From NCBI RefSeq assembly GCF_014692675.1, contig NZ_JABFCZ010000020.1, positions 1 to 64,000 on the forward strand: a DNA stretch of 64,000 bases, written 5' to 3'. Source of the DNA: Roseibium aggregatum. GTDB lineage: Bacteria > Pseudomonadota > Alphaproteobacteria > Rhizobiales > Stappiaceae. Shown piece by piece: positions 1-64,000 of this stretch. Under the pieces are notes generated by a model that worked only from the letters and a program-made list of their open reading frames with translations, ran no database searches and was not told the origin of the DNA. A program made the position numbers and the translations under genes. The stretch's first letter is position 1; each line of letters opens with the position of its first letter.

Positions 1-124
1 CGCCGCCGGCTTCAGCCAGCGTCATCGTGATCGCAGCAGTCAGCGTGGTCTTGCCGTGGTCAACGTGCCCAATCGTGCCAATGTTGACGTGCGGCTTGTT
101 ACGCTCAAATTTTTCCTTCGCCAT
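1..124 (-). CDS. tuf: Elongation factor Tu, N-terminal fragment
   Basis: This is the N-terminus of EF-Tu, the GTPase that delivers aminoacyl-tRNA to the ribosome. The reverse strand starts [20 protein letters not shown] and runs into the P-loop [14 protein letters not shown], which is nearly invariant in EF-Tu. The gene is cut by the window edge after about 41 codons. Two tRNA genes lie just upstream on the same strand, so tRNA-Tyr, tRNA-Gly and tuf are probably one transcript. This resembles the tRNA-tufB operon known from enterobacteria. Confidence 0.97.
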
Positions 125-290
125 CGGCGTCGCTCTCTGTCCAATACGTGTAATCGTTAAAGGCTCGAGGCGGGACGCTTTCCGGCGCTTTGGACGTATC
201 CGCGGACGACGAATTGCTTCCCGTATGTTCTGTTCAGGATTTCCGGGCGAAAGCAGCTTCCGTTCCGGACACTCCGATCAGCACCCATGA

Positions 291-364
291 TGGAGCGGGT
301 GAAGGGAATCGAACCCTCGTCGTCAGCTTGGAAGGCTGCTGCTCTACCATTGAGCTACACCCGC
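291..364 (-). tRNA. tRNA-Gly (anticodon TCC)
   Basis: The reverse strand folds as a complete tRNA with acceptor stem GCGGGTG, D arm AGCTCAATGGTAGAGC, anticodon loop CTTCCAA (anticodon TCC), T arm GGTTCGATTCC and an encoded CCA end. It lies between tRNA-Tyr and tuf on the same strand, about 170 bases before the tuf start codon. Confidence 0.97.
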
Positions 365-386
365 GCACCGGAGGTCTGCCGGACGA

Positions 387-471
387 TGGTGGAGGAGGTT
401 GGATTCGAACCAACGTAGGCATAGCCAACGGATTTACAGTCCGTCCCCTTTAGCCACTCGGGCACTCCTCC
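387..471 (-). tRNA. tRNA-Tyr (anticodon GTA)
   Basis: The reverse strand reads GGAGGAGTGCCCGAGTGG, then anticodon loop CTGTAAA (anticodon GTA), a long variable arm typical of a class II tRNA, T loop GGTTCGAATCC and CCA. It is first in the tRNA-Tyr, tRNA-Gly, tuf series. The roughly 360 bases from here to the MarR gene at 836 must hold the promoter of this transcription unit; apart from the operator pair at 772-807 I see nothing else there. Confidence 0.97.
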
Positions 472-771
472 ATCTCGTCCTGCTTCACGCCGAAGCGGTC
501 AGGATGGCTTCACGAAGAGCCCGCCCGGAAGGACGAGCAATCCCGTGGCGCGTGTTATGCAGATGACGGGTAGTGGTGTCAACGCCGATTTTCAGAACAT
601 TTCGAAAATTTCCCAACTTTGCCCCTCCCGCCCCCTCTGCCTCGTCAGATGAGCGCTTCGAGCGGGGAATTTATCTTTGTTTGCAGTCAATTGCCGTCTG
701 GCACCCATGGAGAAATCCGGGAGAATTCCGCAGTTTACATCCAGTCCGGCAGGAATCCGCCGCAATAGAAG

Positions 772-807
772 TGTTGTAGCTGCAACATTATCGTTGTATA
801 TGCAACA
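772..807. promoter_or_regulatory. Tandem palindromic operator, probable MarR site
   Basis: Two copies of the imperfect palindrome GTTGTAnnTGCAAC sit at 773-786 (GTTGTAGCTGCAAC) and 793-806 (GTTGTATATGCAAC). Their starts are exactly 20 bases apart, about two helical turns. They end about 30 bases before the MarR start codon, which fits autorepression by the adjacent regulator. Confidence 0.6.
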
Positions 808-835
808 CAATCAGACACCCGGAGACCCGCACCCG

Positions 836-1288
836 ATGGATATTGAATGGATGGGCCGCGTTTGCCTGGCGCACGCCGCCCGGCGGACCGCCAATCTGGT
901 GACCCGCCACTACAACCGCTACCTGGCGCCGCTGAACCTGGAAGTCACCCAGGCGGTCCTGCTCGGCGTGATCGGTTCCGGCCGGGCGAACTCCTTGAGC
1001 GACCTTGCCCGCCTGATGGGCATCGAACGCTCCACCCTCCAGCGCAATCTGCATCCGCTGGAGCAGGCAGGCCTGGTCCGCAGACACAAAAAAGGCCCGA
1101 AGCAGGTCGTCCCGGAACTGACCCGGCAGGGTGAGGAAAGTCTGGCGGACGCCTATGAAGCCTGGCAGCAGGCGCAGAACAGCCTGACCGACATGCTCGA
1201 AACGCCGGACGAAGACGCAATCCGCGCCCATCTGTCGGCGCTGCGCAAAGCCGTTCACCGCGCCGAAGCGGTCACACCCGGCGAATGA
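836..1288 (+). CDS. MarR-family transcriptional regulator
   Basis: A 150-residue winged-helix regulator of the MarR family. The helix-turn-helix region contains NSLSDLARLMGIERSTLQRN followed by a wing-like segment LEQAGLVRRHKKGPKQVV, as in MarR/SlyA dimers that bind palindromic operators. I chose the ATG at 836 because GGAG lies 11 bases before it. Longer in-frame starts at 677 or 800 would run through the tandem palindrome at 773-806. A PaaI-type thioesterase follows after 25 bases and is probably co-transcribed, so the regulator may respond to a carboxylic acid or an acyl-CoA. The ligand cannot be read from the sequence. Confidence 0.85.
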   Translation: MDIEWMGRVCLAHAARRTANLVTRHYNRYLAPLNLEVTQAVLLGVIGSGRANSLSDLARLMGIERSTLQRNLHPLEQAGLVRRHKKGPKQVVPELTRQGEESLADAYEAWQQAQNSLTDMLETPDEDAIRAHLSALRKAVHRAEAVTPGE

Positions 1289-1313
1289 ATCCAGTCACAA
1301 GGAAAACAGGGAC

Positions 1314-1820
1314 ATGTCACTCATGAACGAAACACAGACCGCCGGCAGCAGTCCGAATCTCGGAGCCCTGCCCCGCGACCGCATCGCCCGGATGACCGGC
1401 GTGGAAATATTCGAAGAAATGCTCGCCGGCCGCCTGCCCGCGCCACCGATCATGGTCACCATGGAAATGGGACTGCGGGAAGCCGAACGCGGACGCGCCG
1501 TCTTCACCGGCACGCCGTCGGCGGCTCACATGAACCCGCAGGGCACCGTTCATGGCGGCTGGATCTCCACGATCCTCGATTCGGCCCTGACGTGCGCCAT
1601 CCATACCGACCTTGAAGCCGGCGAACTCTGCACGACCACGTCGCTCACGGTGAATATGGTCCGTCCGCTGATGCCCGGTGCCGGCGAGGTCCGCTGCGAG
1701 GGCCGTATGGTCCACCGGGGCCGGCGGCTCGCAACGGCCGAAGGCAGCCTGGTCGATGCCAACGGCAAGCTGATCGCCCACGGGACGGCCAACTGCATGA
1801 TTTTCGGGATCGGCCAGTAA
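1314..1820 (+). CDS. PaaI-family hotdog thioesterase
   Basis: A 168-residue hotdog-fold protein of the PaaI/acyl-CoA thioesterase type. Such enzymes hydrolyse acyl- or aryl-CoA esters. The diagnostic segment is N74 and then H80-G81-G82-W with D89, matching the Asn/HGG/Asp active-site pattern of the family. It begins 25 bases after the MarR gene, with AAGGA upstream of the ATG at 1314, and probably forms a two-gene unit with it. An ATG three codons downstream (1323) is a possible alternative start. The natural CoA ester is unknown. Confidence 0.88.
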   Translation: MSLMNETQTAGSSPNLGALPRDRIARMTGVEIFEEMLAGRLPAPPIMVTMEMGLREAERGRAVFTGTPSAAHMNPQGTVHGGWISTILDSALTCAIHTDLEAGELCTTTSLTVNMVRPLMPGAGEVRCEGRMVHRGRRLATAEGSLVDANGKLIAHGTANCMIFGIGQ

Positions 1821-1832
1821 ACCGGCCGATCC
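1807..1832. terminator. Hairpin between convergent genes
   Basis: GGATCGGCC (1807-1815) and GGCCGATCC (1824-1832) form a perfect 9-bp stem. The loop contains the TAA stop of the thioesterase gene. It lies between the convergent thioesterase and BA14K genes. There is no clear T-tract, so termination is inferred from position and stem strength. Confidence 0.5.
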
Positions 1833-1856
1833 ACCGTCAGGCCACCCGGCCAGGAC

Positions 1857-2333
1857 TTACTGGCAGAAGCGTTTCTGACCGCCGTAAGTCGTGTAGTAGC
1901 CCGTGTTCGGGTCGAACGACCGGTACTTGCTGCGGCAGTAATCGTACCAGGCAGGCGACCACGGCTCCAGGCCGCCGCCGCGCTGCGGCCGCGGCGCGTT
2001 CCGCCGCGCCATGCAGTCATTATAGGCCCGCTTATAGGCACGGTTCCATTCGACCGAGGACTTGCCCGCACCGGCTGCGGCGCCGACACCGCCGCCGATG
2101 GCCGCGCCCCGGCCCCAGCTGCCGGTAACCGAGCCGATCACTCCGCCGACAACGGCGCCGCCGACGGCGCCGCCGACCACATTGTTTCCTGTGCGCGTGT
2201 TCCGGTTGGCGTAGTCGCGGGCGTAACTGTCGCAGGAGGCATGTGACTGTGCCGAAGCCTGGGCGGCCATCATGGCCGATCCGCTCAGCCCCAGAACGAT
2301 TGCCAGTGCCGCATTCCGAATAAGTCTGGTCAT
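1857..2333 (-). CDS. BA14K-like secreted protein with glycine-zipper segment
   Basis: A 158-residue exported protein. Residues 1 to about 28 form a signal peptide with a hydrophobic core (ALAIVLGLSG) and an AQA-type cleavage site. Residues 50-85 are a glycine zipper rich in GGAVGGAVVGGVIG. The C-terminus (WYDYCRSKYRSFDPNTGYY and onward) resembles the BA14K family of Brucella and other Rhizobiales, first described as immunoreactive, lectin-like proteins. I start at the ATG at 2333 because GAGGTGA precedes it and the signal peptide begins there; the frame stays open to 2444. No enzymatic role is evident. It probably acts in the periplasm or cell envelope. Confidence 0.85.
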   Translation of the reverse strand: MTRLIRNAALAIVLGLSGSAMMAAQASAQSHASCDSYARDYANRNTRTGNNVVGGAVGGAVVGGVIGSVTGSWGRGAAIGGGVGAAAGAGKSSVEWNRAYKRAYNDCMARRNAPRPQRGGGLEPWSPAWYDYCRSKYRSFDPNTGYYTTYGGQKRFCQ

Positions 2334-2546
2334 GATGTCACCTCGTTTAAGGGTCCCTGTCATTAACGGAAGTCTATCGCCAATGGTTCCATCGGCACTT
2401 TGATATCGCGCAAATGCGACAAAATCCTGCTGACACGATCTCACGCCGGCCGATTGGCATCCGGCCGGCTTTCCTCGTATATATATCGAAATTTGAATTT
2501 AAGCCGGTGCCCCAAAGGCGCCGGCAGGCGGACAAGACCGGACCAG

Positions 2547-3413
2547 ATGCCAGATCAGATGACAGAAACCCTGCTCGCGAACGAACCCCTGATTCGCATC
2601 GTCTTCTTCCTCGGCGTTCTGATTGTCATGGCCATCTGGGAAGCCGCGTCTCCCCGTCGCCGGCGGGAGATCCCGCGGGTGATCCGCTGGACCAACAACA
2701 TCGGCGTGGTGCTGCTCGACAGTTTCCTGGTCCGGCTGACCTTCCCGATCGTCGCCGTCGGGCTGGCGCTTCTGGCCGCTGAGCGCGGCTGGGGCCTGTT
2801 CAACATCTTCCAGGCACCCGCCTGGCTTGCCATCACGGTGTCCGTCGTCGCGCTCGATCTGGCGATCTACCTGCAGCACGTCATGTTTCATGCCGTACCC
2901 GCCCTGTGGCGGCTGCACCGGATGCACCATGCGGATCTGGAAATCGACGTGACCACGGGCCTGCGCTTTCACCCGGTGGAAATCCTGTTGTCCATGGGGA
3001 TCAAGCTGGCGGTCGTCGCCGTTCTCGGCCCGCCCGCCGTCGCCGTCCTCATCTTCGAGGTCCTCTTGAACGCCACCGCCATGTTCAACCATTCCAATGT
3101 GAAGCTTCCCGAGAACGTCGACCGGGTTCTCAGGCTCCTGGTCGTGACGCCCGACATGCACCGGGTCCATCACTCCATTCACCCGGCGGAGACCAACAGC
3201 AACTTCGGCTTCAATCTGCCCTGGTGGGACCGGCTGCTCGGCACCTACACCGCCCAGCCGCGCGACGGCCATGAAGGCATGACCATCGGCATCGAACAGT
3301 TCCGGACCGTCCGTGACCTGTGGCTCGACCGCATGCTGATCCAGCCCCTGCGCGGACCGGCCAGCGGCTACGCGATCAACCGCGAACAAACCTACAAGAA
3401 AGAAGAAGAATGA
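2547..3413 (+). CDS. Fatty acid hydroxylase / sterol desaturase family membrane protein
   Basis: A 288-residue integral membrane di-iron oxygenase of the fatty acid hydroxylase superfamily (PF04116 type). The histidine boxes are visible as H111-x3-H115, H124-x2-HH (HRMHH, residues 124-128), H142 in FHPVE, and HRVHH near residue 205. At least three hydrophobic segments precede and separate them. The reaction is O2-dependent hydroxylation or desaturation of a lipid, but the substrate cannot be named. The start is uncertain: ATG at 2547 or 2559. The frame is open further upstream, but that part looks non-coding. Its TGA overlaps the ATG of the DUF1499 gene, so the two are translationally coupled. 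Confidence 0.85.
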   Translation: MPDQMTETLLANEPLIRIVFFLGVLIVMAIWEAASPRRRREIPRVIRWTNNIGVVLLDSFLVRLTFPIVAVGLALLAAERGWGLFNIFQAPAWLAITVSVVALDLAIYLQHVMFHAVPALWRLHRMHHADLEIDVTTGLRFHPVEILLSMGIKLAVVAVLGPPAVAVLIFEVLLNATAMFNHSNVKLPENVDRVLRLLVVTPDMHRVHHSIHPAETNSNFGFNLPWWDRLLGTYTAQPRDGHEGMTIGIEQFRTVRDLWLDRMLIQPLRGPASGYAINREQTYKKEEE

Positions 3414-4156
3414 CCGGCCAAAGCTCCACCCCTGCACGCAAGCCCTTCTCCAGGATCGCCGTGATCGGCTTTCTGGGATCCCTCATCGGCATTGGCCTGT
3501 TCGCCGCCTCGGTGATCGGCTATCGAAGCGGCACCTGGTTCGTGGCCGAGGTCATGAACCTTGCAGAGTGGGCCGTCTACGCATCCGCCGTCGGCTGCCT
3601 ACTGTCGCTTGCCGGCCTTGTCATCTCTCGCCCCGAAGGCGGCCGGCGCGGCCTGATCATCAGCCTCCTGGGACTTGTCCTCAGCGCCCCGCTGCTCGGG
3701 ATGACCGCCCGCTTCGACTACGCGGCACGGGCCTATCCGCCGATCAACGACATCACTACCGACCGGCAAGATCCGCCGGTCTTCTGGGACATGCCCAACC
3801 CGATCGACTATCCCGGCGGCGCGACCGCCGAGCTGCAGCAGACGGCCTATCCGGATCTGGCGCCGCTGACCCTGGCAACGTCACCCGAGAAGACCTATGC
3901 GCACGCCCTTAATATCGTGAAAGGCCGCGGCTGGGAGATCGTCGCCGATGTGCCCGACGAGGGGCGGATCGAGGCGGTTGCCAGTTCGCTGGTCTTTGGG
4001 TTCAAGGACGAAATCGTCATCCGCATTCAGGAAGACGGCGACGGCTCCCTCGTCGACATGCGCTCCCGCTCCCGGGTCGGGCGCATCGACCGCGGCGTCA
4101 ACGCAAAACGCATCCGCGCGTTTCTGAAGGATCTGAAACAGGCGTCGGAAGGTTAG
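3410..4156 (+). CDS. DUF1499-family membrane protein
   Basis: A 248-residue protein. The N-terminal part has three hydrophobic segments (about residues 12-35, 48-68 and 78-96). The C-terminal soluble domain has the DUF1499 pattern: TSPEKTYAHAL, WEIVADVPDEGRIEA, VFGFKDEIVIRI, MRSRSRVGRIDRGVN and a final IRAFLKDL. DUF1499 proteins have no established activity. The ATG at 3410 overlaps the stop of the hydroxylase gene, which suggests co-expression with that lipid-modifying enzyme and perhaps a shared envelope role. Confidence 0.85.
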   Translation: MTGQSSTPARKPFSRIAVIGFLGSLIGIGLFAASVIGYRSGTWFVAEVMNLAEWAVYASAVGCLLSLAGLVISRPEGGRRGLIISLLGLVLSAPLLGMTARFDYAARAYPPINDITTDRQDPPVFWDMPNPIDYPGGATAELQQTAYPDLAPLTLATSPEKTYAHALNIVKGRGWEIVADVPDEGRIEAVASSLVFGFKDEIVIRIQEDGDGSLVDMRSRSRVGRIDRGVNAKRIRAFLKDLKQASEG

Positions 4157-4197
4157 AACATCTTCCCCGCCGCTCTTTTTAGAGTTAGGAGTGCGCC

Positions 4198-5016
4198 ATG
4201 ACCGATGACACTCCCAACCGCCGACCCAAGCGTCCGTCTTCCAAGGACGGCCGCCTCCCCTTTGCCAAGAAGAAGCCGGCACCGCGCCGGCCCGGCCTGC
4301 CGCCGGAAGGCCCGATCCTGCTTTACGGCATGCACACGGTGGAGGCCGCCTTCGCCAACCCGGACCGCAAGCGGCGCAAGCTCTTTGCCACCGAAAACGC
4401 CCAGCGCAGGTTGGACGAACGCGGCATCAGGATCGACGTGCCGGTCGAGACCGTGCAGCCGCGCCAGCTCGACCACATGGTCACAAGGGACGCCGTCCAC
4501 CAGGGGGTGATCCTGGAAGCCGATCCCCTGCCCGCCTATGGCGTGAAGGAGCTGAAGGGCGCCCGGCTGGTGCTTGCGCTCGACCAGGTCACCGATCCGC
4601 ATAACGTCGGCGCCATCCTGCGCTCTGCCGTCGCCCTTGACGCCGACGCGGTGGTCACCACCGAGCGCCACGCGCCCGAGGAAGGCCCGGTGCTCGCCAA
4701 ATCCGCCAGCGGCGCGCTCGACATGATCAAGCATGTGCGGGTGAAGAACATGGCCCGCTTCATCACCGAAATGGGCGAACAGGGCTTTTTCAGTGTCGCC
4801 CTCGACAGCAACGGCGAGGCCTCGCTGGAGCAGACGGAGTTCGGCCCGAAGACGGTGCTGGTGCTGGGCTCGGAGGGAAAAGGCGTGCGCCAGGGCGTGC
4901 GCGAGGCTTGCGACAGTCTCGCCCGTCTCGACATGCCGGGCAAGATCCGTTCGCTGAACGTCTCCAACGCCGCCGTCCTCGCCCTCTACGTGGCGCGAAC
5001 GAAAATGGGGCTTTGA
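4198..5016 (+). CDS. rlmB: 23S rRNA (guanosine-2'-O)-methyltransferase, TrmH/SpoU family
   Basis: A 272-residue SPOUT methyltransferase. After a basic N-terminal tail (KRPSSKDGRLPFAKKK) comes the SpoU substrate-binding domain beginning LLYGMHTVEAAF. The catalytic knot domain carries DQVTDPHNVGAILRSA, VLVLGSEGKGV and SLNVSNAAVLALY, the three SpoU motifs that bind S-adenosylmethionine. RlmB methylates the ribose of G2251 (E. coli numbering) in the ribosomal P-loop. Other TrmH-family members are hard to exclude, but position near the tRNA-tuf locus and length favour RlmB. GGAG-like bases precede the ATG at 4198. Confidence 0.88.
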   Translation: MTDDTPNRRPKRPSSKDGRLPFAKKKPAPRRPGLPPEGPILLYGMHTVEAAFANPDRKRRKLFATENAQRRLDERGIRIDVPVETVQPRQLDHMVTRDAVHQGVILEADPLPAYGVKELKGARLVLALDQVTDPHNVGAILRSAVALDADAVVTTERHAPEEGPVLAKSASGALDMIKHVRVKNMARFITEMGEQGFFSVALDSNGEASLEQTEFGPKTVLVLGSEGKGVRQGVREACDSLARLDMPGKIRSLNVSNAAVLALYVARTKMGL

Positions 5017-5031
5017 GGCGAAGCGGCACGC

Positions 5032-5595
5032 TCAGTCCGCGACCGGCGAAAGCCCCTTCAAGGCCCGACCCGGTGGCATCGTGAGGGCGGCGTCCAATTC
5101 CTCTACCGTCGGCGATCCCACGTCCTTGTAAGGCTCAGCGCCGTAGGCAAGGTAGCTCCTGAAGCCAACCGCGCTTTCGGAAACGATCTCCTTCGGCGGC
5201 CCGTCAGCATCGGACCCGAACGTGTCGATCCGGCGCGGAAACACCTGCGCCTCGCCCGGCAGAAGATAGGCCATCAGATCGGCGGAACCGGCGGCGTTCG
5301 GAACAACGGAATAGCTGTACCCGGTAACCGTTACCAGGCGGTCGCTGTCATTGATGAGGATCGTCGCTGTCCGTCCGAAACGCCGGTCCGTGGGGACCGC
5401 CAGACGCGCCCCGTCCCGGCCATGATAGGTACCGCCGTAAAACAGGTCGCGGCGTTCAACGACGACATCGGCATTCTGCGAACGCACCACCACGACCGAA
5501 ACCGGCGGCACCCGCAACAGCATCGGCGCAACGAAGGCCGCTGCGGCGACCAGAGCTCCCGCGGCCAAGATGAAAATGGATTTGCGCAGGAACAC
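5032..5595 (-). CDS. Conserved hypothetical membrane-anchored protein, start uncertain
   Basis: At least 187 residues, not recognised. From the GTG at 5595 the protein starts with a hydrophobic segment (KSIFILAAGALVAAAAFVAP). A soluble domain of about 150 residues follows, with YGGTYHGRDGARLAVP and VTGYSYSVVPNAAG but no known catalytic motif. The GTG has no ribosome binding site. The same frame remains open to 5751 and encodes a second hydrophobic segment (VVALIVAGAGIALVIYAVF) upstream. A strong GGGGAGGGAG sits at the right distance from an ATT at 5676. The true protein is probably 27 residues longer and begins at that ATT. It converges with rlmB across 15 bases. Confidence 0.6.
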   Translation of the reverse strand: MFLRKSIFILAAGALVAAAAFVAPMLLRVPPVSVVVVRSQNADVVVERRDLFYGGTYHGRDGARLAVPTDRRFGRTATILINDSDRLVTVTGYSYSVVPNAAGSADLMAYLLPGEAQVFPRRIDTFGSDADGPPKEIVSESAVGFRSYLAYGAEPYKDVGSPTVEELDAALTMPPGRALKGLSPVAD

Positions 5596-5842
5596 CGCAT
5601 AGATGACCAGCGCAATCCCGGCGCCAGCAACGATCAGGGCAACGACTTCGCCGTATCTCGCACTTTCTTCAAGAATGCGGCTCCCTCCCCTTTTCTCCCT
5701 GCCGCCAACGCCGCAGGCTCCGCTCCCGGCAGAGCGGACAACGATAGAGCTTTAAGAGCAAAAACCCTCCCGGCGTCATTGGCAAGCACCGATTGAGGGC
5801 AGGGATCAATTGAAGGGACCGGCTCCGGAAGCCGTCTGGCGC

Positions 5843-6157
5843 CTACGCGCCCTCGACCGCCTCGAAGCCCTCGAACTCAGGATGGCCGGCATAAAGCCCC
5901 TTGTTGTCGCCCGCGTTCTTGTGGGCGTTCCGGAAATGCTCCGACTTCGTCCAGGCGATGAAATCGTCCTTGCTGGCCCAGATCGTGTGCGAGGCGTAAA
6001 GCACGGTGGAGCCGTCTTCCGCCTCCGGTCCCTTCATCAGGTGAAAGCTCTGAAAACCCGGCACCTTTTCCAGCTGGGAATCCCGGCTCTTCCAGACCTC
6101 CTCAAACGCGCTTTCCTGGCCCTTGTTCACCCGGAACCTGTTCATGGCAAGAAACAT
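5843..6157 (-). CDS. Haem-degrading monooxygenase, IsdG/HmuQ type (ABM domain)
   Basis: A 104-residue antibiotic-biosynthesis-monooxygenase-fold protein. The IsdG-type catalytic trio Asn-Trp-His is present with family spacing: N6 in MFLAMNRFRV, W69 in DDFIAWTKS and H79 in FRNAHK. These residues support ruffled-haem oxygenation in IsdG/IsdI, which release iron from haem. Rhizobial homologues are known as HmuQ/HmuD. A TGA-N9-TCA box lies 88 bases upstream, matching the iron-responsive operator bound by RirA, so expression is probably induced by iron starvation. No haem importer is adjacent. Confidence 0.82.
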   Translation of the reverse strand: MFLAMNRFRVNKGQESAFEEVWKSRDSQLEKVPGFQSFHLMKGPEAEDGSTVLYASHTIWASKDDFIAWTKSEHFRNAHKNAGDNKGLYAGHPEFEGFEAVEGA

Positions 6158-6244
6158 TCCGCACTCCCGTTCGTGGCTGTGTTCGTTTCGACCGCCGCCG
6201 GATCTATCGGCCCACAGGTCGGATCGCGGGGCATGTTAATAATA

Positions 6245-6259
6245 TGACTAATTAATTCA
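6245..6259. promoter_or_regulatory. Iron-responsive operator (RirA-type TGA-N9-TCA)
   Basis: TGACTAATTAATTCA is a perfect TGA-N9-TCA motif inside an AT-rich stretch of an otherwise GC-rich intergenic region. It lies 88 bases before the haem monooxygenase start. The motif is the known IRO recognised by the Fe-S regulator RirA in Rhizobiales. The gap from 6158 to 6496 holds this site and the promoter; I see no other gene in it. Confidence 0.6.
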
Positions 6260-6496
6260 AGTTTATTTCCCGTCGAAAGCGGACAGATGGGCGCACGGCG
6301 TCCTGTCGCGCCTGAGGCCGGCGGGGCCACATTGAAAAGAACGTTTTCCGCAAAAACGCGCCCTTCAACTATCCACAAACGGAGCGCCCCAAACACCCGG
6401 CTTTCCGCCGTTTGTTAGCTCGAAGATGGGATTTCGTGCCGCCTCATGCGAAAATCATGCACAAGCCGGATTTTTCTGCTAGAAGGCGGCTCATAT

Positions 6497-6572
6497 GCCG
6501 GTATAGCTCAGCTGGTAGAGCATCTGATTTGTAATCAGGGGGTCGCGGGTTCGAATCCTGCTGCCGGCACCA
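6497..6572 (+). tRNA. tRNA-Thr (anticodon TGT)
   Basis: A complete tRNA: acceptor GCCGGTA pairs with TGCCGGC, D arm AGCTCAGCTGGTAGAGC, anticodon loop TTTGTAA (anticodon TGT), T arm GGGTTCGAATCC and CCA at the end. The accessory catabolic genes start about 90 bases downstream. I see no integrase or duplicated tRNA end that would make it an attachment site. Confidence 0.97.
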
Positions 6573-6663
6573 GTTTTCTCAATAACTTTCAATATTTTAA
6601 CACCATCCCGCCGCGGCCTTTCGCGTCTGGACATGGGGTATCTTGTGGGCCCCCTGCCGCCCC

Positions 6664-7536
6664 CTAATCGTCCCGGACCAGCGTCGGCACGCCGAGGTTT
6701 TCGATCAGGCGGGTGGTTTCGCGGTGGACCAACGCGATGTTGCTGTCGCGCACGGTGGGCAGCATCGCTCGGGCCTTGCGGGTGTCGGCATAGTCGAGCC
6801 GGGCGAAGATCAGTTCCTCGCCGTCCTCCGCCTCCGCCACGACGGTTCCGTAGGCATCGAGGATGCGCGAGCCACCCCAGAAATTGAGATCGCCTTCCCG
6901 GCCGATCCGGTTGGCCATGACCACCGGCGCGCCGTACATCATGGCGTAGAAGCGCAGCGTCGTTCCCCAGGAGCGGGGATTGTCGAACGTGCCGCCGACG
7001 GCCTCGCGGCCGCTGGAGATCGGGGCGACCAGCATGGTCGCCCCGTGCAGGAAGGCCAGGTGGGTCAGCGCGGGATTGTAAAGGTCCGCGCAGATCAGCA
7101 GCCCCATCGCCCAGTCCTCGCTCACCCGGTGGATGTCGACGAACCGGCCATGGGAATAATACTTCGTCTCCACCAGCCGGCCGTAGGAGGGAATGTTGAT
7201 CTTGCGGTGGATGTAGCGCAGCGCCCCGTCCTTGTAGACGGCGGACGCATTGTAGAACTGCGCGGCCGGCCCCTCCTCGACGAAGCTGACCACGATTTCC
7301 ATTTCCCCCGCCTCGCGGCTCAGCGCCTTGAGCCGTTCGTCCCGGGAATTCATGGTCACGTCGAGCAGGTTCTCGGCACCGTTATGGCCGACAAGGGAGA
7401 GTTCGGGAAACACCAGCATGTCCGCGCCGACCGCCCGCGCCCGCTCGATGAACATCAGATGCTTTTCCGCATTGGCGGCGATATCGCCGCTCACGCAGGC
7501 AAATTGCGCGGCCGCGACGGTCAGATAACGCGACAT
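6664..7536 (-). CDS. Carbon-nitrogen hydrolase (nitrilase superfamily)
   Basis: A 290-residue amidase of the nitrilase superfamily, which hydrolyses non-peptide C-N bonds. The Glu-Lys-Cys triad is present: E45 in FPELSL, K112 in HRKINIP and C149 in LLICADLYNP. The start is the ATG at 7536, because GGAGG lies about 5 bases before it; the GTG at 7542 overlaps that site. It is last in a minus-strand run after the M24 protein (31-base gap) and the 2OG-Fe dioxygenase, so it may hydrolyse an amide or nitrile made in that pathway. It belongs to the amidase/N-carbamoyl hydrolase side of the superfamily; the substrate is unknown. Confidence 0.85.
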   Translation of the reverse strand: MSRYLTVAAAQFACVSGDIAANAEKHLMFIERARAVGADMLVFPELSLVGHNGAENLLDVTMNSRDERLKALSREAGEMEIVVSFVEEGPAAQFYNASAVYKDGALRYIHRKINIPSYGRLVETKYYSHGRFVDIHRVSEDWAMGLLICADLYNPALTHLAFLHGATMLVAPISSGREAVGGTFDNPRSWGTTLRFYAMMYGAPVVMANRIGREGDLNFWGGSRILDAYGTVVAEAEDGEELIFARLDYADTRKARAMLPTVRDSNIALVHRETTRLIENLGVPTLVRDD

Positions 7537-7566
7537 GGACACCTCCGGAAAAGCGACAGGAACGAG

Positions 7567-8850
7567 CTAGATTTCACGGTCAAGCAGAACGTCACTGTAG
7601 GGATAGCGGGACATTTTGGCGACGCCGTTTTCGGTGATCACCACCTGTTCCTCCAGCTTGACCCCGTCCATGGCATCGACCTCGCCGATATAGCTTTCCA
7701 CCGACACCACCATGCCCGGCTCCAGCACGCCGTCCTTCGAATACTTGTCGAAGTCCCCCTGGTGCGCCACCAGCGGCGTTTCCCCGTGCAGGCCGACGCC
7801 GTGGATGATCGAGGGATAACGCCGGTCGTAGAAGCGCTCGGGAATCTTCCAGGCGCGTTCCGCCAGCTCCCGGTAGCTCAGGCCCGGCCGAAGCAGGTCC
7901 ATGTTGAAATGGATCTGGTCGTAGGCCATCCGGTAGAGCTCCTTCTGATAGGCGCTCGGCCGGCCCGGCCCCACGTGGAAGGTGCGCGAGAAGTCGCAGT
8001 AGTAGCCGTGGCAGCCGATGGTGTCGGTGTCGAGCGCGATCAGTTCGCCGGGCCGAACGGGGCGTTCGCTCGCCTCGTTGAACCACGGGTTGGTGCGCGG
8101 GCCGGAATTGAGCAGCCGCGTCTCGATGAACTCGCCGCCCTGGCGGATGACGTTGCCATAAAGCACGGCGAAGAGTTCGTTTTCCGTCACGCCCGGTTTG
8201 ATCGCCTGTTCCACTTCGTAGACGGCGGCCTCCGTTCCGGCGACGGACTGGGCGAGGCAGGCGATCTCCTCCGGCGTCTTGATCCGCCGGTAATGAAGCG
8301 TGTCCTGCATGCAGTCGACTGCATTGAGGCCCTCAGCCTCCAGCGAGCGGACCAGGTTCACCGCCGCCCGGTCGAGGCCGACCTTGGTGCCGCCACCGCC
8401 ATGGGCCTTGACCAGCTCGGCGATCTCCGCGCCGAAGGGATCGGAGGAGACACCGTCGCGCTGGTTCACCGCCGACCAGACCACCTTCGACACCCGGTGC
8501 TCGTCGATGGTTTCCAGCCACATGGAGACATGCTCGCTGCCAGGATATTCGAACAGGATGATCGGCCCCTGTACCGGCACGTAGATATAGCGGGTGGAAT
8601 TGCGCAGGAAATAGCCGAACATGTTGCGCGAGCCGGTGGCGTAACGCTGGTTGTTCGGGTCGAACAGGACGAGGGCCGCATAGTCCTCCTCCACCATCAT
8701 CGCCCTGAGCCGCGCCAGCCGCCCGGCCCTCAGCCGCCTTGGATCGAAGGCCTGCGGAATCGGATCCGTATTGCCGGTCGGCGCCGACGGAATGATCGGG
8801 ATCTCCTCCGGCTCGCGGTCTGTCAGGACATCGCTTTCAACAATGCTCAT
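7567..8850 (-). CDS. M24 metallopeptidase-fold protein, DddP-like
   Basis: A 427-residue pita-bread (M24) protein. An N-terminal creatinase-like domain spans about residues 40-190 and the catalytic domain about 195-425. Putative metal ligands are D274, D276, D286, H350, E385 and E400. From memory, the ligands of the DMSP lyase DddP are D295, D297, D307, H371, E406 and E421; every spacing is identical. The stretches GGEFIETRLLNSGPRTNPWF and HGVGL are also DddP-like. However, the Asp I recall as the DddP catalytic base (D377) corresponds to G356 here, so DMSP lyase activity is doubtful. A hydrolase of an N-modified amino acid or small peptide is an alternative. It sits between a nitrilase and a 2OG dioxygenase. 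Confidence 0.8.
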   Translation of the reverse strand: MSIVESDVLTDREPEEIPIIPSAPTGNTDPIPQAFDPRRLRAGRLARLRAMMVEEDYAALVLFDPNNQRYATGSRNMFGYFLRNSTRYIYVPVQGPIILFEYPGSEHVSMWLETIDEHRVSKVVWSAVNQRDGVSSDPFGAEIAELVKAHGGGGTKVGLDRAAVNLVRSLEAEGLNAVDCMQDTLHYRRIKTPEEIACLAQSVAGTEAAVYEVEQAIKPGVTENELFAVLYGNVIRQGGEFIETRLLNSGPRTNPWFNEASERPVRPGELIALDTDTIGCHGYYCDFSRTFHVGPGRPSAYQKELYRMAYDQIHFNMDLLRPGLSYRELAERAWKIPERFYDRRYPSIIHGVGLHGETPLVAHQGDFDKYSKDGVLEPGMVVSVESYIGEVDAMDGVKLEEQVVITENGVAKMSRYPYSDVLLDREI

Positions 8851-8957
8851 GAGGGTCTTTCCTCTTCATCTCCCGGCCAGTTCCATGGAGTGTGGCCGTA
8901 TAAAATGTGTTCGTCGATGGCGGGGTTTGGCGATTAGCGCGCGCCTCTCACCCGCAC

Positions 8958-9084
8958 AGTTGTCATCCCCGGCAAGCGAAGCGCGACCGGGGACCCAGTA
9001 CGCCGTGTCCTCCCGGCTCAAGCAGCCGGCCTCACGGGTTACTGGATCCCGGCTCTCCGCTTCGCTGCGGCCGGGATGACAACT
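8958..9084. repeat. Palindromic repeat element, GTCATCCC...GGGATGAC type
   Basis: A 127-base element bounded by perfect 12-base inverted ends, AGTTGTCATCCC (8958-8969) and GGGATGACAACT (9073-9084). Inside, further imperfect pairing is visible, such as GGGGACCCAGTA with TACTGGATCCC. A related element occurs at 43914-44020. It fills most of the 290-base gap between the M24 and dioxygenase genes. If transcribed it would fold into a long hairpin and may affect operon continuity. Confidence 0.75.
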
Positions 9085-9139
9085 GAGGATCAGGCGCTTC
9101 CTTGCCTCATAATCTGCCATCATCCCCACCGCCAAACCC

Positions 9140-10015
9140 TCAATCCGCAAGGGCGTCGGTGCGCACGATCTCGCGCTTCAGCATCTCCTCGTGGATCGGC
9201 GCCATACGGCCGAAGATGGCCCGGGCGCGTTCCGGGCGGCCGATGAAGCCGGGTTCTCGGGCATAGGCAAAGATCACCGTGTGCCGTTCGCGCGGACCTT
9301 CCACCGGGCTGACCCGATGCAGCGAGTTGCGGCCGAAGAAGATCTGCAGGTCGCCCGGCGACAGTTCCAGGGTCTTCAATGCGCTGTGGTCGCCGTCGAG
9401 AATGCGCTGCACGCCCTCGAAATTCTCCCCCGCGGCACCGCGGATATTGGGCGCGTACTGGAAGATCCCGCCCCCCAGGGGCTTGCGCGTCTGCATCGAC
9501 ACGATGAAGTCGTTGCTGTCGAAATGCCAGGGATGCTGGCGGCCCTCCTTCAGCACATTGACCACGAGATCGGCAAGCGGATCGGCAAACTCGTGGATTT
9601 CAGGTTCACCCACCACCGCGGCGACGAAGGCCTTGAAGTCCGGATGGTGATAAAGCGTCCGGATGATCGTGTCGGACGCGATCCGGTCGCCGGCGACGAA
9701 ACCGTTGGTGCGGTCGTCGAAGCGGTTCTTCGGATGCTCCGGCGGCAGCGACGGGTCGCCGGCGGAATTATACGGGTTGGTCTCCGTCTCGTTGATATGG
9801 GCATAAGGCGACAGCCGTTCGGTCTCCGCCTCGAGCTGCTTAAGCATCGACGGCGGCACGAAGTCCTTCAGCACCGCGCAGCCGTCTTCGGCCAGTTGCC
9901 GCCGGCACGCGTCTATCAGCGCCTGGCCTTCCGCTTCCTCCAGCCTATGAATGGGATACCGCCTGAGATCGATACAGTCCTCCAGGCCGACTGCAGCCGC
10001 TTCCATCTCGCTCAT
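9140..10015 (-). CDS. Fe(II)/2-oxoglutarate dioxygenase, phytanoyl-CoA dioxygenase/ArpA-like
   Basis: A 291-residue non-haem iron oxygenase of the phytanoyl-CoA dioxygenase-like group. Iron ligands are H164-x-D166 in HPWHFDSNDF and H233 in SLHRVSPV; R244 (RERHTVIF) is placed to bind 2-oxoglutarate. It would hydroxylate a small molecule with decarboxylation of 2-oxoglutarate. The ATG at 10015 is preferred over that at 10024, because GGAGG directly abuts the latter but is 9 bases from the former. A LysR regulator is divergent from it across 394 bases, and the M24 and nitrilase genes follow on the same strand. The substrate is not evident. Confidence 0.8.
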   Translation of the reverse strand: MSEMEAAAVGLEDCIDLRRYPIHRLEEAEGQALIDACRRQLAEDGCAVLKDFVPPSMLKQLEAETERLSPYAHINETETNPYNSAGDPSLPPEHPKNRFDDRTNGFVAGDRIASDTIIRTLYHHPDFKAFVAAVVGEPEIHEFADPLADLVVNVLKEGRQHPWHFDSNDFIVSMQTRKPLGGGIFQYAPNIRGAAGENFEGVQRILDGDHSALKTLELSPGDLQIFFGRNSLHRVSPVEGPRERHTVIFAYAREPGFIGRPERARAIFGRMAPIHEEMLKREIVRTDALAD

Positions 10016-10177
10016 CCGGACCATCCTCCGTCTCGTGTTGCACGATTTGGAAAAAAGCGTAGTCGATCCGTATCGATGCGAGAAACGAGTTGTTGCTATT
10101 TCATCTATGAGGATCTGTAATGGATAAGATGCGACGGAAGAAGGTGAGGTTTCCTGCCGAAGCCGCCACTAATTCTG

Positions 10178-10350
10178 CCGTCATTCCAGACCGTGTGGCG
10201 CGCAAGCGCCTTCGCGAGATCTGGAATCCAACTGACAGCGCGAGCTTAGCGAGCTCCGCTTCCAATAGGAGTTGAGACGTGCCCGCGGCGCGGCTGATGT
10301 CTGGATTCCAGATCAGCGTTCGGCCAAGCCTCACTTGTCTGGAATGACGG
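10178..10350. repeat. Nested palindromic repeat element
   Basis: A 173-base element with perfect 14-base inverted ends, CCGTCATTCCAGAC (10178-10191) and GTCTGGAATGACGG (10337-10350). It has a second perfect 13-base inner pair, GATCTGGAATCCA (10218-10230) and TGGATTCCAGATC (10302-10314). It lies between the divergent dioxygenase and LysR genes and ends 60 bases before the LysR start, so it separates or contains their control regions. It looks like a miniature mobile or intergenic palindromic element without coding capacity. Confidence 0.78.
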
Positions 10351-10409
10351 GATAGGTACGGCTTTGCTCCACGCACAACAAACCCAATCCCGATTGACGG
10401 ACCAACCCC

Positions 10410-11264
10410 ATGGACAGCGATCTTCTCAAGGCCTTTGTGGCCGTGGCGGATACCGGCGGCTTCAGTGCCGCGGCCAAACTTCTGAACCGGACGCAATCCG
10501 CCGTCAGCCTGCAGATCAAGCGACTGGAGGAGCACATGGGCACGCCGCTGTTCGCGCGCACCAGCCGGACCGTGGCGCTGACACCGGCCGGGACCCGCCT
10601 TCTGCCTTATGCGCGCCAGCTGTTGCGGCTGCAGCAGGACGCCCATGCGGCCCTCTCCCGCGATCTCCCGCCCGAACGCATCCGCTTCGGCCTGACGGAG
10701 GAACACGCGGCAGCCTACCTGCCGGGCTTTCTCGCAACCCTCGCCGAGGCCTATCCCGAAGTCCAGGTCGAGGTCGTCTGCGACGTGTCCTCCGAATTGG
10801 TGGAGCGGTTCAAGGCCGGCAAGCTGGACCTGGTCCTGGCCGTGCGCCACCAGCCGACCAAGACCGGCCGCGTGCTGGGTGTGGAACCGATGATCTGGGT
10901 CGCCCGTGAGGACTTCGACTATTCGGAAGACATGGTGCTGCCGCTGGCGCTCAATCCGGACGGCTGCCTGTTCCGGGCTCATGCGCTTGCCGCCGTCGGC
11001 CGCATCGGGCGGGCGTGGCGCGAGCCCTATGTCAGCCAGTCGCCGACCGGCATCAACATCCCTGTCCGCTCGGGCCTTGCCATCACGGTCAAGACTCCGC
11101 GCAGCCTGCCGCCCGAGTGCTGCGACGTCGGCGCCCGGTTCGGTCTGCCCGCCCTCGGCCTTGCCGAAATCGAAATGCATGTGTCCCCTGCCCAGATCGG
11201 CGACGCCTTCCAGTACCTGGTCGACCTGGTCGACACCCAGTGCCGGCGCGGCACCGCCGGCTGA
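10410..11264 (+). CDS. LysR-family transcriptional regulator
   Basis: A 284-residue LysR-type regulator. The N-terminal winged helix carries LLKAFVAVADTGGFSAAAKLLNR and TQSAVSLQIKRLE, which match the LysR consensus closely, followed by LFARTSRTVALTPAG. Residues from about 90 onward form the co-inducer-binding domain. It is divergent from the dioxygenase, M24 and nitrilase run and probably controls it, although a palindromic repeat sits in the shared intergenic region. Two bases separate its end from the converging tautomerase gene. Confidence 0.9.
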   Translation: MDSDLLKAFVAVADTGGFSAAAKLLNRTQSAVSLQIKRLEEHMGTPLFARTSRTVALTPAGTRLLPYARQLLRLQQDAHAALSRDLPPERIRFGLTEEHAAAYLPGFLATLAEAYPEVQVEVVCDVSSELVERFKAGKLDLVLAVRHQPTKTGRVLGVEPMIWVAREDFDYSEDMVLPLALNPDGCLFRAHALAAVGRIGRAWREPYVSQSPTGINIPVRSGLAITVKTPRSLPPECCDVGARFGLPALGLAEIEMHVSPAQIGDAFQYLVDLVDTQCRRGTAG

Positions 11265-11265
11265 T

Positions 11266-11826
11266 CTACCCGCGCGCGACTTCCGCCAGATCGTTCCAGA
11301 CCATCTGCCGGGCGATCAGGTCGCCGGAAAATTCGAACCGGTCGATGAAGCGGATGCCGGCAAAGGCCTCGCCGTCAGGCCACTCGCCTGAAAGGGTGCC
11401 GTAGCAATAGACGATGCCGCCGTCTTCGCTCGCGCAGGTGTCGAAGCGCTCATAGGTCTTGGTCACGAACCGGTAGCGCGGTTTCGCCCAGGCGATCAGC
11501 TCCTCCAGCGTGGTGAACTCGGCAGCACCCGGAAAGGTCATCCTGAAATCCGGTGCCAGGAAGCTCTTCGCCTTCTCCAGGTCACGCGCCTCCATGGTTT
11601 CGAGGAAGTCGCGGATGCGAACGGCCGGATCTGGAGCCGCCTTACCAGGCAGCCGCGACTGCCCGCCGCGCATGTAGTTCGAAGGCTTCAATTCCTCGAT
11701 GGCGACCGTGATTCCATCGAGCGGCGCGGCGATGGTGGTGCGCACCGCATCGGTCAGCGCCTTGCCGAGCCGCTGGCGGGTGTCGTCGGAATAGCCCTCG
11801 ATCAGGGTGACGCGAATGACCGGCAT
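11266..11826 (-). CDS. 4-oxalocrotonate tautomerase / SnoaL-like fusion
   Basis: A 186-residue two-domain protein. The first 60 residues are a tautomerase-superfamily unit starting MPVIRVTLIEGYS; Pro2 becomes the N-terminal catalytic proline after Met removal. The remainder (about 68-186) resembles a SnoaL/NTF2-like domain with IRDFLETMEARDLEKAKSFL and FIDRFEF. Tautomerases shift double bonds in ring-cleavage products. SnoaL-like domains bind small hydrophobic ligands. The gene is divergent from the HutC regulator, with a perfect inverted repeat between them, so it may belong to the catabolic regulon of the neighbouring operon. Confidence 0.8.
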   Translation of the reverse strand: MPVIRVTLIEGYSDDTRQRLGKALTDAVRTTIAAPLDGITVAIEELKPSNYMRGGQSRLPGKAAPDPAVRIRDFLETMEARDLEKAKSFLAPDFRMTFPGAAEFTTLEELIAWAKPRYRFVTKTYERFDTCASEDGGIVYCYGTLSGEWPDGEAFAGIRFIDRFEFSGDLIARQMVWNDLAEVARG

Positions 11827-11878
11827 GACCTCTTACTCCCTCGAAATAACCTGACGCTGATTCAATCGGGTTGACATA

Positions 11879-11898
11879 ATGGTATAATGACATACCAT
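11879..11898. promoter_or_regulatory. Inverted-repeat operator between tautomerase and HutC regulator
   Basis: ATGGTATAATGACATACCAT has perfect 7-base arms (ATGGTAT/ATACCAT) around a 6-base spacer. A TTGACA at 11871-11876 and a TATAAT at 11883-11888 overlap the region. The site is 31 bases before the HutC GTG start and about 52 bases before the divergent tautomerase start. It is a good candidate for the binding site of the GntR/HutC protein, controlling both directions. Confidence 0.6.
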
Positions 11899-11929
11899 TT
11901 AACAAATTCAATCGGCCGGGGGATAGGCG

Positions 11930-12781
11930 GTGAGCGCGAAAGCGGAGCAGATGGACAAGGCGACGGAGCCGGAACGCCGCTCCATGGGACGCCTCAATCC
12001 GTCCGGCCACGTCCCCCTCTATCACCAGATCTTCCTGATCCTCAGGAACCGCATCTACGGCGGCGACCTGTCGGAGGGTGACCTCGTCCCGGGCGAACAG
12101 GACCTGACCACCGAATTCGGCGTGTCCCGCATCACCGCCAAGCGGGCGCTCAATGAGCTGGCCGACGCCGGTCTCGTGGTGCGCGAGCGCGGCCGCGGCA
12201 CCCGCGTCGTCAAGCGCCCCCCTGCCCCGGCGGTCACCTCCTCCATCGACGGCTGGCTGGAAAACATCTCCCTGATGGGCCTGGCGACAAAGGCCCAGGT
12301 GCTCGAGTTCGAATATGTGCCGGCGAGCGACGACATCACCCTGGCGCTGGAGCTTGAGCCCGGCACGGAAGTCCAGCGCGCCGTCCGCGTCCGCTGGCTC
12401 GATCAAGAGCCCATGTCCTATCTCGTCACCTACGTGCCGGCGGAAATCGGCCGCCAGTTCGAGCGCTCGGACCTGGACGTGAAGCCGCTGCTGCACCTGC
12501 TTGAACGCACCGGGGTCGACGTCAGCTCCGCCCGGCAGACGATTTCCGCAACGCTTGCGGATTCGGAAGTCGCCGGCGCGCTGTCCATCCACGCCGGCGC
12601 GCCCCTGATCGAGGTTCGCCGCGTGGTGTGCGACAGCCGGGAACGGCCGGTGGAATACATCCGGGTGCTTTACCGCCCCGATCTCTATCACTTCGAAATG
12701 TCCATGCGACGGGTCCGCGAGGAAAGCGGCCCGCGCTGGACGGCGACAACGACGCCATCGGTCCCGGCCGACGGCGGATAA
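11930..12781 (+). CDS. GntR/HutC-family transcriptional regulator
   Basis: A 283-residue regulator with an N-terminal GntR winged helix (VPLYHQIFLILRNRIYGGDL, LVPGEQDLTTEFGVSRITAKRALNELADAG) and a C-terminal UTRA ligand-binding domain (about residues 110-260, with EVQRAVRVRWLDQEPMSYL). HutC-type proteins are usually repressors released by a pathway intermediate. The GTG at 11930 follows GGGGGA at a suitable distance. The gene is 61 bases upstream of the ABC-transporter operon and divergent from the tautomerase fusion. The inverted repeat at 11879-11898 is its probable operator. Confidence 0.88.
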   Translation: MSAKAEQMDKATEPERRSMGRLNPSGHVPLYHQIFLILRNRIYGGDLSEGDLVPGEQDLTTEFGVSRITAKRALNELADAGLVVRERGRGTRVVKRPPAPAVTSSIDGWLENISLMGLATKAQVLEFEYVPASDDITLALELEPGTEVQRAVRVRWLDQEPMSYLVTYVPAEIGRQFERSDLDVKPLLHLLERTGVDVSSARQTISATLADSEVAGALSIHAGAPLIEVRRVVCDSRERPVEYIRVLYRPDLYHFEMSMRRVREESGPRWTATTTPSVPADGG

Positions 12782-12842
12782 CAACATCCAGACGGGAAAC
12801 CGGGAAACCACGACCTGATGAGGTCCAAAAGGGGAGGTCTTC

Positions 12843-14075
12843 ATGACCGATGACAAGAAGTCGGCTGGCATTGTCCGCCGCGATTTTCTGAAAACGACCG
12901 GTGCTGCGGCACTCGGACTTGGTGTGACCGGATTTCCGGCGGTGCTGCGCGCCCAGCCGGCATCCGTCAAGGTCGGCCTGATCCATCCGGTCTCCGGCTT
13001 CATCGCCTTTTCCGGCAACCAGTGCCGCGAAGGCGCTCTGATGGCGATTGCCGACATCAACGCGGCCGGCGGCATCAAGTCCATGGGCGGCGCCCAGCTT
13101 GAAGCCATGCTCGGCGACAGCCAGGGCAAGCCCGACATCGGCGCCGCCGAAGTCGCCAAGATGACCGAAGCCGGCGTGAACAGCATCGTCGCCGGCTATG
13201 CCTCGTCCATTTCACTCGCCACCTCCCAGGAAGCGGCCAAGACCAACACCCCGCACGTGGTCGACGTCGGCGTGTCCGACAAGATCGTCACCCGCGGCCT
13301 GCCCAACACGTTCCGCTTCGGCCCGGGCTACGGCAAGATCGCCGAATTCGCCGTCGACAACCTGGACACGATCAACAAGGCCGCCGGTTCCCCGGCAAAG
13401 ACGGCCATGATCATTCACGAGGAGTCGCTGTTCGGCACCGGCACCGCCAACCTGCTGTCGCAGAAGCTGCCTGAAAAGGGCATCGAGGTCATCGAGGTCA
13501 TCAAGCACGCCAACCCGACCCGCGACTTCACCAACATCGTGCTGCAGATCAAGGCGAAGAAGCCCGACCTGATCATTCCGGCGAACTACTACAACGAATA
13601 CGTCCTGCTCGCCCGCACCATGCGCCAGCAGCGTGTGGAGGCCAAGGGCATCTACTCGGTGCTCGGCGGAGCCGCGTCGAACTACAAGTTCGTCAAGGAA
13701 TTCCCGGAAGCTGCCGAATACATCATGGATTGTAACCACTGGTTCAATCCGAAGTCGGACGTGGCGCTGCAGCGCAAGGCAGCCGCCGAAGCCAAGGGCC
13801 TCGTCTACACTTACGAGGTGTTCCTGGCCTACAACGCCGTCCTCGGCCTGGCGGATGCCTTCGAACGGGCTGGTTCCACCGACAAGGATGCCGTTAACGA
13901 GGCCCTGTCGACCTCGACCATGGACATGTCCTACATGCCCTACGGCCCGACCAAGATGGAAGGCGGCCAGAACCAGGGCGCCCAGCCGGTGAACACCCAG
14001 GTGCTCAACGGCGATATCGAGGTGATCTTCCCCAAGGAATTCGCGTCCGCCGACGCGGTATTTCCGATGAAATAA
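12843..14075 (+). CDS. ABC transporter substrate-binding protein, LivK/urea-amide type, Tat-exported
   Basis: A 410-residue periplasmic binding protein of the branched-chain amino acid (HAAT) family. The N-terminus carries a twin-arginine signal, VRRDFLKTTGAAALGLGVTG, ending near LRAQPA, so it is exported folded. The mature part starts VKVGLIHPVSGFIAFSG, typical of LivK-like proteins. GGGGAGG precedes the ATG at 12843. The permease and ATPase genes follow after a hairpin terminator that probably sets a higher level for this subunit. Liv-type systems import amino acids, amides, urea or aromatic acids; with this operon an N-heterocycle or amide is likely. Confidence 0.9.
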   Translation: MTDDKKSAGIVRRDFLKTTGAAALGLGVTGFPAVLRAQPASVKVGLIHPVSGFIAFSGNQCREGALMAIADINAAGGIKSMGGAQLEAMLGDSQGKPDIGAAEVAKMTEAGVNSIVAGYASSISLATSQEAAKTNTPHVVDVGVSDKIVTRGLPNTFRFGPGYGKIAEFAVDNLDTINKAAGSPAKTAMIIHEESLFGTGTANLLSQKLPEKGIEVIEVIKHANPTRDFTNIVLQIKAKKPDLIIPANYYNEYVLLARTMRQQRVEAKGIYSVLGGAASNYKFVKEFPEAAEYIMDCNHWFNPKSDVALQRKAAAEAKGLVYTYEVFLAYNAVLGLADAFERAGSTDKDAVNEALSTSTMDMSYMPYGPTKMEGGQNQGAQPVNTQVLNGDIEVIFPKEFASADAVFPMK

Positions 14076-14097
14076 GAAGCATAGAACCTTCGACCTG

Positions 14098-14122
14098 GCG
14101 CCGGGCTCCCACTGCCCGGCGC
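14098..14122 (+). terminator. Attenuating hairpin between binding protein and permease genes
   Basis: GCGCCGGGC (14098-14106) and GCCCGGCGC (14114-14122) form a perfect 9-bp stem with a 7-base loop, followed by ATTTTCTCTTTGTTTG. It lies in the 76-base gap between the substrate-binding protein and LivH genes. This is a common device for partial termination, leaving more message for the binding protein than for the membrane parts. Confidence 0.75.
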
Positions 14123-14151
14123 ATTTTCTCTTTGTTTGTTCGAGCGGTCTT

Positions 14152-15024
14152 ATGCCTGACCTGGCCATTCTCATACCGTCCGTGCTGAACGGCCTCACCA
14201 CGGGCGCGCTTTACGCCCTGGTCGCCCTCGGCCTGACCCTGATCTACGGCGTCCTGCACATCATCAATTTCGCCCACGGCGCGCTCCTGATGATCGGGCT
14301 CTATGCGGTCTATTTCCTCAACGTTCAGTTCGGCGTCGACCCTTACGTCTCGCTGCTGATCGTGCCGCCCTTAATGTTCGCGCTCGGCTATGCCTTGCAG
14401 CGCGGGATCATCACCCGGGCCGGCCACGGCCGCGACGAGAACATCCTGCTCGTCACCCTCGGCCTTTCCATCGTGATCGAGAACCTGTCCCTGTTCGTCT
14501 TCAAGTCCGACACACGGGTGATCGACACCCCCTATTCCTTCGAGGTCGTCGAAATTCTCGGCGCTTTCCTGCCCCTGCCCAAGGTGATCGCCTTCGTCGG
14601 CGCCTTCGTCACCGCCGGCATCCTCTGGGTTCTGATGTCCAGGACCGATCTCGGCAAGGCGATCCGCGCGCTTGCCAAGGAGCGCAAGGGCGCCAAGCTG
14701 GTCGGCATCAACACCGAGCATGTCTACGCCATGAGCTTCGGCCTCGGCATTGCCTGTCTCGGCGTTGCCGCCTGCCTGCTTTTGCCGAGCTATTACGTCA
14801 GCCCCCAGGTCGGCCACGGCTTCGTGCTGATCGCCTTCACCATCGTCGTCCTCGGCGGCATGGGCTCCTTCGTCGGCGCCCTGATCGGCGGGCTGATCAT
14901 CGGTGTCGTGGAAGCCCTCGGCGGCTTGTTCCTGGGCGAAAGCCTGGGCCAGATCGGCATCTTCGTGATCTTCATTCTCGTGTTGATCTTCCGGCCGACC
15001 GGCCTGCTCGGACACAAGGTGTAA
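14152..15024 (+). CDS. Branched-chain amino acid-type ABC permease, LivH
   Basis: A 290-residue inner-membrane permease of the LivH family, with about eight hydrophobic segments. Diagnostic stretches are LNGLTTGALYALVALGLTLI and YGVLHIINFAHGALLMIG at the N-terminus and IAFTIVVLGGMGSFVGALIG near the C-terminus. It pairs with LivM 4 bases downstream to form the membrane channel. The ATG at 14152 follows the attenuating hairpin region. Confidence 0.93.
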   Translation: MPDLAILIPSVLNGLTTGALYALVALGLTLIYGVLHIINFAHGALLMIGLYAVYFLNVQFGVDPYVSLLIVPPLMFALGYALQRGIITRAGHGRDENILLVTLGLSIVIENLSLFVFKSDTRVIDTPYSFEVVEILGAFLPLPKVIAFVGAFVTAGILWVLMSRTDLGKAIRALAKERKGAKLVGINTEHVYAMSFGLGIACLGVAACLLLPSYYVSPQVGHGFVLIAFTIVVLGGMGSFVGALIGGLIIGVVEALGGLFLGESLGQIGIFVIFILVLIFRPTGLLGHKV

Positions 15025-15028
15025 GACG

Positions 15029-15997
15029 ATGAGACAGCTTGTAATTCTTGGCATCGTCTTCGCCCTCATCGGTCTCGCCCCGTTCGTGATCGCTTCGGAG
15101 TTCTGGCTGAATCTCGTGATCATGACGCTTTATGCGGCCCTGCTCGGCCAGGCCTGGAACATTCTGGGCGGTTTCGGCGGCCAGTTCTCCTTCGGCCATG
15201 CCGCCTATTTCGGCACCGGCGCCTATACGGTCGCCGTGCTCCAGGTGCAGCTCGGCGTCAATCCGTGGCTCGGCCTCGTCGCCGGCGGGTTGATGGCCGT
15301 GGTCGTGGCGGCGGGCATCGGCTTTTCCACGTTTCGTTATGGCTTGCGCGGCTCCTATTTCGCGCTGGTGACCCTCGCCTTCGCCGAAGTGCTGCGCATT
15401 CTGTCGAACTCGGTGGATTTCACCGGCGCCGGGGTCGGCATCCTGATCCCCCTCGACCAGGGCGCGGCCAATTTCCAGTTCGTCTCCAAACAGGGCTTCT
15501 TCTGGGTGATCTGGCTGATGGCGCTTGCCGCCTTCACCGTCGTCTGGTGGCTCGGCAACTCCCGCTTCGGCGCGCAGCTGATGGCGGTGCGTGACAACGA
15601 GGATGCCGCCCGGGCGCTCGGCGTCAGCGCCTTCAGGGTGAAGATGGGCGCAATCATGCTTTCCGGCCTGTTCTCCGGTCTCGCCGGTGTGTTCTATGCG
15701 CAGTATTTCCTTTATCTCGACCCCTATATCGCCTACGGCCCGGCCATCTCGATCGAAAGCCTGCTGGTGCCGATCATCGGCGGCATGGGCACCCTGTTCG
15801 GCCCGCTGCTCGGCGCCGTCGGCCTTCACCTGATTTCGGAACTGACGCGGGAACTGATCGGCGACCTGCCGGGCATCAGCCTGGTTCTCTACGGCATTCT
15901 GCTGGTCATCATGGTGCTGTTCATGCCGCGCGGCCTTGCGGGGCTCGTCAACCGCCTGCGCCCGAAATCCGCCGCCACGGGAGCCCGCCATGCCTGA
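15029..15997 (+). CDS. Branched-chain amino acid-type ABC permease, LivM
   Basis: A 322-residue permease of the LivM family. It has the typical N-terminal LLGQAWNILGGFGGQFSFGH and AAYFGTGAYTVAVLQ, the central YFALVTLAFAEVLRIL and the cytoplasmic coupling region MAVRDNEDAARALGVSAFRVK, then PIIGGMGTLFGPLLGAVGL. It forms the heterodimeric channel with LivH. Its last 8 bases overlap the start of the LivG gene. Confidence 0.93.
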   Translation: MRQLVILGIVFALIGLAPFVIASEFWLNLVIMTLYAALLGQAWNILGGFGGQFSFGHAAYFGTGAYTVAVLQVQLGVNPWLGLVAGGLMAVVVAAGIGFSTFRYGLRGSYFALVTLAFAEVLRILSNSVDFTGAGVGILIPLDQGAANFQFVSKQGFFWVIWLMALAAFTVVWWLGNSRFGAQLMAVRDNEDAARALGVSAFRVKMGAIMLSGLFSGLAGVFYAQYFLYLDPYIAYGPAISIESLLVPIIGGMGTLFGPLLGAVGLHLISELTRELIGDLPGISLVLYGILLVIMVLFMPRGLAGLVNRLRPKSAATGARHA

Positions 15998-16743
15998 GGT
16001 TCCCATGCTTGAGATCCGCGGTCTCATGAAGTCCTTCGGCGGGGTGAAGGCGTCCAACAACGTCAGCCTGACCGTGCCGGAAGGCAGGATCACCTCGCTG
16101 ATCGGCCCGAACGGCGCCGGCAAGACCACCCTGTTCGCTTTGATCACCGGCTTTCACAAACCGGACGCGGGCACGGTCAGCTTCCTCGGCGAGGACATCA
16201 CCGGTCTCGCCCCCGAAGAAATCGCCCGCCGCGGCATGGTGCGCACCTTCCAGATCGTCCAGCCCTTCGCCGGCCAGACGGTACGCGAGAACATCGCCGT
16301 CGGCGCCCATCTGCGCATCCGCTCCCGCACCGAGGCGCTTGAAAAGGCGGAGGCCGTGGCGAAGCAGGTCGGTCTCGGCGACCGGCTCGACCAGGACGCC
16401 TCGTCTCTCACCGTTGCCGGCCGCAAGCGGCTGGAAGTCGCCCGCGCGCTTGCGACCGACCCGAAACTGATCCTGTTCGACGAGGTGCTCGCCGGTCTGA
16501 ACCCGTCGGAAATCCGCGACGTCATTCCGGTGATCCGCGCCGTGCGCGAGGCCGGCGTGACCATTCTCCTGATCGAACACGTGATGCAGGCGGTGATGAG
16601 CCTTTCCGAATACACCTGGGTTCTGAACCAGGGCGAACTGATCGCCGAGGGCGCACCGGCCGACGTCGTCAGCGATCCGCTGGTGGTCGAGGCCTATCTC
16701 GGCAAGGGCATGGCCGAGCGCATGGCCCGGCGGGAGGCGCGCC

Positions 16744-16751
<8 letters not shown>
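15990..16751 (+). CDS. ABC transporter ATPase, LivG
   Basis: A 254-residue ATP-binding subunit. Walker A is GPNGAGKTT (residues 39-47) and Walker B LILFDEVLAGLN. The ABC signature is degenerate: SLTVAGRKRLEVARAL in place of the usual LSxGQ, a variant I recall from some HAAT-family ATPases. I start at the ATG at 15990, which overlaps the end of livM. It pairs with LivF, whose ATG lies 8 bases inside this gene. Confidence 0.93.
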
Positions 16752-17447
<696 letters not shown>

Positions 17448-17448
<1 letters not shown>

Positions 17449-18734
17449 TGGCAACAACAGCAAAAACGACACTGGCACAGAAAATCATCGCACGGGCGGC
17501 GGGCCGGGACACGGTAACGCCGGGCGAAATCGTCACCGCAAAGGTGGATCTTGCCATGATCCACGACTCCGGCGGGCCGCGCCGGGTCGAGCCCATCCTT
17601 CAGGACCTGGGCGTCGGCCTGTGGGACACGGATAAGGTCGTGCTGATTTCCGACCATTTCGTTCCCGGCGACACGGACGAAGGCGCGCGCATTCTCGAAC
17701 TCACCCGCCAGTGGGCGAAGGATCGCAAGGTCGCCTTCCATGACGGCGAAGGCATCTGCCATGTGGTCCTGCCCGAACGCGGTCACCTGAAGCCGGGCAT
17801 GTTCGTCGTCGGCGGCGACAGCCATTCGCCGACCGGCGGGGCCTTCGGCGCCTATATGTTCGGCGTCGGCGCCACCGAAATGGCGGGCGTACTCGCCACC
17901 GGCGAAATCTGGATCAAGGTGCCCGGCACCATCCTGATCGAATGGAAAAACCGGTTGTCGGACGCCGTGACCGCCAAGGACATCATGCTGGCGCTCTGCG
18001 GCCGGCTCGGAATGGACGGCGGCCAATATCAGGCGGTGGAATATACCGGCGAGGCGATTGCCGCCCTTTCCATGCAGGAGCGCATGACACTCTCCAACAT
18101 GGCCGCCGAACTCGGCGCCCAGGCGGGCCTGATCGCACCGGACGAAACCACTGCGGCCTATCTGTCCGGCGTCGGCGGCGATGCCGGCAATTGGCACGGC
18201 CTGCGCACCGACCCGGATGCCGACCTGCTCGCCCGTCACGTCTTCGACGCGGCAACGCTGGAGCCCCAGGTGGCAGCCCCCCACTCCCCGGCCAATTCGG
18301 CACCCGTGACCGAGGTCCCGGACACGAAAGTCGACGTCGCCTATATCGGCGCCTGCACCGGGGCCAAATACGAAGACCTGAAGCGGGCCGCCCGCATCCT
18401 GAAGAGCCGCAGGCTCGCCACGGAACTGATGGTCGCCCCCGCCTCGAAACGGGACCAGGACAGGGCCGAAGCCGACGGCATCATGAAGGTGTTCGAAGAC
18501 GCAGGCGCTGAAATCCTGGCCAATGCCTGCGGCATCTGCGCCGGTTACGGCTCCAACCGCCTCGGCGAGGATGTCACCTGCATTTCCTCCACCGCGCGCA
18601 ATTTCAAGGGCCGCATGGGTGCCGCCTCCTCCAGGGTCTGGCTCGGCTCGCCGCTGACCGTGGCCGCCTCCGCGGTCACCGGCCGGATCACCGACCCGCG
18701 CGAGTTCCTGAACGGCGGGGAGACTGAGGCATGA
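17448..18734 (+). CDS. Aconitase-family hydratase large subunit, 2,3-dimethylmaleate hydratase-like
   Basis: A 428-residue large subunit of the isopropylmalate isomerase/aconitase family. Cluster ligands for the [4Fe-4S] centre are C303 in IGACTG and C361/C364 in NACGICAG. SDHFVPGDTDEG and VGGDSHSPTGGAFGAYMFGV are active-site segments of the family. LeuC is an alternative, but the neighbours (a separate small subunit and a PEP-mutase-fold lyase) and the catabolic operon recall dmdA-dmdB and 2,3-dimethylmalate lyase of nicotinate-fermenting Eubacterium barkeri. It would hydrate a substituted maleate to the malate. Start overlaps livF by one base. Confidence 0.8.
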
Positions 18735-19237
18735 GCGGACGCGTCTTTCTCTTCGGCGACGACATCGACACCGACCAGCTCGCACCGGGCGTGTATATGG
18801 CCGGCGGCATCGAGATGCTTGCCGCCCATTGCCTGGAAGCCGCAAGGCCGGATTTCGCAAAGACCGTTCGTCCGGGCGACGTGGTGGTGGCTGGGAAAAA
18901 CTTCGGCATGGGTTCGTCGCGCGAACAGGCCGCCGAAGCGCTGAAGCATCTGGGTGTTGCCGCCGTGATCGCCCGCTCCTTCGCCGGCATCTTCTATCGC
19001 AACGCCATCAACCTCGGCCTGCCGGTGCTGATCGCCGACGACCTCGACGGCATTGCCGACGGTGACGCCGCGGATCTCGACCTTGACGCCGGCGGACTGC
19101 GCCTGACGTCGAAAAACCAAACTGTGCAGCTGGAACCGCTGCCCGACAATCTGAAGCGGATGCTCGCCGACGGCGGGCTGGTGCCGCATCTGAAAAAACG
19201 CTTCGCAGCAGAGCGGAAAAGGGAGACAGGCCAATGA
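18731..19237 (+). CDS. Aconitase-family hydratase small subunit, DmdB/LeuD-like
   Basis: A 168-residue small (swivel) subunit, partner of the large subunit upstream (ATGA overlap). It carries FGDDIDTDQLAPGVYM at the start and NFGMGSSREQAAEALK, the family segment that closes over the active site. Then come VAAVIARSFAGIFYRNAINLGLPVL. The length suits LeuD/DmdB small subunits. Together the two subunits should reversibly hydrate a cis-unsaturated dicarboxylate. Confidence 0.85.
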   Translation: MSGRVFLFGDDIDTDQLAPGVYMAGGIEMLAAHCLEAARPDFAKTVRPGDVVVAGKNFGMGSSREQAAEALKHLGVAAVIARSFAGIFYRNAINLGLPVLIADDLDGIADGDAADLDLDAGGLRLTSKNQTVQLEPLPDNLKRMLADGGLVPHLKKRFAAERKRETGQ

Positions 19238-20100
19238 GCCTGAAACAAAGACTGGCCGAGCAGCGCATCCTGCTCGCACCGGGTGTCTATGACGCACTGA
19301 CCGGCCTGATTGCCGAACAATCCGGGGCCGAGGCCGTCTATCTGTCCGGGGCCTCCATCGCCTATACCCGCTTCGGCAGCCCCGACATCGGCCTCGTTTC
19401 CATGAGCGAGGTCGCCGAGACCATCGCCAGCGTGCGCGACCGGATCGGCCTTCCCATCGTCGTCGACGCCGACAACGGCTTCGGCAATGCGCTCAACGTG
19501 CAGCGTACGGTCCGCACCTTCGAGCGCATGGGCGCCAATGCCCTGCAGCTGGAAGACCAGACCCTGCCCAAGCGATGCGGCCATCTCGACGGCAAGTCGC
19601 TGGTCTCCAGGGCCGAGATGGCCGGCAAGATCCGCGCCGCCTGCGATGCCCGCGTCTCCGAAGACACGCTCATCATCGGCCGCACCGACGCCATTGCCGT
19701 CGAAGGCTTCGAGGCCGCGCTCGACCGGGCCGAAGCCTATGTGGAGGCCGGTGCCGACATGCTGTTCATCGAGGCGCCGCAGTCGCTGGAACAGATGCAG
19801 GAGATCGTCTCCCGCTTCGCCGGCCGCGTGCCGCTGATGGCGAATATGGTCGAGGGCGGCAAGACGCCGATTGTCGATGCCGCCGGGCTCGAGGGCCTCG
19901 GCTTCAGCTTTGTCATTTTCCCCGGCGGGATCGTGCGCGCCATCGCCGCCACCGCCCGCGACTACTACGCCAATCTCATTGCCAACGGGTCGAACGAGGC
20001 CTTCCGCAGCCGCATGTTCGACTTTGCCGGGCTGAACGGCCTGATCGGCACCCCCGGCATCCTGGCCGAAGGCAAGAAATACGACGAGGAAGCCGACTGA
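19234..20100 (+). CDS. Isocitrate lyase/PEP mutase-family lyase, 2,3-dimethylmalate lyase-like
   Basis: A 288-residue TIM-barrel lyase of the PEP mutase/isocitrate lyase superfamily. The Mg2+ site is D78-A-D80 in VVDADNGFGN with E107-D108 in QLEDQ. The lyase loop LPKRCGH (C115) is present, marking a C-C lyase rather than a phosphonomutase. Methylisocitrate lyase, oxaloacetate hydrolase and dimethylmalate lyase share these features. Next to DmdA/DmdB-like genes, cleavage of an alkylmalate to pyruvate (or a 2-oxoacid) plus a carboxylate is the best guess. It overlaps both neighbours by a few bases. Confidence 0.82.
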   Translation: MSLKQRLAEQRILLAPGVYDALTGLIAEQSGAEAVYLSGASIAYTRFGSPDIGLVSMSEVAETIASVRDRIGLPIVVDADNGFGNALNVQRTVRTFERMGANALQLEDQTLPKRCGHLDGKSLVSRAEMAGKIRAACDARVSEDTLIIGRTDAIAVEGFEAALDRAEAYVEAGADMLFIEAPQSLEQMQEIVSRFAGRVPLMANMVEGGKTPIVDAAGLEGLGFSFVIFPGGIVRAIAATARDYYANLIANGSNEAFRSRMFDFAGLNGLIGTPGILAEGKKYDEEAD

Positions 20101-21836
20101 TGGCAATAGATCCGGTCACGCTCGCAATCCTGAAGGGCCGTCTGGAACAGATCGCCGACGAAATGGACGCGACCCTGTTCCGTTCCGCCTTCAACCCGAT
20201 CATCGCCGAGGCTCATGACGCCTCCCACGGCATCTACGATGCGGTCACCGGAGAGACCCTGGTACAGGGCAAGTCCGGCCTGCCGATCTTCGTCGGAGTC
20301 ATGGCCTTTGCCGTGAAGGCGGTGATCGACAAGGCCGCAAAGCAGGGCGGCATCAACGAGGGCGACGTCTGGATCTTCAACGATCCCTACGACGGCGGCA
20401 CCCACCTGTCCGACTTCCGGCTGGTCAAGCCCGTGTTCCGCGACGGCAAGGTATTCTGCTTCCTTGCTTCCGTCGGCCACTGGCACGACGTCGGCGGCAA
20501 CGTGCCGGGCAACTACAATCCGGCCGCGACCGAATGCTTCCAGGAAGGCATGCTGATCCCGCCGGTCAAGCTCTACGACAAAGGCGAGTTCCGCCAGGAC
20601 GTGGTCGATATCCTGTCGGCCAATTCCCGCCTGCCGCTGTCGCTCTACGGCGATCTCAACGGCCAGATCAACGCCCTGGAACTGGGCGAGCGGCGCATGA
20701 ACGCGCTGCTCGACGAATATACCGACGCGACCGTCGCCGACTGCCTGGTCGAGCTGAAGGCCCGCGCGGCGCAGATGATGCGCGCCCAGATTTCCGAACT
20801 GCCGTCCGGCACCGTTTCGGCCGAGGATTTCCTCGACAACGACGGCATCAACGACGAGCCGCTGAAGATCGCCCTCGACCTCACCATCGAGGGGGACCGC
20901 ATGGTGCTCGACTTCACCCGTTCCTCGCCTGCCTGCGCCGGCCCGGTCAATATCTCCCGCTCCACCACGGTTGCCGCCTGCTACGTCGCCCTGAAGCATA
21001 TTTTCGGCGATGTGCCGGCCAATGCCGGGGTGCTGGAGCCGGTCGAGTTCCGCATTGACGAGGATTCGCTCCTGTCGGTGAAGGCGCCGAAACCGGTCGG
21101 TGGCTATACCGAAACCATCCTGCGCCTGATCGACGTGGTCTTCGAGGCGGTCGCCCAGATCGCGCCGAAGGAGGCGATGGCCTGCGCCTACGGCACCATC
21201 AACGCCCTGTCGCTTGCCGGTCACCGCGCCAATGGACAGCGCTGGGTGATGTTCTCCTTCTTCGGCGGCGGCCATGGCGCCCATGCGGGCGGCGACGGCC
21301 TGAACCACGGCAATGCGCCGATCTCCACCGCGACCATTCCGCCTCTGGAAATCCTGGAAGCCGCCTACCCGGTCCGCTTTACCCAGTGGGCGCTCCGGCC
21401 CGATTCCGGCGGCGCGGGCGAATACCGCGGCGGTCTCGGGGCGATCTACGAGATCGAGCTCCTGGAACGTCAGGCCGACGTCTTCCTGTTCGGGGAGCGC
21501 GGCAAGTTTGCGCCGGCCGGCGTCGTCGGCGGCCATCAGGCAGCGACCAACCGCTTCCAGTTCGAACAGGCCGGCGGCTTCAAGGAGCCGCCCATGGTCT
21601 CCAAGATCGTCGGCGTCAGCATCGTGCGCGGCCAGAAGCTCCGGCTCGAAACCCCGGGTGGCGGCGGCTACGGCAACCCGCGCGACCGGGATCCGGAAAG
21701 CATCGCCCGCGACGTGCGTCTCGGGTTCGTCAGCCCGGACTGCGCGACGAATGAATACGGCGTCACGCTGACATCGGACGGCTCGGTCGACAGCGCCGCA
21801 ACCAGTAACCTGCGTTCCACAGAGGCAGCAGAATGA
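20100..21836 (+). CDS. hyuB: Hydantoinase B / oxoprolinase-family protein
   Basis: A 578-residue protein of the HyuB family, the partner of HyuA in ATP-dependent opening of hydantoins, 5-oxoproline, caprolactam and related cyclic amides. It begins IDPVTLAILKGRLEQIADEM, and has IFNDPYDGGTHLSDF, VGHWHDVGG, and a C-terminal ETPGGGGYGNPRDRDPE, all typical. The ATG at 20100 overlaps the TGA of the lyase gene. Acetone/acetophenone carboxylase subunits are in the same superfamily, but the third small subunit of those enzymes is not visible here. Confidence 0.9.
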   Translation: MAIDPVTLAILKGRLEQIADEMDATLFRSAFNPIIAEAHDASHGIYDAVTGETLVQGKSGLPIFVGVMAFAVKAVIDKAAKQGGINEGDVWIFNDPYDGGTHLSDFRLVKPVFRDGKVFCFLASVGHWHDVGGNVPGNYNPAATECFQEGMLIPPVKLYDKGEFRQDVVDILSANSRLPLSLYGDLNGQINALELGERRMNALLDEYTDATVADCLVELKARAAQMMRAQISELPSGTVSAEDFLDNDGINDEPLKIALDLTIEGDRMVLDFTRSSPACAGPVNISRSTTVAACYVALKHIFGDVPANAGVLEPVEFRIDEDSLLSVKAPKPVGGYTETILRLIDVVFEAVAQIAPKEAMACAYGTINALSLAGHRANGQRWVMFSFFGGGHGAHAGGDGLNHGNAPISTATIPPLEILEAAYPVRFTQWALRPDSGGAGEYRGGLGAIYEIELLERQADVFLFGERGKFAPAGVVGGHQAATNRFQFEQAGGFKEPPMVSKIVGVSIVRGQKLRLETPGGGGYGNPRDRDPESIARDVRLGFVSPDCATNEYGVTLTSDGSVDSAATSNLRSTEAAE

Positions 21837-23896
21837 TCAAACCGGCTTACGTCATCGGGGTCGATGTCGGCGGAACCTTCACCGACGTGTTCATCCTGGA
21901 CGAAGAAAACGGCACGGTGACCACCACCAAGGTGCCGTCCACCCGCGGCGACCAGTCGAAGGGCTTTGTCGAGGGCATCGGCCAGAAGGTCGCCGACTTC
22001 GGGCTGATCTCCACCGTGGTCCACGGCACGACCGTCGGCACCAACGCACTTCTGGAGCGCAAGGGCGCCCGCACCGGCATCATCACCACCGAAGGCTTCC
22101 GCGACGTTCTGGAAATGCGCCGCCGCGACCGGCCGACCACCTGGGGCCTGAAGGGAAGCTTCACGCCCGTTGTCGAACGTCCCGACCGGGTCGAGGTCGA
22201 CGAACGGGTGCTTGCCGACGGTTCCGTTCTGCAGGCGGTGGACGAGGCCCAGGTCAAGGCGCAGGCCCAGGCGCTGGCCGATGCGGGCTGCGAGGCGGTC
22301 TGCGTGTTCTTCATCAACGGCTATGCCAACAACGACAACGAGCGCATCGCCGTCGACGCGGTCCGCTCGGTCTGGCCGAACGCCTATGTGACCGCGGCTA
22401 CGGAAATCCTGCCCGAGATCCGCGAGTTCGAGCGCCTGTCGACGGCCACGCTCAACGCCTATCTGCAGCCTGTGGTCTCCTCCTATCTGGACCGGCTGGA
22501 AAAGGGTCTCGCTGACAAGGGTTTTGTCGGCGACATCCTGATCGTGCAGTCGAACGGCGGCGTCATGTCCATCGACACTGCCAAGCGTTATCCCGTCCGC
22601 ACCGCGCTCTCCGGTCCGGCAGCCGGCGTGATCGCAGCCACGGAAATCGCCAGGGCGGCGGGTTTTGAGAACATCATCACCTGCGACATGGGCGGAACCT
22701 CCTTCGATGTGTCGCTGGTGGCCGAAAGCGAAGCCGCGCTGGCAGCCCAAACGGCGATCGACTTCGGCATGGTCGTGCGCACGCCGATGATCGAGATCAC
22801 CACCATCGGCGCCGGCGGCGGCTCCATCGCCTCCGTCGACAAGTCCGGTCTTTTGCAGGTCGGTCCTGAATCCGCCGGGTCGGATCCCGGCCCGGTCTGT
22901 TACGGCCTCGGCAACGATCGGCCGACCGTGACCGACGCCAACGTCGTGCTCGGCCGCATCAACCCGGACCGGCCCATCGGCGGCAAGCTTGCTCGTCTCG
23001 ACATCGAGGCCTCGCGCAAGGCGATCAAGTCCCATATCGCCGATCCGCTCGGCCTCGGCATCGAGGAAGCCGCGGAAGCGATCCTGAAACTCGCCAATGC
23101 CAAGATGGCCGGGGCCATCCGCCTCGTCTCCATCGAAAAGGGCCACGACCCGGCGAAATTCGCCGCCATGCCCTTTGGCGGCGGCGGCTCGCTGCATACC
23201 GGCGCGCTGATCAAGGATGTCGGCCTGGGTTCGGCCCTGGTGCCCCGCTTCCCGGGCGTGACGTCGGCGCTCGGCTGTGTCGTCGCCGATATGCGCCACG
23301 ACCGGGTGCAGACCGTCAACCGCCTGCTCGACCAGATCGACGCCGCAGAGCTCGGCCGCGAGATGGAGGCTGTCGCAGACGAGACCGAGAAGCTGCTTGA
23401 AGGCGCAGGCGTCGCCTTTGCCGGCGTCGACCGGGTCTATGAATTCGACATGCTCTATCTGGGACAGACCCACACAGTCAGCGTGCCGGTGACCATCCCG
23501 TCCTCGGGTCTGACCACTGATGCGATCCGCGACGCCTTCGAAGTGGCCTACAAGGACGCCTACGGCCGCCTGCTGGAAGGCATTCCCATGCGGGTGATGA
23601 ACTACCGCATCGCCGTCATCGGCCGCCGGCCGCAGCTGGACATGGCCGTATTCGCACCGACCGCCGGCAAGCCGGAACAGGACTGCCGGATCGGCAAGCG
23701 TTCCGTCTTCTGCGACGGCGCGTGGCACGAGGCCATCGTCTACGAACGGCTCGACCTGGAAATTGGCGCGGAGATCGAAGGCCCCGCCCTTCTGGAACAG
23801 TCGGACACGACCATCTTCGTCGATCCGGGCCTGCGCGGCCGCGTCGACGCCTATGGCAACCTGGTGATCGACCGCATGGAAGGTGCCGATGTCTGA
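21833..23896 (+). CDS. hyuA: Hydantoinase A / oxoprolinase-family ATPase
   Basis: A 687-residue HyuA-family subunit with an ASKHA-type ATPase core. It starts YVIGVDVGGTFTDVFILDE (phosphate 1 motif) and carries VVHGTTVGTNALLERKGAR, DMGGTSFDVSLV and GAGGGSIASVDKSGLLQVGP. It uses ATP to activate the amide of a cyclic substrate, together with HyuB encoded directly upstream (ATGA overlap). In this operon it could open a lactam or imide formed from the imported N-heterocycle. Confidence 0.9.
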   Translation: MIKPAYVIGVDVGGTFTDVFILDEENGTVTTTKVPSTRGDQSKGFVEGIGQKVADFGLISTVVHGTTVGTNALLERKGARTGIITTEGFRDVLEMRRRDRPTTWGLKGSFTPVVERPDRVEVDERVLADGSVLQAVDEAQVKAQAQALADAGCEAVCVFFINGYANNDNERIAVDAVRSVWPNAYVTAATEILPEIREFERLSTATLNAYLQPVVSSYLDRLEKGLADKGFVGDILIVQSNGGVMSIDTAKRYPVRTALSGPAAGVIAATEIARAAGFENIITCDMGGTSFDVSLVAESEAALAAQTAIDFGMVVRTPMIEITTIGAGGGSIASVDKSGLLQVGPESAGSDPGPVCYGLGNDRPTVTDANVVLGRINPDRPIGGKLARLDIEASRKAIKSHIADPLGLGIEEAAEAILKLANAKMAGAIRLVSIEKGHDPAKFAAMPFGGGGSLHTGALIKDVGLGSALVPRFPGVTSALGCVVADMRHDRVQTVNRLLDQIDAAELGREMEAVADETEKLLEGAGVAFAGVDRVYEFDMLYLGQTHTVSVPVTIPSSGLTTDAIRDAFEVAYKDAYGRLLEGIPMRVMNYRIAVIGRRPQLDMAVFAPTAGKPEQDCRIGKRSVFCDGAWHEAIVYERLDLEIGAEIEGPALLEQSDTTIFVDPGLRGRVDAYGNLVIDRMEGADV

Positions 23897-24503
23897 TCTC
23901 GCCCTTGACCCCGCCCGCACGGGCCTCGTCATCGTCGATCTGCAGAACGACTTCCTGCATCCGGACGGCGCCTATGCCCGCGGCGGCCAGAAGAACGCCG
24001 ATATCGCAGCCCTTCCCGCCCGTGTCCTGCCGCTCTTCGAAGCCATGCGGGCCAAGGGCGGCTGGATCGTCTCCACCCATTTCACCCTGGTCCCCGGCAA
24101 AGGCGGCGAACCGTTCATCTCGCCGCATCTGAAGGAGCTGCGCCCGTTTCTGGCTAAGGGCGACTTTGCGCCCGGAAGCTGGGGCCATGCTTTGGTCGAC
24201 GAACTGCAGCCGGCGGATCTCACGGTCGAAAAGGTCGCCTATTCCGCCTTCTACATGACCCGGCTGGAATGGGTGCTGCGCAAGGCGGGCATCGACACGC
24301 TGATCTTCTCAGGCATCGTCACCAACGGTGGTGTCGCCTCGACCGTGCGCGATGCCCATGTGCGCGACTTCAAGACCATGGTGCTCTCCGACGGCTGCGC
24401 GGCCTTCTCGCGCGAAACCCACGAACGGTCTATCGGCGATCTCGGCACCGTCTCGAAGATCATGACCTGCGCCGAGGCCCTGACGCTGATTTCGGGGCTC
24501 TGA
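23889..24503 (+). CDS. Isochorismatase-fold hydrolase without the nucleophilic cysteine
   Basis: A 204-residue isochorismatase-family protein. Two catalytic residues are present, D17 in VIVDLQNDF and K115 in VEKVAYSAF. The position of the usual Cys (TNVCV in amidases) is G148 in IVTNGGVASTVRDA. Amidases such as nicotinamidase, carbamoylsarcosine amidase and maleamate amidohydrolase need that Cys; true isochorismatases such as PhzD do without it. So this is more likely a vinyl-ether or other Asp/Lys-type hydrolase than a maleamate amidohydrolase. The ATG at 23889 lies inside the end of hyuA, with GGAAGG upstream. Confidence 0.82.
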   Translation: MSDLALDPARTGLVIVDLQNDFLHPDGAYARGGQKNADIAALPARVLPLFEAMRAKGGWIVSTHFTLVPGKGGEPFISPHLKELRPFLAKGDFAPGSWGHALVDELQPADLTVEKVAYSAFYMTRLEWVLRKAGIDTLIFSGIVTNGGVASTVRDAHVRDFKTMVLSDGCAAFSRETHERSIGDLGTVSKIMTCAEALTLISGL

Positions 24504-24504
24504 C

Positions 24505-25902
24505 ATGACTGCCGGCGGCATCTCAAGGGAACCACCGTCGCGCATCGACGCGGAAGCCGAAGTCGTTATTATCGGCGCCAGCGCCTGCGGTCTGGTCGCA
24601 GCCCTTCGGGCGAAAGGCGCCGGATCCGATGTCCTCGTCCTTGAACGCGACGCCTCCCCGTCCGGCTCGACCTCCATGTCCTCCGGTTTCGTGCCCGCAC
24701 CCGCTACCCGGTTCCAGCGCGCCATCGGCGTAGCAGATGACAGCCCGGCGCTGTTCGAAACCGACCTTCTCGCCAAGTCCAAGGGCAAGTCCGACAAGCA
24801 CCTTGCCCGGCTCGCCAGCCGCACCATCGGCCCGGCCCTGGAATGGCTCGCCGACGCGCACGGCCTCGACTGGATCGTGCTCGACGACTTCCTTTATCCC
24901 GGCCATTCCCGCCACCGCATGCATGCGGTTCCGGAAAAAACCGGTGCTGCCCTGCTCGCCCGCCTGCTGGCCGCGGCGGAACAGGCGGACATCCCAGTGG
25001 CGACCGACGCACCGGTGACAAGGCTCTATGCGGACACGGACAACCGCATCACCGCCGTCGAAATCTCGCGCCCCGACGGGCAGACCGAGATCCTGGGCTG
25101 CAAGGCGCTGATCCTTGCCTGCAACGGCTATGGCGGCAACCGGGAGCTGGTCGCCCGGCACATCCCGGAAATCGCCGGGGGCATGTACTACGGCCACGAG
25201 GGCAACAAGGGCGATGCACTCCTGTGGGGCGAAGCGCTCGGCGCGGAGCTGAAGCATCTTTCAGGCTATCAGGGCCACGGCTCGCTTGCCCATCCGCACG
25301 GCATCCTGATCTCCTGGGCGCTGATGATGGAAGGCGGCATCCAGGTGAACACGGAAGGCCGTCGCTTTTCCAACGAGCACGGCGGCTATTCCGAACAGGC
25401 CGTCCATGTGCTCGGCCAGTCGGACGGCATCGCCTGGGACATCTACGATGCCCGCATCCACGCATTTGCATTGGGTTTCCCGGACTACGTGGAAGCGGTC
25501 AAGGCCGGCGCGATCCGCGAAGCTTCGGATGTCGCGGACCTAGCAAAGGTGACCGGACTGCCGGAGGCCGTACTCGCGGAAACGCTGTGCGATATTGCCG
25601 GGTATCAGGCCGGGAGGGCGCAGGATCCGTTCGGCCGGGACTTTACCGGCAAGCCCGGCCTTGCCCCGCCCTATTACGCGGTCAGGGTGACCGGCGCCCT
25701 GTTCCATACCCAGGGCGGTCTGATGATCGACGACGAGGCCCGCGTTCTCGACCGTGCAGGAAATCCGTTCCCGAACCTTTTCGCCGGCGGCGGAGCGGCC
25801 TGCGGCGTTTCCGGACCGGACGTCTCCGGCTATCTCTCCGGCAACGGCCTGCTCACCGCCATCGCTTTCGGTTATCTCGCAGGCAGCTTCTGCCGCGCCT
25901 GA
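24505..25902 (+). CDS. FAD-dependent oxidoreductase, fumarate reductase/3-ketosteroid dehydrogenase-like
   Basis: A 465-residue flavoprotein of the FAD-binding_2 group. The N-terminal dinucleotide fold is VVIIGASACGLVAALRAK. The C-terminal FAD segment is NLFAGGGAACGVSGPDVSGYLSGNG, as in flavocytochrome fumarate reductases, tricarballylate dehydrogenase (TcuA) and ketosteroid dehydrogenases. Such enzymes add or remove hydrogen across a C-C double bond next to a carboxyl or keto group. It ends the plus-strand operon, one base after the hydrolase gene, and could saturate or desaturate a dicarboxylate feeding the hydratase. No haem motif or transmembrane segment is visible. Confidence 0.82.
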   Translation: MTAGGISREPPSRIDAEAEVVIIGASACGLVAALRAKGAGSDVLVLERDASPSGSTSMSSGFVPAPATRFQRAIGVADDSPALFETDLLAKSKGKSDKHLARLASRTIGPALEWLADAHGLDWIVLDDFLYPGHSRHRMHAVPEKTGAALLARLLAAAEQADIPVATDAPVTRLYADTDNRITAVEISRPDGQTEILGCKALILACNGYGGNRELVARHIPEIAGGMYYGHEGNKGDALLWGEALGAELKHLSGYQGHGSLAHPHGILISWALMMEGGIQVNTEGRRFSNEHGGYSEQAVHVLGQSDGIAWDIYDARIHAFALGFPDYVEAVKAGAIREASDVADLAKVTGLPEAVLAETLCDIAGYQAGRAQDPFGRDFTGKPGLAPPYYAVRVTGALFHTQGGLMIDDEARVLDRAGNPFPNLFAGGGAACGVSGPDVSGYLSGNGLLTAIAFGYLAGSFCRA

Positions 25903-25921
25903 ACCGGACTGAATAAAGAAA

Positions 25922-25951
25922 AAGGCGAAGCCGTTTCCGCGGCTTCGCCTT
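25922..25951. terminator. Bidirectional terminator between converging operons
   Basis: AAGGCGAAGCCG (25922-25933) and CGGCTTCGCCTT (25940-25951) form a perfect 12-bp stem with loop TTTCCG. On the minus strand the stem is followed by TTTTTCTTTATT; on the plus strand by GTTTCGTTT. It ends both the plus-strand Liv/Dmd/Hyu operon and the minus-strand TRAP/NicX operon. Confidence 0.9.
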
Positions 25952-25978
25952 GTTTCGTTTATCGCTGCCTGAGCCTCG

Positions 25979-27295
25979 CTAACGCCCCATCAGGGATGGC
26001 AGCAGATAGGTGATCGAGGGCACCAGGATCAAGAGGGTCAGCCGGATGATATCCGCGACCCAGAACGGACCGACGCCCTTGAAGATCGTGCCTGTCTTCA
26101 CGTCCGGCAGCACGCCGCGCAGCACGAAGACGTTGAGGCCGACCGGAGGCGTGATCAGGCTGATTTCCGTGACCACCACCACAACGATCCCGAACCAGAT
26201 CAGCACCATCTGCGGCGGCACGCCCGGGAAGACCAGTTCCGAGATCAGCGGATAGAAGACCGGCACGGTCAAGAGGATCATGGACAGGCTTTCCAGGATG
26301 CAGCCGAGCACCAGGTAGACGGCCATGATCAGCAGCATCACGCCGAACGGCGGCAGGTTGGACTGGGCCACCCAGTCGGTCAGGATGCTCGGCAGGTCGG
26401 CGTAGTTGATGAAGTTGGAAAAGATCAGGGCGCCGATCAGCACGCTGAAGATCATCGCCGTGGAGCGCACACTCTGCAGCAGCACGTCGAACAGGACCGG
26501 CCACGTCAGCTTCCGCCGCGCCAGGGCGAACAAGAACGCGCCGGAGGCGCCGATGCCGGCGGCTTCCGTCGGCGTGAAGATGCCGCCGTAGATCCCGCCC
26601 ATCACCAAGAGGAAGAGCAGCATCACGCCCCAGACGCCGCGCAGCGCCCTGAAGCGTTCGTTCCAGGGCATACGTTCGCCGGGAGGCCCGGCTTCCGGCT
26701 TGAGCCAGATCGTCGCCCGCACGGCACCCAGATAGAACAGGATACCGAGCATGCCCGGCAGGATGCCTGCCATGAACAGCTGGCCGATGTCCTGCTCGGT
26801 CATGATACCGTAGAGAACGAGAATGACGCTCGGCGGGATCAGGATGCCGAGCGTGCCGCCGGCGGCAATCGAACCGGCCGCAAGGCTGTCGGAATAGCCA
26901 TACTTGCGCATGGACGGCATGGAGACCTTCGCCATGGTCGCGGCCGTGGCAAGGCTCGAGCCGCAAACCGCGCTGAAGCCGCCGCAGGCAACCACGGTTG
27001 CCATGGCCAGCCCGCCCTTGCGGTGACCGAGAAAGGCATTGGCCGCCATGTAGAGTTCATCTGAAAGGCCGGCCCGGGTCACGAAGTTGCCCATCAGGAT
27101 GAACAGGGGCACCACGGACAGGTCATAGGCAAGGCCCGTCTCGTAGGTCACCGACGAGATCATGGCCAGGGCCGCGTTCCAGTTGACCAGATAGGCAAAA
27201 CCGACCGTCCCCACCAGGCCCATGGCGAAGGCGATGGGCAGGCGCAAGAGGATCAGGACAAGGAGAACGGCAAAGCCGACGAGCGATTCCTGCAC
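25979..27295 (-). CDS. dctM: TRAP transporter large permease, DctM
   Basis: A 438-residue inner-membrane protein with about 12 hydrophobic segments, the size and pattern of DctM/SiaM. Family stretches are VVPLFILMGNFVTRAGLS, AGGTLGILIPPSVILVLYG and TPPVGLNVFVLRGV. It is the Na+-coupled translocating subunit of a tripartite ATP-independent periplasmic transporter for organic acids. It is last in the minus-strand operon and 64 bases after dctQ. Confidence 0.93.
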   Translation of the reverse strand: MQESLVGFAVLLVLILLRLPIAFAMGLVGTVGFAYLVNWNAALAMISSVTYETGLAYDLSVVPLFILMGNFVTRAGLSDELYMAANAFLGHRKGGLAMATVVACGGFSAVCGSSLATAATMAKVSMPSMRKYGYSDSLAAGSIAAGGTLGILIPPSVILVLYGIMTEQDIGQLFMAGILPGMLGILFYLGAVRATIWLKPEAGPPGERMPWNERFRALRGVWGVMLLFLLVMGGIYGGIFTPTEAAGIGASGAFLFALARRKLTWPVLFDVLLQSVRSTAMIFSVLIGALIFSNFINYADLPSILTDWVAQSNLPPFGVMLLIMAVYLVLGCILESLSMILLTVPVFYPLISELVFPGVPPQMVLIWFGIVVVVVTEISLITPPVGLNVFVLRGVLPDVKTGTIFKGVGPFWVADIIRLTLLILVPSITYLLPSLMGR

Positions 27296-27359
27296 GGGGG
27301 TACCTTGTTCGTTGAAGTGTTTGTTTCAGACCGCATCGGCCATCAACGGCCGGCTGCCG

Positions 27360-27890
27360 TCAATTCGTGCCAGAAGCCTGGACTTTGCGCGCGCCGAAGA
27401 TCTGTTGAAATGCCAGAACCACAAGCACCAGACAGGTGAGAGCGGCGGTTGCGCACATGAAGAAAGTCACCGGATAGACCGGAATATGGAGAACCGCGGT
27501 TTCGTCGCCGTAGTCCAGCTGTTCCAGCGCCTTGAACCACATCTCGCGGCTCAGAACACCGGTCATGAACGCGCAAACGAGACTGATCACGCCTTCGCGA
27601 AAACGCTCCAGTGTCGGGGACACGCTGAATTCGATCAGATCGACGGTAATATGCTCGCCGCCAATCGTCACCAACGGCAGGCCGGCAAAGATAAGCGTCG
27701 CCAGCATGAGTTCGGTCATCTCGAAGCCGCCGGGAACCGGCGCACTGAAGATGTAGCGTCCCCAGACGTCGACGAAGGTGAGAACCATCATTGAAAACAG
27801 AAGCAAAGCGGCCAGGACACTCAGAGCCCGGGTCGTCCAGAGGACGACCCGGTCAGCTGCCTTACCGCGATGGGCGGAAGCTGTTGTCAC
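27360..27890 (-). CDS. dctQ: TRAP transporter small permease, DctQ
   Basis: A 176-residue protein with four hydrophobic segments, and the DctQ-type segment VLTFVDVWGRYIFSAPVPGG followed by ELMLATLIFAGLPLVTIGG. It partners DctM. Its start overlaps the dctP stop (ATGA), which shows coupled expression. Confidence 0.9.
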   Translation of the reverse strand: MTTASAHRGKAADRVVLWTTRALSVLAALLLFSMMVLTFVDVWGRYIFSAPVPGGFEMTELMLATLIFAGLPLVTIGGEHITVDLIEFSVSPTLERFREGVISLVCAFMTGVLSREMWFKALEQLDYGDETAVLHIPVYPVTFFMCATAALTCLVLVVLAFQQIFGARKVQASGTN

Positions 27891-28921
27891 TGTTCGGCTT
27901 CCACCTTGGCGATTTCAGCCCGCAGGTCGGCCATGACCTTGGCACCGTCGAGACCCTTTTCCGTGACCTCGGCAATCCAGGCCGCCTCGATCGGGTCGGT
28001 CTTGGCCTTGATCGCGGCAACGAAATCGTCGGAAGCGGTGGTGATTTCCACGCCATCGGCTTCCATCGTGGCGACGCCGGCCTTATCGGCATCATCCCAG
28101 CCCTTGCCGGCGATGCGGGCGAAGTTCTCGCCGGACACCTTCATGATCGCGTCCTGGTCTTCCTTGGACAGCTTGTTGAAGGAAGCCGGGTTCATCACCA
28201 GGAAGAAGCTGGTGTTGTACAGGCCGCCGGGAACGAATGTCGCGTAACGGACCAGCTTGCTCAGCTTGAACGAGGCGATGGATTCCTTCGGGAAGAACAC
28301 GCCGTCGGCAACGCCGTTGGACATCAGTTCGTAGGACTTGGAAGCCGGCTTCAGCAGGCTGGTCACGCCGAGTGCCTGGGTGACGTCGTTGACGACACCG
28401 CCGCCGACGCGGATCTTCAGACCGTCGAGGTCGGACAGCTGGTTGACCGGACGCACGGCGTTGAACATTTCGCCCGGACCGTGGGTAAACACGCCCAGGA
28501 CAACCGTGCCCTTATGCTCGTCGAACTTTTCCAGGTACTTCTTGTAGATGCGCCAGTAGGCCACCGAAGAGGCCGTTGCGCTGTCGCCCAGGAACGGCAT
28601 TTCCACCGCCTTGGTCATCAGGAAGCGGCCCGGCTGGTAACCGTGCACGCCGTAGCTGATGTCGGCCAGGCCGTCCTTGGCGATGTCGAAGTGTGCCGGG
28701 GGCTTGCCCATGGCTTTCGGCAGGATCTTGATCTTGACGTTGCCGTTGGTCGCTTTTTCCACTTCGGCGATCCACGGCTCGATCATGTGCTCGACGATCG
28801 GGTGTTTCGGCGGCAGCCAGGACGACAGCGTCAGGGTCGTCTCGGCACTCGCGGCACCGGAAAGGCTCATCGCTCCCAGAGCGACCGCACCCAGCGCCAG
28901 ATATTTCAACTTAGCAAACAT
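27887..28921 (-). CDS. dctP: TRAP transporter substrate-binding protein, DctP
   Basis: A 344-residue periplasmic binding protein of the DctP family. Residues 1 to about 26 form a Sec signal peptide (YLALGAVALGAMSLSGAASA). The mature protein has TLTLSSWLPPKHPIVEHMI, GVFTHGPGEMFNAVRPVN and LKIRVGGGVVNDVTQALG, which includes the conserved Arg that salt-bridges the substrate carboxylate. The ligand is therefore probably a carboxylate. GGAGGAGGTTG precedes the start. The 171-base gap to the CoA ligase gene may hold an internal promoter; I see no hairpin there. Confidence 0.92.
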   Translation of the reverse strand: MFAKLKYLALGAVALGAMSLSGAASAETTLTLSSWLPPKHPIVEHMIEPWIAEVEKATNGNVKIKILPKAMGKPPAHFDIAKDGLADISYGVHGYQPGRFLMTKAVEMPFLGDSATASSVAYWRIYKKYLEKFDEHKGTVVLGVFTHGPGEMFNAVRPVNQLSDLDGLKIRVGGGVVNDVTQALGVTSLLKPASKSYELMSNGVADGVFFPKESIASFKLSKLVRYATFVPGGLYNTSFFLVMNPASFNKLSKEDQDAIMKVSGENFARIAGKGWDDADKAGVATMEADGVEITTASDDFVAAIKAKTDPIEAAWIAEVTEKGLDGAKVMADLRAEIAKVEAEQ

Positions 28922-29092
28922 TCAACCTCCTCCTGCCGTTTGTTCGGCATCGTTGGGATTTAAAACCCGATTTTCGTCGGACTTCCAGATCTGCGCCCCG
29001 CAAGCCAAATCCTGTCAGACAAACCTCCTCGTTCCCAGATAAACTAAGTGCCTTTTGGTTTCATTTGCAACCTTTTTTGCGGGATACTTGGC

Positions 29093-30619
29093 TTATTTAA
29101 CAAGGTAACTATCGTTAACGTGCGTCCGGAGAGCGAATTTCTGGATCTTGCCCATGACATTCGTCGGCATGGCATCGATGAACACCACATCCTTGGGATG
29201 TTTGAACCTTGCCAACACACCGTTAAAGCGATCGAGAATGGTCTGCTTGTCGATGCTTGCCCCCTCGGTGCGCACCACCACGGCGACCGGAACCTGGCCC
29301 CATTTTTCGTCGTCGCGGCCGACGACGGCCGCCTGTTTTACTTCCGCCATCCCGTTCAGAACCACCTCCAGCTCGGCCGGGTAGATGTTCTCGCCCCCGG
29401 AGATCACCACGTCCTTCTTGCGGTCGTTGATGAAGTAATAGCCGTTTTCCTCACGGTAGCCGATATCGCCGGTGAAAAACCAGCCGTCGCGCAGGGATTG
29501 TTCCGTCGCCGCCTCGTTGCCCCAGTATTCGTACATCACGCTGGGTCCGCGAACGAGGATCTCCCCGGACGTGCCCGCCGGCACATCTCTCCCGGCCTCA
29601 TCCACAACGCGGATTTCGCAATGAAGGGCCGGCTTGCCGGTCGAACCGACAGTCTCAAACGCGTCCTCTGCCCTCTGGTAGATCGCAATCGGACAGGTTT
29701 CCGTGGAACCGTACACCTGCAGGACCGGGATGCCGCGCGCATGGATCGCCTCGATCAGCGGCACGGGCACGTAGGAAGAGCCGGTACTCACCGACCGAAG
29801 GCTTGAAATATCCGCCTCCGGCCACTCGGGCAGGGAAAGAACCGCGTCAATGGTGGCCGGAACCAGGACGATCAGGCTCGGCCGCCTGGAGACGATGTCC
29901 GACAGGACCGCGCGCGGATCGAACTTCCGGTGCAGCGTCACCGTGGCGCCGGCATAAAGCGCCGGTGTGGTCTGGATGTTGAGCCCGCCCACATGGAACA
30001 TCGGCAGGGCCGTCAGAACGTGGTCCGCCGCCGTCAGCCCGTGCATGTGCAGGCTGTTCAGCGCGTTCCACTGCACGGCTTCCTGGGTCAGCACCGCGCC
30101 CTTTGGATGGCCGGTGGTGCCCGACGTATAGACGAGCAGCAGCGGCGTCTTCAGATCCACATGGGGGTTGCGGTCGTCGCCTTCAGCCGTTGCCAGGGCC
30201 ACTGCCAGCGGTTGCCATCCCTCTCCCTCGAAGCCACAGGAGACGAAGTCGCAATCGGGCAGCTCAGCCCGCATGCTTTTCGCATGCTCCCGAAATTCCG
30301 CCTCGCAGAACAGCGCCTTGGCATGGGCATCCTTCAGGATGAACACATGCTCGGGCGCCGCCAGCCGCCAGTTGAGCGGGATGAACAGCGCGCCGAGCCG
30401 GGCGCAGGCGAACATCAGCGCCAGGAACTCCGGACTGTTGAGCCCGAGATAGGCCACCCGGTCGCCACGGCCGATGCCGTAGACGCCCTTGAGCGCCCGG
30501 GCATGGCCATGGATCATCGCGGCGAAGTCGCCGTAGCTGATGGCACGGCCCTCATAGTGGAGGGCCGTCTTGTCCGGCGTGAAATCGGCGTGCCGGTCAA
30601 TCCAGGCGGAAAGCTCCAT
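29093..30619 (-). CDS. AMP-forming acyl/aryl-CoA ligase
   Basis: A 508-residue ANL-superfamily ligase. The P-loop is LLVYTSGTTGHPKGAVLTQ, then VYGSTETCPIA, GWFFTGDIGYREENGYYFINDRKKD (split by the usual hinge) and the C-terminal catalytic lysine in NVMGKIQKFALR. It activates a carboxylic acid to its CoA thioester with ATP. The ATG at 30619 overlaps the TGA of the acyl-CoA-dehydrogenase-fold gene, so a CoA-bound aromatic or heteroaromatic acid may be the real substrate of that flavoprotein. The specific acid is not deducible. Confidence 0.88.
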   Translation of the reverse strand: MELSAWIDRHADFTPDKTALHYEGRAISYGDFAAMIHGHARALKGVYGIGRGDRVAYLGLNSPEFLALMFACARLGALFIPLNWRLAAPEHVFILKDAHAKALFCEAEFREHAKSMRAELPDCDFVSCGFEGEGWQPLAVALATAEGDDRNPHVDLKTPLLLVYTSGTTGHPKGAVLTQEAVQWNALNSLHMHGLTAADHVLTALPMFHVGGLNIQTTPALYAGATVTLHRKFDPRAVLSDIVSRRPSLIVLVPATIDAVLSLPEWPEADISSLRSVSTGSSYVPVPLIEAIHARGIPVLQVYGSTETCPIAIYQRAEDAFETVGSTGKPALHCEIRVVDEAGRDVPAGTSGEILVRGPSVMYEYWGNEAATEQSLRDGWFFTGDIGYREENGYYFINDRKKDVVISGGENIYPAELEVVLNGMAEVKQAAVVGRDDEKWGQVPVAVVVRTEGASIDKQTILDRFNGVLARFKHPKDVVFIDAMPTNVMGKIQKFALRTHVNDSYLVK

Positions 30620-31875
30620 CAGTCGTCGCTCTCACCCTTTTCGTAAAGCGCCTCGCGGCCGATACGGTCGACGCACAGTTCCGCCGTCCAGGGCAGCATC
30701 AGCGAACCGCAGCGGCTGTCGCGGTAAAGCCGTTCCAGCGGCAGGCTCTTCAGCATGGACTGGCCGCCGCAGGTGCGGATGGCAAGCTGGCACAGTTCGT
30801 TGGCGTTTTCCATCACCGTGTGCTGCGCCGCATAGGCCCGAAGCACCTGTTCCTTGGTCGGGTTGGGGCGGGCTTCGCTGATCACCTGGAACCACAGCGC
30901 CTTGGTCATTTCCAGCATGATGCGCATGTCGGCGACCGCGTGCTGCTTGGTCGGGTACATGCGCCGCTTGACCGGCGGCATGCCCGGGATCTCGCCGCGC
31001 AGATACTGCACGGTGAAATCGTAGGCCGCCTGGGCGATCCCCATGTAGGTCGGCGTCAGGGTCATGAACATGTGCGGCCAGGAGGTCGCCGCCTCGAAAT
31101 AGACGCCCTTGGGCATCAGCGAGGCATCGTCCGGAACGAACACGTCCTTGAACAGCAGGTTGCGCGAGACCGTGCCGCGCATGCCGAGCGGGTCCCAGTC
31201 GCCGTAGACCTCAACACCTTCCGCATTCGCCGGCACAGCCACATACATGGTGTCCTTGCGGCTCAGCTTTTCCTTCTTCTCCGTGCACAGCACGCCATAA
31301 TAGTCGGCTGAGCCGGAGAGCGAGGCAAAGATCTTCTTGCCGTTGATCAGCCAGCCGCCGTCGACGCGGGTCGCCGTGGTGCCGAACGGCTGGAAGCCGG
31401 CCGCCGCAGCTCCGCCCTCGGAGAACGGTTGCGCATAGATCTTGCCTTCCTTGACGATGCGCTCGTAATGCACCGCCCGGTTCTTTTCATGCTCGGCGCG
31501 CTGCTCGTCGGTCATGGTCAGGTCGTCGGCCAGTGGCCCGGTCCACAGGCACGAGCACACATGCATGTTCCAGGTCAGCGACGTGGTGCCGCAGAACCGG
31601 CCGATTTCGGCGGCCGTCATCATGTAGGTCTTGTAGTCGGCGCCGAAGCCGCCGTGTTCTTCCGGGACACAGATGCCGAGCAGGCCGACCTCGTGCATGT
31701 CCTTGTAGTTTTCCATCGGGAAGATCGCTTCCCGGTCCCACTTGTCGGCGCGCGGTGCGAATTTCTCTTCGCCGATCTTGCGCGCAAGGGCGGTCAGCTT
31801 CTTCTGCTTGTCGGTCAGCCGGAAGGCCTCGGGGTCGAAAATCGGAGCGTAACGCTCGTTATCGGATACGGACAT
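30619..31875 (-). CDS. Acyl-CoA dehydrogenase-fold flavoprotein lacking the catalytic Glu; candidate monooxygenase
   Basis: A 418-residue acyl-CoA-dehydrogenase-fold protein. The N-terminal helical domain, central FAD segment (AQPFSEGGAAAAGFQPFGTT) and C-terminal helices are recognisable. In MCAD-type enzymes the base Glu376 lies ten residues after the Tyr of YRD. Here YRDSRCGSLMLPWTAEL puts L394 at that place, followed by P-W. Loss of the base argues against ordinary dehydrogenation. Group D flavin monooxygenases (HpaA/C2, DszC types) share the fold and need a separate flavin reductase, which is encoded just beyond the divergent promoter at 33923. I infer a two-component monooxygenase; an unusual dehydrogenase with its base elsewhere is the alternative. 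Confidence 0.75.
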   Translation of the reverse strand: MSVSDNERYAPIFDPEAFRLTDKQKKLTALARKIGEEKFAPRADKWDREAIFPMENYKDMHEVGLLGICVPEEHGGFGADYKTYMMTAAEIGRFCGTTSLTWNMHVCSCLWTGPLADDLTMTDEQRAEHEKNRAVHYERIVKEGKIYAQPFSEGGAAAAGFQPFGTTATRVDGGWLINGKKIFASLSGSADYYGVLCTEKKEKLSRKDTMYVAVPANAEGVEVYGDWDPLGMRGTVSRNLLFKDVFVPDDASLMPKGVYFEAATSWPHMFMTLTPTYMGIAQAAYDFTVQYLRGEIPGMPPVKRRMYPTKQHAVADMRIMLEMTKALWFQVISEARPNPTKEQVLRAYAAQHTVMENANELCQLAIRTCGGQSMLKSLPLERLYRDSRCGSLMLPWTAELCVDRIGREALYEKGESDD

Positions 31876-31887
31876 ATCCAGCTCTCC

Positions 31888-32667
31888 TCAGACTAGATCC
31901 AAAAACTCTTCAACGGCGGCATCGAAACGCGCCGGGCATTCCATGTTGGCCAGATGTCCCGCGCCCTCGAGGCAGACATACCGGGCGCTGGGAATACGGG
32001 CGGCCATGCGCTCCATCATCGGCGCCGGCGCGTTGGTGTCCTTTTCGCCTGCCAGCAGCAGGGTCGGCACGGCGATCTGCTTGAGCGTGTCGCGCCGGTC
32101 GAAGGTCACCAGGCACTGCATGGTCGCGCGGTAGGTTTCGTTCGGCACCCGCGACATGCACTGGCGGGCAAGCGCCACTCCGTCCGGGTCGGCATCGTCA
32201 CCGATCAGTTCGGGCACCACCTCGGCGGCCACATCCGCCATGGTCTTGCCCTGATCGAGCGGACCGAGACGGGCGGCCACGAATTTCTTCTGGAAATCCC
32301 CGTCCGGACTGCCGAAGGCAGGGCTGGTGGCCGACAGCACGAGACGGCGCACGCGGTCGGGATGAGCGGCGATGAATTCCTGCGCCACCATGCCGCCGAT
32401 GGAATGGCCGACGATATCCGCCTTTTCCAGGCCGAGATGGTCCATCAGGCGCTGAAGCGCATCGGCCAGGCCTGAGAAGGTCGTGGTTTCAAGCAGCTTC
32501 GAACCGCCGTAGCCCGGCATGTCCCAGGCAATGGCGCGCCGGGTCTGACCGAAATGGTCGAGCTGGAACTTCCAGCTTGCCGCGCCGCCGCCGACGCCGT
32601 GCAGAAAGATCACCGGATCGCCGCTTCCCGCTTCTTCCCAGGTGATGGGAAAGTCCGCCGCGCTCAC
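31888..32667 (-). CDS. Alpha/beta hydrolase, N-formylmaleamate deformylase (NicD)-like
   Basis: A 259-residue alpha/beta hydrolase. The nucleophile elbow is GHSIGG (S89), the oxyanion region FLHGVGGGAASW, the acid is probably in LLLAGEKDTNAP and the His in EGAGHLAN near the C-terminus. The start is a GTG at 32667 that overlaps the stop of the NicX-like gene (GTGA). The fold alone is not specific, but being translationally coupled to a 2,5-dihydroxypyridine-dioxygenase homologue makes deformylation of the ring-cleavage product the best guess, as NicD does in Pseudomonas nicotinate degradation. Confidence 0.75.
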   Translation of the reverse strand: MSAADFPITWEEAGSGDPVIFLHGVGGGAASWKFQLDHFGQTRRAIAWDMPGYGGSKLLETTTFSGLADALQRLMDHLGLEKADIVGHSIGGMVAQEFIAAHPDRVRRLVLSATSPAFGSPDGDFQKKFVAARLGPLDQGKTMADVAAEVVPELIGDDADPDGVALARQCMSRVPNETYRATMQCLVTFDRRDTLKQIAVPTLLLAGEKDTNAPAPMMERMAARIPSARYVCLEGAGHLANMECPARFDAAVEEFLDLV

Positions 32668-33710
32668 GCCAGCTCTCCAAGCAGCTTGCCGTCCTCGATC
32701 ACCATCTTGCCGTCGAGCGCGATATCGCAATGGCCGACGGGCAGATCGAAATGGCCGAGCGTGTAGCGCTTGGCAAATTCGTTGGCGCCGGTGGAATAGA
32801 GGAAGTTGCCTGCATAGGCACGCACTTCCGTGCCGTTGGTCTCGCGCTGGTCATACATGGTAAGCGCCTCGTAGCGCGCGCCCGGGTTCATGCCCCAGCC
32901 GACATGGGACGTAGCATAGGCGTTCTTGTCGCCCCAGGCGGCAAAGTAGCGGCGCAGCAGCTCCGCATCGGTGCCCCTGCCCTCGATATCGACCACGAAA
33001 TCGTTTTCAAGCGTCAGCTTGACCGGATCCTGCAGATAGCGCTTGAAGGTGAGATTGATGTCGCCGGCGTCCAGCACCAGCGTGCCGTTGACCGTGCCCG
33101 CTCCGGGGAAACTGACCACCACGCCGCCCGGCCAGTGGGCGACGGTGCCCGGACGGTCACAATAGCCCCAGACACCGGCGGTCGGCGCATCGCGCAGGTC
33201 GACCTTCAGGTCGGTGCCGGCTTTCGAGAGGACCGTCATGTGTTCCGCCGCGCGCAGCATCTTGACCGCGGCCTTGACCTTCGGCGTCAGCGCCGGATCC
33301 GGCAGCAGCCGTTCCAGCGCGTCCGGATGTTCGTTGCTGATCATGAACAGGCGCGCGCCGTCGGAGATGATCTCCGGCAGTTCCGGCGCATGCAGCATGC
33401 CTTCCACGGTCAGATCGACGACCATGGAGCTCGCCTTGAGCGCCTTGATCACCGGACCAAGGCCGCGCACACTGTCGCTGGCGCCGGTGGAGCGGACCGG
33501 AACCGGGCTGCGCTGCGGCGGGGTCGGCAGAACCACATGGAACGGCCGCGCGCCGAGGCGTAAAAGCGCCAGTTCGGTCAGATGAACGTTGAGATCGCGA
33601 GACTGGGTTTCCGACAGGATCGCCACTTCCTCGCCTTCGGCGACCTTGCAGAATTCAAGCGCCTTGGTGAAAGTGTCGATCCACTTGCCTTCAATACGAT
33701 CCGAAAGCAT
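32664..33710 (-). CDS. 2,5-dihydroxypyridine 5,6-dioxygenase (NicX)-like ring-cleavage enzyme
   Basis: A 348-residue M29-related non-haem iron dioxygenase. Stretches shared, as I recall them, with Pseudomonas putida NicX are MTVLSKAGTDLKVDL, NGTLVLDAGDINLTFK, SHVGWGMNP and YAGNFLYSTGAN. The Fe(II) ligands of NicX (His265, His318, Asp320 there) correspond to H269 in SHVGWG and H320/D322 in LGHFDLP. NicX cleaves the pyridine ring of 2,5-dihydroxypyridine to N-formylmaleamate. The overall divergence leaves room for a substituted substrate. GGGAGG precedes the ATG at 33710. It is the first gene of the minus-strand operon. Confidence 0.85.
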   Translation of the reverse strand: MLSDRIEGKWIDTFTKALEFCKVAEGEEVAILSETQSRDLNVHLTELALLRLGARPFHVVLPTPPQRSPVPVRSTGASDSVRGLGPVIKALKASSMVVDLTVEGMLHAPELPEIISDGARLFMISNEHPDALERLLPDPALTPKVKAAVKMLRAAEHMTVLSKAGTDLKVDLRDAPTAGVWGYCDRPGTVAHWPGGVVVSFPGAGTVNGTLVLDAGDINLTFKRYLQDPVKLTLENDFVVDIEGRGTDAELLRRYFAAWGDKNAYATSHVGWGMNPGARYEALTMYDQRETNGTEVRAYAGNFLYSTGANEFAKRYTLGHFDLPVGHCDIALDGKMVIEDGKLLGELA

Positions 33711-33837
33711 CGTTCCTCCCTGCCGTCGCCCGTTGCACAATGGGCGTCACGGTTTCCCTGTTGGCCCTGGAGGACACGCAGCCATGGCGGCAATATCCTG
33801 TCTCCTCCACATTCACTGTGTAGCAAGTATTTGAAAT

Positions 33838-33853
33838 TATATCAATTGGAATA
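33838..33853. promoter_or_regulatory. Candidate MarR operator in divergent promoter region
   Basis: TATATCAATTGGAATA is a partial palindrome (TATnnCAATTGnnATA) in a markedly AT-rich stretch, in the 212-base region between the divergent NicX-like and flavin reductase genes. A MarR regulator is encoded two genes away. The site could control both directions, as NicR does for nicotinate genes, but the match is only structural. Confidence 0.35.
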
Positions 33854-33922
33854 TATTTATGCTTAAACTAATTCCGAAACCGGCCGATGGAAACGGCAGG
33901 TAGCAGAACGGGGGAACGCCTC

Positions 33923-34417
33923 ATGACGGTCATGATCGATCAGAAAAAATTCCGCCAGGCCCTTGGCCGCTTCACGACCGGCATTGCCATCGCGACCACC
34001 TGCAAGGAGGAAGGTACGCCGGTCGGCCTGACGATCAATTCCTTCAATTCCGTCTCCCTCGACCCGCCCATGGTGCTGTGGTCGATCGGCAGGAATTCTC
34101 CCAGCCGGACGGATTTCGAGGATGCCGGCCACTTCACCATCAATGTGCTCGGCTCGCACCAGATCCCCCTGTCCAACAACTTCGCCCGTCCCGGCGACAA
34201 GTTTTCCGAAGTCGCCTGGGAAAGCGGCAGGACCGGCGCCCCGGTCATTCCCGACTGCATCGCCACCTTCCACTGCAAGACCGCATTCTGCTACGAGGGC
34301 GGCGACCACATTATCTTCGTCGGCGAGGTGGAGAATTTCGAGATGAACGAGGGCGAGCCCCTGCTCTATCTGGACGGACGCTACGGCGTTGCCCGTCCCC
34401 ATCCGGACACGGCCTGA
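33923..34417 (+). CDS. Flavin reductase, HpaC-like, partner of a two-component monooxygenase
   Basis: A 164-residue flavin reductase-domain protein. It starts KKFRQALGRFTTGIAIATT and carries GLTINSFNSVSLDPPMVLWSI and HFTINVLGSHQ, typical of HpaC/ActVB-type reductases that supply reduced flavin to group D oxygenases. The ATG at 33923 is 7 bases after GGGGGA. Its gene is divergent from the operon containing the acyl-CoA-dehydrogenase-fold protein, the only candidate oxygenase nearby. The MarR gene follows after 3 bases. Confidence 0.87.
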   Translation: MTVMIDQKKFRQALGRFTTGIAIATTCKEEGTPVGLTINSFNSVSLDPPMVLWSIGRNSPSRTDFEDAGHFTINVLGSHQIPLSNNFARPGDKFSEVAWESGRTGAPVIPDCIATFHCKTAFCYEGGDHIIFVGEVENFEMNEGEPLLYLDGRYGVARPHPDTA

Positions 34418-34420
34418 GCC

Positions 34421-34900
34421 ATGCCCAAAACTGTTGTCAAAGAAGAGGTAGGGGACAAGGCAGCCGACGCCTCGTTTATTTCCGACTACCTGCCCTATCT
34501 GCTCGCCCATGCCAGCCACCTGATCAGCGGCCAGTTCCACGATCAACTGCGCGCGCGCGGCATCAGCGTGTCGACCTGGCGTCTGCTGGCTACGCTTTCC
34601 AGCGGCGACGGCATGACCATTGGCGCTCTCGCCCGCATCGGCCTCTACAATCAGCCGACGACCACCAAGATCATCGACCGGCTGGAGGAAACCGGCCTGG
34701 TCGAACGCCGCCAGGACGAAAAGGACCGGCGCAAGGCGCTGGTGTTCATCACCGCACAAGGCCGCGCCATGGTCGACGACCTGCTCGGTGAGGCAAAGGC
34801 CCATGAGGCCAAGGTCACCGCCTCCTACACGCCGGAGGAAATGGCGACGCTGAAGCGCGTCCTGCGCACCCTGATCTCCCGCCTGGAAGACGACGCCTGA
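34421..34900 (+). CDS. MarR-family regulator of the catabolic cluster
   Basis: A 159-residue MarR regulator with SVSTWRLLATLSSGDGMTIG, ALARIGLYNQPTTTKIIDRLEETGL and ERRQDEKDRRKALVFITAQG, the helix-turn-helix and wing of the family. It is probably co-transcribed with the flavin reductase and is divergent from the NicX-like operon. In Pseudomonas the MarR protein NicR represses the lower nicotinate pathway; a similar role here is likely, with the AT-rich palindrome near 33838-33853 as a possible site. Confidence 0.9.
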   Translation: MPKTVVKEEVGDKAADASFISDYLPYLLAHASHLISGQFHDQLRARGISVSTWRLLATLSSGDGMTIGALARIGLYNQPTTTKIIDRLEETGLVERRQDEKDRRKALVFITAQGRAMVDDLLGEAKAHEAKVTASYTPEEMATLKRVLRTLISRLEDDA

Positions 34901-35062
34901 ACGCAAGGACCTTGGTGTCCGCTCCAGGCCATTCCGGCCTCATTTGTAAGTTTACGGCCTAATTCGGCCTTGGCGACCAAGCACTTCCTGCTATTAAGGA
35001 GAAGTGACGAGCCTGCCGCCCGGACGGGGCCGGGCCAACCGGGAAACGCCTGCGAGTTCATG

Positions 35063-35875
35063 ATGCCCATTGCGATGCCCTCTGACAAAGCTCCTCGCAG
35101 CGCGCCTGAAAAAGTCGAAAAGCTTTACTTCGTCGCCAGCGATACCGCAGAAGCCCAGGAAGCGTGCACGCGTCTGGTCGCCCGTTACGGCGAGGTCAGT
35201 GCCGAAGAGGCGGATGTGATCGTCGCGCTCGGCGGCGACGGCCTGATGCTGCAGACACTGCACAAGTTCATGGGAGCCGGCAAACCGATCTACGGCATGA
35301 ACCGCGGCTCGGTCGGCTTTCTGATGAACGAGTACCGGGAAGACGATCTGCTCAGCCGGGTCGCCGAGGCCGACGCCACCCCGATCCATCCGTTGTCGAT
35401 GGACGTCGTCGACCAGTCGGGGAAAAGCTCCACGGCCCAGGCAATCAACGAAGTCTCCCTGCTCCGCCAGACCTCCCAGGCCGCGCGCCTGCGCATTTCC
35501 ATCGATGGCCGCGTACGCCTGGAAGAGCTGATCTGCGACGGTATCATCATCTCGACCCCGGCCGGCAGCACCGCCTATAACCTGTCCGCCCACGGACCGA
35601 TTCTGCCGATTTCCTCGCCGCTTCTGGCATTGACCCCGATCAGTGCCTTCCGGCCCAGACGCTGGCGCGGCGCCCTGCTGCCCAACCACGCCCGCGTGGA
35701 CATCGACATCCTCGAACCGGAAAAACGCCCGGTCAGCGCGTCCGCAGATCACAGGGAAATCCGCGACGTAACCAGGGTGTCCGTGCACGAGGACGGCAGC
35801 GTGGAAGGCCTGATCATGTTCGACAGGGAACACGGCTGGGACGAGCGCATCCTGACGGAAATGTTCCGCTACTGA
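35063..35875 (+). CDS. nadK: NAD kinase
   Basis: An NAD kinase of about 270 residues that phosphorylates NAD+ to NADP+. The hallmark GGDG motif is in [30 protein letters not shown] and [19 protein letters not shown] are also diagnostic. The start is uncertain: ATG at 35060, 35063 or 35075 are in frame and none has a clear ribosome binding site. The conserved core begins at EKLYFVASD, so all are plausible. It marks the return to conserved chromosome after the catabolic block. Confidence 0.93.
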
Positions 35876-36022
35876 CAAAGCGGGAAATTGACTGGCTAAC
35901 AGACTGTTAAGCAGATCTCCGCATACTGGAACGCGACTTTAAGCCCCTGGTGCGGTGGACAAGGGGATAATCCCGGCCGTTGCGGATAACGCTCGCAAAA
36001 TGCGGGAAGCAAAGGGTTGATC

Positions 36023-36571
36023 ATGGCTGCTAAGCCTCTTGAGGAAGAAGAGCGCGAGATCCTCTCGCCTCCGACGGATCTTCGGAAAAAGGTGCGAATC
36101 CTGAGCAAGCGCGAGGCGAAGAATTTCGATCCCGTAAAGGCTGCCGAACAGGCCCTTGAACGGCTTTCGGGAAAATTCGACGGCTGGATGAGCAATGAGA
36201 CGTCCGAGCTGATGACCGCCTACGATGCGATCCGCGCCGAAGGGCTCAACAAGGCGAACCTGGATACGCTCTATCAGGCCGTTCACAACATGAAGGGTCA
36301 GGCGCTCACCCTCGGCTATCCGCTTGTCGGATCTGTGGCCTCCAGCTTCTGCCGCCTGCTGGAACACGTGCCCGGCCCGGAAAAGCTGCCGCTTTCCCTG
36401 ACGGAGCAATATGTCGAGGCGATCCGGGCAATGGTGGCCGAAGGCGCCCGCGATACGGACAATCCGACCGGTGCGGCCCTTGCCGACAAGCTTTCGGAAG
36501 TGACCGAAGACTATCTCGCCCAGTTCCCGCTGAAACCCGAGGACGAGGCCGACGATCTGATGATCGGCTGA
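36023..36571 (+). CDS. Hpt-domain phosphotransfer protein
   Basis: A 182-residue cytoplasmic protein with a histidine phosphotransfer domain. The phospho-acceptor is H88 in AVHNMKGQALTLGYPLVG, the HxxKG signature. The N-terminal 55 residues are charged and of unknown role. It would relay phosphate between a hybrid kinase and a response regulator, neither of which is adjacent. The ATG at 36023 is chosen over an in-frame TTG at 36017. It converges with the DUF2336 gene. Confidence 0.85.
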   Translation: MAAKPLEEEEREILSPPTDLRKKVRILSKREAKNFDPVKAAEQALERLSGKFDGWMSNETSELMTAYDAIRAEGLNKANLDTLYQAVHNMKGQALTLGYPLVGSVASSFCRLLEHVPGPEKLPLSLTEQYVEAIRAMVAEGARDTDNPTGAALADKLSEVTEDYLAQFPLKPEDEADDLMIG

Positions 36572-36624
36572 GATCCGAGATCGGCTGACCGGCCTCTGCC
36601 ATCATCGCTGCCCGACGTCTTTCC

Positions 36625-37779
36625 TCAGGCGGCCTTCAGCAATTTCTGCAATCTGCCTTTGACAAAGGCCCGCGCTTCCAGCCGGGCCACGTCGACCGCG
36701 AACCGGCGCAGGAACGCGGCGATATCCTCGTCCGCCCCAAGCGACCCGTCCTGGATTTCCGACAGCAGGGCCTCCGTCAGCGTGCGCGCCTGCTCCAGGC
36801 TCATGTCCCGGGTGAAATCCGCCTCGGCGCTGCGGGCGATTTCGATCGCCAGCAGAAACGCCTGATGGGACCTGAGCGGTAATCCCGCCTTGCGCAGGAC
36901 CGCCTTCAACGCCGGCAGGCGGACCGATATCAAGAGATGCCTGAGGCGATCGGCCGGCACGTTTCCAAGAAGAGAGAGCGCGGCTGCAAACAGCCGCAGC
37001 CGGCCGCAACAGACGGCGCGAAGCAGGAATTTCGTCGTCAGCAGGGCCTCGCCGCGCAGGTGTTCCACGAAGTCCGGCATTTCGCTGTCTGAGGCTTCCA
37101 GGGCAAGATGCAGGGTGACCTTGTCCGCCGCGTCCGCCAGGAATTCCTCCTTCAGGTGATCGGGCACCTTTTCGGCAAACATGGGATGGCTCTCAAGCCG
37201 CTCCGCAAACCGGCTGAGCAGCTTGTGGCGCAAGGTCAGCGGCAGGCCGGTCCGGTTCAAAAGCGCCTCGCTCACCGGCATGACGGCCTCATGGCGTTCT
37301 GCAATCCGGATCAGGCTGGATTTGAGGATATTGGCCGACCTGTTTTCCAGCATCACCTGGCACGCCCGGGCGCAGCCGACTTCGGCGAGGGCCGCGGCGA
37401 CGACCGGCTCAAGCCCTTTCCGGCCGGCGATGGCGCACTGGATCCGGTCGGACCCTTGCGCCAGGGCATCGACGAGCTCGACCTCGGTGAAGACCGGCGA
37501 GGATTTCAGCACGATCTCGGCAACAGGCTCCACATCCTCGGAAAGACTGAGAATGACGTGGCGCGGCGCCTGACTGTGTTCCGCCAGATTTCGCGCCAGA
37601 GCCTCCCTCACCTGCGGGCAGGGATCGTCCAGAAGGAAGGTCAGCGCAGCGGCAGCCCCCCTGCGGTCTTCCTCGCTCAGGTCGGAATAAAGCCAGGCAC
37701 GGGCAAGCGCACCGGCAGCCGCCGCACGCGGCGCGTCCGGAGCACTATCAACCCAATTCAGAAACTCTCGTATGATCAT
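36625..37779 (-). CDS. DUF2336-family protein
   Basis: A 384-residue protein of the DUF2336 family, an alphaproteobacterial group built of HEAT-like helical pairs. LLDDPCPQVREALARNLAEH and LKSSPVFTEVELVDALAQG are typical family stretches. No enzymatic residues are apparent. I prefer the ATG at 37779 (MIIREFLNWVDSAPDAPR), since the additional residues up to 37791 are poorly supported. Family members are often linked to signalling or cell-cycle genes; here an Hpt protein converges from the other side. Confidence 0.85.
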   Translation of the reverse strand: MIIREFLNWVDSAPDAPRAAAAGALARAWLYSDLSEEDRRGAAAALTFLLDDPCPQVREALARNLAEHSQAPRHVILSLSEDVEPVAEIVLKSSPVFTEVELVDALAQGSDRIQCAIAGRKGLEPVVAAALAEVGCARACQVMLENRSANILKSSLIRIAERHEAVMPVSEALLNRTGLPLTLRHKLLSRFAERLESHPMFAEKVPDHLKEEFLADAADKVTLHLALEASDSEMPDFVEHLRGEALLTTKFLLRAVCCGRLRLFAAALSLLGNVPADRLRHLLISVRLPALKAVLRKAGLPLRSHQAFLLAIEIARSAEADFTRDMSLEQARTLTEALLSEIQDGSLGADEDIAAFLRRFAVDVARLEARAFVKGRLQKLLKAA

Positions 37780-37890
37780 GGTGACGCACAACAGGTCTTT
37801 GGTTCAGGTTCAACCCTGACATCAAAGACTTAACGATCGGTTCACCATAATTATGACAGGTCGGACGGCGGAATTCGGCCGTGGCGCCGC

Positions 37891-38910
37891 TCAAGCCGGC
37901 GGCAACAGGTCCTTCTGATCGTCGTCTTCCTTGAATTGCAGGAAGCGTGTCAGATCCAGCGGACGGTGCCGTTCGGCATCCGCCAGTTCCTGGGCTGCGA
38001 CCTGTGAAGAGGCACTGCTGGAATAGCGGCTTTCTGAAGTCGCCGTGAACGCCGTGGTGAAGCGTGTGTCGACACCGGCTGACGCCGAAGCGGCATCGTT
38101 CCGGAACAGGGCCTCAAACGGGTTATGCGTTTCCGTGGCGCGGAACGCGTTCATGACACGCCGCGTTGCCTCGTCCAGATTTTCCGGCATGCCTTTGGCA
38201 GGCACCGGCTGGCCGTCGGCGCTGGCCACGCGGGTCCCTTCACCCGGTTTCGCATTGGGGACGGCCGTGGCCCCGTTCAGGCTGGCGATCATGGTGACCG
38301 CGTCGTGTTTGGAAACGATGGCATCATAGACTTCCGATGCCGTCCGGGGCGTGCCGTTGTGATTATAGAAGATCGACCGGTTGGCCCGCGCCTGGGTCGG
38401 AAACAGCTTGTCGGCGCGCGCGTCCGCATTGTCCTGGGTCGCGCTGATCAGCCGGTTTGCCCCCGATGCGCCCAGGAAATGGGCCATATACAATTCGCCG
38501 TCAGTCGGATTGCGTCCGAGCTTCCGGCTCAGTTGCGCCGCGTTTTTCTGGGTGAGTTCACCGGCCAGAACGGAAGCGATTTCTGGATCCTTGCGCAGCT
38601 CCAGAATTTCCTTGCGCACCTCCGGGTCCTTCACCCGGTACTTGCCGCTGCTGGTCTGTTCGATCTGGTCCGCATATTTGGCCAGCCCGTGTTCCGGTCC
38701 GGCCTCCTTCATGGTTTCCAGCCAGGTGGATTCGATGAACTGGAACAGCCCGGTCGCGCTCGATGTCCTGGCCTTGGCCTGAGGGTCGAACGACGATTCT
38801 CGCGCCGCCGTCTTGACCAGGTACTCAAAGGAGGTACCGGTCGATGTACTTGCGGACTGAAATGCCTGCTCGATCCGAGACGCGATCGAGGCGGAGTCAG
38901 CTACACGCAT
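37891..38910 (-). CDS. Transglycosylase SLT-domain protein
   Basis: A 339-residue protein with an N-terminal lytic-transglycosylase-like domain (about residues 25-190). The catalytic Glu is probably in KTAARESSFDPQAKA, and SATGLFQFIESTWLETMK is the conserved goose-lysozyme-like segment. The C-terminal 140 residues are low-complexity and Ser/Ala-rich. No clear signal peptide is present, so export may be by another route or through the flagellar system. Such enzymes cut peptidoglycan between MurNAc and GlcNAc. Confidence 0.82.
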   Translation of the reverse strand: MRVADSASIASRIEQAFQSASTSTGTSFEYLVKTAARESSFDPQAKARTSSATGLFQFIESTWLETMKEAGPEHGLAKYADQIEQTSSGKYRVKDPEVRKEILELRKDPEIASVLAGELTQKNAAQLSRKLGRNPTDGELYMAHFLGASGANRLISATQDNADARADKLFPTQARANRSIFYNHNGTPRTASEVYDAIVSKHDAVTMIASLNGATAVPNAKPGEGTRVASADGQPVPAKGMPENLDEATRRVMNAFRATETHNPFEALFRNDAASASAGVDTRFTTAFTATSESRYSSSASSQVAAQELADAERHRPLDLTRFLQFKEDDDQKDLLPPA

Positions 38911-39151
38911 GATCCCTTCTCCCCGATGGAACCGTTACTGGTTGGTTAATGTCGCGCCCCAAAGGTTAACAAAACCTTAACACACAGCATCTGGAGGGAT
39001 ATTCGGGAAGGAAGCCGTCCCTTTCACACGGATGACGTGTCATTTCTACCGAAAACAACGCCTTACGCCTGTGAACAAGCGGCCCGGGGGCATCGGAAGC
39101 ATCCCGGGCCGACTCAGTCCATGGAGCGGTGATTTTCGCAATTTGCGAAAA

Positions 39152-39754
39152 TCAGTCCTGCGGCCGGGTCATCTCGAACACTTCGTCGGTGACCGCGTAG
39201 TCCTTGTATCCAAGTCGTGTCAGGGGCCTGACGCGGGTAATGTCCAGCCGGCCGTTGACGATGACACTGTCATCGATATGGACGGCGACCACCTGACCGA
39301 GAACCATCCAGTTATCGGCATCCTTGCCGTCAACGTCCTGCAGGCGGATGGTTCGCAGATGCTTGCATTCCAGGGCCGTATAGGCTTTCGCGACACGCGG
39401 CGCCTTGACGAGCCGCGACGGCGCCATTTCAAGACCGGCCCGTTCGAATTCCGACTGCCCGTGCGGCAACGGCGCGGATGAGGCGTTCATGGCGTCCTTC
39501 AGGTGGTAACTCGCCATGTTGCAGACGAAGTCCCCGGTCTCGTCGATGTTGGAGACGCTGTCCTTGTAGCCGTTCGACGAAAACATCACGATCGGCGGCG
39601 TGTCGGCGACCGCATTGAAGAAACTGTAGGGCGCCAGGTTCGGACGGCCTTCCTTGTCGAGGGAGGAGATCCAGCCGATCGGGCGCGGTGCCACGATTGC
39701 CTTGAAGGGGTTGTAGGGCAATCCGTGATCGTTCTTGGACGTTTCGTAAAACAT
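39152..39754 (-). CDS. Flavin reductase-like FMN-binding protein
   Basis: A 200-residue split-barrel flavoprotein of the flavin-reductase-like group. It carries NPFKAIVAPRPIGWISSLDKEG and NLAPYSFFNAVADTPPIVMFS, the FMN-binding pattern. It is 5 bases downstream of a nitroreductase gene, so both are probably co-transcribed and both would use FMN. The physiological acceptor is unknown. The 240 bases between the transglycosylase gene and its stop show nothing else. Confidence 0.85.
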   Translation of the reverse strand: MFYETSKNDHGLPYNPFKAIVAPRPIGWISSLDKEGRPNLAPYSFFNAVADTPPIVMFSSNGYKDSVSNIDETGDFVCNMASYHLKDAMNASSAPLPHGQSEFERAGLEMAPSRLVKAPRVAKAYTALECKHLRTIRLQDVDGKDADNWMVLGQVVAVHIDDSVIVNGRLDITRVRPLTRLGYKDYAVTDEVFEMTRPQD

Positions 39755-39759
39755 GTGGC

Positions 39760-40356
39760 TCAGCTCTCTGACCAGTCAGTGCAAATCTGCGCCAGCTCCG
39801 GGCGCGGGCGTTCGAATGGTGCCTGTGTTGGCGTTCCGATATGGATGAAACCGGCGAAGCGTTCCCCGTCCTTCGCACCGAGAAACCGGCTCGCGTCTTC
39901 ATCGAAGGCATACCATTCGGAAATCCACTGGGCGGCATAGCCCGACGCGGTGGCCGCGCTGATAAGGTTCATGCAGACGGCACCGGCAGACAGTTCCTGC
40001 TCCCACACCGGGATCTTCGGATGAACGGCAGCACGGCTGAGCACGCCGACCACGAGCGGTCCGCGGGTGAATCGCGTCAGTTCCTGCTGGCGGCGCGCCT
40101 CGTCCAGGGGAGCTTCGCCCTTCGACTCGGCGATTTCCAGGAGCTTGGCACCGATCCGCTCGCCCTGTTCGGCCCGGTAGATCACAAACCGCCACGGGGC
40201 AAGCTTGCCGTGATCCGGCACACGGGCGGCAGCGGTCAGAATGTCCGTCAGCTCGCTTTCGGAAGGAGCGGGAGCCGTCATGGTCACGGAGGGATGCGAG
40301 CGGCGCCTGAGGAGAAAATCCAGGGCCTCCTGGCATCGGGGCGCAAAATTCGACAT
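39760..40356 (-). CDS. Nitroreductase-family protein, YdjA-like
   Basis: A 198-residue FMN-dependent nitroreductase. RRRSHPSVTMTAPAPSESEL matches the N-terminal R-R-S FMN-binding segment, AARVPDHGKLAPWRFVIY the HGKLxPWR motif of the YdjA group, and GYAAQWISEWYAFD the C-terminal signature. It reduces nitro compounds or quinones with NAD(P)H. It is upstream of the flavin reductase-like gene in a two-gene unit. Confidence 0.87.
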   Translation of the reverse strand: MSNFAPRCQEALDFLLRRRSHPSVTMTAPAPSESELTDILTAAARVPDHGKLAPWRFVIYRAEQGERIGAKLLEIAESKGEAPLDEARRQQELTRFTRGPLVVGVLSRAAVHPKIPVWEQELSAGAVCMNLISAATASGYAAQWISEWYAFDEDASRFLGAKDGERFAGFIHIGTPTQAPFERPRPELAQICTDWSES

Positions 40357-40555
40357 GTAGGGGATCGCCTATCTTGAACAGGTAAAAGGTGGAAGCATCT
40401 GCCGCATTGAGGTAATTCATCGAACGCGGTTGTCAACTTTTAACGAATGGGTCTTGAATTTGCCCGATTTTCCGGCACACAAGACAGTGACATAAAACGG
40501 CATATGCAGATGTGACAGTCGCGGCGCAAAGCCGCCGTAGGGTATCGGGGTAGGT

Positions 40556-41647
40556 ATGAGCAAGTTCGAAATCGTGAAGCGATCTTGCAAAATGGCAGTT
40601 ATCGGCCTGGCAGTGCTTGCCGGCCTCGCGCTTGCGCCCGCCGCCGTTGTTCCTGCCGGCTTCACAGGTACCGCACAAGCGGAAACCCTGCCGATGCCGC
40701 CGCGGGAAAAACCCGATCCCAACGCACCGGCTGCTGCCCCCGAAGACCCGATCGAAAACCTGCTCGACCGCGATCCGGAGCCCCTGTTCAGCGACGCGCT
40801 GGTTCCCTACGCGCCGACCCAGCAGCCCGGCGACACTTTTCCCTCGGGCACCAAGCAGGGTGCGCTTTATCTGATGGCGAAGCTGACCCGCGACAGCAAG
40901 CCGCTCGAAAGCGGTCTGATCTGGCGTATCTACAGCGAGACCACCAATGAGGACGGCCGGCTGGAACTGGTTGCCACATCCCGTGGCGGCGATGCCGAGT
41001 TCCGCCTCGATCCCGGCGCCTATCTGATCCACACCGCCTATGGCCATGCAACGGCCACCAACCGGATCGTCATCGGCCGGGACGTCATGTCCAAGATGGT
41101 GATCCTGAACGCGGGCGGCGTGAAGCTCGACGCCATGCTGACCGAGGATCAGCCGATCAAGAGCGGCTCGGTCCAGTTCGACATCTACGGCACGGAATTC
41201 AACGAACGCGGCGAACGCAATCTCGTGGCTCAGGACATCAAGCCGGGCACGATCGTCAGGCTCAATTCCGACACCTACCATGTGGTCAGCCGCTACGGCG
41301 GCGCCAATGCGGTCGTGCGCGCCGACATCCAGGTCCTCCCGGGCAAGCTGACGGAAGCGACCATGTATCATCAGGCGGCCGACATCACCCTGAAGCTCGT
41401 CAACGACCCGGGCGGCGAGGCCATCGCCAACACCTCCTGGTCCGTGCTGAGCCCGGGCGGCGACGTGGTGGTGGAAGCAAACGGCGCGTTTCCGGCCTTC
41501 GTCCTGTCCGCCGGCGACTACGAGGTGGTCGCCCGTAACAACGGCAAGCTGTTCCAGCGCAAGTTCACCGTCGCTTCCGGCGATGACAAGGAAGTCGAAG
41601 TCCTGGCGAACGCCGGCTCCGAAGCCCCCGCCAACATGACCCAGTAA
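40556..41647 (+). CDS. Conserved exported protein of unknown function
   Basis: A 363-residue protein with a signal peptide (hydrophobic AVIGLAVLAGLALAPAAVV, cleavage near AQAE). A Pro-rich linker follows (MPPREKPDPNAPAAAPEDP). The remainder is mostly beta, with three related units: LIWRIYSETTNEDGRLELV, VQFDIYGTEFNERGERNLV and TSWSVLSPGGDVVVEANGA, each ending in a G-x-Y-x-V/I-like strand. This suggests tandem Ig-like or carboxypeptidase-regulatory-like domains. I do not recognise a catalytic site. It is a single gene facing thrS. Confidence 0.7.
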   Translation: MSKFEIVKRSCKMAVIGLAVLAGLALAPAAVVPAGFTGTAQAETLPMPPREKPDPNAPAAAPEDPIENLLDRDPEPLFSDALVPYAPTQQPGDTFPSGTKQGALYLMAKLTRDSKPLESGLIWRIYSETTNEDGRLELVATSRGGDAEFRLDPGAYLIHTAYGHATATNRIVIGRDVMSKMVILNAGGVKLDAMLTEDQPIKSGSVQFDIYGTEFNERGERNLVAQDIKPGTIVRLNSDTYHVVSRYGGANAVVRADIQVLPGKLTEATMYHQAADITLKLVNDPGGEAIANTSWSVLSPGGDVVVEANGAFPAFVLSAGDYEVVARNNGKLFQRKFTVASGDDKEVEVLANAGSEAPANMTQ

Positions 41648-41765
41648 GACCGGCTTAAGCCCTCATCAGCCCCCGCCCTGCCCATAACAGCTGCGCGAAC
41701 TGAGACCGTATGCTCATGCACCGGTCTGCGGATTTCTGTGCAGTCGGATAACACGCCCCCAGCGC

Positions 41766-41800
41766 GGGGGAATTCGCACCTGATCTGGCCGAATTCCCCC
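41766..41800. terminator. Strong hairpin downstream of thrS
   Basis: GGGGGAATTCG (41766-41776) and CGAATTCCCCC (41790-41800) form a perfect 11-bp stem. It lies 18 bases beyond the thrS stop and also faces the exported-protein gene ending at 41647, so it may serve both. Neither side has a T-tract. Confidence 0.55.
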
Positions 41801-41817
41801 TGATCTGCTTGAGAGCC

Positions 41818-43788
41818 TTACTTCAGGTCCGGTGCGACCGCTTCTTCGGCGAAGGCTGCGATGGCCTCGTCCAGACCCATGGAGGTCTGGTCCTTGGACC
41901 CGAGCCGGCGGACGTTCACGGTCCGCTCTTCCGCCTCCCGCTTGCCGCAGACGACGATCACCGGGATCTTGGCCAGCGAGTGTTCGCGGACCTTGTAGTT
42001 GATCTTCTCGTTGCGGAAATCGGTTTCCACCTTGAGACCCGCCGCACGAAGCTTCTCGGCGACTTCCTGGCCGTAATCGTCGGCATCGGATGTGATCGTT
42101 GCGACGACCACCTGCAGCGGCGCCAGCCACAGCGGGAAATGCCCGGCGTAGTTCTCGATCAGGATGCCGAGGAACCGTTCCATGGAGCCGCAGATGGCGC
42201 GGTGGATCATCACCGGGGTCTTCTTCTCCCCGTCCCTGTCCACATAGAAGGCGCCGAAGCGTTCGGGCAGGTTGAAGTCCACCTGGGTGGTGCCGCACTG
42301 CCATTCACGGCCGATGGCGTCGCGAAGGGTATATTCGAACTTCGGCCCGTAGAAGGCGCCCTCGCCCGGCAGGATATCGGTCTTTACACGACCGCCGGAC
42401 TGCGCCTCGATCTGCTTCAGGACCTTTTCCATCACCGCTTCGGCATGATCCCAAAGCTCGTCGGAGCCGACGCGCTTTTCCGGCCGGGTCGACAGCTTGA
42501 CGACGATTTCCTTGAAACCGAAGTCCTCGTAGACCGACAGGATCAGGTCGTTGATCTTCAGGCATTCCGCCGCCATCTGCTCTTCGGTGCAGAAGACATG
42601 GGCATCGTCCTGGGTGAAGCCGCGCACGCGCATCAGCCCGTGCATGGCGCCCGACGGCTCGTAGCGGTGCACCACGCCGAACTCGGCGAGGCGCAGCGGC
42701 AGGTCGCGGTAGGACTTCAGGCCGTGCTTGAAGATCTGCACGTGGCCCGGACAGTTCATCGGCTTCAGCGCGAACACCCGGTCGTCCTCGGCCTCCGTGT
42801 CGGCGCACTGCACGGAGAACATGTTCTCCTTGTACCAGCCCCAATGACCGGAGGTCTCCCACAGCGAGGTATGCAGCACCTGAGGCGCGTTCACCTCGTC
42901 ATAGTCGGCGTCCAGCCGGCGGCGCATGTAGGCGACCAGCTTCTGGAACAGGCTCCAGCCCTTGGCATGCCAGAAGACAACGCCCGGACCTTCTTCCTGG
43001 AAGTGGAACAGGTCCATTTCCCGGCCAAGCTTGCGGTGATCGCGCTTTTCGGCTTCCTCCAGCATGTGAAGGTAGTTCTTCAGGTCGCTGTCGCTCGCCC
43101 AGGCCGTGCCGTAGATGCGGGTCAGCATCGGCTTGTTGGAATCGCCGCGCCAGTAGGCACCGGCAACCGTCATCAGCTTGAAGGCATTGCCGATCTTGCC
43201 GGTGGAATCCATGTGCGGACCGCGGCACAGGTCGAACCACTTGCCCTGGCGATAGATCTTCAGGTCCTGGTCTTCCGGGATCGCGTCGACCAGTTCCACC
43301 TTGTAGGCCTCGCCCATGTCGGCGAAGACGTCCCTGGCCTTCTCCCGGCTCCAGACTTCCTTGGTGAACGGCTCGTTGCGGGCGATGATCTCGCGCATCT
43401 TCTTTTCGATGACGGTCAGATCGTCCGGCGTGAACGGCCAGTCCTCGCGGGTATCGGGATGGACGCGCTTGAAGTCGTAGTAGAAGCCGTTCTCGATCAC
43501 CGGGCCTATGGTCACCTGGGTGCCGGGCCACAGCTCCTGCACGGCCTCGGCCATGACATGGGCCGCATCATGACGGATCAGCTCCAGCGCACGCGGCTCG
43601 TCGCGGGTAACGATCTCGATGCTGGCATTTGCGGTGATCGGATCGGAGAGATCCCTCAGCTCGCCGTCGATCGAGACGGCCACGGCCTTCTTGCGCAGGC
43701 TTTTGGAAATGCCTTCGGCGATCTCGGCACCGCTGATGCCGGGTTCGAATTCGCGCACGGAATTGTCGGGGAAAGTCAGGCTGATCAT
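41818..43788 (-). CDS. thrS: Threonyl-tRNA synthetase
   Basis: A 656-residue class II synthetase that charges tRNA-Thr. An N-terminal TGS domain begins [17 protein letters not shown]. The editing domain contains [17 protein letters not shown] and the zinc-binding HMDSTG. The catalytic core has [48 protein letters not shown] (motif 2) and [18 protein letters not shown] (motif 3). The ATG at 43788 follows GGAGAAA; the frame is open further upstream but lacks family similarity. No T-box or operator is seen upstream, only a palindromic repeat. Confidence 0.97.
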
Positions 43789-43913
43789 ATCTTTTCTCCA
43801 GCTCACTCCTGCAGACAAGGCAGGTAAGCGTTTCTCGTTTGATTGATGCGCCTTCACATAAGCGATTTGGGCCGGTGGGGCAACCTTCGAGAGCGCATCA
43901 CCACCCATCAACG

Positions 43914-44020
43914 GTCATCCCGGCCAAGCGCAGCGCGAGCCGGGACCGGCGAGCCACCAGAACTTCGAAATCAGGTGGCTCGCCGGTCCCGCATCTTCGC
44001 TTCGCTTCGTGCGGGATGAC
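43914..44020. repeat. Palindromic repeat element, GTCATCCCG...CGGGATGAC type
   Basis: A 107-base element with ends GTCATCCCG (43914-43922) and CGGGATGAC (44012-44020). Inside are perfect 17-base inverted arms, GGGACCGGCGAGCCACC (43942-43958) and its complement (43974-43990). Its ends and the adjacent AAGCGnAGCG segment are shared with the element at 8958-9084. It occupies most of the 280 bases between the RimK-like gene and thrS. Confidence 0.78.
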
Positions 44021-44068
44021 GATTGAGAGGTTGCTTTCGTTGACAGGTCTTGCCCCCTATAAATCCTG

Positions 44069-45532
44069 TCACCTGCTCTCCAGCCGCTTCAGGTACCAGC
44101 GGATCAGCTGGTCCCAGACGATGTCCTTTTCCGCTGAATCCTCGCAGCCGTGGTCGAGGTTCGGATTATCGTTGACCTCGATGACCACGACCCGGTCGCC
44201 GATCTGTTTCAGGTCGACGCCATAAAGCCCGTCCCCGATCAGGCGGGCCGCACGAATGGCGGTTTCCACGACGGCGGGCGGAGCCTCGGCGAGCGAGGTG
44301 GACCGGAAGCTGCCTTCCACCGACTTCTTGCCGTCCTCGTGGCGCACGATCTGCCAGTGCTTCTTCGCCATCAGGTACTGGACGGCAAACAGCGGCTCGC
44401 CGTCGAGCACGCCGATGCGCCAGTCGAACTCGGTCGGGCAGTATTCCTGGGCCAGGATGATGTCGCTGTCCTCGAACAGCTCCTTCAGCTTGTCCCGGAT
44501 CGCCTCCTCGCCCGTCACCTTGAACACGCCCCGGCTGAAGGATCCGTCCGGGATCTTCAAGACCACCGGAGACCCGAGCCGGTCTTCCAGCTGGTCCGCC
44601 TCCTTCAGCGAGGACAGGATCACCGTCTTCGGCGTCGGCACCCCGTGCGCCTCCAGGAGTTCGGCCAGATAGACCTTGTTGGTGCAGCGGATCATGGAGA
44701 CCGGGTCGTCGATCACCGGCATGCGCTCCTGCACAGCGCGCCGGGCAAAACGGTAGGTGTGATTGTCGATATTGGTGGTCTCGCGGATGAACAGGGCGTC
44801 GTATTGGGCAAGCCGGTCGAGATCCCCCTTGCCGATCGGCACCAGTTCCACTCCGTGCCGGGCGGCAACCTTTGCCATGTATTTCAGCGACGAGATGCTC
44901 GACGGCGGCAGCTCCTCCTTCGGATCGGAGAGCACGGCGAGCGCGTATTTCATCACGGCGCGCTGTTTCGGCGCCCGCCAGGGACGGTGGGTGTAACGCT
45001 CCAGCGCTTCGATCAGGAAGGTGCGGCGGGCCGCATCCAGCTCGGTAATCGCCAGCGGCCGGATCCGGCGGATCGCCCGCCACTCTCCCGGCTCGACCGT
45101 GACCTCGAGAATGGGTGTCCGGTACCAGTCGAACAACAGCCGCGCGAAAGGCTCCAGCTGCTCGTTGCCGGCCTGCCCGAGACAGACGGTGATCCTGGAA
45201 ATCTCCTCCGCCGCCGCGCCGATCTTGCGAAAGCACTGGTTCAGGCTGTTTTCCAGTTCCGGCAGGGCATGATTGTAAAGCTGCTTGCGCGACAGCTCGA
45301 TCATGGTCTCCACGCTCGGCAGCACCCGGTGCTGGCGCGCCTCGGCCAGCAGCGAGGCATAGTAGCCGGCGCCCTGATAGGCATAGGAGCGGGAGAAGTT
45401 CAGGATGTTCGGATTGATACCGGTAAACAGCTTCGGCCGCATCAGGTAGTCCCTGACGGTCATGACCTTGTGCGGCGTATCCGCGTTGGAGATGTCTTTC
45501 AGGTTATCGACGAGAATGACCCAGGTCGGCAT
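44069..45532 (-). CDS. RimK-like ATP-grasp ligase with RLAN N-terminal domain
   Basis: A 487-residue protein. Residues 1 to about 260 match the RimK-like ATP-grasp N-terminal (RLAN) domain: MPTWVILVDNLKDISNADTP, HKVMTVRDYLMRPKLF and NPNILNFSRSYAYQGAGYY. The C-terminal ATP-grasp domain contains PVVLKIPDGSFSRGVFKV, ILAQEYCPTEFDWRIGVLDG and LYGVDLKQIGDRVVVIEVND NPN, the ATP/Mg2+ site. ATP-grasp ligases join a carboxylate to an amine, often adding amino acids to a peptide. A GNAT-C39 gene lies upstream on the same strand, separated by a palindromic element; a radical SAM gene precedes that. The substrate is unknown. Confidence 0.85.
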   Translation of the reverse strand: MPTWVILVDNLKDISNADTPHKVMTVRDYLMRPKLFTGINPNILNFSRSYAYQGAGYYASLLAEARQHRVLPSVETMIELSRKQLYNHALPELENSLNQCFRKIGAAAEEISRITVCLGQAGNEQLEPFARLLFDWYRTPILEVTVEPGEWRAIRRIRPLAITELDAARRTFLIEALERYTHRPWRAPKQRAVMKYALAVLSDPKEELPPSSISSLKYMAKVAARHGVELVPIGKGDLDRLAQYDALFIRETTNIDNHTYRFARRAVQERMPVIDDPVSMIRCTNKVYLAELLEAHGVPTPKTVILSSLKEADQLEDRLGSPVVLKIPDGSFSRGVFKVTGEEAIRDKLKELFEDSDIILAQEYCPTEFDWRIGVLDGEPLFAVQYLMAKKHWQIVRHEDGKKSVEGSFRSTSLAEAPPAVVETAIRAARLIGDGLYGVDLKQIGDRVVVIEVNDNPNLDHGCEDSAEKDIVWDQLIRWYLKRLESR

Positions 45533-45536
45533 GGTT

Positions 45537-45799
45537 ATACCAATCGTGGTTGATTATGACGCATCTGACCGCGTTTTCGGCGCGGTCGGCTAGGAGCGCT
45601 TTGCAGGGCGATGTGGGACATCGGCCAATAAGCGGGACAACGTCCGGGCGCGGTGAAAACGCGGCCTTCGGTGGACCTGACCTGTCCGCCGGACTGCGTT
45701 GCGCCGCTTGCCCGACCAGGCGGGTCGCGCTGCGCGACGCGCCTAGCCGACAAACAGGTCAGGTCCATCAGATGTGCCATAATCAACCACGATTGGTAT
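45537..45799. repeat. MITE-like palindromic element between GNAT-C39 and RimK-like genes
   Basis: A 263-base inverted-repeat element. The left arm reads ATACCAATCGTGGTTGATTA (from 45537). The right arm is its complement ending at 45799; pairing continues with few mismatches through CATCTGA and GTCGGCTAGG. It starts 5 bases before the RimK-like ATG. On the other side it runs into the coding end of the GNAT-C39 gene and supplies its last codons and TGA. It has no coding capacity, as expected of a non-autonomous element. Confidence 0.78.
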
Positions 45800-46925
45800 T
45801 TTCCTTCTTGAGAAGAACTTGGGCACGGACAGCCGTCCGGCCCCATCGCGCCATGCGCTCGAATTCCGCATCCGGGATCGGCAGGTTCGCCGCATCCGCC
45901 GGGCTTTCGTGCCGCTCGTGTTCCAGCCAGGGATCGTGAATGATCAGGTGGCGTTCGTCCTGATCGTGCACAAGGATCCAGTGCGGAACCTTCTGGCCGA
46001 ACATGCGGTAGCCGGAGATAAGCACGATCGCCACCGCGCCTTCGGCCACCTTCGCCGCCAGTTCCCGGGCGGTCAGCGGCTGGTCCGACGCGGTCACGCC
46101 CAGAGCCTGCGCATCCCGCCGGTAGCCCTCCTGAACCAGACGCATCACCTCCCGCTTTTCCGGATCGCGCACCGAGGACAGGAACAGCGGCTCGTCCGGC
46201 GACAGCCGCACCTCCGCCTTCAGCCCCTTCCGCGCCGCCGCCGTCGCCAGCCCGAACGGCCCGCAGCCGCCGTGCCCGGAGGCAAGATAGATCGTCGTCG
46301 CCTCACGCCAGAGCGAAAGCTCGGTCAGGGTATCGGTCGGAAAGTCGCTGTCGAACTGCTTTGCCGCCATGATCAGGCAGGCCGGACCGCAGGTGAATTC
46401 CGTGGTCTGCGCGTAATAGGGCGCGCGGCCGCGGCCTAAACCGGGGTCATGACCCGGACCGTGCAGCAGCTTTTCCATCCGAAGCGCCGTGCAGCCGTCC
46501 TCGTAATAGTCGGGAACCTGCCCGCAAGGGCGGTAGCCCGAGGCACGATAGAGACCGATCGCGGCCTCGTTGTCCTGACGCACCTCGAGGCGAAGCACGA
46601 TCCGCTCTTCCTCGAAGGCGGCGCGCTCGCTGGCCGCAAGCAGGCGCCTCGCAACCCCTGATCCGCGGCAGTCCGGATCGACCGCCAGAGAATAGAGCCG
46701 GGCCAGCGCCGTGCCGCTGCGCAGTAGGATCAGCGCATAACCGACGATCCTGTCGCCGGTATCTGCCACAAGGAGGCGCGCGGTCGAGCGTTCCAGAAAC
46801 CGCCGGAAACTGCGCCGCGACACGCGGTCGGTTTCAAAACAGCGGTTTTCCAGTGCGACCAGGCCGTCCAGATCGCTCAGGCCGGCCTCTCGTATTATGA
46901 TTGGATCATCAGCTTCGTCGGGCAA
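45783..46925 (-). CDS. GNAT acetyltransferase fused to a C39-like peptidase domain
   Basis: A 380-residue fusion. Residues 8-155 are a GNAT domain with the acetyl-CoA loop LAVDPDCRGSGVARRLL and LRLEVRQDNEAAIGLYRASGY. Residues 168-375 form a C39-like papain-fold domain with C179 in TTEFTCGPACLIMAAKQ and the His in VPHWILVHDQD. Such fusions are known next to RLAN/ATP-grasp genes. Together they are proposed in the literature on amidoligases to make or trim a modified peptide. The start is probably the TTG at 46925, directly after an in-frame TGA; no good ATG exists. The last residues (NTNRG) and stop are encoded by the palindromic element. Confidence 0.82.
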   Translation of the reverse strand: MPDEADDPIIIREAGLSDLDGLVALENRCFETDRVSRRSFRRFLERSTARLLVADTGDRIVGYALILLRSGTALARLYSLAVDPDCRGSGVARRLLAASERAAFEEERIVLRLEVRQDNEAAIGLYRASGYRPCGQVPDYYEDGCTALRMEKLLHGPGHDPGLGRGRAPYYAQTTEFTCGPACLIMAAKQFDSDFPTDTLTELSLWREATTIYLASGHGGCGPFGLATAAARKGLKAEVRLSPDEPLFLSSVRDPEKREVMRLVQEGYRRDAQALGVTASDQPLTARELAAKVAEGAVAIVLISGYRMFGQKVPHWILVHDQDERHLIIHDPWLEHERHESPADAANLPIPDAEFERMARWGRTAVRAQVLLKKENTNRG

Positions 46926-47107
46926 TCATTCGGTCCCGGAAACCCGGCGGATATGAACCGGGAAAATTGAACCTTCCTGCCGGCAATCGGGCGGTCGAAA
47001 AAAGACTCGCTGGCTGCCGCCGGCAGCGACAGCCTCAATACTCCTATCGCGCGGTTCTGTCTTGCGAAAAACGCAAAAGCCGGCAGCGTCTAATCCATTT
47101 TGAGCGA

Positions 47108-48886
47108 TCAGCCGACGACCTTCGCGCGGTCCTTGCCCGTCTGGCGCAATTCGGCGTCGCGTTTGGCCTTGGCGACCGCTTCCTGACCCCCCCGGGTTTC
47201 CGTCATCATGGACAGATCCTGCTGATTGTCCTGATCCACCGGCGTCAGCGCCAGGTCCGTATAGGTCTTGCGGTCCGGCGCCCGCTTGACCGCCTTGTAG
47301 CGCCAGTAGAACCGGGCGACGTTGCTCACGATCGCCCAGTGCTTGGAAACGATCTCGGTGAGATAGCGGGGATAGAAGACCAGCGGATTTTCGATCGGCA
47401 GGCCCGAGCGGCGGTCGGTGCGCACCTTGATCCGGAAATAGCCGCCTTCCAGCGGATGGACGCCCTCGTAGCGGACCATCAGCCAGAACCACATCATCAG
47501 GAACAGCTTGTTGCCCGGCCGGCCTTTCGGATGGGCGGCGGCCCGGCGCAGCACCGTCGTGACGTGGTCCATGCTGTAATAGCTGTCCCAGGCGGACCGG
47601 TAGGCGTCCTCCCATTCGGCGTCCGACATGACCGGGTGATGGCTGACCCGGTGGTTGAGATCGTATTTGTTAAGATCCGGATCCATCCAGATGCCCTTTT
47701 CCAGAAGCACCTTGTGGTCTTCGGAACCAGGCAGCGGCGTCAGGAAGAAGAACTCCAGCAGGTCGAGCGGCAGTTCCTTCTTGATGATCTCGATGTCGCG
47801 CAGGACGGATTCCTTGGTGTCCCCCGGGAAGCCGATGATGTAGCCGGCATAGGTGGTCGCGCCGTGGTCGCGCCAGGCGAGCAGCATCTCGCGGTATTCG
47901 GTGATCTTGTTCTGCCGCTTCTTGGCGGCCATCAGGTTGTCCGGGTTGATGTTCTCAAGCCCGATGAACACCCGGTTGACCCCGGCCCGCGTCGCCTTCT
48001 CGATGAAGTTCTTGATCCGGTGACAGAGCGTGTCGACCTGGATGATGAACTTGATGTCGAAGCCCTCTTCCTCGCGCAGGTAGATCAGCCGGTCGAACAG
48101 TTCCTCCCAATGGCGGTTGCGGGCGAAATTGTCGTCGGTGATGAAGAAGCGGTTGATCTTCTGGGCGTAGTTGTCGCGGATGATCCGCTCCAGGTCGTCG
48201 GCGGAGCGGAACCGGCTCTTGCGCCCCTGCACGTTGATGATGGTGCAGAAGGAGCACTGGAACGGGCAGCCGCGTCCCAGATCGAAACTGGAATGGGAGC
48301 CGGCGGTAAACTGGATGTGCTTCGACGGCAGGATCGGCGTCGGCTCGCCATCGAGCGACGGCAGGTCCGACATGAAATTGTAGATCGGCTTGAGCTCGCC
48401 CGCATAGGCATGACGGAAGACATCGTCCAGGCGCAGATCCTCCGCCTCGCCGGCGAAGAAGGTGATCCCCATCTTCTGCGCGTCCACCATCTCCTGCGGC
48501 ATTTCCTTGAGCATGGACATGCACCCGGAAACGTGGAAGCCGCCGATGGCGACCGGCAGATCCGCCTTCAGGAATTTCTGCGCCAGGTCGACCGCGCGCG
48601 GAAACTGGTTGGACTGCACGCCGACCAGGCCGATCAGGGCCTTGCCGCCGGACTGCCGGATCATGCGGATGATCTTCGCCGGCTTCACCCGCGTGTTGGT
48701 CTCGTCATAGGTGTGCAGGTGGATCCGCACATCCGGGCCCAGCGCCTTCCGCTCGATCGCAGCCTCGGCAAGGCCGTTCAGGCAGGCAAGCGTATTGGAG
48801 GGGATCGCGGAACGCAGCCATTGGATCGGATAGCCGTCGTCGTCGTAATGCGTCGGCTTGATCATGATGAAATGGAGGTCTTCCAC
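47108..48886 (-). CDS. B12-binding-type radical SAM protein
   Basis: A 592-residue radical SAM enzyme. The N-terminal part (about 25-160) resembles the cobalamin-binding Rossmann domain, with IGLVGVQSNQFPRAVDLAQK and IGGFHVSGCM. The [4Fe-4S] motif CxxxCxxC is C207, C211, C214 in GRGCPFQCSFCTI. LENINPDNL and AGYIIGFPGDTKESVLRD follow, as in the Elp3/MiaB-like barrel. The C-terminal 150 residues are extra and contain hydrophobic stretches. The chemistry cannot be assigned. It is followed on the same strand (182-base gap) by the GNAT-C39 and RLAN genes. Confidence 0.85.
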   Translation of the reverse strand: MEDLHFIMIKPTHYDDDGYPIQWLRSAIPSNTLACLNGLAEAAIERKALGPDVRIHLHTYDETNTRVKPAKIIRMIRQSGGKALIGLVGVQSNQFPRAVDLAQKFLKADLPVAIGGFHVSGCMSMLKEMPQEMVDAQKMGITFFAGEAEDLRLDDVFRHAYAGELKPIYNFMSDLPSLDGEPTPILPSKHIQFTAGSHSSFDLGRGCPFQCSFCTIINVQGRKSRFRSADDLERIIRDNYAQKINRFFITDDNFARNRHWEELFDRLIYLREEEGFDIKFIIQVDTLCHRIKNFIEKATRAGVNRVFIGLENINPDNLMAAKKRQNKITEYREMLLAWRDHGATTYAGYIIGFPGDTKESVLRDIEIIKKELPLDLLEFFFLTPLPGSEDHKVLLEKGIWMDPDLNKYDLNHRVSHHPVMSDAEWEDAYRSAWDSYYSMDHVTTVLRRAAAHPKGRPGNKLFLMMWFWLMVRYEGVHPLEGGYFRIKVRTDRRSGLPIENPLVFYPRYLTEIVSKHWAIVSNVARFYWRYKAVKRAPDRKTYTDLALTPVDQDNQQDLSMMTETRGGQEAVAKAKRDAELRQTGKDRAKVVG

Positions 48887-49144
48887 GCTCTACTCTCCAC
48901 CCTGTCGGGTTTTCCGGATGTTTCTCAGGCGACCCTCGCACCCGCTTGACGATGGGTCAATGCATATAACGGAATTCCGGAGACAGACAACACCACGCAC
49001 GTCATGCACTGTTAGAAAGACTCATGTAGCGCGATGATTGACCTACGGCAATTTGACAGCCAGCATTGGGTCTAGAGAATTTTGCGGAGTACCCGGTCAC
49101 GGGCGAACGGCGCTCGGAGGTTTTCGCGCCGAAGGAGGGACGTC

Positions 49145-49849
49145 ATGAAAGACCGCATTGTCATGGTCACAGGCGCATCGGGAAACCTCGGCAGCGCCGT
49201 CGTCGATACGCTTCGGCCCTCGTGTACGGGTATCGTCTGCGTGAATTACAGCGGCGAAGCCACGGAACAGCTTGAGCTTGGCGCCGACGGAAAAGCCGCG
49301 CTGCTCACGATCGGCGGCACCGACACCTCCAGCCCGGAAGCCTGCCAGACCGCGGTCGACAAGTGTCTTGCCGCCTTCGGCAGGCTCGACGGGCTCGTCA
49401 ATACGGTCGGCGGGTTCGGCATGGGCCCTGTCGATGACGACGGCATCGCGCTGTGGGAAAAATTCATGTCGATGAACGCAAAGACGGCCTATTGCATCAG
49501 CGCCGCCGTGCTGAAGCCCATGCAGGAGGCGGGCTTCGGACGCATCGTCCACATTGCCGCCGCCCCAGGTCTGAAGGCCGGCGCCCGGCAGGCGGCCTAT
49601 GCCGCGTCCAAATCCGCCGTCATCCGCCTGACGGAAGCGATCGCGGCAGAAAACCGCAAGCACGGCATCTCCGCCAACTGCATTCTGCCCGGCACCATCG
49701 ATACGCCGCAGAACCGGGAGGCGATGCCGGATGCGAACACCGATACCTGGGTCAAGCCGGAATCGATCGCCCGGCTGATCGCCTTCCTCATGACGCCGGA
49801 AGGCGGCGTGACCACCGGCGGCGCAATTCCTGCAACCGGCAAGGTGTGA
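49145..49849 (+). CDS. Short-chain dehydrogenase/reductase (SDR)
   Basis: A 234-residue classical SDR. The cofactor motif is VTGASGNLG (TGxxxGxG), then LVNTVGGFG in place of NNAG. The catalytic segment has H553-like context IVHIAAAPGL followed by QAAYAASKSAVIRLTEAIA (YxxxK). The C-terminal NCILPGTIDTPQNREAM is typical. The Ser before YxxxK is replaced by Ala/His context, so activity should be tested. GGAGGGACGTC precedes the ATG. It is 6 bases upstream of the small membrane protein gene and probably in the same operon. Confidence 0.85.
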   Translation: MKDRIVMVTGASGNLGSAVVDTLRPSCTGIVCVNYSGEATEQLELGADGKAALLTIGGTDTSSPEACQTAVDKCLAAFGRLDGLVNTVGGFGMGPVDDDGIALWEKFMSMNAKTAYCISAAVLKPMQEAGFGRIVHIAAAPGLKAGARQAAYAASKSAVIRLTEAIAAENRKHGISANCILPGTIDTPQNREAMPDANTDTWVKPESIARLIAFLMTPEGGVTTGGAIPATGKV

Positions 49850-49855
49850 CCGCCC

Positions 49856-50071
49856 ATGCTGTCATTGTCCGATCCCGTTGCACTGGGCCTCGCCATCTGG
49901 GCCGCGATCGGCCTTGTGACAGGGGTCGCGTTTCTTCTTTACGGCATCGACCGGATCGATGAGGCGGCCGAGGGCGCCTATGCGGTGCGGCCGCTGCTGC
50001 TTCCCGGGATCGTTCTTCTCTGGCCCCTGGTTCTGTGGCGCTGGCGGGTCCTGTCGAAAAGGAGCCGCTGA
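49856..50071 (+). CDS. Small membrane protein, 71 residues
   Basis: Two hydrophobic segments (LAIWAAIGLVTGVAFLLYGI and LLLPGIVLLWPLVLWRW) joined by a short acidic loop IDEAAEGAYAV. No family recognised. Its TGA overlaps the ATG of the next small gene, and it lies in a compact set of membrane genes around a Rieske protein, so it is likely an accessory subunit of that complex. Confidence 0.75.
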   Translation: MLSLSDPVALGLAIWAAIGLVTGVAFLLYGIDRIDEAAEGAYAVRPLLLPGIVLLWPLVLWRWRVLSKRSR

Positions 50072-50235
50072 TGCAGCGCAGGCACCGACGGGCCCATGCC
50101 GCCATCTGGACGCTGCTGGCGATTGTCCTGCCTGTGGCGCTGGCCGTCATTTTTCTGAGCTACCCCAGGCTTTCCAGGGATGCGCCGGCCATCCGGCTGG
50201 ATGAACCGGGCAAGACGGCGGCAGGGCAGTCATGA
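50071..50235 (+). CDS. Small single-pass membrane protein, 54 residues
   Basis: A basic N-terminus (MQRRHRRAHA) is followed by one transmembrane segment (IWTLLAIVLPVALAVIFLSY) and a short polar tail. The ATG at 50071 overlaps the stop of the gene upstream, and the stop overlaps the start of the Rieske gene. The tight overlaps are the main evidence that this very short frame is real. Confidence 0.72.
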   Translation: MQRRHRRAHAAIWTLLAIVLPVALAVIFLSYPRLSRDAPAIRLDEPGKTAAGQS

Positions 50236-51320
50236 GCGTTTCCTATCAGCCGGTCATCTGGAACAGGACCAAGATCATCTACGATGCGGTGCTGATCGTG
50301 GCGATCGTCGCCTATGTCCTCATTTTCCTGAAACTCGGGCCGATGCTCTCGCCGGCGATGGCGGAAACCAATCCGCCCATCTTGAGGATGCGGGCCTTCG
50401 GGTCTCTTGCCCTGATCCTGCTGACGGTGGTGCTTGCGATCGGACCACTTGCCCGGCTCGACGTGCGCTTCATGCCGCTTCTTTATAACCGCCGCCATTT
50501 CGGCGTGATGACCGCGATCGTCGCCGCCACCCATGCCTGGTACGTGCTTGCCTGGTATTTCGCCTTCAGCCCGACGCCGCAATTGCTCGCGCTCTTCACC
50601 AGCAACACCAGCTTCGCCCAGGTTTCCGGTTTTCCCTTCGAGCTGTTCGGCGTGTTCGCGCTGACGATCCTTGCCGTTCTTGCCGCGACCAGCCACGATT
50701 TCTGGCTCTCCTTCCTGTCGCCGGCGATCTGGAAGGCGATCCACATGAGCGTCTATGCGGCCTATGCAGCCGTCGTGCTTCACGTGGCGCTCGGGGCGCT
50801 TGCCGACGGCAGGAATGCGGCCCTCGGCGTCTTCCTGTTCGCGAGCCTCGGAACCTTGTGCGCCCTGCATCTGATCGCCGGCAGGCGGGAGCGGGCTGCC
50901 GACAAGGCCGGTTCGCCAGAAGTCGACCGGACGGGTTGGATCGACATCGGCGACGTCAGCGAGATCGCGGAAAACCGGGCGATCATCGGGGCCGCCCCCG
51001 GCGGCGAGAGGATTGCCGTCTTCCGCTCGAAGGGAAAGCTCTCTGCCATTTCCAATGTGTGTTCGCATCAGAATGGCCCGGTCGGCGAAGGCAAGGTCGT
51101 GCTCGGCCTGGTTACCTGCCCCTGGCACGGCTACCAGTATCGGCTTGAGGACGGCTGTTCGCCGCCGCCCTTCAAGGAACGCATCCGCAAGTACCGTGTT
51201 GCGTTGTCCGGCACCCGGGTTCTGGTCGATCCGGAGCCCTTGCCGCTCGGAACCCGCTTGGAACCGCTTGCCATCCCCGAAGACACGCTCGCGGCCCCTG
51301 CCGCGCCGAGCGGAGGCTGA
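50232..51320 (+). CDS. Ferric reductase-like transmembrane domain fused to a Rieske [2Fe-2S] domain
   Basis: A 362-residue fusion. Residues 15-215 hold six hydrophobic segments with His residues placed as in cytochrome b-type ferric reductase domains: H101 in AATHAWY, H171 and H184 in KAIHMSVYAAYAAVVLHVALG. Residues 235-330 are a Rieske domain with C277-S-H279 and C296-P-W-H299 as cluster ligands. Electrons could pass between haem and the [2Fe-2S] centre within one chain. Small membrane proteins overlap it on both sides, which points to a multi-subunit membrane redox complex of unknown partner. Confidence 0.85.
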   Translation: MSVSYQPVIWNRTKIIYDAVLIVAIVAYVLIFLKLGPMLSPAMAETNPPILRMRAFGSLALILLTVVLAIGPLARLDVRFMPLLYNRRHFGVMTAIVAATHAWYVLAWYFAFSPTPQLLALFTSNTSFAQVSGFPFELFGVFALTILAVLAATSHDFWLSFLSPAIWKAIHMSVYAAYAAVVLHVALGALADGRNAALGVFLFASLGTLCALHLIAGRRERAADKAGSPEVDRTGWIDIGDVSEIAENRAIIGAAPGGERIAVFRSKGKLSAISNVCSHQNGPVGEGKVVLGLVTCPWHGYQYRLEDGCSPPPFKERIRKYRVALSGTRVLVDPEPLPLGTRLEPLAIPEDTLAAPAAPSGG

Positions 51321-51322
51321 CC

Positions 51323-52087
51323 ATGCTGAAACCACCGGAGCGCGGCTTCTTCGTCGGCTATTTCAAGAAGGTGCCTGCCGACATCCGCAGGCTGATGCTG
51401 GTCTTTATCGCAACTTTCATAGGGACCTTCGCCGCCGCCGCCTTCGTCCTGGCGCTGGACACGGACAGCCCGGGTTCGGGATCCTTTGCCGGGCCGCCGC
51501 CCGAAGGCGAGATCACCGGAACCATCGACCTGTTGCCCTACCCCGTCCTGCGGGTCGCGGCATCCCCGGGCTCGCCGGCACGGGCGATCATGCTGGCCGG
51601 AACCGGAAAGTTCGGTGTGTCGGACCGGGCGGAGAAGCTGAAAGGAAAATCGGTCGTTGTCGGCGGTTTTTTCGTCAAGCGCGGCGATCTTGAGATGCTG
51701 CTGGTCGGCGGCAAGATGAAGGCGGAGGATGAACAGCCGGCGGACCTGCCGGTGCCGCAAGCCCCCGAAGACCTTGGCCGCTGGCGTCTGACCGGAGAAA
51801 TCTGCGACGGAAAATGTGCTGCCGGCGCCATGCGCCCGGGCACGGGCCTTGCCCACAAGGCCTGCGCCAACCTGTGTATCAGCGGCGGCGTGCCGCCCGT
51901 CTTCGTCTCCACCGCGCCGGTTGAAGGACGCAGTTTCTTCCTCATGGCGTCTGCCGATGGCGGACCGATGCCGGCGTGGCTTTTGAACAAAACCGCCATC
52001 CCCGTGGTGCTGGAGGGCCGTGTCGAGCGCCGCGACGATCTTCTGGTCTTCAAGGTGGACGGGCAAGCAAAGGACGGCGGAACATGA
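51323..52087 (+). CDS. Membrane-anchored protein with conserved Cys/His motif
   Basis: A 254-residue protein with one N-terminal transmembrane segment (LMLVFIATFIGTFAAAAFVLAL) and a large exported part. The core (about 60-130) looks like a small beta domain. Then comes C161-x3-C165, MRPGTG, H178-K-A-C181-x3-C185-ISGGVPP. This Cys/His set could bind a metal or haem. I do not recognise a named family. It starts 3 bases after the Rieske gene and its end overlaps the next gene, so it is part of the same complex or its assembly. Confidence 0.75.
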   Translation: MLKPPERGFFVGYFKKVPADIRRLMLVFIATFIGTFAAAAFVLALDTDSPGSGSFAGPPPEGEITGTIDLLPYPVLRVAASPGSPARAIMLAGTGKFGVSDRAEKLKGKSVVVGGFFVKRGDLEMLLVGGKMKAEDEQPADLPVPQAPEDLGRWRLTGEICDGKCAAGAMRPGTGLAHKACANLCISGGVPPVFVSTAPVEGRSFFLMASADGGPMPAWLLNKTAIPVVLEGRVERRDDLLVFKVDGQAKDGGT

Positions 52088-52290
52088 GCGAAAAGACGAA
52101 ATCGCCCGTCAGGCACCTTGTCGGGCTGACCGCAGCCGTTCTTGCCCTGGCCGTTATCCTGTGGGCTTGGCAGGACGGACTGAATTTCCTGAACGGAACG
52201 GTTTTTTCCGAATTGCGCTATCTGGCGTTCGCCGGCTTCGTCGTGGTGTTTCTGACCGCCGTCAACAAGGTGATGGACCGGTTTTTTTAG
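52084..52290 (+). CDS. Small membrane protein, 68 residues
   Basis: Two hydrophobic segments (LVGLTAAVLALAVILWAW and LAFAGFVVVFLTAVNKV) with a short loop. The ATG at 52084 overlaps the stop of the preceding gene. It is the last gene of the redox-complex operon; the AT-richer islet begins just after it. Confidence 0.75.
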   Translation: MSEKTKSPVRHLVGLTAAVLALAVILWAWQDGLNFLNGTVFSELRYLAFAGFVVVFLTAVNKVMDRFF

Positions 52291-52346
52291 ACAGAACCTG
52301 AAAAAAGACTAAGTAACTATACGATCGACATTATTTAAATCAGCGA

Positions 52347-53777
52347 TCAACCATGTAGATGGAGACGTAGCCGAACGCCATATTTGGCCGATTGCGTCCC
52401 TGCCGCTGTAACTGCGTTATCAATCCAAGTATCGAATATCTCTAACGCCGCTTCCTCGCTCAAAAGTCCGTGCTGAACGGCTTGATGGAAGTAGTCGAAG
52501 TTCTTAACCTCCATTTGCCTTCCATTGATCTCCTTATGGATTGTAGTGACACGTGATCGCTTGTCCACCACCACAGTAAAGCCTCGCTTTCGCAGCTCAG
52601 CCCATAGATGCGCAGGATTAAACGCTGTCATAACAATGACATAACCGAAGATAATGTCATACAGAATATGAGCATCCAGCGGCCACCAGAAGAATGGGTC
52701 AGTGCCCGTCAACATTGGCGGATAACCGCTGTCGTGATTTCCGAGACTGCTGACAAATAGGCAATTGTCATCCAATTCGTTAGACAGGATTGCCAGTGCA
52801 GCATCCTGAACGGGCTTGAGAGCTTTCTCTCTTGGCCCCGTCTTCCTCATCAGCCTTCGCCCCAAACTCGATATCTTGCGGGGCCGCCATGCCCCTATGG
52901 TCAGACCTGATCCCGCTTGTCTGAACCGCACTACACGGGTTTCGCTCTTACCTACGACCTGAGCCAAAATGCCGTGGTGAAATTGGGTCTTCATGTCAAT
53001 GCGGACATCATCCTTCGATTTCTTTTTGTTGGTGAATGCAGCGGATATCTGCTTAACCTGCCGGTTCAGCGTTTCCCTAACGCCTGGTTCCAAAGGGATA
53101 GCCTGCTCATCATTTGCGGCATCTACTGGCGGAATAACCAGACTCTTTTCGTCCCCGGCTACAATGCCGAGAGCGATTTGATACTGGTCTTCACCCATAT
53201 GCTTAGTTTTCAGTTCGCCTACACATGCGATTTTCCCTGAGCTTGGATCATAGAAGCTGACATCGCCCAATCGAAGGATCGATGTAATACCGTGATAGAT
53301 TACAAAATTTCCCTCAAATCCTTGTAGTTTCTCAACAAATGCCCGTTCTCCAATCCCGCCTATTCCAGGGGGGAGGAGTAATTGCCGTTGGTGCATCGCA
53401 TGTTGCTCCAAAAGAGCTGGTTCATTACGGTAGAATACCCACGCGAAGCCATCGCCCAGACACCGGCCAATTCCCAGAGCTTCAATGATGACATTGCGGT
53501 ATTGGGCTAGCTGTGCCATTCGATTATCGAACCATTCAGCACTGTACAAAGATTTGCGGCCGATCAGGCGCCTTTCGGCTGCCTTGATGGCTCGATAGGT
53601 CGTGCAGAGGCGCTCGAAAGCCGTTGTGAGACGAACCTGAAAATCAAAGATCGCCTGCCTGGATTTTAGTTTCTTTCGGGGTGTTCGGAGAAACTCCCAG
53701 CACCACTGGAAGTGGACATCGGCTGCGTCGACGCTTTCGATCACTAAGCGCTTTGAGATGGACGTCGACCTCATCAC
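52347..53777 (-). CDS. Unrecognised protein with PD-(D/E)XK-like motif, in AT-richer islet
   Basis: A 476-residue protein that I do not recognise. Around residues 168-192 it has LRLGDVSFYD...CVGELKTKH, with D172/D177, E188 and K190 arranged as in PD-(D/E)XK nuclease cores (D-x(n)-E-x-K on successive strands). The N-terminal 130 residues are helical. The C-terminal part has VIVMTAFNPAHLWAELRKRGF and IDNAVTAAG. Base composition and codon use are visibly more AT-rich than the flanks. Together with the next gene it suggests a horizontally acquired pair, possibly defence-related, but this is only a guess. Confidence 0.6.
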   Translation of the reverse strand: MMRSTSISKRLVIESVDAADVHFQWCWEFLRTPRKKLKSRQAIFDFQVRLTTAFERLCTTYRAIKAAERRLIGRKSLYSAEWFDNRMAQLAQYRNVIIEALGIGRCLGDGFAWVFYRNEPALLEQHAMHQRQLLLPPGIGGIGERAFVEKLQGFEGNFVIYHGITSILRLGDVSFYDPSSGKIACVGELKTKHMGEDQYQIALGIVAGDEKSLVIPPVDAANDEQAIPLEPGVRETLNRQVKQISAAFTNKKKSKDDVRIDMKTQFHHGILAQVVGKSETRVVRFRQAGSGLTIGAWRPRKISSLGRRLMRKTGPREKALKPVQDAALAILSNELDDNCLFVSSLGNHDSGYPPMLTGTDPFFWWPLDAHILYDIIFGYVIVMTAFNPAHLWAELRKRGFTVVVDKRSRVTTIHKEINGRQMEVKNFDYFHQAVQHGLLSEEAALEIFDTWIDNAVTAAGTQSAKYGVRLRLHLHG

Positions 53778-53908
53778 ATAACCCTTTCCTAGCTCGTAGC
53801 TATGGTAACGTCAGTAGCCGGTCCTCTACATTTCAACCTTTAGACGATTCTGTCACACTGATTTAGCCTGCCCGGGAACTAGTGCGGGCTGTATGGTAGG
53901 TAAACTTA

Positions 53909-55003
53909 ATGTCTTTGGACGGAGAGCATATGGGCGAGGACGAAAATAGAAGAATTCCGGAGGTGCCCACGTTCTCCGAAGACATCTGGCTTGCTTTGGC
54001 TATTGCTTCGGCCGTTTTTACGTTGCTCGGTTTGCTCTTTGCCTTTTGGTGGGTATTTCTTGATCCTGCAGTTGGTGATCATATGACAGAGCGATCTCGT
54101 GCTGTGACACCTTTCCTGGCAGCAGGTGCGGCGGCGGTTACGTTTTTCTCGGTGCTTTGGCGCGGGACAATCAATAGTCGGCAAGCGGATGAAGACCGGC
54201 GGCAAAACGATAGTCGGGAAGAGGCTGAACTTGCCTTACTTCTAGAAAAGGCTTCCGACTTTGTTGCATCAGAACGTCCCGAGAAGGTCAGCCTTGGCTT
54301 AACAATGTTTGAAACAGTCGTTTTGGCTGACAATAGGAAATATGCGGCTCCAGCACTTGAGCTTGTATATGATCAATTAGTGCCCGCGCATCGAGAAAGA
54401 GATGAATTTGGGCTTCGCATTATTGGGCAGATCGAGCGGATTTTTATAAATGCGAAAACGAAGAAAAATCTAAAGCCAGAGCGTAGGTGGTTGGATTTTA
54501 GCGCAGTACATAAAGAAGGAGGAAGCAAAACGAATCTTACCTTCGATTTTAGAGCAATATACCCTGTTACTTCTGTCATAGGCGCAAAAATCTACGCTGA
54601 TCCGGAAGAATTGGCAAAACTCAAGGAAGAGGAGGGGCGATGCAGCTTTTCGAAGTGTAATTTTAGTTTTAGTTTTAGCTTTGAGGCCGATGTACCCCTC
54701 CGACTGGATAATTGGTATTTCTTCGAATGTGCTTTCTATGGCTTGGATATTTCATATCTCTCGTGGCACTTACGTTCTGCAAAGTGCACGTTCGAGAAAT
54801 GTGACTTCTCCGGCGCTGTTTTTGAATACTCGGATATCCTCCATTCCAACACGTTCATAGAATGCACTTTTGCCGGTGACCAGCCGCCACAGATTGAGAA
54901 TATCGTAGAGCCCGACCTGCAGGAAAATTTAGACACAATAAAATTTCTTGCTGAAGCTGCGAATATCTTTCCGGCGATAGAGAAGGATGAAATTCCTTTC
55001 TAA
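53909..55003 (+). CDS. Two-TM membrane protein with pentapeptide-like C-terminus, in AT-richer islet
   Basis: A 364-residue protein. Two hydrophobic segments lie near the N-terminus (about 28-52 and 66-86), followed by a charged coiled-coil-like stretch (SRQADEDRRQNDSREEAELA). The C-terminal third repeats F/C-x(4) units such as CSFSKCNFSFSFSFEA, FFECAFYG, CTFEKCDFSG and NTFIECTFAG, like degenerate pentapeptide repeats forming a right-handed beta helix. The gene is strongly AT-rich compared with the rest. Function unknown. The 131 bases to the divergent gene at 53777 hold the promoters, and the 220 bases after it carry nothing recognisable. Confidence 0.65.
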   Translation: MSLDGEHMGEDENRRIPEVPTFSEDIWLALAIASAVFTLLGLLFAFWWVFLDPAVGDHMTERSRAVTPFLAAGAAAVTFFSVLWRGTINSRQADEDRRQNDSREEAELALLLEKASDFVASERPEKVSLGLTMFETVVLADNRKYAAPALELVYDQLVPAHRERDEFGLRIIGQIERIFINAKTKKNLKPERRWLDFSAVHKEGGSKTNLTFDFRAIYPVTSVIGAKIYADPEELAKLKEEEGRCSFSKCNFSFSFSFEADVPLRLDNWYFFECAFYGLDISYLSWHLRSAKCTFEKCDFSGAVFEYSDILHSNTFIECTFAGDQPPQIENIVEPDLQENLDTIKFLAEAANIFPAIEKDEIPF

Positions 55004-55223
55004 ATGCATTTTATAAACATGCGCTAGTTAGTGAACGGGGGAAGCTCATTTAAAAACTTCAGATGGCTCGGAATGTTTGTCACAAAAATGTCAGACCCCA
55101 ATTGACTGCTTTCAGTTACTGCAAGGCACCCTATCATTCCCCTTATGAGATTTCCCGCTTTAAGCCGTTGATATTATTGCAGATGAAAGGGCATATAGTC
55201 CCGTTCCTGCACTAGGGACCTAT

Positions 55224-55544
55224 TCAGTCCAGACGATGCTCTTTCTTGATGTGGGCGCCCGTCCAGTGGCCGTAACGCCACGGCCGGAACCAGTTCCGGC
55301 CCTTCGGCAGGTGATCCGGAACGGGGTCGTAGCCCGAAGGGCCCCAGGGATTGCATCTCAGGATCCGGGAAAGCCCGATCCAGCCGCCGGCCCACATCCC
55401 GTAGGTGCGGATCGCCTCTTCGGTATATTCCGAACAGGTCGGCGCATAACGGCAACCGCGCCCCATGAAGGACGACAGCGTATAGCGGTAAAGCCGGATC
55501 AAGCCGATACCGGCGAGCTTCGGCAGGTTTGTGAGAATGTTCAT
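55224..55544 (-). CDS. yidD: Membrane protein insertion efficiency factor YidD
   Basis: A 106-residue protein of the YidD family. The signature is MGRGCRYAPTCSEYTEEAI and AIRTYGMWAGGWIGLSRILRC NPWGPSGYDPVP, unmistakable for the family. It assists YidC-dependent insertion at the inner membrane. The ATG at 55544 is chosen; the 13 residues upstream in the frame are not conserved. Its common neighbours rnpA and yidC are not present here. Confidence 0.93.
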   Translation of the reverse strand: MNILTNLPKLAGIGLIRLYRYTLSSFMGRGCRYAPTCSEYTEEAIRTYGMWAGGWIGLSRILRCNPWGPSGYDPVPDHLPKGRNWFRPWRYGHWTGAHIKKEHRLD

Positions 55545-55640
55545 CGTGGGGATCTTATACCAATCGGGTCTTCGGCCGGTCACGATCTATCGGCGGGTAT
55601 TTCGTCTCATATCGGGACCGATACAACGGATTAAAGCCGA

Positions 55641-55868
55641 TCAGTTGTCCGACGGGCTCCAGCTGCAATTGCGATAGCCGGAAGACGAGCAGCGCGCGAT
55701 ACATTCCTGGCTGCTGTCGACGAAACGCTCCCGGACGCGCTCCCACTGCCCGGACGCGCTGTCGTAGCGTTCGTAATAACAGGTGCCGGCAAAGGCCGCA
55801 CCGGCGGCAAGCGGCAGCAATGAAAGACCGGCGGCGGCAATCAGGCAGGTTTTGCGTAACTTGTGCAT
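55641..55868 (-). CDS. Small secreted Cys-rich protein, 75 residues
   Basis: A signal peptide (KTCLIAAAGLSLLPLAAGAAFA) is followed by a 47-residue mature part with four Cys residues (GTCYYERYD, ECIARCSSSGY, NCSW), enough for two disulfide bonds. No family is recognised. It is 19 bases downstream of the IscU-like gene on the same strand. It may be a periplasmic or exported small protein. Confidence 0.65.
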   Translation of the reverse strand: MHKLRKTCLIAAAGLSLLPLAAGAAFAGTCYYERYDSASGQWERVRERFVDSSQECIARCSSSGYRNCSWSPSDN

Positions 55869-55887
55869 GGAGTGCAGCCTTTCCGGG

Positions 55888-56346
55888 TCACGCCACCGTC
55901 TTCTCGCCGGACGCGGCCTGCCCTGCCTCGATCTGGTCGAGCGCGTCGACGATGGCATCGAAGACCAGCATGGTGGAGGCGTGCCGCGCCTTGTATTCGC
56001 GCACCGGCTCCAGGAATTTCAGGTCCTCGAACCGGCCCGTGGGCGGCTCGCCGCCTTCTTTCAGCATGGCGCGCATGGTCTTGCGGACCTCGCGCAGTTC
56101 CTCAGGCGTGGCGCCGATGACATGCCGGGCGACAATCGACGAGGACGCCTGGCCCAGCGCGCAGGCTTTCACGTCATGGGCATAGTCGGACACGACACCG
56201 TCTTCCAGGCAAAGATCCACGATCACCGTGGAGCCGCACAGCTTGGAATGGGCTTTCGCCGTCGCCTGAGGATGCTCCAGACGCCCGATCCGCGGAATGT
56301 TTCCCGCAAATTCCAGGATCCTGGCATTGTAGATATCGTCAAGCAT
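55888..56346 (-). CDS. Iron-sulfur cluster assembly scaffold, IscU/NifU-like
   Basis: A 152-residue NifU_N-type scaffold. It starts MLDDIYNARILEFAGNIPRI and has the three cluster-binding Cys positions in part: KLCGSTVIVDL (Cys 37), VKACALGQASSS (Cys) and no third Cys in the usual place, where HAST is found. SufU-like and alphaproteobacterial homologues vary here. The ATG at 56346 is used because earlier frame has no similarity. It is divergent from folE; in Rhizobiales an IscU-like gene beside folE and hisI is a familiar arrangement. Confidence 0.82.
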   Translation of the reverse strand: MLDDIYNARILEFAGNIPRIGRLEHPQATAKAHSKLCGSTVIVDLCLEDGVVSDYAHDVKACALGQASSSIVARHVIGATPEELREVRKTMRAMLKEGGEPPTGRFEDLKFLEPVREYKARHASTMLVFDAIVDALDQIEAGQAASGEKTVA

Positions 56347-56613
56347 TCTCGCCTCTTCGTGAAACCGGGTGATCACTGTCTGCATTGCAGCCCGCACGTC
56401 TTTCCCTATATAGATCAGTCGTTGTCGGTTTTCTGCAAGAGCCTGAGTTAATCGCCCTGTAAGCCAGATAGGCGTATCATCCGCTTCGGAACACCGCGAC
56501 ACAAGCCGGATGAGTTCAATTTTATCCGTGGATCCGCCCCCGGGCGCCTCCACAACCGGACCATCGGCAAATAACAGGTACGGCGGAGTGATCTGCTTCG
56601 TCGGGAAGAGCGT

Positions 56614-57285
56614 ATGACGGGTAACCAGGGCAAATTAGCGGGGATCGAAATGGACGCAGTCCTCAAGCAAGTCGGCAAGAAATTCGAGCGCAAGGCTCCC
56701 GATCAGCTCAAGCGCCCGAGCCGTGAGGAAGCGGAAGCCGCTGTGCGTACCCTCATCGCATGGACCGGCGACGATCCGGAACGCGAGGGCCTGCAGGACA
56801 CGCCGCGGCGCGTCGTGAAGGCTTATGAGCAGCTTTACGCCGGCTATTTCGAAGACCCGTTCTCGCATCTGGAACGGATTTTCGAGGATGTGGGCGGCTA
56901 CCAGGACATTGTCATGGTCCGCAACATCCCCTTCAACTCCTTCTGCGAACACCACATGCTGCCGTTCATCGGCGAAGCTCATATCGCCTATTATCCGGCG
57001 GAGGGCGTCGTCGGCCTGTCCAAGCTGGCGCGCGTGGTCGACATCTTCGCCAAGCGGCTGCAGACCCAGGAACACTTGACCTCGCAAATCGCTTCCGCCA
57101 TTGACGACGCGATCGCGCCGCGCGGGATTGCCGTCATGCTCGAGGCCGAGCATCAGTGCATGACCATGCGCGGGGTGCAGAAACAGGGTGTGTCCACCAT
57201 CACCACCCAGTTCACCGGAGTTTTCCAGGACGAGCCGGCCGAGCAGGCCAAGTTCATGAGCCTGGTCCGCGGCGGGAGCCGGTAA
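56614..57285 (+). CDS. folE: GTP cyclohydrolase I
   Basis: A 223-residue FolE that converts GTP to 7,8-dihydroneopterin triphosphate, the first step of folate synthesis. Zinc ligands are in [14 protein letters not shown] and [35 protein letters not shown] is the family core. The start at 56614 has GGGAAGAG upstream; an ATG at 56650 with GGGGA is an alternative. hisI follows after 35 bases. Confidence 0.95.
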
Positions 57286-57320
57286 CAGCCCCCGCCTCCT
57301 CAAAGGCCAAGGGGTTGCAA

Positions 57321-57773
57321 GTGACCACGTCCATTTTCGCCGAGCGCGGCGACAAGACCGAAATCGAGACCGGCGCGGTTTTCCAGCCGAAATTCGACAG
57401 CGACGGCCTGATTGCGGCCGTCGTGACCGACCACGCCTCGGGCGAGGTGCTGATGGTCGGCTACATGAACGCCGAAGCCCTGCGCCGGACCATCGAGACC
57501 GGCGAGGCCTGGTACTGGAGCCGCTCCCGCCAGGCCTACTGGAAGAAGGGCGAAACCTCGGGCCAGATCCAGCACGTGAAGGAAATCCGCACCGACTGCG
57601 ACCAGGACGCCATCTGGCTCAAGGTCGAGGTCGCCGGTAACGGCGCCACCTGCCACACCGGATTCAATTCCTGCTTCTTCCGCAAGATCGTTACCGACGC
57701 CGACGGCGGTTTCCGTCTCGAGCGCGTGGAAAAGGAACGGGTCTACGACCCGAAGGGCGTCTACGGGTCCTGA
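57321..57773 (+). CDS. hisI: Phosphoribosyl-AMP cyclohydrolase
   Basis: A 150-residue monofunctional HisI that opens the purine ring of phosphoribosyl-AMP in histidine synthesis. Core motifs are [37 protein letters not shown] and [19 protein letters not shown], with Zn-binding Cys in TDCDQD and [11 protein letters not shown]. The GTG at 57321 follows AAGGGG. It is not fused to HisE, as is usual in alphaproteobacteria. Confidence 0.94.
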
Positions 57774-57783
57774 CCCTGATCCA

Positions 57784-57813
57784 TAAAAAAACACGGCCGC
57801 AATGACGGCCGTG
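57784..57813 (-). terminator. Terminator of the CBS-domain gene
   Basis: CACGGCCG (57792-57799) pairs with CGGCCGTG (57806-57813). On the minus strand the stem is followed by GTTTTTTTATGG, a classic intrinsic terminator about 45 bases beyond the CBS gene. The same stem may assist hisI on the plus strand, where no T-tract follows. Confidence 0.85.
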
Positions 57814-57859
57814 CTGCCTGCACCTCAATTGACACTGCCCGGAAAGGCCCGTCCTGGCC

Positions 57860-58291
57860 CTACGCCATGGTGATGTAGGTCCGCATCTGCTCGGCTTCCA
57901 TTTCCACCTGTGCGATCCTGTACTTGACCGCATCGCCGATGGATATGAGCCCGATGACCTTGTTGTCCCGAAGAACTGGCACATGGCGGAACCGGCCCGA
58001 GGTCATCTTGGACATGACATCCATGATCGCGTCCTCCTCCGCGCAGGTTACGACTGCGGTGGTCATCACGCTGGAAACCGGCAGGTCCAGGGCATCCGTT
58101 CCCTTCGCCGCAAGCGTCTTGACGATATCGCGTTCCGAAATAATGCCTTCGATGTGCTTGGCCGCATCGGTCACCAGGATGGCGCCGATCCCCTTTTCCG
58201 CCAGGGTCGAGCAAATTTCGCGCAGAGGCGTCGCTCCGCGTGCGGTAATCACATCATGTCCTTTTCCATTCAAGACAGCGCCAACGGTCAT
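57860..58291 (-). CDS. Tandem CBS-domain protein
   Basis: A 143-residue protein made of two CBS domains, forming one Bateman module. The repeats are GIGAILVTDAAKHIEGIISE and RDIVKTLAAKG (first) and GRFRHVPVLRDNKVIGLISI and GDAVKYRIAQVEME (second). Such stand-alone proteins bind adenine nucleotides and regulate partner enzymes. AGGAG precedes the ATG at 58291. The partner is unknown. Confidence 0.9.
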   Translation of the reverse strand: MTVGAVLNGKGHDVITARGATPLREICSTLAEKGIGAILVTDAAKHIEGIISERDIVKTLAAKGTDALDLPVSSVMTTAVVTCAEEDAIMDVMSKMTSGRFRHVPVLRDNKVIGLISIGDAVKYRIAQVEMEAEQMRTYITMA

Positions 58292-58440
58292 TTGCCAACT
58301 CCTCCTGTTTCCGTGCCAATTCAAACTCAACTATGTGTCCGATATGAGTCCTTGGCCTAGAGGGAACACCGACGCGCGGCGTCCGGTCGGGTATCATGAC
58401 AAATTATTCGACCGAGGCAAAGTGTCGCAGAGCTTGATTG

Positions 58441-59208
58441 TTAATATCGCCGCCGCGGCACGGGATCGATCAGGGGAAACAGGGCCAGTCCGGTCAGGAA
58501 ACCGCCGACATGCGCCTCCCATGCGATTGTGCCCCCGGCACCGGTCAAGGGCGTGCTGTAAAGGCCGAAGACGAGATTGAGCCCGAACCAGGCGACCAGG
58601 AAGGTGATTACCTGCCGGTCGGCCAGGGAATGCAGCAGGGGTGCCGCCGGCACCCGGTAGGCTGCTTCATCGGTCCGCCGGATCACACCCAACGGTCCGC
58701 CCAACTCGAAGACGAAGCGCACCGCTGCCGCCATATGCCCGGAAATCGCGGCCGAAGCGCCGATCATCGGAGCTTCGGCGCCGAAATGGGTCGCCAGATG
58801 CATGAGCGCACCGCCGGCGGCACAGACCGCCGAGAAGACCAGGAACCGCAAGGTTCCGAACCGGCGCGCGACCGCGCTGCCGAACACGATCATCCACAGC
58901 ATGTTGAAGGCGATGTGGGTGACGCCGCCGTGCAGGAATGCGTAGGTGACGAAAGTCCAGATATCGGCCGCAATCCCGCCGGGCGCGATCCCGCTTGCCA
59001 GCACCCCGGGCAGGTAGCGTTCCGGCCAGAAGGCGAAATAGACGATGATCTGGTTGTTCAGCCTGGTCGGAAGCACGTAGGCCTGCAGCACGAACAGCGC
59101 GATCATGATCCCGGCAAGCCAAATCACCACCTTGGGCAGATTAAAGACCGGCTCCGGCCCTTCCTGATCGGGCTCTCCCCGCTCGGGTTCGAAAACGTGA
59201 TGGTTCAT
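58441..59208 (-). CDS. Rhomboid-family intramembrane serine protease
   Basis: A 255-residue membrane protein with about six hydrophobic segments. The catalytic dyad is S152 in GASAAISGHM (GxSxxxxG) and H233 in WEAHVGGFLTG; FLHGGVTHIAFNMLWM is the conserved helix with HxxxN. It cleaves transmembrane substrates. The ATG at 59208 is chosen on the basis of the short acidic cytoplasmic N-terminus. The 478 bases upstream, to the PAS gene, contain the structured region at 59311-59460. Confidence 0.9.
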   Translation of the reverse strand: MNHHVFEPERGEPDQEGPEPVFNLPKVVIWLAGIMIALFVLQAYVLPTRLNNQIIVYFAFWPERYLPGVLASGIAPGGIAADIWTFVTYAFLHGGVTHIAFNMLWMIVFGSAVARRFGTLRFLVFSAVCAAGGALMHLATHFGAEAPMIGASAAISGHMAAAVRFVFELGGPLGVIRRTDEAAYRVPAAPLLHSLADRQVITFLVAWFGLNLVFGLYSTPLTGAGGTIAWEAHVGGFLTGLALFPLIDPVPRRRY

Positions 59209-59310
59209 CTGAATCCTTCTCGGCGTTGCTCCCAACATGTACGCCAAATGAAGGCGCTGGCAAGGCATGCAGAGACAGACGGTCCGACGGGACACCCGCG
59301 TCCCAAAAGA

Positions 59311-59460
59311 AAACGCCCGCCACCGGTTCCGGTGACAGGCGTTTGTGCCAACATGACGATGGCTGGTCGCGTCCCCCACGCTCCCCCGGAGCAACCTGTT
59401 TGGAAACTCCACCGGTCAGGCTCTCTATAGGGGCCAGCCCCCTTTGCGGCCCCTATTGCC
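59311..59460. ncRNA. Structured intergenic region, possible small RNA or leader
   Basis: Two hairpins bracket a GC-rich stretch. At 59311-59344, AAACGCC/GGCGTTT encloses CACCGG-TT-CCGGTG; read on the minus strand it is followed by TTTTCTTTT, like a terminator. At 59429-59454, AGGGGCC pairs with GGCCCCT. Between them, GGTCGCGTCCCC (59365-59376) is identical to part of the small RNA candidate at 62253-62364. The strand is unclear: it could be a plus-strand sRNA with C-rich loops, or a minus-strand short transcript or leader before the rhomboid gene. Confidence 0.35.
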
Positions 59461-59686
59461 TAACGCAGCATTAAGGTGCCGGACTCCCCGGCGCTTGGCA
59501 ACGACAAGAAACCGTTAACCTTAATTAAGCGTAACGCACCCCGCGGCGACCGTTTTCAGCCATTTGGCACGCCCCCTGCTTATCAGGACCCAAACACGGA
59601 GACAGAAGATAAGGTGTCCCGAATTCGGACAGGCGGCAACCGCCCCGCCGGTTTCGGCACCGCTCTTAAGACAGGGGCATAGTCAG

Positions 59687-60331
59687 ATGAAGAACGGCGT
59701 ATCCAAAACACTCTACAAGTACTGGGATGATCTGCGCGGCGGGCGCCCTGCCCCCAACCGCAGCGAAATCGATCCCGGCCGGATCCGTTCTCTGCTGGGC
59801 GATACGTTCATATTGGAAGTGAATTCCGCCCATGACGTGCGCTACCGGCTCGCCGGAACCCGCCTTTGCTCGGCCCACTGCCGCGAATTGAAAGGCCGGA
59901 ATTTCCTGCGCGGCTGGAACGAGAAGGACCGGGAGGCTCTCGCCAGCCTGATTGCCGCCATTACCGAGGATGCGGCTGCAGCCGTCATCGGAGTGGCCGG
60001 CCACACCGAACGCGAGCAGCATCTGCCTATGGAAATGCTGCTTCTGCCGCTGAATGTCCCGGGCGAAGGCCGGATCCGGATCCTGGGCTCGTCCACCCCG
60101 ATGGAACGTCCCTACTGGCTCGGCCTGCATCCCATTTTGAACCAGTCGATCACCAGCCTGCGCCTTGTCTGGCCGGACGAGCGGCCTTACTTTCTCAAGC
60201 CCGGCGAAGGGGTCAATCCGATCCTGCCGCGCTTTACCGCTGAAGGCATGAATCTGCCGCCTTCGGGCCTGCCGCAAGGCGCCGAACGCCAGGTCGGGCA
60301 CCTGACGGTTTATTCGGGTGGAAAATCGTAA
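59687..60331 (+). CDS. PAS_5-domain protein
   Basis: A 214-residue protein with a PAS-fold core of the PAS_5/DUF1457 type: WDDLRGGRPAPNRSEIDPGR, LGDTFILEVNSAHDVRYRLA, GTRLCSAHCRELKGRNFLRGW and LGSSTPMERPYWLGLHPI. It has no output domain of its own. AGGGGCA precedes the ATG at 59687. In alphaproteobacteria such genes are often next to PilZ genes, as here, and both may sense envelope or second-messenger states. Confidence 0.85.
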   Translation: MKNGVSKTLYKYWDDLRGGRPAPNRSEIDPGRIRSLLGDTFILEVNSAHDVRYRLAGTRLCSAHCRELKGRNFLRGWNEKDREALASLIAAITEDAAAAVIGVAGHTEREQHLPMEMLLLPLNVPGEGRIRILGSSTPMERPYWLGLHPILNQSITSLRLVWPDERPYFLKPGEGVNPILPRFTAEGMNLPPSGLPQGAERQVGHLTVYSGGKS

Positions 60332-60458
60332 GCAGAAGTGGCCGAGGCCTTACATATCGTTAACCCCGGACCCGTAAACTGCGAGTCCTTGGGACGTGTG
60401 CGATGACACCCGTTCCCGGAATACGTGTCAGGCGTAGGGGCAAACGGGTATTACACGC

Positions 60459-61088
60459 ATGGGCGCCGGATTGGCTACAGCAACCGATGGAAGCAGAACG
60501 CTTCAAGCAACGGACCGGCGTCGTCATCAGCGTGTATCCGTAAATATTCTCGGCCGTTTCATGCTCGAAGACCGGCGCGAATATCCGTGCCAGGTCATCG
60601 ACATGTCGCCGGGCGGCATGGCCATGATAACGCCCGTTTCCGGCCGTGTCGGCGAACGGGTCGTTGCCTATCTCGATCACCTGAGCCGCGTGGAAGGACG
60701 GATCGCCCGCCTCTTCGACGGCGGCTTCGCCGTCGAACTGCGCAACACGCCGCGCAAGCGCGACAAGATCGCCAACGTCCTGACCTGGCTCGCCAACCGC
60801 GACGAGCTCAATCTGCCCGAAGATCGCCGGCACGACCGTTTCGTTCCGAAGAACCCGATCACCAAGATCGTGCTGCCGGACGGTTCGGAACACATGTGCC
60901 GCATCATCGACGTGTCCCTGTCCGGTGCGGCCCTTGCCACCGACGTCCAGCCGGAACCCGGCGACAGCATTGCACTCGGCAAGATGCGCGCCCGTGTCGT
61001 CCGCCGCATCGAAGGCGGCATCGCCGTGGAATTCGCCGCCATCCAGAACCGGGAACTGCTGGAACACCATATTTCCAGCGACGACTGA
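60459..61088 (+). CDS. Tandem PilZ-domain protein, candidate c-di-GMP receptor
   Basis: A 209-residue protein with two PilZ domains. The first has RRRHQRVSVNILGRF and DMSPGGMAMITP; the second has RRHDRFVPKNPITKIVL and DVSLSGAALATD. Each set gives the RxxxR and (D/N)xSxxG pattern used to bind c-di-GMP. No transmembrane segment is visible. Start at 60459 is uncertain, since a later ATG (MLEDRREY) would delete the first RxxxR. It follows the PAS_5 gene by 128 bases. Confidence 0.87.
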   Translation: MGAGLATATDGSRTLQATDRRRHQRVSVNILGRFMLEDRREYPCQVIDMSPGGMAMITPVSGRVGERVVAYLDHLSRVEGRIARLFDGGFAVELRNTPRKRDKIANVLTWLANRDELNLPEDRRHDRFVPKNPITKIVLPDGSEHMCRIIDVSLSGAALATDVQPEPGDSIALGKMRARVVRRIEGGIAVEFAAIQNRELLEHHISSDD

Positions 61089-61578
61089 CCGGTCCAGCCG
61101 ATTCCTTTGACTTGCGCGGGCGGTTCGGCTGCTCGATATCCGGCCGGAGCGCTCCGGTTTCCGGCACATTTGCGCCTGCAAATCTGCCGCTAAGGAAACC
61201 GGCCCGGTCTTTCTTTCGGGAATTGGTAACCCTGCGCACTGGCAGCAGCGAATTTTCTCTCTGAAAAGCTATCCGCAAAAATACCATGTTTCGTCGGATC
61301 AGGACCTGCAGACGCTGGTGTTTAATACGTCGCGCCGACGGTCGCGAGCAGGTCTCCAGTCCGCATTGAATATGAATTTCATTCTATTTTTCAGATATTT
61401 GCGAAGAACAGGAACAATTTTATTCAATAAAGAGGCAAATACGATTCATAATTGAATCGACTTTTCTTAAAGTAATGATCAAATCTATATAAAGATCTAT
61501 TCTTGTTTGATATTTTAAATTCTCAAGAAATAAAATCGCATCTGTCATCGTTACGTCAGCCTTGGGGAGGGCGTTACG
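61089..61578. other. 490-base intergenic region, AT-rich toward the BTLCP gene
   Basis: The first 200 bases are GC-rich and carry no gene I can support. From about 61370 to 61550 the sequence becomes strongly AT-rich (runs such as TTTCATTCTATTTTTCAG and TCTATATAAAGATC), which is unusual for this genome and suggests promoter or binding sites for the transglutaminase-like gene. I could not assign a specific box. Confidence 0.4.
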
Positions 61579-62193
61579 ATGAAATTACATCAGAAATACA
61601 CTCATCTACCTGCTCTTTTTCTTCTGAGTGCAGTCATGTCCTGGACGGCAGAGGCTTCGCCGAGCCGTTACATGGCCATGGAAACCGTCGTCAAGCCGCC
61701 GATCGGCCATGTGCAGTTCTGTAGGGAGAACCGCAGTGAATGCCAGGGCGGAACCAATGCGCCGGTTGTCGTCAAGCTGACGGAAGAAAGATGGAACGAA
61801 CTGATTGCGCTGAACCACAAGGTCAACAGCCAGATCAGGCCGGTTACCGACGAAGAGAATTTCGGCAAGCCGGAATACTGGACCTACCCGGTGAACGGTT
61901 CGGGCGATTGCGAGGAATACGTCCTTGAAAAGCAGCGCGAACTCATTGCCGCGGGCTGGCCGAGAAGCGCGCTTCTGATCACAGTCGCCAAGGATATCCA
62001 GAACGCCGGCCACGCGGTCCTGACCGTGCGCACCGATCAGGGAGACATGATCCTCGACAATCAGATCGAAGCGGTCCTGCCCTGGTACTCGACGCCGTAC
62101 AGGTACATCAAGCGCCAGTCCACGCGCGCTCCGGCGAAGTGGACAGGTATCGCGGATACCAGGGTCACGACTGTGAGCAGTCTGGGCCAATAG
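61579..62193 (+). CDS. Bacterial transglutaminase-like cysteine proteinase (BTLCP), LapG-like
   Basis: A 204-residue exported protein of the BTLCP (DUF920) family. A signal peptide (HLPALFLLSAVMSWTAEA) precedes the mature domain. The catalytic triad is C111 in GSGDCEEYVLEKQ, H145 in NAGHAVLTVRT and D160 in MILDNQIE. LapG, the best-known member, cleaves a biofilm adhesin and is gated by the c-di-GMP receptor LapD. Here a tandem PilZ protein is the nearest upstream gene, but no LapD or adhesin gene is adjacent. GGGGAGGGCGTTACG precedes the ATG. Confidence 0.88.
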   Translation: MKLHQKYTHLPALFLLSAVMSWTAEASPSRYMAMETVVKPPIGHVQFCRENRSECQGGTNAPVVVKLTEERWNELIALNHKVNSQIRPVTDEENFGKPEYWTYPVNGSGDCEEYVLEKQRELIAAGWPRSALLITVAKDIQNAGHAVLTVRTDQGDMILDNQIEAVLPWYSTPYRYIKRQSTRAPAKWTGIADTRVTTVSSLGQ

Positions 62194-62252
62194 GCCTGAC
62201 GCGGACCAGCGGCCCACCGGCCCGGCTCGGCGTCAGTCATGAAATTGGAGGA

Positions 62253-62364
62253 TTGCCCTTCGGGGCAACGGGAAGATCCGGTCGCGTCCCCACCCTCCCC
62301 ATCCCTACCACGACCGGATCCAGGGAGTCGGCTAGCCCCCGCAAGCCGGCTCCCGTCCTTTTTT
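62253..62364 (+). ncRNA. Small RNA candidate with three hairpins and C-rich loop
   Basis: Three consecutive stems are visible. TTGCCC-TTCG-GGGCAA (62253-62268) has a UUCG loop. GATCCGGTCG (62275-62284) pairs perfectly with CGACCGGATC (62311-62320) around a 26-base loop that is almost all C with ACCCTCCCC inside, complementary to ribosome binding sites. GGGAGTCGGCT (62323-62333) pairs with AGCCGGCTCCC (62344-62354) and is followed by TTTTTT (62359-62364), an intrinsic terminator. This plan resembles alphaproteobacterial trans-acting sRNAs with anti-Shine-Dalgarno loops (the CCUCCUCCC-type families). No open frame fits. Confidence 0.72.
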
Positions 62365-62400
62365 CGGTCGCGTTAAGGCCAAAAACCAATCAGCTGCCGG

Positions 62401-62928
62401 TCAGACCGGCGACAGTCCTGCCTTGAATCGCTGCCAGTTGCGCACATAGCCCTCGGCGGATCTGGTAATGCCCTCAGCGGCGGCGGCGTCGAGCTGGCGG
62501 ATCACCTTGCCCGGCATGCCGACGACCAGGGAATTGTCCGGAATAACCTTGCCCTCGGCAATCAGGGCATTCGCCCCGACAATGCAGTTCTCGCCGATCA
62601 CCGCCCCGTTCAGGATCGTTGCCCCCATGCCCACCAGCGTGTTCCGCTTGATGGTGCAGCCGTGCAGGATTGTCTTGTGGCCGATGGTGCAGTCCGGACC
62701 GATGGTCAGCGGGTATCCCATGTCCGTGTGAAACACGCTGCCGTCCTGGACATTGGAGCGTTCACCGATGTGGATCAGCTCGTTGTCGCCGCGCAGCACC
62801 GCACCGAACCAGACGCTTGCATCCCGGTCGAGCCGGACGCGCCCGATCACGCTGGCATCAGGCGCGACCCAGTAGCGGTCGTCTTCGGGAAACTCCGGCT
62901 GAACGCCGTCGAGATAATAGACCGGCAT
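62401..62928 (-). CDS. Gamma-carbonic anhydrase family protein
   Basis: A 175-residue left-handed beta-helix protein with hexapeptide repeats. Zinc-type His residues are in SVFHTDMGY and [36 protein letters not shown] is the family signature. Homologues are known as YrdA/PaaY/CaiE-like proteins. Some are carbonic anhydrases, others have unknown roles. It converges with the small RNA locus across about 36 bases. Confidence 0.9.
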
Positions 62929-62961
62929 GCCTTGCCCTCCCCTTTTTATCCGGAATGCCCG

Positions 62962-63288
62962 TTAGAAGCTTGCGGCGATCGCCAGGGCGCATTGCATGAC
63001 CAGCAGACCGGAGCAGATGCTCCACATGCCCGCGATGGTCGACGAGGCGACCAGCCAGCCGATCGGCCTGCCTTCGATTCGGCGACCGCGAATGGCGTTC
63101 CGCATGATGATGAAGGGGCCGGCGAGCACGCACACGCCAACGGAGGCGATCGTGCCGATCGCGCTATCCACGGCAAAATTGAACCGCGGCGGCTGATCGG
63201 TCACCAACTGGTAAAAGCTGCCAATTACGCCTGCCGCGACAAACCCCGCACAACCGATGTACAGCGCGATCATAAGCTGGAACAACAT
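62962..63288 (-). CDS. Conserved membrane protein, 108 residues
   Basis: Three hydrophobic segments (LMIALYIGCAGFVAAGVIGS, IGTIASVGVCVLAGPFIIM and IAGMWSICSGLLVMQCALAI). No domain name is recalled with confidence; similar short proteins occur in Rhizobiales. It is 33 bases upstream of the carbonic anhydrase-like gene on the same strand and may be co-transcribed. The 235 bases to the next gene hold only short hairpins. Confidence 0.7.
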   Translation of the reverse strand: MLFQLMIALYIGCAGFVAAGVIGSFYQLVTDQPPRFNFAVDSAIGTIASVGVCVLAGPFIIMRNAIRGRRIEGRPIGWLVASSTIAGMWSICSGLLVMQCALAIAASF

Positions 63289-63523
63289 AACATTAACCCT
63301 TTGTTAACTTTTGCAAGCTGAAGCTGCTTTAGAATTTGTTAAGGGTCAAATGCAAGCGCCGTGCCGTTTTGAGTCCCGGCCAGCCCGCCTGCGAATCCGG
63401 ACAGAAATCCCGGCCCATGCTGGAAATGATTAGCAGAACCCCATCCCGTTTCGGGACAGCCGTCTCCGATAGAGACGGATCAGGCACGCGGTCCGGCCAA
63501 TATGAAACGCCGGGAGCCGGTCG

Positions 63524-64000
63524 TTGACCTTGCTTGTCCTCCCCGCCTCGAGCGGCGTCAGCCCGAGGTATTTCACCTATCTGACCGCGTCCATGGCGGC
63601 TTTGGCCCTGATTTACGTGGCTTATCTGGGGGCGCGCTGGACGGGGTACTGGAATGCGGACATGGAATGGGCCGACGAGCCCGGACGTCGGACCGTTTTC
63701 GTCGGCGACCGGGCCTTCGAAGTCCCCGTAAACATGATCCGGGCACCCTCCCAGCGCCTCGGCCTCAACCGGACCGGCGAACGCCTTTCGACCCTGCACC
63801 TGGGCGTGATGTGGCCCTCCATGTCCGGTTTCGACAAGGACAATGCGGACCAGTTCGCGTCCTTCGGCAAGGGCTCCAACGTGGTGCTTCTGGATATCGG
63901 GCGGAATGCGCGCGGCGAAACCATGCGCGACCGGCTCGAACCGGTCTACAAGCGCCTGGCCAGGGGCGTCGAGGGCCCCGGCCCGGCCGGCCTCAGGATC
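63524..64000 (+). CDS. Membrane-anchored hypothetical protein, 3' end beyond window
   Basis: An open frame of 159 codons runs to the window edge without a stop. It starts with TTG at 63524 after GGGAG, giving LLVLPASSGVSPRYFTYLTA. A transmembrane segment (MAALALIYVAYLGARW) follows. The exported part has RRTVFVGDRAFEVPVNMIRA and LHLGVMWPSMSGF. I do not recognise the family. The absence of stops in only this frame, hydrophobic N-terminus and codon use support it as real. Confidence 0.6.
   Translation, partial: MTLLVLPASSGVSPRYFTYLTASMAALALIYVAYLGARWTGYWNADMEWADEPGRRTVFVGDRAFEVPVNMIRAPSQRLGLNRTGERLSTLHLGVMWPSMSGFDKDNADQFASFGKGSNVVLLDIGRNARGETMRDRLEPVYKRLARGVEGPGPAGLRI

Follow-up and report, generated by a model that had tools for sequence, protein, structure and literature searches.

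The closest described systems to the locus analysed here are membrane proteins with a ferric-reductase-type domain. MsrQ-like proteins export electrons to periplasmic partners (PMC11564096, PMC8238504), and MsrQ, the nearest characterised relative of the orfC protein described below, uses quinone (PMC11564096). A 2013 survey of ferric reductase domains (FRDs) lists Rieske as one of the electron-transfer domains joined to them, and recognises YedZ and STEAP proteins by an arginine where the first spanning histidine would otherwise be (PMC3591440). The union of a ferric reductase domain and a Rieske domain is thus already known as a domain architecture. A sequence-only reading of the locus had called it an undescribed membrane electron-transfer complex. 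The gene set, the folds and the invariant Cys/His residues fit such a complex in all tests, but the FRD-Rieske architecture had already appeared in the survey, whose relevant passages contain no description of orfA, orfB, orfD and orfE, of the set as a whole and how it is conserved, or of Rieske-fused partner enzymes. A literature search, largely confined to papers outside subscription journals, returned no accounts of the gene set, of the A, B, D and E families or of the Rieske-fused partners.

The window is a 64,000-nucleotide stretch of a Roseibium aggregatum contig. Five genes on its forward strand occupy positions 49856-52290, to the base where the sequence-only reading had placed five overlapping or nearly overlapping genes. 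The genes orfA (49856-50071) and orfB (50071-50235) encode proteins of 71 and 54 residues with two and one membrane segments, respectively, as assigned from hydropathy. They are followed by orfC (50232-51320), whose 362-residue product contains a ferric-reductase domain and a Rieske domain according to Pfam, and by orfD (51323-52087), which encodes a 254-residue single-pass protein with an N-terminal membrane anchor, as indicated by its AF2 model and hydropathy. The last gene, orfE (52084-52290), encodes 68 residues with two membrane segments, based on hydropathy; the hydropathy profiles thus fit the three tiny membrane proteins of the earlier reading. The orfA/orfB junction is a TGATG with an overlap of one nucleotide, the orfB/orfC and orfD/orfE junctions are ATGA overlaps, and orfC and orfD are separated by two nucleotides. 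Neither Pfam nor NCBIfam gave a family match above cut-off for orfA, orfB, orfD or orfE. The five-gene set was confirmed but incomplete, since a gene of an SDR-family oxidoreductase (49145-49849, forward strand, 234 residues, Pfam adh_short 1.8e-36) ends six bases before the start of orfA and is the first gene of the operon in the window's branch of the module family.

The Pfam matches of orfC exceed the gathering cut-offs for both Ferric_reduct (PF01794, 42.7 bits versus 28) and Rieske (PF00355, 53.5 bits versus 20.3), in agreement with the fusion proposed from the sequence, and PF01794 is also matched by all six members of set A2. The AF2 model of orfC (pLDDT 85.6) has a six-helix ferric-reductase domain followed by a C-terminal dioxygenase-type Rieske ferredoxin. 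The membrane domain matches STEAP2 with a Z-score of 16.9 over 204 residues within 12-228, and NOX5 with about 15. Unlike STEAP and NOX/FRE proteins, with which it would share transmembrane electron transfer, orfC lacks the FAD/NADPH domain, and a Rieske [2Fe-2S] domain replaces the cytosolic flavin domain. Nor does orfC have the four spanning histidines of long-form NOX/FRE proteins, as the position of the first is taken by R87. Alignment with an MsrQ places H101, H171 and H184 of orfC on MsrQ histidines and R87 on its arginine. The RR signature, the six-helix domain, the termini predicted to be both inside and the pairing with a periplasmic partner protein are further likenesses to MsrQ/YedZ, whereas the fused Rieske domain and the additional invariant histidines H89, H155 and H213 have no equivalent there. 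The six histidines H89, H101, H155, H171, H184 and H213 are conserved in 91-93 of the readable loci; those of haem-ligand type in transmembrane helices 3 and 5 reach 91/91 (H101) and 92/92 (H171 and H184). Membership of orfC in the MsrPQ system was rejected, as its score against the MsrQ model NF003831 was 32.9 bits in hmmscan and 34.1 in the genome search, below the cut-off of 130, and a separate true MsrQ locus in the same genome scored 136.2 bits. No MsrP-like molybdoenzyme was found in the operon or among the recurring neighbours.

The Rieske domain of orfC (50937-51227, forward strand, residues 236-332, PF00355/PF13806) has the ligand pairs C277-x-H279 and C296-xx-H299, which are conserved in 92-93 of 93 loci. 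Residues 235-340 of the model match the ferredoxin BphA3 with a Z-score of 16.5 over 105 residues. The domain resembles the dioxygenase Rieske ferredoxins BphA3, NdoA and NirD in its fold and CxH/CxxH ligands, but it is fused to a haem-type membrane protein, and the Rieske domains of its relatives are also fused to TPP, glutamate-synthase and FMN-reductase enzymes. Loop charges predict that it is cytosolic. A Rieske subunit of the cytochrome bc1/b6f type was rejected because of this predicted location and the likeness to dioxygenase ferredoxins; no cytochrome b or c1 gene was found in the operon or among the recurring neighbours.

The model of orfD (pLDDT 85.8) consists of an anchor helix and two beta-rich OB-like domains, the second of which bears a Cys/His insertion. 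VIA-align gave middling matches of residues 54-147 to a variety of OB proteins; the best Z-score, 7.5 over 80 residues, lies within the background range, which suggests a common OB arrangement only. Foldseek gave no matches at E<=0.001, and the PDB sequence search gave nothing meaningful. Five positive and two negative charges precede the membrane segment and none and four follow it, so that by the positive-inside distribution the bulk of orfD is predicted to be in the periplasm. The residues C161, C165, H178, C181 and C185 (51803-51877, forward strand), singled out in the sequence-only reading as a possible metal centre, are as it gave them and are kept in 92-93 of 93 loci; this conservation is partly built in for C161 and C165, which lie within the search patterns that fetched most homologues, and H178, C181 and C185 lie outside those patterns. 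Distant secreted homologues of orfD keep C165, H178, C181 and C185 and have valine or isoleucine at 161. The core site is therefore probably Cys3His, and C161 an extra residue of the orfD family. The distant homologues (L126-L132, L133-L139) are secreted proteins of small size whose genes are accompanied by those of another Cys-rich secreted protein and of an SCO-family protein; together they form an unnamed conserved periplasmic set. Some of these sets adjoin OpgC/OpgG/OpgH, TPR and CoA-transferase genes.

The scan of genome contigs with the orfD alignment identified 161 relatives, of which 80 were kept. Almost all of them are labelled Alphaproteobacteria and belong to Rhizobium, Neorhizobium, Methylobrevis, Roseibium, Pseudovibrio, the Roseobacter group, Hyphomicrobium and Rhodobiaceae; one labelled Oceanobacillus is probably contamination. 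Together with the window, the genus copies and the phylum-sample copies, the scan loci gave 93 loci bearing orfD. The conservation of gene order, proposed earlier as a check, holds across them: the order A-B-C-D(-E) is found in all 93 loci, allowing for incomplete contigs and one misassigned C (L116). In the same metagenome-assembled genome (L116), C and D form a single open reading frame, which may be a sequencing artefact. Within the genus Roseibium, full-length C and D are both present in 19 genomes, including that of the window, and both absent in six. Of 385 Alphaproteobacterial genomes, 18 have C and 16 have full-length D, in every case next to C; a sample of 398 genomes from the phylum contained full-length D only within the class. 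Frequent separation of the genes, which the sequence-only reading had held to speak against a complex, was looked for and did not occur, as D is absent beside C in only two of the 18 genomes with C. These two genomes (L172/L173), which share a genus, retain A-B-C followed by a gene for a fusion of Rieske and FMN_red domains, and D is therefore not always the acceptor.

The small genes are not chance open reading frames, because their homologues recur at matching positions: orfA in 90, orfB in 91 and orfE in 83 of the 93 loci. The orfA proteins share the motif RPLL.PG...WPL..RW, with G19, R45, W56 and P57 in 90/90, and orfA and orfB form a single reading frame in 23 loci. The orfE protein is poorly conserved overall, with W29 in 80/83; in the comparison of the 93 loci it was not found in Pseudovibrio, where it is dispensable, and in a few other loci.

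In 52 of 99 loci, at least one soluble Rieske-fused enzyme is encoded immediately near the module, a count that excludes two additional matches (L051, L054) far from it. They are of three unrelated kinds: glutamate-synthase-like, pyruvate-oxidase-like (TPP) and FMN-reductase-like. In Roseibium, the module is preceded by a DUF1194 gene, a Na+/H+ exchanger gene and a gene for a 536-residue Rieske-glutamate-synthase-domain protein. A protein of this kind (L023:5760-7370) contains a C-x5-C-x4-C motif, which we take to be that of the [3Fe-4S] site in the glutamate-synthase domain. A 658-residue Rieske-TPP enzyme, by family matches nearest to pyruvate oxidases, is usually encoded upstream as well. 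Haloarchaea and Mycobacteroides abscessus have plasmid-borne enzymes about 52-60% identical to it (L179-L181), and this uncharacterised enzyme looks to have spread widely by horizontal transfer. No annotated Rieske-ferric-reductase genes were found within 6 kb of these plasmid genes. A constant need of the Rieske-TPP enzyme for the module was rejected; the link is strong and not obligatory, because the enzyme also stands alone on those plasmids. Other Roseibium genomes have BchE-like radical SAM and 5-aminolevulinate synthase genes near the module, possibly by coincidence.

Based on these observations, a mechanism of electron transfer can be proposed. We consider it fairly probable that the products of orfA-E form a single redox module in the membrane, which moves electrons outwards one at a time, from the Rieske domain through haem b to periplasmic orfD. 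A cytosolic donor would reduce the [2Fe-2S] cluster of the Rieske domain of orfC. The electrons may then cross the membrane via one b-type haem or two, bound by the conserved transmembrane histidines, of which H101 and H184 would be near the periplasm and H171, H89 and H213 nearer the cytosol. They would leave to a putative metal centre formed by the Cys/His residues of anchored orfD. The orfA protein, or the orfA-orfB protein, and orfE are presumably small structural subunits. Which enzyme acts as donor would depend on the lineage. In Roseibium, Roseobacter, Pseudovibrio and others it would be a Rieske-fused enzyme of the TPP/FAD, FMN/[3Fe-4S] or FMN-reductase kind; the Rhizobium-type copy in the window would have a putative SDR-linked donor. 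The outward direction is proposed because the MsrQ, STEAP and NOX relatives run outwards (PMC11564096, PMC8238504; general knowledge), because the neighbouring TPP/FAD oxidases and flavin reductases have donor-type chemistry with a release of electrons, and because orfD is placed in the periplasm. Gene order, co-occurrence, the A-B and C-D fusions, ligands, folds, charges and Rieske neighbours count for a single module. Counted against this reading are the window genome without Rieske-fused enzymes, the Rieske-TPP enzyme without the module on plasmids, A-B-C without D, and orfE, which is dispensable in Pseudovibrio.

It is rather unlikely that orfC instead connects the quinone pool with cytosolic Rieske enzymes by exchanging electrons, as a membrane dehydrogenase does, with orfD, orfA, orfB and orfE serving in assembly or stability. 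Pyruvate-oxidase-like enzymes classically reduce quinone, and enzymes of this type are among the neighbours of the module. The use of quinone by MsrQ (PMC11564096) and the two genomes with A-B-C and no D would also suit such a role. However, the five Cys/His residues of orfD vary no more than the cofactor ligands of orfC, and D is kept in 16 of the 18 genomes with C. The reduction or handling of periplasmic metal (Fe3+/Cu2+), with orfC as a STEAP-like metalloreductase and orfD as a metal-binding or redox-relay subunit, is quite improbable. No metal transporters or metal regulators are consistently linked to the module, and its recurring neighbours are metabolic enzymes, although STEAP2 is the best structural match, the distant secreted homologues of orfD are encoded beside SCO-family copper/thiol proteins, and YHS-domain, ECF sigma/NrsF and chlorite-dismutase-family genes are near some copies.

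In the orfC tree, the window copy groups with those of Methylobrevis and Rhizobium in an SDR-type clade (support 100/97 with 9 rows and 100/100 with 14 rows), away from the other Roseibium copies. Its orfD is 64-69% identical to the Rhizobium copies in this clade and about 50% identical to those of its own genus. Neither Rieske-fused enzyme, with a glutamate-synthase domain or TPP, was found in the window genome, and related copies of the module are present on Rhizobium plasmids. Because of the clade placement, the orfD identities and the missing Rieske-fused enzymes, the window copy is best interpreted as a version of Rhizobium type that arrived by horizontal transfer (xenologue). Rhizobium-type loci have the SDR gene directly upstream of orfA; its apparent absence from two loci (L046, L057) seems to be caused by miscalled antisense reading frames. 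Members of the window's SDR branch share an alanine 13 residues before the tyrosine, where the usual catalytic serine is expected, and keep the tyrosine and lysine. We take this combination to be as in dihydropteridine reductase, and by analogy the SDR may act on quinonoid substrates. In Rhizobium (L039-L055, L151), the module is divergent from a gene set of CaiB, OpgC, TPP enzyme, 158-residue protein and TPR; the window genome has counterparts of the TPP and TPR genes at two further sites, next to genes of the CaiB and OpgC types. Genes for an ECF sigma factor, for NrsF and for a member of the chlorite-dismutase family are found near some copies.

It is highly improbable that the window copy is a recently acquired remnant without donor or function, as its grouping with Rhizobium/Methylobrevis rather than its own genus and the absence of the genus's partner enzymes might suggest, since the five reading frames and the SDR gene are intact with all conserved ligands, and the Rhizobium copies also lack nearby Rieske enzymes yet are conserved. 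Directly downstream of orfE, positions 52300-55000 have 46-52% G+C, versus about 62-65% around, and look like a recent insertion; they hold reading frames at 52347-53777 (reverse strand), without a Pfam match, and at 53909-55003 (forward strand). Upstream, a 592-residue radical SAM protein is encoded on the opposite strand (47108-48886).

The Rieske-tagged neighbours stand beside a Rieske-tagged membrane reductase as if the enzymes plug into the module. We tentatively speculate that it is a "Rieske socket", a membrane hub that would take electrons from unrelated Rieske-tagged cytosolic enzymes and pass them outwards via haem to a Cys3His centre of a new type in periplasmic orfD. Ferric-reductase-type transmembrane electron export is known with flavin or quinone donors. 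If true, a conserved system that combines a Rieske entry point with Rieske-tagged soluble enzymes and four partner families as yet uncharacterised would link cytosolic metabolism to the periplasm by another kind of wiring. The module is present in common, tractable bacteria, including Rhizobium, Roseibium, Pseudovibrio and the Roseobacter group, and is thus directly testable.
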